Assembly (NCBI GenBank): GCA_018334855.1
Contig: JAGXLE010000011.1
Coordinates: 1 to 13,193, forward strand
DNA: 13,193 bases
From: Desulfobacterales bacterium
GTDB lineage: Bacteria > Desulfobacterota > Desulfobacteria > Desulfobacterales > Desulfosalsimonadaceae
Direction of reading: 5' to 3'
Below the pieces are notes generated by a model. The model saw only the letters and a program-made list of their open reading frames with translations. It was not told the origin of the DNA and did not search any database. This document shows positions 1-13,193 of the stretch, piece after piece. Within the stretch, counting starts at the first letter, position 1, and every line of letters starts with the position of its first letter. Position numbers and translations under genes: made by a program.

Positions 1-2
1 CC

Positions 3-3000
3 TTTTTAGACGTATTTTCCGGAAATCGAGCGGCGGAGTCCCTTGAACAGGCAAGCACGACCACCTTGGCCCTGCCTGCAGAGGCAGAACTCGTCTCTGT
101 CTATGCGCTTTCTGCAACGAGCGGCCTTGTCGCCCTTCGATACCGTAAAGCAGGCAATTATGACCTGACCGAGCGGCAATGCTTCCGGGCTGTGAAGCGC
201 CTTAAAGCAGACGGCGCCTTGTACCGGGATTTGCTGGAAGCGTTTCAAAGCGGGAAAAATCAGGAGAGCTCGCATTTGGCAAAAACGACCTCGGACAAAG
301 ACCACAAAGCCAGGGCCCAACGGGAGCTGGTTAACGACTGGGTGCCCCTTTTCCGGATGCTTCAGTCCAGGGCGGCTCTTTTCTCTTCTTCTGTGTCGCC
401 CCTGCCGAGCGACCACTTTTTACGAAGCCAGCCGGAGTCGGCACCGAGTTCCAAGGAGTTCGACCGGCTCATGGAAAAAGCAAGGAGTTTCCAGGCCTGC
501 AGCCAGTGGCTACCGGCGCTGGAACTGTGGTGCCAAATTGCCGCTTCCAGTGCGGGACAGCGCAGACATACGGCAGTGTTTTCCATTGTGACCGCCCTTG
601 AGCATCTGGGCGAACAGCATCTGGCCGAAATGATGCTGCGCGGCCTGTACCTGTATCCTTTCGGGGAAAGCCCCCGGCAAATGTCGGATACCGCTTTTGA
701 TCGACTGGAGGCAATGTATGATGCGGACACTAATTTTGCTCGGCTGTCCCTGCTTTATGCAGCCGAGGCCATGCAGGATCCCTCGTCGGAAACACTGAAA
801 TCCCTGTGCCGGATTCTGGCAGCAGGGGATCAGCCCAGAATGGCTTTGTCTATGGGGTTGGTCCTGCCCCGACAAGCGCAGCCGCTGCCGGTCATGTTGC
901 GTTCAGCCCTGCGCCTGAACTGGAAAACGCTGTATGACGAGCTTGTTTCCCGAATCGAGGAATCAAAGGACCAGTCCTTCTGGCGCGCTTTGGGACAAAT
1001 CCAGGACGGCGATTACCGCCAAGCCAAGCGCTATCTGGACCATGCAGGAGACCGGGGCAGGCAACTGGGGAAAAGGCTCAACTCGGCACTGAGCATCGCG
1101 GACCAACTGGACTCGGAAGATTTGAACACACGGGTGCAGGGCGTCATGGCCTGGGAAAATTGGCAGGGGAATCAAATTGGTACATATTACTGGCACAACA
1201 GCTCCAGCCTGATCACAGAGCACTCCGGGGGCTTCATCCTGGACAACCAGGCAAGAGATCTCGATTTTCAAGGGTACCTGGCCCGGCCGGGCAAGCCGGT
1301 CAAAATCGAGGTCTACGGGCCCACAAAACTCCGGTTAGAATGCCGTCCCCTTCATCCGGGCAAAGCGGATGCGCCCCCGTTCAATGACTGGGTAACGGTA
1401 GAGGGCAATACTACCCGCAGATATATGCCCATCACCAACAATCGACCGGCACCGGGGCTTCGCCTTGTCGGGAGCGAACGTCTCCCGGGAGCTGCCGAAA
1501 TGCTTGAGTTTTCCGTGCAAGCCGGACCGCATACTCTTTCTGTCGAACCCGGCAAAAGGGACTGCGTGATCCGGGTCAGTGCCCGCAGGCCGCAGTTTTC
1601 ATTCGACATATTGCCGCAATTATCCCGCAAAAACGTCGCAACGGTGCTTTCCGGCCCCTCTAACCAGAAGGATAAGGAGACTGCAGAGTGGAAAACCTAC
1701 TGGGATGCAGACGCTACCATCTTTATCTATCCCAACGGTAAGACCAGGGCCTACTCCAAAGCCTCAATCTTTGAACAAATTCCCTATGCCCGCCCGGAAA
1801 AAAACAACGTGCTTTCCGGCTGGCGGCAGCTTTCTGCTATCCGGAAAACTCCGCCGCCCGGCCCGGAACATGCCCTGGCCAAAAGCGATTTTAAGCGAGC
1901 CCTTTCCCGCTGCAGCGAACAAACCCCGGCATCGGTCCGGGAGAAAATGGCCATACTGCTGCGCATGGCGGAAACCGGCTCCTCGGCCGCAGAGCTTGCC
2001 GATGCCAGGGCCAGGGCGTTGTTTGCCCGTCATCGGGATGTGAACGGATTGGATAGCCTTTTAACCCGGTTGTCCCGGGGCCAGAAAATGAACTGGCATT
2101 CGGTGGAAAATATTTACGGCGGCCGCGGTATCCGATATGTCCGGTTTCCCCGATGGCGCTCGGACACACCGTCTTTACGGGTGCGAAAGGCCCTGCTGGG
2201 CCCGAAGTCGGACGCGGAAGAGATCTTGTCCGGCGGTCAGCGACTGGTTATATCCAGCGAAAACGAACAACCCGGCCGCCTTCGGCTTGATCTGATATAC
2301 GGTGACCTGCCCTTTCTTCACCCGACAGCCTTGAAGGCGACCTGCCAAATCGATGACCGCGCGGCAAAAAGGCTGTTCTTCAAGCCCGGTGAAAAAATCC
2401 GGAAACGCCTGGAATTCAGGCTCTCCAGCGGTGCCCATGCTGTCCGGGTCAGGATGTCTGAAAATAAGGTCAACCAATTTTTACGAGTCGCGGTCCCCCC
2501 AGGAAACCGGCAAGCGGCGGGGCCTTTTGTTGGCGGTTTAAAACCTTATAAGGAACGGGGGTATTTTGTCGCCACGAACCGCGACCCACTCCGAACTACC
2601 ATCGCGGGACCGACCTGGCTTCGCATCGACAGGTGGATAGACGGGGAAGTAACGTGCGAATACCGATATATTAAAAAGGGCAGACAACAAATTGTGCTCG
2701 GGGCCGAAAAACCCGGGCAGCAAACCCTTTATCGCCTGTATCAGCGAAAAAAAGACCTGACAGAAAAGGTGCAGCCTCTGCAATTGCGGGATCGCAAAGT
2801 GGAATTTGACCCTTTGGCGCCGCCATGTTTTGAAATGTCCGGAGATAATGATCGGCCGTTTTCGGAGTGTGAAGAAGACGTTTTACACGGCCGTCATGAA
2901 GACGGCACCTGGTCAGCGGGTGTGCGGGCTTTCCGTCGTCGCAGCCTGTTCGAGGATTTCGAGGGCGGCGATGAGCCGGAACGCTTTTTCGAAGTCTTCG

Positions 3001-3836
3001 GGACCCACCGGTTTTATCAACCCTACAAAAACCGGTATTTCCGGACCAGATTTTTGACCCGATACCGGGATTTTGGAGGACCCACGCTGGGTATTGAAGA
3101 AGAGATCACTTTTTACCCAAGATACGTGCCTTTTCATTTCCGGCTTCAGGGACAGGCCTTTGCCCAGAACCCGGCCTCCGAGGACCTGGGCTACTTCGGC
3201 CGGGGCCAAACGGAATGGTTGGGCAGGATAGAGGCCACCGCCTATCAGAATCGTCGGATCAGTCCCAAAACCTATCACCGGCCCTCGGTGTCGATATTCG
3301 GAAGGTATTTGAGCTTAACAAGACGCTCGGCCTATGAGAGCAAACGGATCGATCAGGATGTGTATACGCCCTATAAAGCGGATCACAAGGCAGGCCTTTC
3401 CGTTTCGGAACGCCTCGTCCACAAGCCATGGCAAGATACCATCTGGGCAGCCGGCGGGGGGCTGACCAGCAATGAAGACCTTAATCTGCTCAAACCCGAC
3501 CATTTGGGGCTATGGTGCCAATGGAACCAGTTGCTTTATCCTTTCGAGGTAAAAGCTGAATATCGCACGATCCATTATTTTTCAGATGATGATCGAGACG
3601 ACGGCTTATGGCGGCATTTTATCAGCCTTGGTGCATCATGGAATCACTGGTACAGAAACAAGGATCGTATTGAAATAAACGTGGGAATCAAAAAGGCCCT
3701 TGACCGAGATGATCAGTATAGCGCCTGGGCCGGCATCGTCTGGCATTTCTCCCGAGGCCAGAGTCTGCAGGATTTCAGGCCGGGCGATCCCGAATTCCAA
3801 ACCTTGAAAAAAAATCAGCTGCTGCAGAAACCCTAA
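3..3836 (+). CDS. Giant TPR-like/beta-sandwich/beta-barrel protein, probable outer-membrane exporter of a surface polymer (5'-partial)
   Basis: The frame is open to the left edge, so the true start and any signal peptide lie outside; a TTG at 66 is not a credible start. At least 1,278 codons are present. The first third (to about nt 1130) is helix-rich and TPR-like, with paired amphipathic helices around nt 465-680. From about nt 1230 to 2740 the protein is beta-rich, with a recurring module: a Gly-Pro-Thr-x-Leu-Arg type strand (1317, 2271, 2607) followed by an aromatic strand ending in Gly-x-His/Gln (1503, 2409, 2661). From about nt 2890 aromatic and charged residues alternate in strand-like runs, ending in a strand that closes with Trp-His-Phe, then a 28-residue tail. 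This resembles outer-membrane porins. TPR plus C-terminal barrel is the layout of PgaA, BcsC and PelB, which export polymers; this is an architectural parallel, not a claim of homology. The gene ends immediately before a PgsB-like ligase gene, suggesting joint synthesis and export. I do not recognise a named family. Confidence 0.7.
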   Translation, partial: FLDVFSGNRAAESLEQASTTTLALPAEAELVSVYALSATSGLVALRYRKAGNYDLTERQCFRAVKRLKADGALYRDLLEAFQSGKNQESSHLAKTTSDKDHKARAQRELVNDWVPLFRMLQSRAALFSSSVSPLPSDHFLRSQPESAPSSKEFDRLMEKARSFQACSQWLPALELWCQIAASSAGQRRHTAVFSIVTALEHLGEQHLAEMMLRGLYLYPFGESPRQMSDTAFDRLEAMYDADTNFARLSLLYAAEAMQDPSSETLKSLCRILAAGDQPRMALSMGLVLPRQAQPLPVMLRSALRLNWKTLYDELVSRIEESKDQSFWRALGQIQDGDYRQAKRYLDHAGDRGRQLGKRLNSALSIADQLDSEDLNTRVQGVMAWENWQGNQIGTYYWHNSSSLITEHSGGFILDNQARDLDFQGYLARPGKPVKIEVYGPTKLRLECRPLHPGKADAPPFNDWVTVEGNTTRRYMPITNNRPAPGLRLVGSERLPGAAEMLEFSVQAGPHTLSVEPGKRDCVIRVSARRPQFSFDILPQLSRKNVATVLSGPSNQKDKETAEWKTYWDADATIFIYPNGKTRAYSKASIFEQIPYARPEKNNVLSGWRQLSAIRKTPPPGPEHALAKSDFKRALSRCSEQTPASVREKMAILLRMAETGSSAAELADARARALFARHRDVNGLDSLLTRLSRGQKMNWHSVENIYGGRGIRYVRFPRWRSDTPSLRVRKALLGPKSDAEEILSGGQRLVISSENEQPGRLRLDLIYGDLPFLHPTALKATCQIDDRAAKRLFFKPGEKIRKRLEFRLSSGAHAVRVRMSENKVNQFLRVAVPPGNRQAAGPFVGGLKPYKERGYFVATNRDPLRTTIAGPTWLRIDRWIDGEVTCEYRYIKKGRQQIVLGAEKPGQQTLYRLYQRKKDLTEKVQPLQLRDRKVEFDPLAPPCFEMSGDNDRPFSECEEDVLHGRHEDGTWSAGVRAFRRRSLFEDFEGGDEPERFFEVFGTHRFYQPYKNRYFRTRFLTRYRDFGGPTLGIEEEITFYPRYVPFHFRLQGQAFAQNPASEDLGYFGRGQTEWLGRIEATAYQNRRISPKTYHRPSVSIFGRYLSLTRRSAYESKRIDQDVYTPYKADHKAGLSVSERLVHKPWQDTIWAAGGGLTSNEDLNLLKPDHLGLWCQWNQLLYPFEVKAEYRTIHYFSDDDRDDGLWRHFISLGASWNHWYRNKDRIEINVGIKKALDRDDQYSAWAGIVWHFSRGQSLQDFRPGDPEFQTLKKNQLLQKP

Positions 3837-3852
3837 ATTGTATCCAATTATT

Positions 3853-6800
3853 ATGAAACGATTGCCGAAAAAACTTTTAACCCTGCTCGATTCGGGCATT
3901 GTTCCGGCCTTTTATAAGCTTCATGAAAAAAGCCGAAATCGTTTCGCTCGTGAGTTTATGGAGCATCGTAAGGCCATCGGCCGGAAACCCGCCTGGACCG
4001 AGTCCGGAAAACTTGCCGTAGAGGTAGTGGAATTCCTGGCTGGGCGAATTGAAACGCTTACTGCCGGAATTGAACGCCTTCAGCATTTGCTTGATGATTT
4101 TAATTATCGATACAGCCGGGCCAACACCCGGCGGGAACGAAGGGTCCAGGTGCTGGAGTTTTCCCGACAGCTCGGTGCGGGATACTGGCAGTTGTGGGGC
4201 GATCGGCGCGCCTTTTCCCGCTGGTTCGGACATGACGCAATCACGGAACGATGCTTGCGAAAAATTGCGGACAAGGAAGCGGATCTGATATTCGTGCTGA
4301 CCCTGATGGGAGCGCTGTCGAAAAAAGCCTTGTCCGACGGGGCTGAAAAAAGCCGCCAACGACAGGTCTGGCAGCAGTTGAAATTGGAGCAGCATTTAAC
4401 CGGCCTTTTGACCTATTCCGGGGACAACCGGGTAAGGCTGCATGCTTTTAAATGTCTGGTTTCAGCGATCCGGTTGTTGGATGGGCAATTGCGGAAAAAC
4501 AGCCTCGCACAAAATACAGTGACCTTTATTTACCGCTCCGCGCTGGAAAGCCGGGAAGATACTTGGATCCAGGTTGAAGCGTTAAACCTGCTGCGACACT
4601 TGTCTCCGGCAACACTGGAAACCGTGATTGAAAAACGTCTGACGCAGCCAAAGGACGGCGAAGACCTTTTCGTGCGCCGTCGTTGCGCCGTTTTGTTAGG
4701 GCAAGTTCTGGATCGATTGACCGGGGGAGCCGATCTTTTGTGGACCGCAGCTAAGGACAGAAGTGCTTACGTTCGGCAGGCAGCGGCTGAATCCGCGGGG
4801 ACGGCGCTGCAGAAAAAAGCGGATTCACGGATCTGGGAGACACTGCAAGCTCTTGCCGAAAAGGATTCCGCCCCGGAAGTCCGCGCCAAAGTCATGCTTG
4901 CCTGCATTCCGTTAATCGATACAGAAAATTGTTTTTATTCCGTACTTCAATTGTGGACCCGGGGCATTTCCCAGGAAACCAATGTTTTTGTGCGCCGTAC
5001 TGCTTTAAAAGCAATCTCTGCAGCAGCAGAGCTGATAGAGGCGAAATCCAACAGGATGCAGACATATTGTGATGCTGTTATTCCGCTCTTGGAAGAGTTG
5101 CACGTCAGTGACGATAATATATTCATCCGCCGCCAGTGCGCCCAGACCCGGGAGCGTCTCTCTGTTTTGGCGGACCCTGCCCTTGAGAATCTGTCGGGCA
5201 GATTAAAACAAAAGCTTCAGGCCCTCCGGCCGGGTAAAAGCGTTAAAATACCATGGCAAACGTTGCCCAAAACCGATCTGTCGCGTATCTACCGCACTCT
5301 TTCGGTAATGGCCCAGAAAGATTATGGATTTACAATAAGCCATGCGTTCGGCGGCCTTAGAATCTGGCGGGGCGATGTTTATGTTTTCCGGCTCTGGCGC
5401 CTTTTTTTCGAATTTTTTCATCCGTCTCCTTACAAACGGCAGGGCTACAAACACACCATCGGGCGTAAACTATTCGGCCGGGTGCGGATTCCGTCTGCAA
5501 TAACCGCGGAATTAAGCCGGACCAATGTGCCCGGCGAGCCACTTTTCATGCCCGAGGAAGAAGGCTGGCGACCTTATCTGCCCCTGGTCGACGAGGTTTT
5601 TTCCAGCCTGTTCTTAACGGTTAGCGCCAAGCCGGTGTTGATCTATACCAGCGAGGGCATTACTGAAGTCGTTCCGCCCCGCTCGCTTTTCAAGCGGTTT
5701 CAGGCTTGGTGGAAATTAACCACTCGTTTTTCCGGTTTTGCTGATTTGCGCAACTGGACTCCCGGGAGCCGCTACCTTCCTGCAGACTATACCTCCAGCC
5801 TGGCCGCCCTGGGATTCGATTTTTCCTTTAAGGGATATACCGGGTCAAATGGACAGCCGGATACGGACAGCGAGGTGCAGAAATTTTTCCCGGGCTTGGT
5901 GCCGTTTCTCACCCCCGGGACTTGGCAGGCGTTTAAGGACTATTTTTTTTCAATTTACGGCAACACCCTTTATGAGCTGGGCATTTTCGCTGGCGCCCTT
6001 TTGCTGATATTCGCAGGCCGGCAAATTTACTTGAGCTACATGGGACGGCGGGCAAGAAAACGTCTGCCGCTGGTCATCGGGGGGTGGGGCACCCGTGGCA
6101 AGTCCGGAACCGAACGTCTAAAAGCGGCGGTTTTTGAGGCCCTTGGCCACGGGACCCTTTCGAAAACCACCGGTACGGAGCCAATGTTTCTGATGGCCAA
6201 CCCCTTAGGCAAAACCCGTGAAATGATGCTTTTCCGCCCTTATGAAAAGGCCACCATCTGGGAGCAGCACGCTATGAACCGATGGGCGGCAAGTATGGAC
6301 ACCCGGGTCCTGCTCTGGGAGTGCATGGGGTTAAATCCTGCCTATGTATCGATTCTGCAGAAACACTGGTGCAGGGATGATTATTCCACCATAACCAATG
6401 CCTACCCGGACCATGAAGATATCCAGGGGCCGGCCGGCATAAATATCCCCAAAGTCATGTCTGAATTTATACCGGCAAACCGGACCCTTGTAACTGCGGA
6501 AGAACAGATGCGGCCGGTGCTGGAAGCCGCGGCCAGAGAGAAAAATACGGACTTTAAAAGTGTGGACTGGCTGGATGCCGGAATGATTCCCCCAGACATC
6601 CTGGAGCGATTTGTCTATCAGGAACATCCCTACAATATCGCTCTTGTACTTAAGCTGAGCCGGGAACTCGGTGTGGATAGCGATTTTGCATTAAAGGAAA
6701 TGGCAGATCGGGTGGTCCCGGATATTGGTGCACTAAAGGCATATCCGGAAGCCTTCCGGGGCTTTCGACGGATGGAGTTCGTCAATGGTATGGCTGCCAA

Positions 6801-8055
6801 TGAGCGGTTCGCCACTCTTAGTAATTGGCGGCGAATGGGATTTGCCGGAGATGAATCTTCTGATGTCGCCGAACAATTGCAGAGCGTGCTGGTCAACAAC
6901 CGGGCCGACAGGGTGTCGCGGTCAGAAATGTTTGGCGGCATTATTGTCGAGGATTTAAGCGTCGACCACATCGTGTTGATCGGCTCCAACCTGACAGGGC
7001 TGATGGGCTATATCCGGGATGCATGGCAAACCTATATGGAAAAGCATGATTTCAGTCGCGACAGCCAGCAAGAGCTGCTCCGGGCGGCCGGGCACCTTCG
7101 GCTGCCGACGGACCAATCAATGGTCAAGCAGCGGCTGGCCGCCATGCTGGCCCCTCTAGATCTGGGAGCCGAAGTGCGGAAAAATCTTCTAAAACTTTGG
7201 CATGAACCGCAACAGCTTAAAAGCGGCCTCCAAAACAATGGGCTTTCCTCTGTTGCCGATGATATAGCCGATCAAATACAACAATACAGCCGTCAGTACA
7301 CGGAATTTGCCGCGATCTCAGAAAAAATCGAAAATGGCGGCTTGTTGGGTACAGCGGATTTGGCAGAATCAATCAGTGAATTTTTGAAAAAATGGTTCTT
7401 CAATAAGATCCACATTGTGGACGACCCTCATGTCAGCGGTGAATTTATCGTGAACCGGCTTTTTGACATATCACCGCCGGGTCTTTTGCACCGTGTCATG
7501 GGAATACAGAATATCAAGGGCCCCGGGCTGGATTTCGTCTACAGATGGCAGTCCTGGCAAACCTGCTATCAAGCCTGCAATAAACTGCGATCGGATGATG
7601 AAAACGTGGTTCGGACCGGTCTGCACGAGCTTTCGGCATTTCAGGATTACGGGCTGCTCTGTGAAGATTATGTAAAGGAAACGATTGAATACACCCGGAC
7701 ACGTTCGGTTGCACAAAGTGAACACTTCCAGGCCGGCCTGGAAGTGATCGAAAAAACCATGGAAGACAGGCTGTCAAGCATACGGGATTTTCTTCAAGCC
7801 ACGGGCCGAAGAAATCGGGCCTTTGTACCGATTTTTCATTTCCTGGAATCTTTCCTGGATGCCGGCGATGGCATTCGCCGGAGAAAAGCCGCCAATCGGA
7901 TTTACCGGGATCTGAAAAAGGGGCGCGTAAGTCAGGACCGGGCGGCGACAGAACTCAATCAACTGCACAATCGGCAAAAGGGTGGATGGCTGTTTGACCA
8001 ACTGATGGGTATGTTGCGAAAAATTACCGGTTCACCAACCACTGGGCCAGGATAG
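3853..8055 (+). CDS. HEAT-repeat/transmembrane/PgsB(CapB)-like poly-gamma-glutamate synthetase fusion protein
   Basis: About 1,400 residues from ATG 3853; a TTG at 3838 is the only other start after an in-frame TGA at 3805, and neither has a clear ribosome site, so coupling to the gene ending at 3836 is likely. Residues about 190-440 carry seven HEAT-like units, each with Asp-x-x-Val-Arg-x-x-Ala (near 191, 236, 271, 302, 338, 375, 420). A hydrophobic helix lies at about 708-728, followed by a basic patch. Residues 740-1060 match PgsB/CapB, the Mur-ligase-like enzyme that polymerises glutamate through its gamma-carboxyl with ATP. Visible motifs are the P-loop G746-T-R-G-K-S751, K771-T-T-G-T775, E823-C-M...N828-P829, D853-H854, F976-V-N-G...N983, and N-N-R-A-D-R ending at 1020. 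Ordinary PgsB is about 390 residues and begins with the membrane helix, so both the 700-residue front and the 330-residue helical tail are additions. The substrate could be another amino acid; glutamate is inferred from the family. Confidence 0.85.
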   Translation: MKRLPKKLLTLLDSGIVPAFYKLHEKSRNRFAREFMEHRKAIGRKPAWTESGKLAVEVVEFLAGRIETLTAGIERLQHLLDDFNYRYSRANTRRERRVQVLEFSRQLGAGYWQLWGDRRAFSRWFGHDAITERCLRKIADKEADLIFVLTLMGALSKKALSDGAEKSRQRQVWQQLKLEQHLTGLLTYSGDNRVRLHAFKCLVSAIRLLDGQLRKNSLAQNTVTFIYRSALESREDTWIQVEALNLLRHLSPATLETVIEKRLTQPKDGEDLFVRRRCAVLLGQVLDRLTGGADLLWTAAKDRSAYVRQAAAESAGTALQKKADSRIWETLQALAEKDSAPEVRAKVMLACIPLIDTENCFYSVLQLWTRGISQETNVFVRRTALKAISAAAELIEAKSNRMQTYCDAVIPLLEELHVSDDNIFIRRQCAQTRERLSVLADPALENLSGRLKQKLQALRPGKSVKIPWQTLPKTDLSRIYRTLSVMAQKDYGFTISHAFGGLRIWRGDVYVFRLWRLFFEFFHPSPYKRQGYKHTIGRKLFGRVRIPSAITAELSRTNVPGEPLFMPEEEGWRPYLPLVDEVFSSLFLTVSAKPVLIYTSEGITEVVPPRSLFKRFQAWWKLTTRFSGFADLRNWTPGSRYLPADYTSSLAALGFDFSFKGYTGSNGQPDTDSEVQKFFPGLVPFLTPGTWQAFKDYFFSIYGNTLYELGIFAGALLLIFAGRQIYLSYMGRRARKRLPLVIGGWGTRGKSGTERLKAAVFEALGHGTLSKTTGTEPMFLMANPLGKTREMMLFRPYEKATIWEQHAMNRWAASMDTRVLLWECMGLNPAYVSILQKHWCRDDYSTITNAYPDHEDIQGPAGINIPKVMSEFIPANRTLVTAEEQMRPVLEAAAREKNTDFKSVDWLDAGMIPPDILERFVYQEHPYNIALVLKLSRELGVDSDFALKEMADRVVPDIGALKAYPEAFRGFRRMEFVNGMAANERFATLSNWRRMGFAGDESSDVAEQLQSVLVNNRADRVSRSEMFGGIIVEDLSVDHIVLIGSNLTGLMGYIRDAWQTYMEKHDFSRDSQQELLRAAGHLRLPTDQSMVKQRLAAMLAPLDLGAEVRKNLLKLWHEPQQLKSGLQNNGLSSVADDIADQIQQYSRQYTEFAAISEKIENGGLLGTADLAESISEFLKKWFFNKIHIVDDPHVSGEFIVNRLFDISPPGLLHRVMGIQNIKGPGLDFVYRWQSWQTCYQACNKLRSDDENVVRTGLHELSAFQDYGLLCEDYVKETIEYTRTRSVAQSEHFQAGLEVIEKTMEDRLSSIRDFLQATGRRNRAFVPIFHFLESFLDAGDGIRRRKAANRIYRDLKKGRVSQDRAATELNQLHNRQKGGWLFDQLMGMLRKITGSPTTGPG

Positions 8056-8106
8056 TTCTCGCTTTCAATGATGGTTTTGTTTGAGTTATCTCGGGGTGAT
8101 GGGTTG

Positions 8107-8325
8107 CACCTAAGTTATACCTAAATTGAGCGTGTCAGATTTTTAAAAACATGACTTTGTAAAGGATTATACCCATTTATATTTAAAAATCTGAAACCCT
8201 CCGGGATTTCCAATTCTGCCGCATCTACTGCGTCAGATGCAGGCTTGCATAGTCCACTATAGCTCGTCTGCATCTTCCTTGTATCTGCGGCAAACTTGAA
8301 AATCGCTCAATTTAGGTTATAGGTG
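8107..8325. repeat. Palindromic MITE-like or structured-RNA element with 14-bp terminal inverted repeats
   Basis: The ends carry a perfect 14-bp inverted repeat (ACCTAAATTGAGCG at 8119-8132, its complement at 8304-8317). It is extended outward by a six-base match (CACCTA at 8107-8112 against TAGGTG at 8320-8325). Inside, a perfect 13-bp inverted repeat lies at 8135-8147 and 8182-8194. A second imperfect hairpin is closed by GCCGCA 8219-8224 and TGCGGC 8286-8291, with AGATGCAG 8235-8242 pairing with CTGCATCT 8268-8275. No reading frame of note is present. The nested palindromes and lack of coding sequence suit a non-autonomous mobile or interspersed repeat. A folded RNA element at the 3' end of the upstream operon is the alternative. 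Whether it recurs in the genome cannot be seen here. Confidence 0.6.
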
Positions 8326-8573
8326 GTTCGGGATAGGGGTGACCTGGACACCAGTCTGGGAGAATGATAACGATTAATTCCCAATTAGATGCCTGCCTGA
8401 AAAAGAATAAAAGCACAGGCAATTCAGAGATGGCAGTCTATAAATCCCCTCTGATGATCGGGTTCAAAAAGCCAAGCAAAGTTATTTGGCTTTTTATGCA
8501 TTTGAGGGCAATAAAGCATTTTATAAAATCAAACTGTTTAAAAAGGGCATAGAATTTTGGTGCAGAACAAAAA
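8326..8573. other. AT-rich intergenic spacer without a convincing gene
   Basis: This stretch between the palindromic element and the tRNA terminator is clearly richer in A and T than the flanking coding DNA. I see one terminator-like hairpin in it (8466-8495). The only open frame (8364-8552) has no recognisable protein character and is crossed by that hairpin. I see no RNA gene or complete promoter. Confidence 0.5.
8466..8495. terminator. Possible bidirectional intrinsic terminator
   Basis: A perfect 10-bp stem (AAAAAGCCAA at 8466-8475 with TTGGCTTTTT at 8486-8495) encloses a 10-nt loop. A runs on one side and T runs on the other give it a terminator shape in both directions. The GC core is short, only five G-C-rich pairs at the top, so strength is doubtful. 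It is the first terminator-like structure downstream of the large + strand operon, although more than 400 nt past its end. Confidence 0.4.
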
Positions 8574-8603
8574 AAGGGTTTATGAAAAAATTCATAAACC
8601 CTT
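8574..8603 (-). terminator. Intrinsic terminator of the tRNA-Phe transcript
   Basis: A perfect 13-bp inverted repeat (8574-8586 and 8591-8603) encloses a 4-nt loop. Read on the - strand it is followed by a run of T residues (complement of the A run at 8569-8575). It begins 10 nt beyond the tRNA 3' end at 8614. No T run follows it on the + strand, so it acts for the leftward transcript. Confidence 0.85.
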
Positions 8604-8613
8604 GATTTCATTC

Positions 8614-8689
8614 TGGTGCCGAGGGGCGGATTTGAACCACCGACACGGGGATTTTCAGTCACCTGCTCTACCGACTGAGCTACCTCGGC
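8614..8689 (-). tRNA. tRNA-Phe (anticodon GAA)
   Basis: The reverse complement folds as a 76-nt tRNA with the CCA end encoded. The acceptor stem GCCGAGG/CCTCGGC is fully paired. The D-arm GCTC/GAGC surrounds AGTCGGTA. The anticodon loop is CTGAAAA with GAA at 8654-8656, the T-loop is TTCAAAT and the variable loop is five bases. The anticodon stem GGTGA/TCCCC has a T-C mismatch at tRNA positions 29 and 41 (window 8661 and 8649). The other stems pair well, with one G-T wobble in the T-stem. It lies 40 bp downstream of rsmE on the same strand and has its own promoter and terminator. Confidence 0.95.
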
Positions 8690-8704
8690 TTGATTTTGTT
8701 AAGA

Positions 8705-8733
8705 TGTATAAGGAATGTAGCAGGTGCTGTCAA
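8705..8733 (-). promoter_or_regulatory. Sigma70-type promoter for tRNA-Phe
   Basis: On the - strand there is a perfect TTGACA -35 box (8728-8733), a 17-nt spacer and TATACA as the -10 box (8705-8710). The mature tRNA 5' end follows 15 nt later at 8689, which is right for a short leader. The -35 box contains the TGA stop codon of rsmE (8730-8732). Confidence 0.75.
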
Positions 8734-9470
8734 GGACTTTTTTGAAGATCACCGAATAGATACTGCACCAATGTGGATGCCGCAATGGCCGCGGTCTCAG
8801 CCCTGAGTATGCGCGATCCCAGCGTGGCGGGAGCAAACCCGCGCTTTTTTGCCAGGTCTGCCTCCCGGGCTGTAAAGCCGCCTTCCGGGCCCAGCATGAG
8901 AAGAACGGATTTAGGGGAAACATCCCGGCTTTTAATAACAGGGGTTTCTGCGTGTTCCCAGAAAAATACCGGCAGGTCAACTGTTTCTGAAAGATCCAGC
9001 ACTTCTGAGAAATTCATAGCCGGAGATATTTCCGGCACCATGCTTCTGCCGCACTGCTTAATGGCCTCCACTGCTATGTCCCGCCATCTCCCGATCCGTT
9101 TTTCCATGCGTTTTTCGTCAGGCCGGGCGACTGTTCTTTCAGTAATCATAGGAATCCACCGGCTTACCCCGAGTTCGGTGATCTGCCTTATTAGGTCGTC
9201 CATTTTTTTATCTTTTAAAAAACCCTGGGCGACGGTGAGTTGGAGTGGGGATTCGTTATGAACCTTGATTTCGTTTAAACTTGCAACGCGAACCGCGTTT
9301 TCTTCAAAAGCGGCAATGCTTGCATCAAAAACCCGCCCCCTGCCGTCGGTCAGCTCGATTTTGTCCCCTGCCGACAGGCGCAGAACCTTGCGGATATGGC
9401 GCACGTCCTTTCCGGTTATGCGCGGTTCACGTTTTTGCAGTTGTTGCGAATCGATATAGAAGCGTGGCAT
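8730..9470 (-). CDS. rsmE: 16S rRNA (uracil(1498)-N(3))-methyltransferase RsmE
   Basis: The 246-residue product has the usual RsmE length. RsmE is a SPOUT-class (trefoil knot) enzyme that transfers a methyl group from S-adenosylmethionine to N3 of U1498 in 16S rRNA of the 30S subunit. Visible signatures are the N-terminal PUA-like part with H25-I-R-K-V-L-R31, K86-x-x-K-M-x-x-L-I-x-Q-x-T-E-L-G-V in the middle, E135-A-I-K-Q-C-G-R, and the knot motifs G194-P-E-G-G198 and L217-G-S-R-I-L-R-A-E-T-A227. The ATG at 9468-9470 gives the expected N-terminus (Met-Pro-Arg-Phe-Tyr), although no clear ribosome binding site precedes it. It is transcribed away from the acidic protein gene, and its 3' end overlaps the tRNA-Phe promoter. 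Nothing looks truncated. Confidence 0.95.
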   Translation of the reverse strand: MPRFYIDSQQLQKREPRITGKDVRHIRKVLRLSAGDKIELTDGRGRVFDASIAAFEENAVRVASLNEIKVHNESPLQLTVAQGFLKDKKMDDLIRQITELGVSRWIPMITERTVARPDEKRMEKRIGRWRDIAVEAIKQCGRSMVPEISPAMNFSEVLDLSETVDLPVFFWEHAETPVIKSRDVSPKSVLLMLGPEGGFTAREADLAKKRGFAPATLGSRILRAETAAIAASTLVQYLFGDLQKSP

Positions 9471-9560
9471 ATAATGTAAATCAGAGGCCCAATGACGGTT
9501 TTTAAGTGTTTTTTGAGCAGCCGGCGGCTTGCGGTATTTCAGGGCCGGTATTGTTACATA

Positions 9561-9589
9561 GATATATTACAGCCGCCCGGAACTTGCAA
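9561..9589 (-). promoter_or_regulatory. rsmE: Weak candidate promoter for rsmE
   Basis: Read leftward, TTGCAA (9584-9589), a 17-nt spacer and TATATC (9561-9566) match the sigma70 consensus at four of six positions each. It would leave a leader of roughly 85 nt before the rsmE ATG. No better match was seen in the gap. Confidence 0.3.
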
Positions 9590-9610
9590 ACGGATTTCAG
9601 GCTATGCGCC

Positions 9611-9625
9611 GCAGTCGTTGACTGC
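9611..9625. promoter_or_regulatory. Short dyad in the divergent promoter region
   Basis: GCAGTC-GTT-GACTGC is a perfect 6-bp dyad with a 3-nt centre. It lies 25 nt upstream of the -35 box of the acidic protein gene and between the two divergent promoters. It could be an operator half-site pair or a chance hairpin; no known regulator motif is recognised. Confidence 0.25.
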
Positions 9626-9649
9626 TAAACGGTCGGAGGGTCAAATTTC

Positions 9650-9678
9650 TTGACAACATCAGGGTGTTATGCTAATTT
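9650..9678 (+). promoter_or_regulatory. Sigma70-type promoter for the acidic protein gene
   Basis: TTGACA (9650-9655) is followed by a 17-nt spacer and TAATTT (9673-9678), with an extended -10 TGC just before the -10 box. Transcription would begin near 9685, giving a leader of about 65 nt before ATG 9752. Confidence 0.6.
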
Positions 9679-9751
9679 AAATAAAATATTAATGCCAGGA
9701 AGAAAAATTCCTTATCCGCGGCACAAAGCCTTTCAGGCAGGGAGAAACCTC

Positions 9752-10336
9752 ATGACGGACAGCAATGAAAAAAATCAGGAGAATGAAATTATAGAACTCT
9801 CCGAGATTGCTGTGGGGACCTCGGAAGAGGATAATGAAATTATTGAATTAACCGAGGATCTGGTCGATGAAGCCAGGGATGCAATTTCAGGCGCAACCCG
9901 GGAAACATCCGATGAATCCAGGGAGCTGGAACTTTCAAGAGAGCTTCTCTCCGAACCGGAATTTTTTTCCGGCCAGGAACAGGAAACAGCGGAAAAAGCA
10001 GACCTGATCTCCGAATCCCGGGACCTGGATATCCCTGAAAAGCAGCCTGATTCCGACATTGAACAGGATATCGCCAGGGAACTCGACAATTACTTTCCCC
10101 TTGATGAAAAGTCTTCCGGCGATATTGCCGGGGCAGGTGAAACAGGGGAGGAAAAGGCTCCGGAACCGGATGTTGACATAACCGATCAACAATTGCAGGA
10201 TGCGCTGGAACGGGTCATTGAAAGAAAGTACGGCCGGAGAATTGAAGAGATGATAAGCGAGATTGTCAGGCTTAAGATTTCTGAAGATATTGAAAATATC
10301 AAAGATTATATATTAAAGCGGCATACCGGCAGGTAA
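9752..10336 (+). CDS. Highly acidic, Glu-rich protein of unknown function
   Basis: The ATG at 9752 is preceded by an AGGCAGGGAG ribosome site about 8 nt away, giving 194 residues. Longer in-frame starts are ruled out because the TTG at 9650 is the -35 box of the promoter. About 30% of residues are Asp or Glu (37 Glu and 21 Asp by my count). The N-terminus repeats Asn-Glu-Ile-Ile-Glu-Leu-Ser/Thr-Glu twice, 17 codons apart (nt 9782 and 9833). Residues about 20-145 look disordered. The last 50 residues form a charged helix rich in Ile, Leu, Glu, Lys and Arg that could be a coiled coil or a partner-binding helix. There is no signal peptide or membrane segment, so it is probably cytoplasmic. It sits between the divergent rsmE gene and valS and is separated from valS by a terminator. 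I do not recognise a functional family; similar Glu-rich proteins are known to me from deltaproteobacteria only as hypothetical proteins. Confidence 0.8.
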   Translation: MTDSNEKNQENEIIELSEIAVGTSEEDNEIIELTEDLVDEARDAISGATRETSDESRELELSRELLSEPEFFSGQEQETAEKADLISESRDLDIPEKQPDSDIEQDIARELDNYFPLDEKSSGDIAGAGETGEEKAPEPDVDITDQQLQDALERVIERKYGRRIEEMISEIVRLKISEDIENIKDYILKRHTGR

Positions 10337-10344
10337 GCCTGCCG
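10327..10344 (+). other. Small hairpin over the stop codon of the acidic protein gene
   Basis: CGGCAGG and CCTGCCG form a perfect 7-bp stem around a TAAG loop that contains the stop codon TAA (10334-10336). No T run follows, so it is unlikely to end transcription by itself. It may protect the 3' end. Confidence 0.35.
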
Positions 10345-10394
10345 ATGTTTGCGCCCAAAGGGTATTCTTCGGCACAATCAACGGGAGTTTTCTT

Positions 10395-10435
10395 AAAGAT
10401 GGGGGTTTGCAATAATCCCCATCTTTTTGATTTTT
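10395..10435 (+). terminator. Intrinsic terminator between the acidic protein gene and valS
   Basis: AAAGATGGGG (10395-10404) pairs perfectly with CCCCATCTTT (10417-10426) around a 12-nt loop, followed by a T-rich run to 10435. It most likely ends the acidic protein transcript. It lies only 32 nt before the valS start, so it could also act as an attenuator in a valS leader. Confidence 0.75.
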
Positions 10436-10453
10436 AATGAGAGAAAGAATTCT

Positions 10454-10469
10454 GGAGCGGAAAAATATG
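10454..10469 (+). promoter_or_regulatory. valS: Ribosome binding site that sets the valS start
   Basis: GGAG at 10454-10457 lies 9 nt before ATG 10467. The in-frame ATG at 10437 has no such site and directly abuts the terminator T run, so 10467 is preferred. Confidence 0.7.
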
Positions 10470-13136
10470 GCTGGTGAAAATCTGAGCAAGGGATATCAAC
10501 CCCAAGAGGTGGAAAAGCGCTGGTATGAGTACTGGGAAGAACAAGAGCTGTTTGCAGCAGAAGAAGACAGTTCAAAAAGGCCGTTTTCTATTGTAATCCC
10601 CCCGCCGAACGTAACAGGCGTTCTTCATATGGGGCACGCTTTAAACATTACCCTGCAGGATATCCTGTGCCGCTACCGGCGGCTGCGGGGCGACAACGTG
10701 CTCTGGGTGCCGGGTACCGACCATGCCGGAATCGCCACCCAGAACGTAGTGGAGCGCCACCTTTCGGCCGAAGGCATTGACAGGCACCAGATGGGCAGGC
10801 AGCAGTTCGTGGAGGCTGTATGGGAATGGCGCAGAAAATACGGCAGCGCCATTATCAGGCAGTTAAAGTCCCTGGGCGCCTCGTGCGACTGGAGCCGGGA
10901 GCGCTTTACCATGGACGAGGGGCTTTCGCGGGCTGTGCGCAAAGTCTTTGTAGAGCTCTACGGGCAGGGACTGATCTACCGGGGCAGCTACATTATTAAC
11001 TGGTGTCCCAGATGCCGTACTGCGCTTGCCGAAATAGAGGTTGAGCACGAGGAACACGGCGGCAGCCTGTATTACATTCGTTACCCATACGTAAACGGTG
11101 AAGACGGTCCGGTTGTTGCCACGACCAGGCCTGAAACCATGCTCGGTGACACCGCTCTGGCTATACATCCAGATGATGAGCGCTACAAAGATATTTCGTC
11201 AGACAGGGTGATCCTTCCTTTGATAGGGCGCGAGATACCCGTGATCAGGGATGAATACGTGGATATGGAATTCGGCACTGGCGCCCTTAAAATTACCCCT
11301 GCCCATGATCCCAACGACTTTGTAGTCGGGGAAAAGCACGGCCTGGATCGCATCAAGGTAATCGGCGAGGACGGGGTAATGACAGAGGAAGCAGGCGATT
11401 TTGCCGGAATGGACCGTTTCGAGTGCCGAAAAGCAGTGGTTGCCGCCCTTGAAAAAGAGGGGCTGCTTGTCAAAATCGAGGATTACAGCCACAGCATAGG
11501 CCACTGCTACAGGTGCTCTACTCTCGTGGAGCCGAATCTTTCCAGGCAATGGTTTGTCAGGACAGGGCCTCTCGCCCGGGAGGCAATCGAGGCGGTACGC
11601 AACTCAAACACCCGGATTATACCGGAAAAATGGTCAAACGATTACTTCAACTGGATGGAAAATATCCGTGACTGGTGCATATCAAGGCAGATCTGGTGGG
11701 GGCACCAGATTCCTGCCTGGACATGTGAAAGCTGCGGCAGACTCATTGTTTCAATGGATGATCCCTCCGCATGCCCGGACTGCGGCGGAACGGATTTGGT
11801 CAGGGACCCGGACGTGCTCGACACCTGGTTCAGCTCGGCTTTGTGGCCGTTTTCCACTATGGGCTGGCCGGATAAGACCAGGCTGCTCGATATTTTTTAT
11901 CCCACCTCGGTGCTGGTGACAGGATTTGATATCCTGTTTTTCTGGGTGGCCAGGATGATGATGATGGGGATTCACTTCATGGAGGAGGTGCCGTTTCATG
12001 ACGTCTATGTGCACGCCCTGGTCAGGGACGAGGACGGCAAGAAAATGAGCAAGTCCTACGGCAACGTGATTGACCCCATGGACGTTATCGAAAACTACGG
12101 CACAGATGCCCTGAGGTTTACCCTGGCGGCATTTGCAGCCCAGGGAAGGGACATAAAGCTGTCAGAAAAACGGATAGAAGGCTACAGGCACTTTATAAAC
12201 AAGCTGTGGAACGCGGCGCGTTTTTCGTTTATGAATATCACCGGGTCGCATCCGCAATTTGACCACCGTTCTCTTTCCCTGGCGGACCGGTGGATCTTGT
12301 CAAAGCTGCACAGGACGATACAGGAGGTCGGCCAGGCCCTGGATAATTATCATTTCAACGACGGGGCAAATACTTTATACAGGTTTATATGGCATGAATT
12401 CTGCGACTGGTACCTGGAGGCCGCAAAGCCGGCATTATACGGAAAGGCAGACGGTGAAGCCATGAACGCTTCCAGGGCGGTGCTCTGGCGGGTCCTGCAC
12501 GATTCCCTGATAATGCTGCATCCTTTTATTCCATTTGTAACAGAAGAAATATGGCACAAGCTTCCGGGAACCAGCGGATCCATCATGACGGCCTGCTTTG
12601 CCGGCCGGGATCCTCAGTATCCCGAGATTTCCGAGGACCCGGAGGCAGAGGCTGATATGGAGCTTATCATGGGTGTGATCACCTCGGTGAGAAACATCAG
12701 GGGTGAGATGAATATTTCGCCTTCAACACTTCTTTCCGTAATGGTCCAGGCGGAAGAAAGCAGAGTCCGGCAAACAATTGAGAGCCATCGTGAAATGATA
12801 TCAACACTTGCCCGGTTAAAGGATCTCTTGGTTGAAGAGGCCGGGGAAAAGCCGAAGGGTTCTGCCACCGCAATTGTCGGCGATGCCGTGGTTTCCGTGT
12901 TTCTGGAAGGCGTAATCGATTTTACGCAGGAAATCGAAAGGCTTGACAAGGAAATAGCCAAGCTGGACAAAGAAATGGCCGGCCTTGGCAAAAAACTTGA
13001 CAATCCCGGATTTTTAGAAAAGGCCCCCGAAGAAGTGGTTGAAAAAGTGCGCAGCCAGTACAGGGAGGAATCCGAAAAATTAGAAAAGCTCAAAAATAAC
13101 CGGGAAAAGATCAAATCCCTTGAGTCGGTGCAGTGA
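10467..13136 (+). CDS. valS: Valyl-tRNA synthetase
   Basis: Complete class I aminoacyl-tRNA synthetase of 889 residues, normal for bacterial ValRS. It joins valine to tRNA-Val using ATP in the cytoplasm and edits mischarged threonine. The Rossmann-fold signature is P-P-N-V-T-G-V-L-H54-M-G-H57, and the second ATP site is K526-M-S-K-S530. Between them are the editing (CP1) region with T-T-R-P-E-T-M-L-G-D and H-D-P-N-D-F, paired Cys-x-x-Cys motifs of zinc-ribbon type, and D-V-L-D-T-W-F-S-S-A-L-W-P. An anticodon-binding helical domain follows. The last 70 residues form the charged coiled-coil arm typical of ValRS (repeated Leu-Asp-Lys-Glu). A terminator stands just upstream and no clear promoter was found between it and the start. 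The stop codon overlaps the next ATG by one base (TGATG). Confidence 0.98.
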   Translation: MAGENLSKGYQPQEVEKRWYEYWEEQELFAAEEDSSKRPFSIVIPPPNVTGVLHMGHALNITLQDILCRYRRLRGDNVLWVPGTDHAGIATQNVVERHLSAEGIDRHQMGRQQFVEAVWEWRRKYGSAIIRQLKSLGASCDWSRERFTMDEGLSRAVRKVFVELYGQGLIYRGSYIINWCPRCRTALAEIEVEHEEHGGSLYYIRYPYVNGEDGPVVATTRPETMLGDTALAIHPDDERYKDISSDRVILPLIGREIPVIRDEYVDMEFGTGALKITPAHDPNDFVVGEKHGLDRIKVIGEDGVMTEEAGDFAGMDRFECRKAVVAALEKEGLLVKIEDYSHSIGHCYRCSTLVEPNLSRQWFVRTGPLAREAIEAVRNSNTRIIPEKWSNDYFNWMENIRDWCISRQIWWGHQIPAWTCESCGRLIVSMDDPSACPDCGGTDLVRDPDVLDTWFSSALWPFSTMGWPDKTRLLDIFYPTSVLVTGFDILFFWVARMMMMGIHFMEEVPFHDVYVHALVRDEDGKKMSKSYGNVIDPMDVIENYGTDALRFTLAAFAAQGRDIKLSEKRIEGYRHFINKLWNAARFSFMNITGSHPQFDHRSLSLADRWILSKLHRTIQEVGQALDNYHFNDGANTLYRFIWHEFCDWYLEAAKPALYGKADGEAMNASRAVLWRVLHDSLIMLHPFIPFVTEEIWHKLPGTSGSIMTACFAGRDPQYPEISEDPEAEADMELIMGVITSVRNIRGEMNISPSTLLSVMVQAEESRVRQTIESHREMISTLARLKDLLVEEAGEKPKGSATAIVGDAVVSVFLEGVIDFTQEIERLDKEIAKLDKEMAGLGKKLDNPGFLEKAPEEVVEKVRSQYREESEKLEKLKNNREKIKSLESVQ

Positions 13137-13193
13137 TGAACAATTATCATAAAATCCCGGTTTCCCGGATAGTGGACCGTATAATTGATTTCT
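13136..13193 (+). CDS. Start of the next gene, coupled to valS (3'-partial)
   Basis: An ATG at 13136 shares its A with the valS stop codon, and the frame stays open for 19 codons to the right edge. The visible N-terminus (Met-Asn-Asn-Tyr-His-Lys, then Val-Asp-Arg-Ile-Ile-Asp-Phe) is too short to identify. A quinolinate phosphoribosyltransferase (nadC) is a guess from the general look of the helix; I put little weight on it. The overlap suggests translational coupling with valS. Confidence 0.5.
   Translation, partial: MNNYHKIPVSRIVDRIIDF

What the first reader, a model, noticed from the sequence alone, without database searches (positions are those of the whole stretch)
3..8055. Candidate Gram-negative polyglutamate-type polymer system: PgsB-like ligase paired with a giant outer-membrane barrel protein
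Known PGA systems (PgsBCA/CapBCA) are best studied in Gram-positive bacteria with no outer membrane to cross. Here a full PgsB/CapB catalytic domain is encoded directly after a protein that combines a TPR-like front, beta-sandwich modules and a probable outer-membrane barrel, the layout of polysaccharide exporters PgaA, BcsC and PelB. This points to an inner-membrane synthesis plus outer-membrane secretion route for a gamma-linked polyamide. The motifs and gene spacing are seen directly; the export role and the polymer identity are inferred.
Basis: partly seen in the sequence, partly recalled or inferred. Interest (0 to 1): 0.88.

Follow-up and report, generated by a model that had tools for sequence, protein, structure and literature searches.

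The report
Gram-negative polyglutamate-type polymer secretion operon
Two genes at the edge of this contig look like the last part of a widespread bacterial operon that builds a polyglutamate-like polymer at the inner membrane and passes it out through its own outer-membrane pore.

The parts
3..3836 (+). ORF1 (family F1): large envelope protein, N-terminus cut by the contig start; beta-rich and helical modules, then an outer-membrane barrel
   Evidence: a hydrophobic segment within the first 100 residues in 37 of 40 full-length relatives
2907..3749 (+). C-terminal 14-strand outer-membrane barrel of ORF1 (residues 969-1249)
3838..8055 (+). ORF2 (family F0): HEAT repeats / membrane helix / PgsB-type ligase / conserved C-terminal region, 1405 aa; probable true start ATG 3853
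4735..5145 (+). HEAT-repeat region of ORF2 (about residues 300-436)
   Evidence: PF13646 E 1.6e-6, 28.7 bits (cut-off 27.7); alphaRep matches among solved structures
5977..6033 (+). single predicted membrane helix of ORF2 (residues 714-732), just before the P-loop motif
   Evidence: hydropathy; coordinates
6019..7017 (+). PgsB/CapB-type ATP-dependent amide ligase domain (residues 728-1060): GGWGTRGKS, KTTGTE, ECMGLNP, NAYPDHEDIQGP, EHPYN, NNRADR
   Evidence: TIGR04012 E 2.1e-62; motif positions; corresponding patterns in 56-72 of 73 proteins, the window's included

Best explanation
ORF1 and ORF2 are the last two genes of an operon for synthesis and secretion of a gamma-linked polyglutamate-type polymer in bacteria with two membranes. 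Proposed working: the HEAT-PgsB (ORF2) together with a PgsC fusion protein (two CapC domains) polymerises glutamate through ATP-dependent gamma-amide bonds at the inner membrane and feeds the chain across it. In the periplasm the chain is held or guided by the two hydrolase-like domains of the PgsC fusion, which lack zinc-site histidines, and by the F2 protein. A zinc amidohydrolase (F4) trims or releases chains, as periplasmic hydrolases do in polysaccharide exporters. The ORF1 barrel is the outer-membrane exit. A histidine-kinase-type protein, sometimes with a receiver, regulates it. Shown by computation: gene set, order, domain identities, two folds. Inferred: the polymer, its direction of travel, trimming, the regulator's role, and that the window's own genome carries the missing genes beyond the contig edge.
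Against: No CapC, F2 or F4 found in the window's own genome, though it is 62% complete and the contig stops inside ORF1. 8 of 51 loci have no F1 in the flank, so the exporter may lie elsewhere or be replaced there. 5 of 47 loci have CapC away from the ligase gene. PgsB score below the curated cut-off in the window and in 7 of 7 relatives tested; PgsC equivalog likewise in 2 of 2 F3. F4 has no Pfam match to a hydrolase family at E <= 1 in 3 copies, low Foldseek TM-scores (0.32-0.40 for its six best, none a polyglutamate hydrolase), and its polyglutamate-hydrolase matches are tied with amidohydrolases and, for the lowest, with desuccinylases. The best barrel matches are uptake or diffusion channels. 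No experimental data. Topology puzzle: with one helix, either the ~700-residue N-terminal part or the ATP-using ligase would face the periplasm.
Confidence: 0.72

Rival explanations
1. Same machine, different polymer: the ligase joins another amino acid, or a glutamate copolymer, or decorates a peptide or lipid carrier, and the barrel exports that.
Against: Conserved PgsB motifs and the CapC pair; three polyglutamate hydrolases rank 2nd, 4th and 5th among F4's matches, though several are tied with others. Substrate specificity cannot be read from these data.
Confidence: 0.17
2. The polymer is glutamate but is not exported through ORF1: the barrel anchors it, takes up fragments, or acts as a porin beside a periplasmic polyglutamate.
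Against: The ranking probably reflects strand number, not direction (inference). Usual pairing with a synthase (40 of 51), large further modules and a likely periplasmic hydrolase resemble exporter operons.
Confidence: 0.09
3. Chance neighbours, or an ordinary CapBC capsule operon beside an unrelated porin.
For: Some loci lack F1 (8 of 51).
Against: The same order recurs in many phyla with overlapping or nearly touching ORFs (gaps -130 to +47 in 39 of 40, 377 in one; ORF starts taken at the first start codon). Genomes with a short PgsB-like frame had no F1 match (n = 2).
Confidence: 0.02

Closest known systems
PgsBCA / CapBCA polyglutamate synthase (Bacillus subtilis and other Gram-positives; CapBC(A) of Cloacimonadota)
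   Same: PgsB-type ligase with a helix just before the P-loop (B. subtilis layout recalled); CapC-type membrane partner
   Different: Ligase carries a ~700-residue N-terminal part with HEAT repeats and a conserved C-terminus; CapC duplicated and fused to two hydrolase-like domains; CapA not core (near the operon in 3 of 17 genomes); further genes including an outer-membrane barrel. The Cloacimonadota operon is described as CapB, CapC, CapA in the organisation typical of Gram-positive producers (PMC13082233, passages seen).
Synthase-dependent exopolysaccharide secretion (PgaABCD, Bcs, Pel, Alg)
   Same: Inner-membrane synthase plus periplasmic hydrolase plus large outer-membrane barrel protein (general layout recalled; barrel match tested)
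   Different: Polyamide rather than sugar polymer (inferred); 14-strand barrel; no TPR match above threshold; window ORF1 has no Pfam or NCBIfam match at E <= 1 and its profile no significant solved-structure relative by sequence
Poly-gamma-glutamate hydrolases PghP / YndL and N-formylglutamate amidohydrolases
   Different: F4 has a likely signal peptide, is operon-borne, and shows no sequence-level match to these families
CapsuleFinder 'PGA' group (PMC5542703, passages seen)
   Same: CapB plus CapC as mandatory parts; reported in most phyla
   Different: The passages seen describe no outer-membrane part, HEAT-PgsB or CapC duplication

Membership tests
PgsB (TIGR04012 equivalog) | score above the curated cut-off of 222.7 bits | tested here: not met
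   window 211.1; 7 of 7 relatives 186.6-216.3
PgsB (TIGR04012 equivalog) | ligase motifs and one membrane helix just N-terminal of the P-loop | tested here: met
   patterns in 56-72 of 73 proteins; helix in the window ends 15 residues before the motif, and starts about 33 before it in most relatives printed (at KD >= 1.6, 16 of 72 showed no helix and 15 more than one); motif patterns chosen from the alignment, helix layout of PgsB recalled
PgsB (TIGR04012 equivalog) | compact protein of about 400 aa (recalled; model length 380) | tested here: not met
   1405 aa with HEAT and extra regions
PGA synthase system (CapB + CapC mandatory) | CapC (PF14102) in the same locus | tested here: inconclusive
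   window: contig ends, none in the 62%-complete genome; relatives: 47 of 49 genomes, at the locus in 42 of 47 loci placed
PGA synthase system (CapB + CapC mandatory) | CapA/PgsA (PF09587) accessory | tested here: not met
   17 of the 49 genomes searched: present in 10, near the operon in 3; not testable beside the window itself
PGA synthase system (CapB + CapC mandatory) | product is gamma-linked polyglutamate | not testable with these tools
   needs polymer chemistry
Synthase-dependent outer-membrane exporters (PgaA, BcsC, PelB) | C-terminal outer-membrane barrel | tested here: met
Synthase-dependent outer-membrane exporters (PgaA, BcsC, PelB) | TPR periplasmic domain | tested here: inconclusive
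   no TPR at E <= 1 in ORF1; one sub-threshold hit among 4 full-length relatives; about 530 residues missing from the window
Poly-gamma-glutamate hydrolase / N-formylglutamate amidohydrolase fold (F4) | zinc-peptidase-type fold with conserved metal ligands and general base | tested here: met
Poly-gamma-glutamate hydrolase / N-formylglutamate amidohydrolase fold (F4) | sequence-level Pfam match | tested here: not met
   no hydrolase family at E <= 1 in 3 F4 proteins

The most novel reading that the evidence does not exclude
This is a whole-envelope secretion machine for a bacterial polyamide, conserved in hundreds of species of two-membrane phyla. It works in parallel to the polysaccharide exporters, with a previously unassigned family of outer-membrane polyglutamate exporters (F1) and hydrolase-derived polymer-handling domains in its PgsC subunit.
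Probability: 0.6. Interest if true: 0.86.

Novelty: new variant of a known kind. Interest (0 to 1): 0.8.

Why it matters
Polyglutamate is studied mostly in bacteria without an outer membrane. How a two-membrane cell gets this polyanion out appears unanswered in the papers I could search; this locus names a concrete pore, guide and trimming enzyme to test. It also flags 338 loci in one species-level collection (giant sulfur bacteria, methanotrophs, halophiles and sulfate reducers among the 80 titles seen) as candidate producers of a polymer of ecological and industrial interest.

Tried and rejected
The first genome-contig scan with the single ORF2 sequence found no relative; the alignment A1 scan then worked. 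PDB sequence searches with ORF2 gave mainly artificial HEAT (alphaRep) proteins and a few other repeat chains over the HEAT part, nothing over the ligase; F1, F2 and F4 profiles gave no match below E 0.13. PADLOC gave nothing for 4 proteins, so that library offers no support for a defence role. Searches of the window's own genome for CapC, F2 and F4 were empty, which shows little at 62% completeness. A receiver gene (F5) was first thought to be core; it is present in 10 of 20 regions. CapA as a core part was rejected (near the operon in 3 of 17 genomes). One search's own rule (same strand, within 16 kb, contig inferred from coordinates) printed 42 of 47, but a re-check showed that two of these (L013, L075) hold no CapC in the locus and were coordinate coincidences, while two opposite-strand cases (L042, L074) do hold it; the total of 42 stands with that changed make-up. 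A search with the ligase part alone returned fragments and mid-length relatives (139 proteins, 120 listed), and I did not build a tree with compact PgsB proteins. No comparison with the B. subtilis PgsB sequence was made; B. subtilis served only as the built-in positive control.
Full report
WHAT IS IN THE WINDOW. The window is one whole contig (C225) of a 1.63-Mb, 62%-complete assembly. ORF1 (3-3836) runs off its start; ORF2 (3838-8055) follows at once. Further on are tRNA-Phe, RsmE, an acidic unknown ORF and ValS. The closest ORF1 relative that bears an organism name is 'Desulfohalobiaceae bacterium' (75% identity), a family of Desulfovibrionales, so the source is probably from that group (inference).

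ORF2. Pfam finds HEAT repeats (PF13646, 28.7 bits, cut-off 27.7). NCBIfam finds PgsB at residues 728-1060, 211.1 bits, E 2.1e-62, just below the equivalog cut-off of 222.7. Seven relatives score 186.6-216.3, all below it, so the family sits off the curated PgsB centre. 836 proteins passed E 0.001; the 120 listed are 1329-1470 aa (the search admits only 0.55-1.75 times the query length, so this is partly by design). A 20-sequence alignment shows invariant stretches in the ligase domain and in regions on both sides of it. At the hydropathy threshold used, the window protein has one membrane helix (714-732), just before the P-loop motif at 748; among 72 relatives 41 show one, 16 none and 15 more than one.

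NEIGHBOURHOOD. A scan of one genome per species (84,980 species, tool description) with alignment A1 gave 338 loci; the best 80 were kept. Their titles name alpha-, beta- and gammaproteobacteria, Mariprofundus, Magnetococcales, sulfate reducers, Nitrospirae, Planctomycetes, Sulfidibacter, Acanthopleuribacter and Holophagae, Verrucomicrobia, Hydrogenedentes and Sulfurovum; I saw no Gram-positive name among them. ORFs were clustered and rechecked with profiles built from these same clusters (E <= 1e-3). Of 80 loci, 51 have at least 9 kb upstream of a clustered ligase ORF, 27 have less, and 2 (L059, L082) have no clustered ligase ORF. In the 51: F1 in 43 (directly upstream in 40), F2 in 48, F3 in 44, F4 in 39, all four in 32; 8 have no F1 in the flank. 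Of the 22 short-flank loci with at least 200 bases upstream, 16 have F1. ORF gaps between F1 and the ligase gene are -130 to +47 in 39 of 40, 377 in one (starts taken at the first start codon, so overlaps are upper bounds). These 80 are the loci most like the window, so the fractions may be lower in the other 258.

THE PgsC TEST. F3 carries two CapC domains (PF14102 E 1.3e-35 and 3.9e-39 in the two copies scanned); TIGR04011 (PgsC) is hit below its cut-off (49.3 and 65.6 against 96.45 bits). I gave 50 of the 80 loci (49 genomes) to a CapC search: 47 of 49 genomes match above the cut-off. In 45 of 47 a pair lies in one open frame: 1036-1172 aa in 40, 507-844 aa in 5. G065 has one match at a contig end and G106 a split frame. 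B. subtilis was the only one of 14 control genomes to ring. The strongest single hit (113.8 bits) is a separate 210-aa CapC in G102; the best fusion copy scores 102.8. I then placed CapC against 47 loci (46 genomes; L011 left out because its only match is a contig-end piece). It lies at the locus in 42 of 47: in 35 at 11.0-12.3 kb upstream of the ligase gene on the same strand (contig identity inferred from coordinates), in 5 inside the fetched stretch on the same strand, in 2 on the opposite strand; in L013, L019, L033, L048 and L075 it is not there. Of the two genomes without CapC, the L030 locus begins inside the C-terminal part of F3, so its CapC half may simply be missing; L049 shows no F3 at all.

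THE REST OF THE OPERON. In 20 of 20 upstream stretches (chosen from the 47 genomes) a 679-975-aa protein of family F6 precedes F3; the one copy scanned has a histidine-kinase ATPase domain (PF02518). A receiver gene lies between them in 10 of 20. L129, from another genome of the same phylum, shows F6-F3-F2-F4-F1-F0 in one run on one strand; L130 (same order as the window's genome) shows F0-F6-F5-F3-F2 with a ligase frame of only 748 aa. F2 (~825 aa) and F4 (~300 aa) have N-terminal hydrophobic segments in 44 of 47 and 33 of 40.

CO-OCCURRENCE IN ONE PHYLUM. In 297 genomes of the window's phylum, its own included, A1 (E <= 1e-20) rings full-length in the window's genome and G209, and over the ligase part alone in G239 and G144 (open frames 403 and 387 aa). 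F1 (E <= 1e-10) rings in the window's genome and G209, where it adjoins the ligase gene. CapC rings twice in one 1091-aa frame in G209 and once in a 155-aa frame in G239. So F1 and the CapC fusion go with the HEAT-PgsB, not the short PgsB; numbers are small. Among 60 nearer relatives only G059 has a strong PgsB match (frame 756 aa), a CapC pair and, on another contig, F1; 9 others have weak PgsB-profile matches (E 8.6e-5 or worse). The system is rare and patchy here, which suggests lateral transfer (inference).

AGAINST. The window's genome itself shows no CapC, F2 or F4. 8 of 51 loci lack F1 nearby; 5 of 47 lack CapC nearby. CapA is not core: of 17 genomes searched 10 have it, 3 near the operon. 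One helix in ORF2 leaves the side of the HEAT part unexplained.

WHAT IS KNOWN. PMC4497714 (passages and section 16) reports PgsB plus PgsC homologues in 250 bacterial species. PMC5542703 (passages) defines PGA systems by CapB and CapC and finds them in most phyla. PMC13082233 and PMC8542988 (passages) describe CapBC(A) in Cloacimonadota, the former calling the organisation typical of Gram-positive producers; 'outer membrane' does not occur in its text. PMC10897055 (passages; a reference title) cites Fusobacterium nucleatum as the first Gram-negative shown to make polyglutamate. Nine searches of open-licence papers showed, in the rows listed, no description of this operon or of an outer-membrane polyglutamate exporter; most subscription journals and bioRxiv are outside that library.

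VERDICT. It works like a synthase-dependent exporter; as tested it is not a member of the curated PgsB equivalog, and membership among PgaA/BcsC/PelB-type exporters is open.

Noticed in passing
F6 proteins upstream of F3, e.g. L051:14198-16867: The histidine-kinase-type protein F6 shows no canonical H-box by a simple pattern in 30 of 30 copies; 8 of 30 read LRND followed by I, L or M in the later part, so it may not autophosphorylate in the usual way.
   Followed up: partly
F3 proteins, e.g. L051:17245-20433: The PgsC fusion carries two hydrolase-like domains whose consensus lacks F4's histidines.
   Followed up: partly
L035, L052, L074: A ~750-860-aa family (F7) sits beside the operon in three loci; by coordinates and frame length it appears to be the CapA (PF09587) match in L052 and L074 (L035 not searched).
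   Followed up: partly
ORF1 relatives P0128, P0130, P0135: Some F1 proteins carry precomputed PF00691 (OmpA-like) or PF01476 (LysM) domains, suggesting peptidoglycan anchoring.
   Followed up: no
L097 (G102:C170:5862-6233): One genome with two CapC fusions also has a separate 210-aa CapC protein, the strongest CapC match of that search.
   Followed up: no
window 9650-10336: Acidic 228-aa ORF before valS with no Pfam or NCBIfam match at E <= 1.
   Followed up: no
window 8574-8603: 13-pair hairpin scoring as a terminator on both strands between ORF2 and tRNA-Phe, a plausible shared terminator.
   Followed up: no
L067, L072: Compact variant with shorter F3 (~820 aa) and F2 (~255 aa) and no F1 in the flank.
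   Followed up: no
L048 and L064 (Vreelandella massiliensis): Two ligase loci in one species; the L048 copy has a short F2, a split F1 and no CapC nearby.
   Followed up: partly
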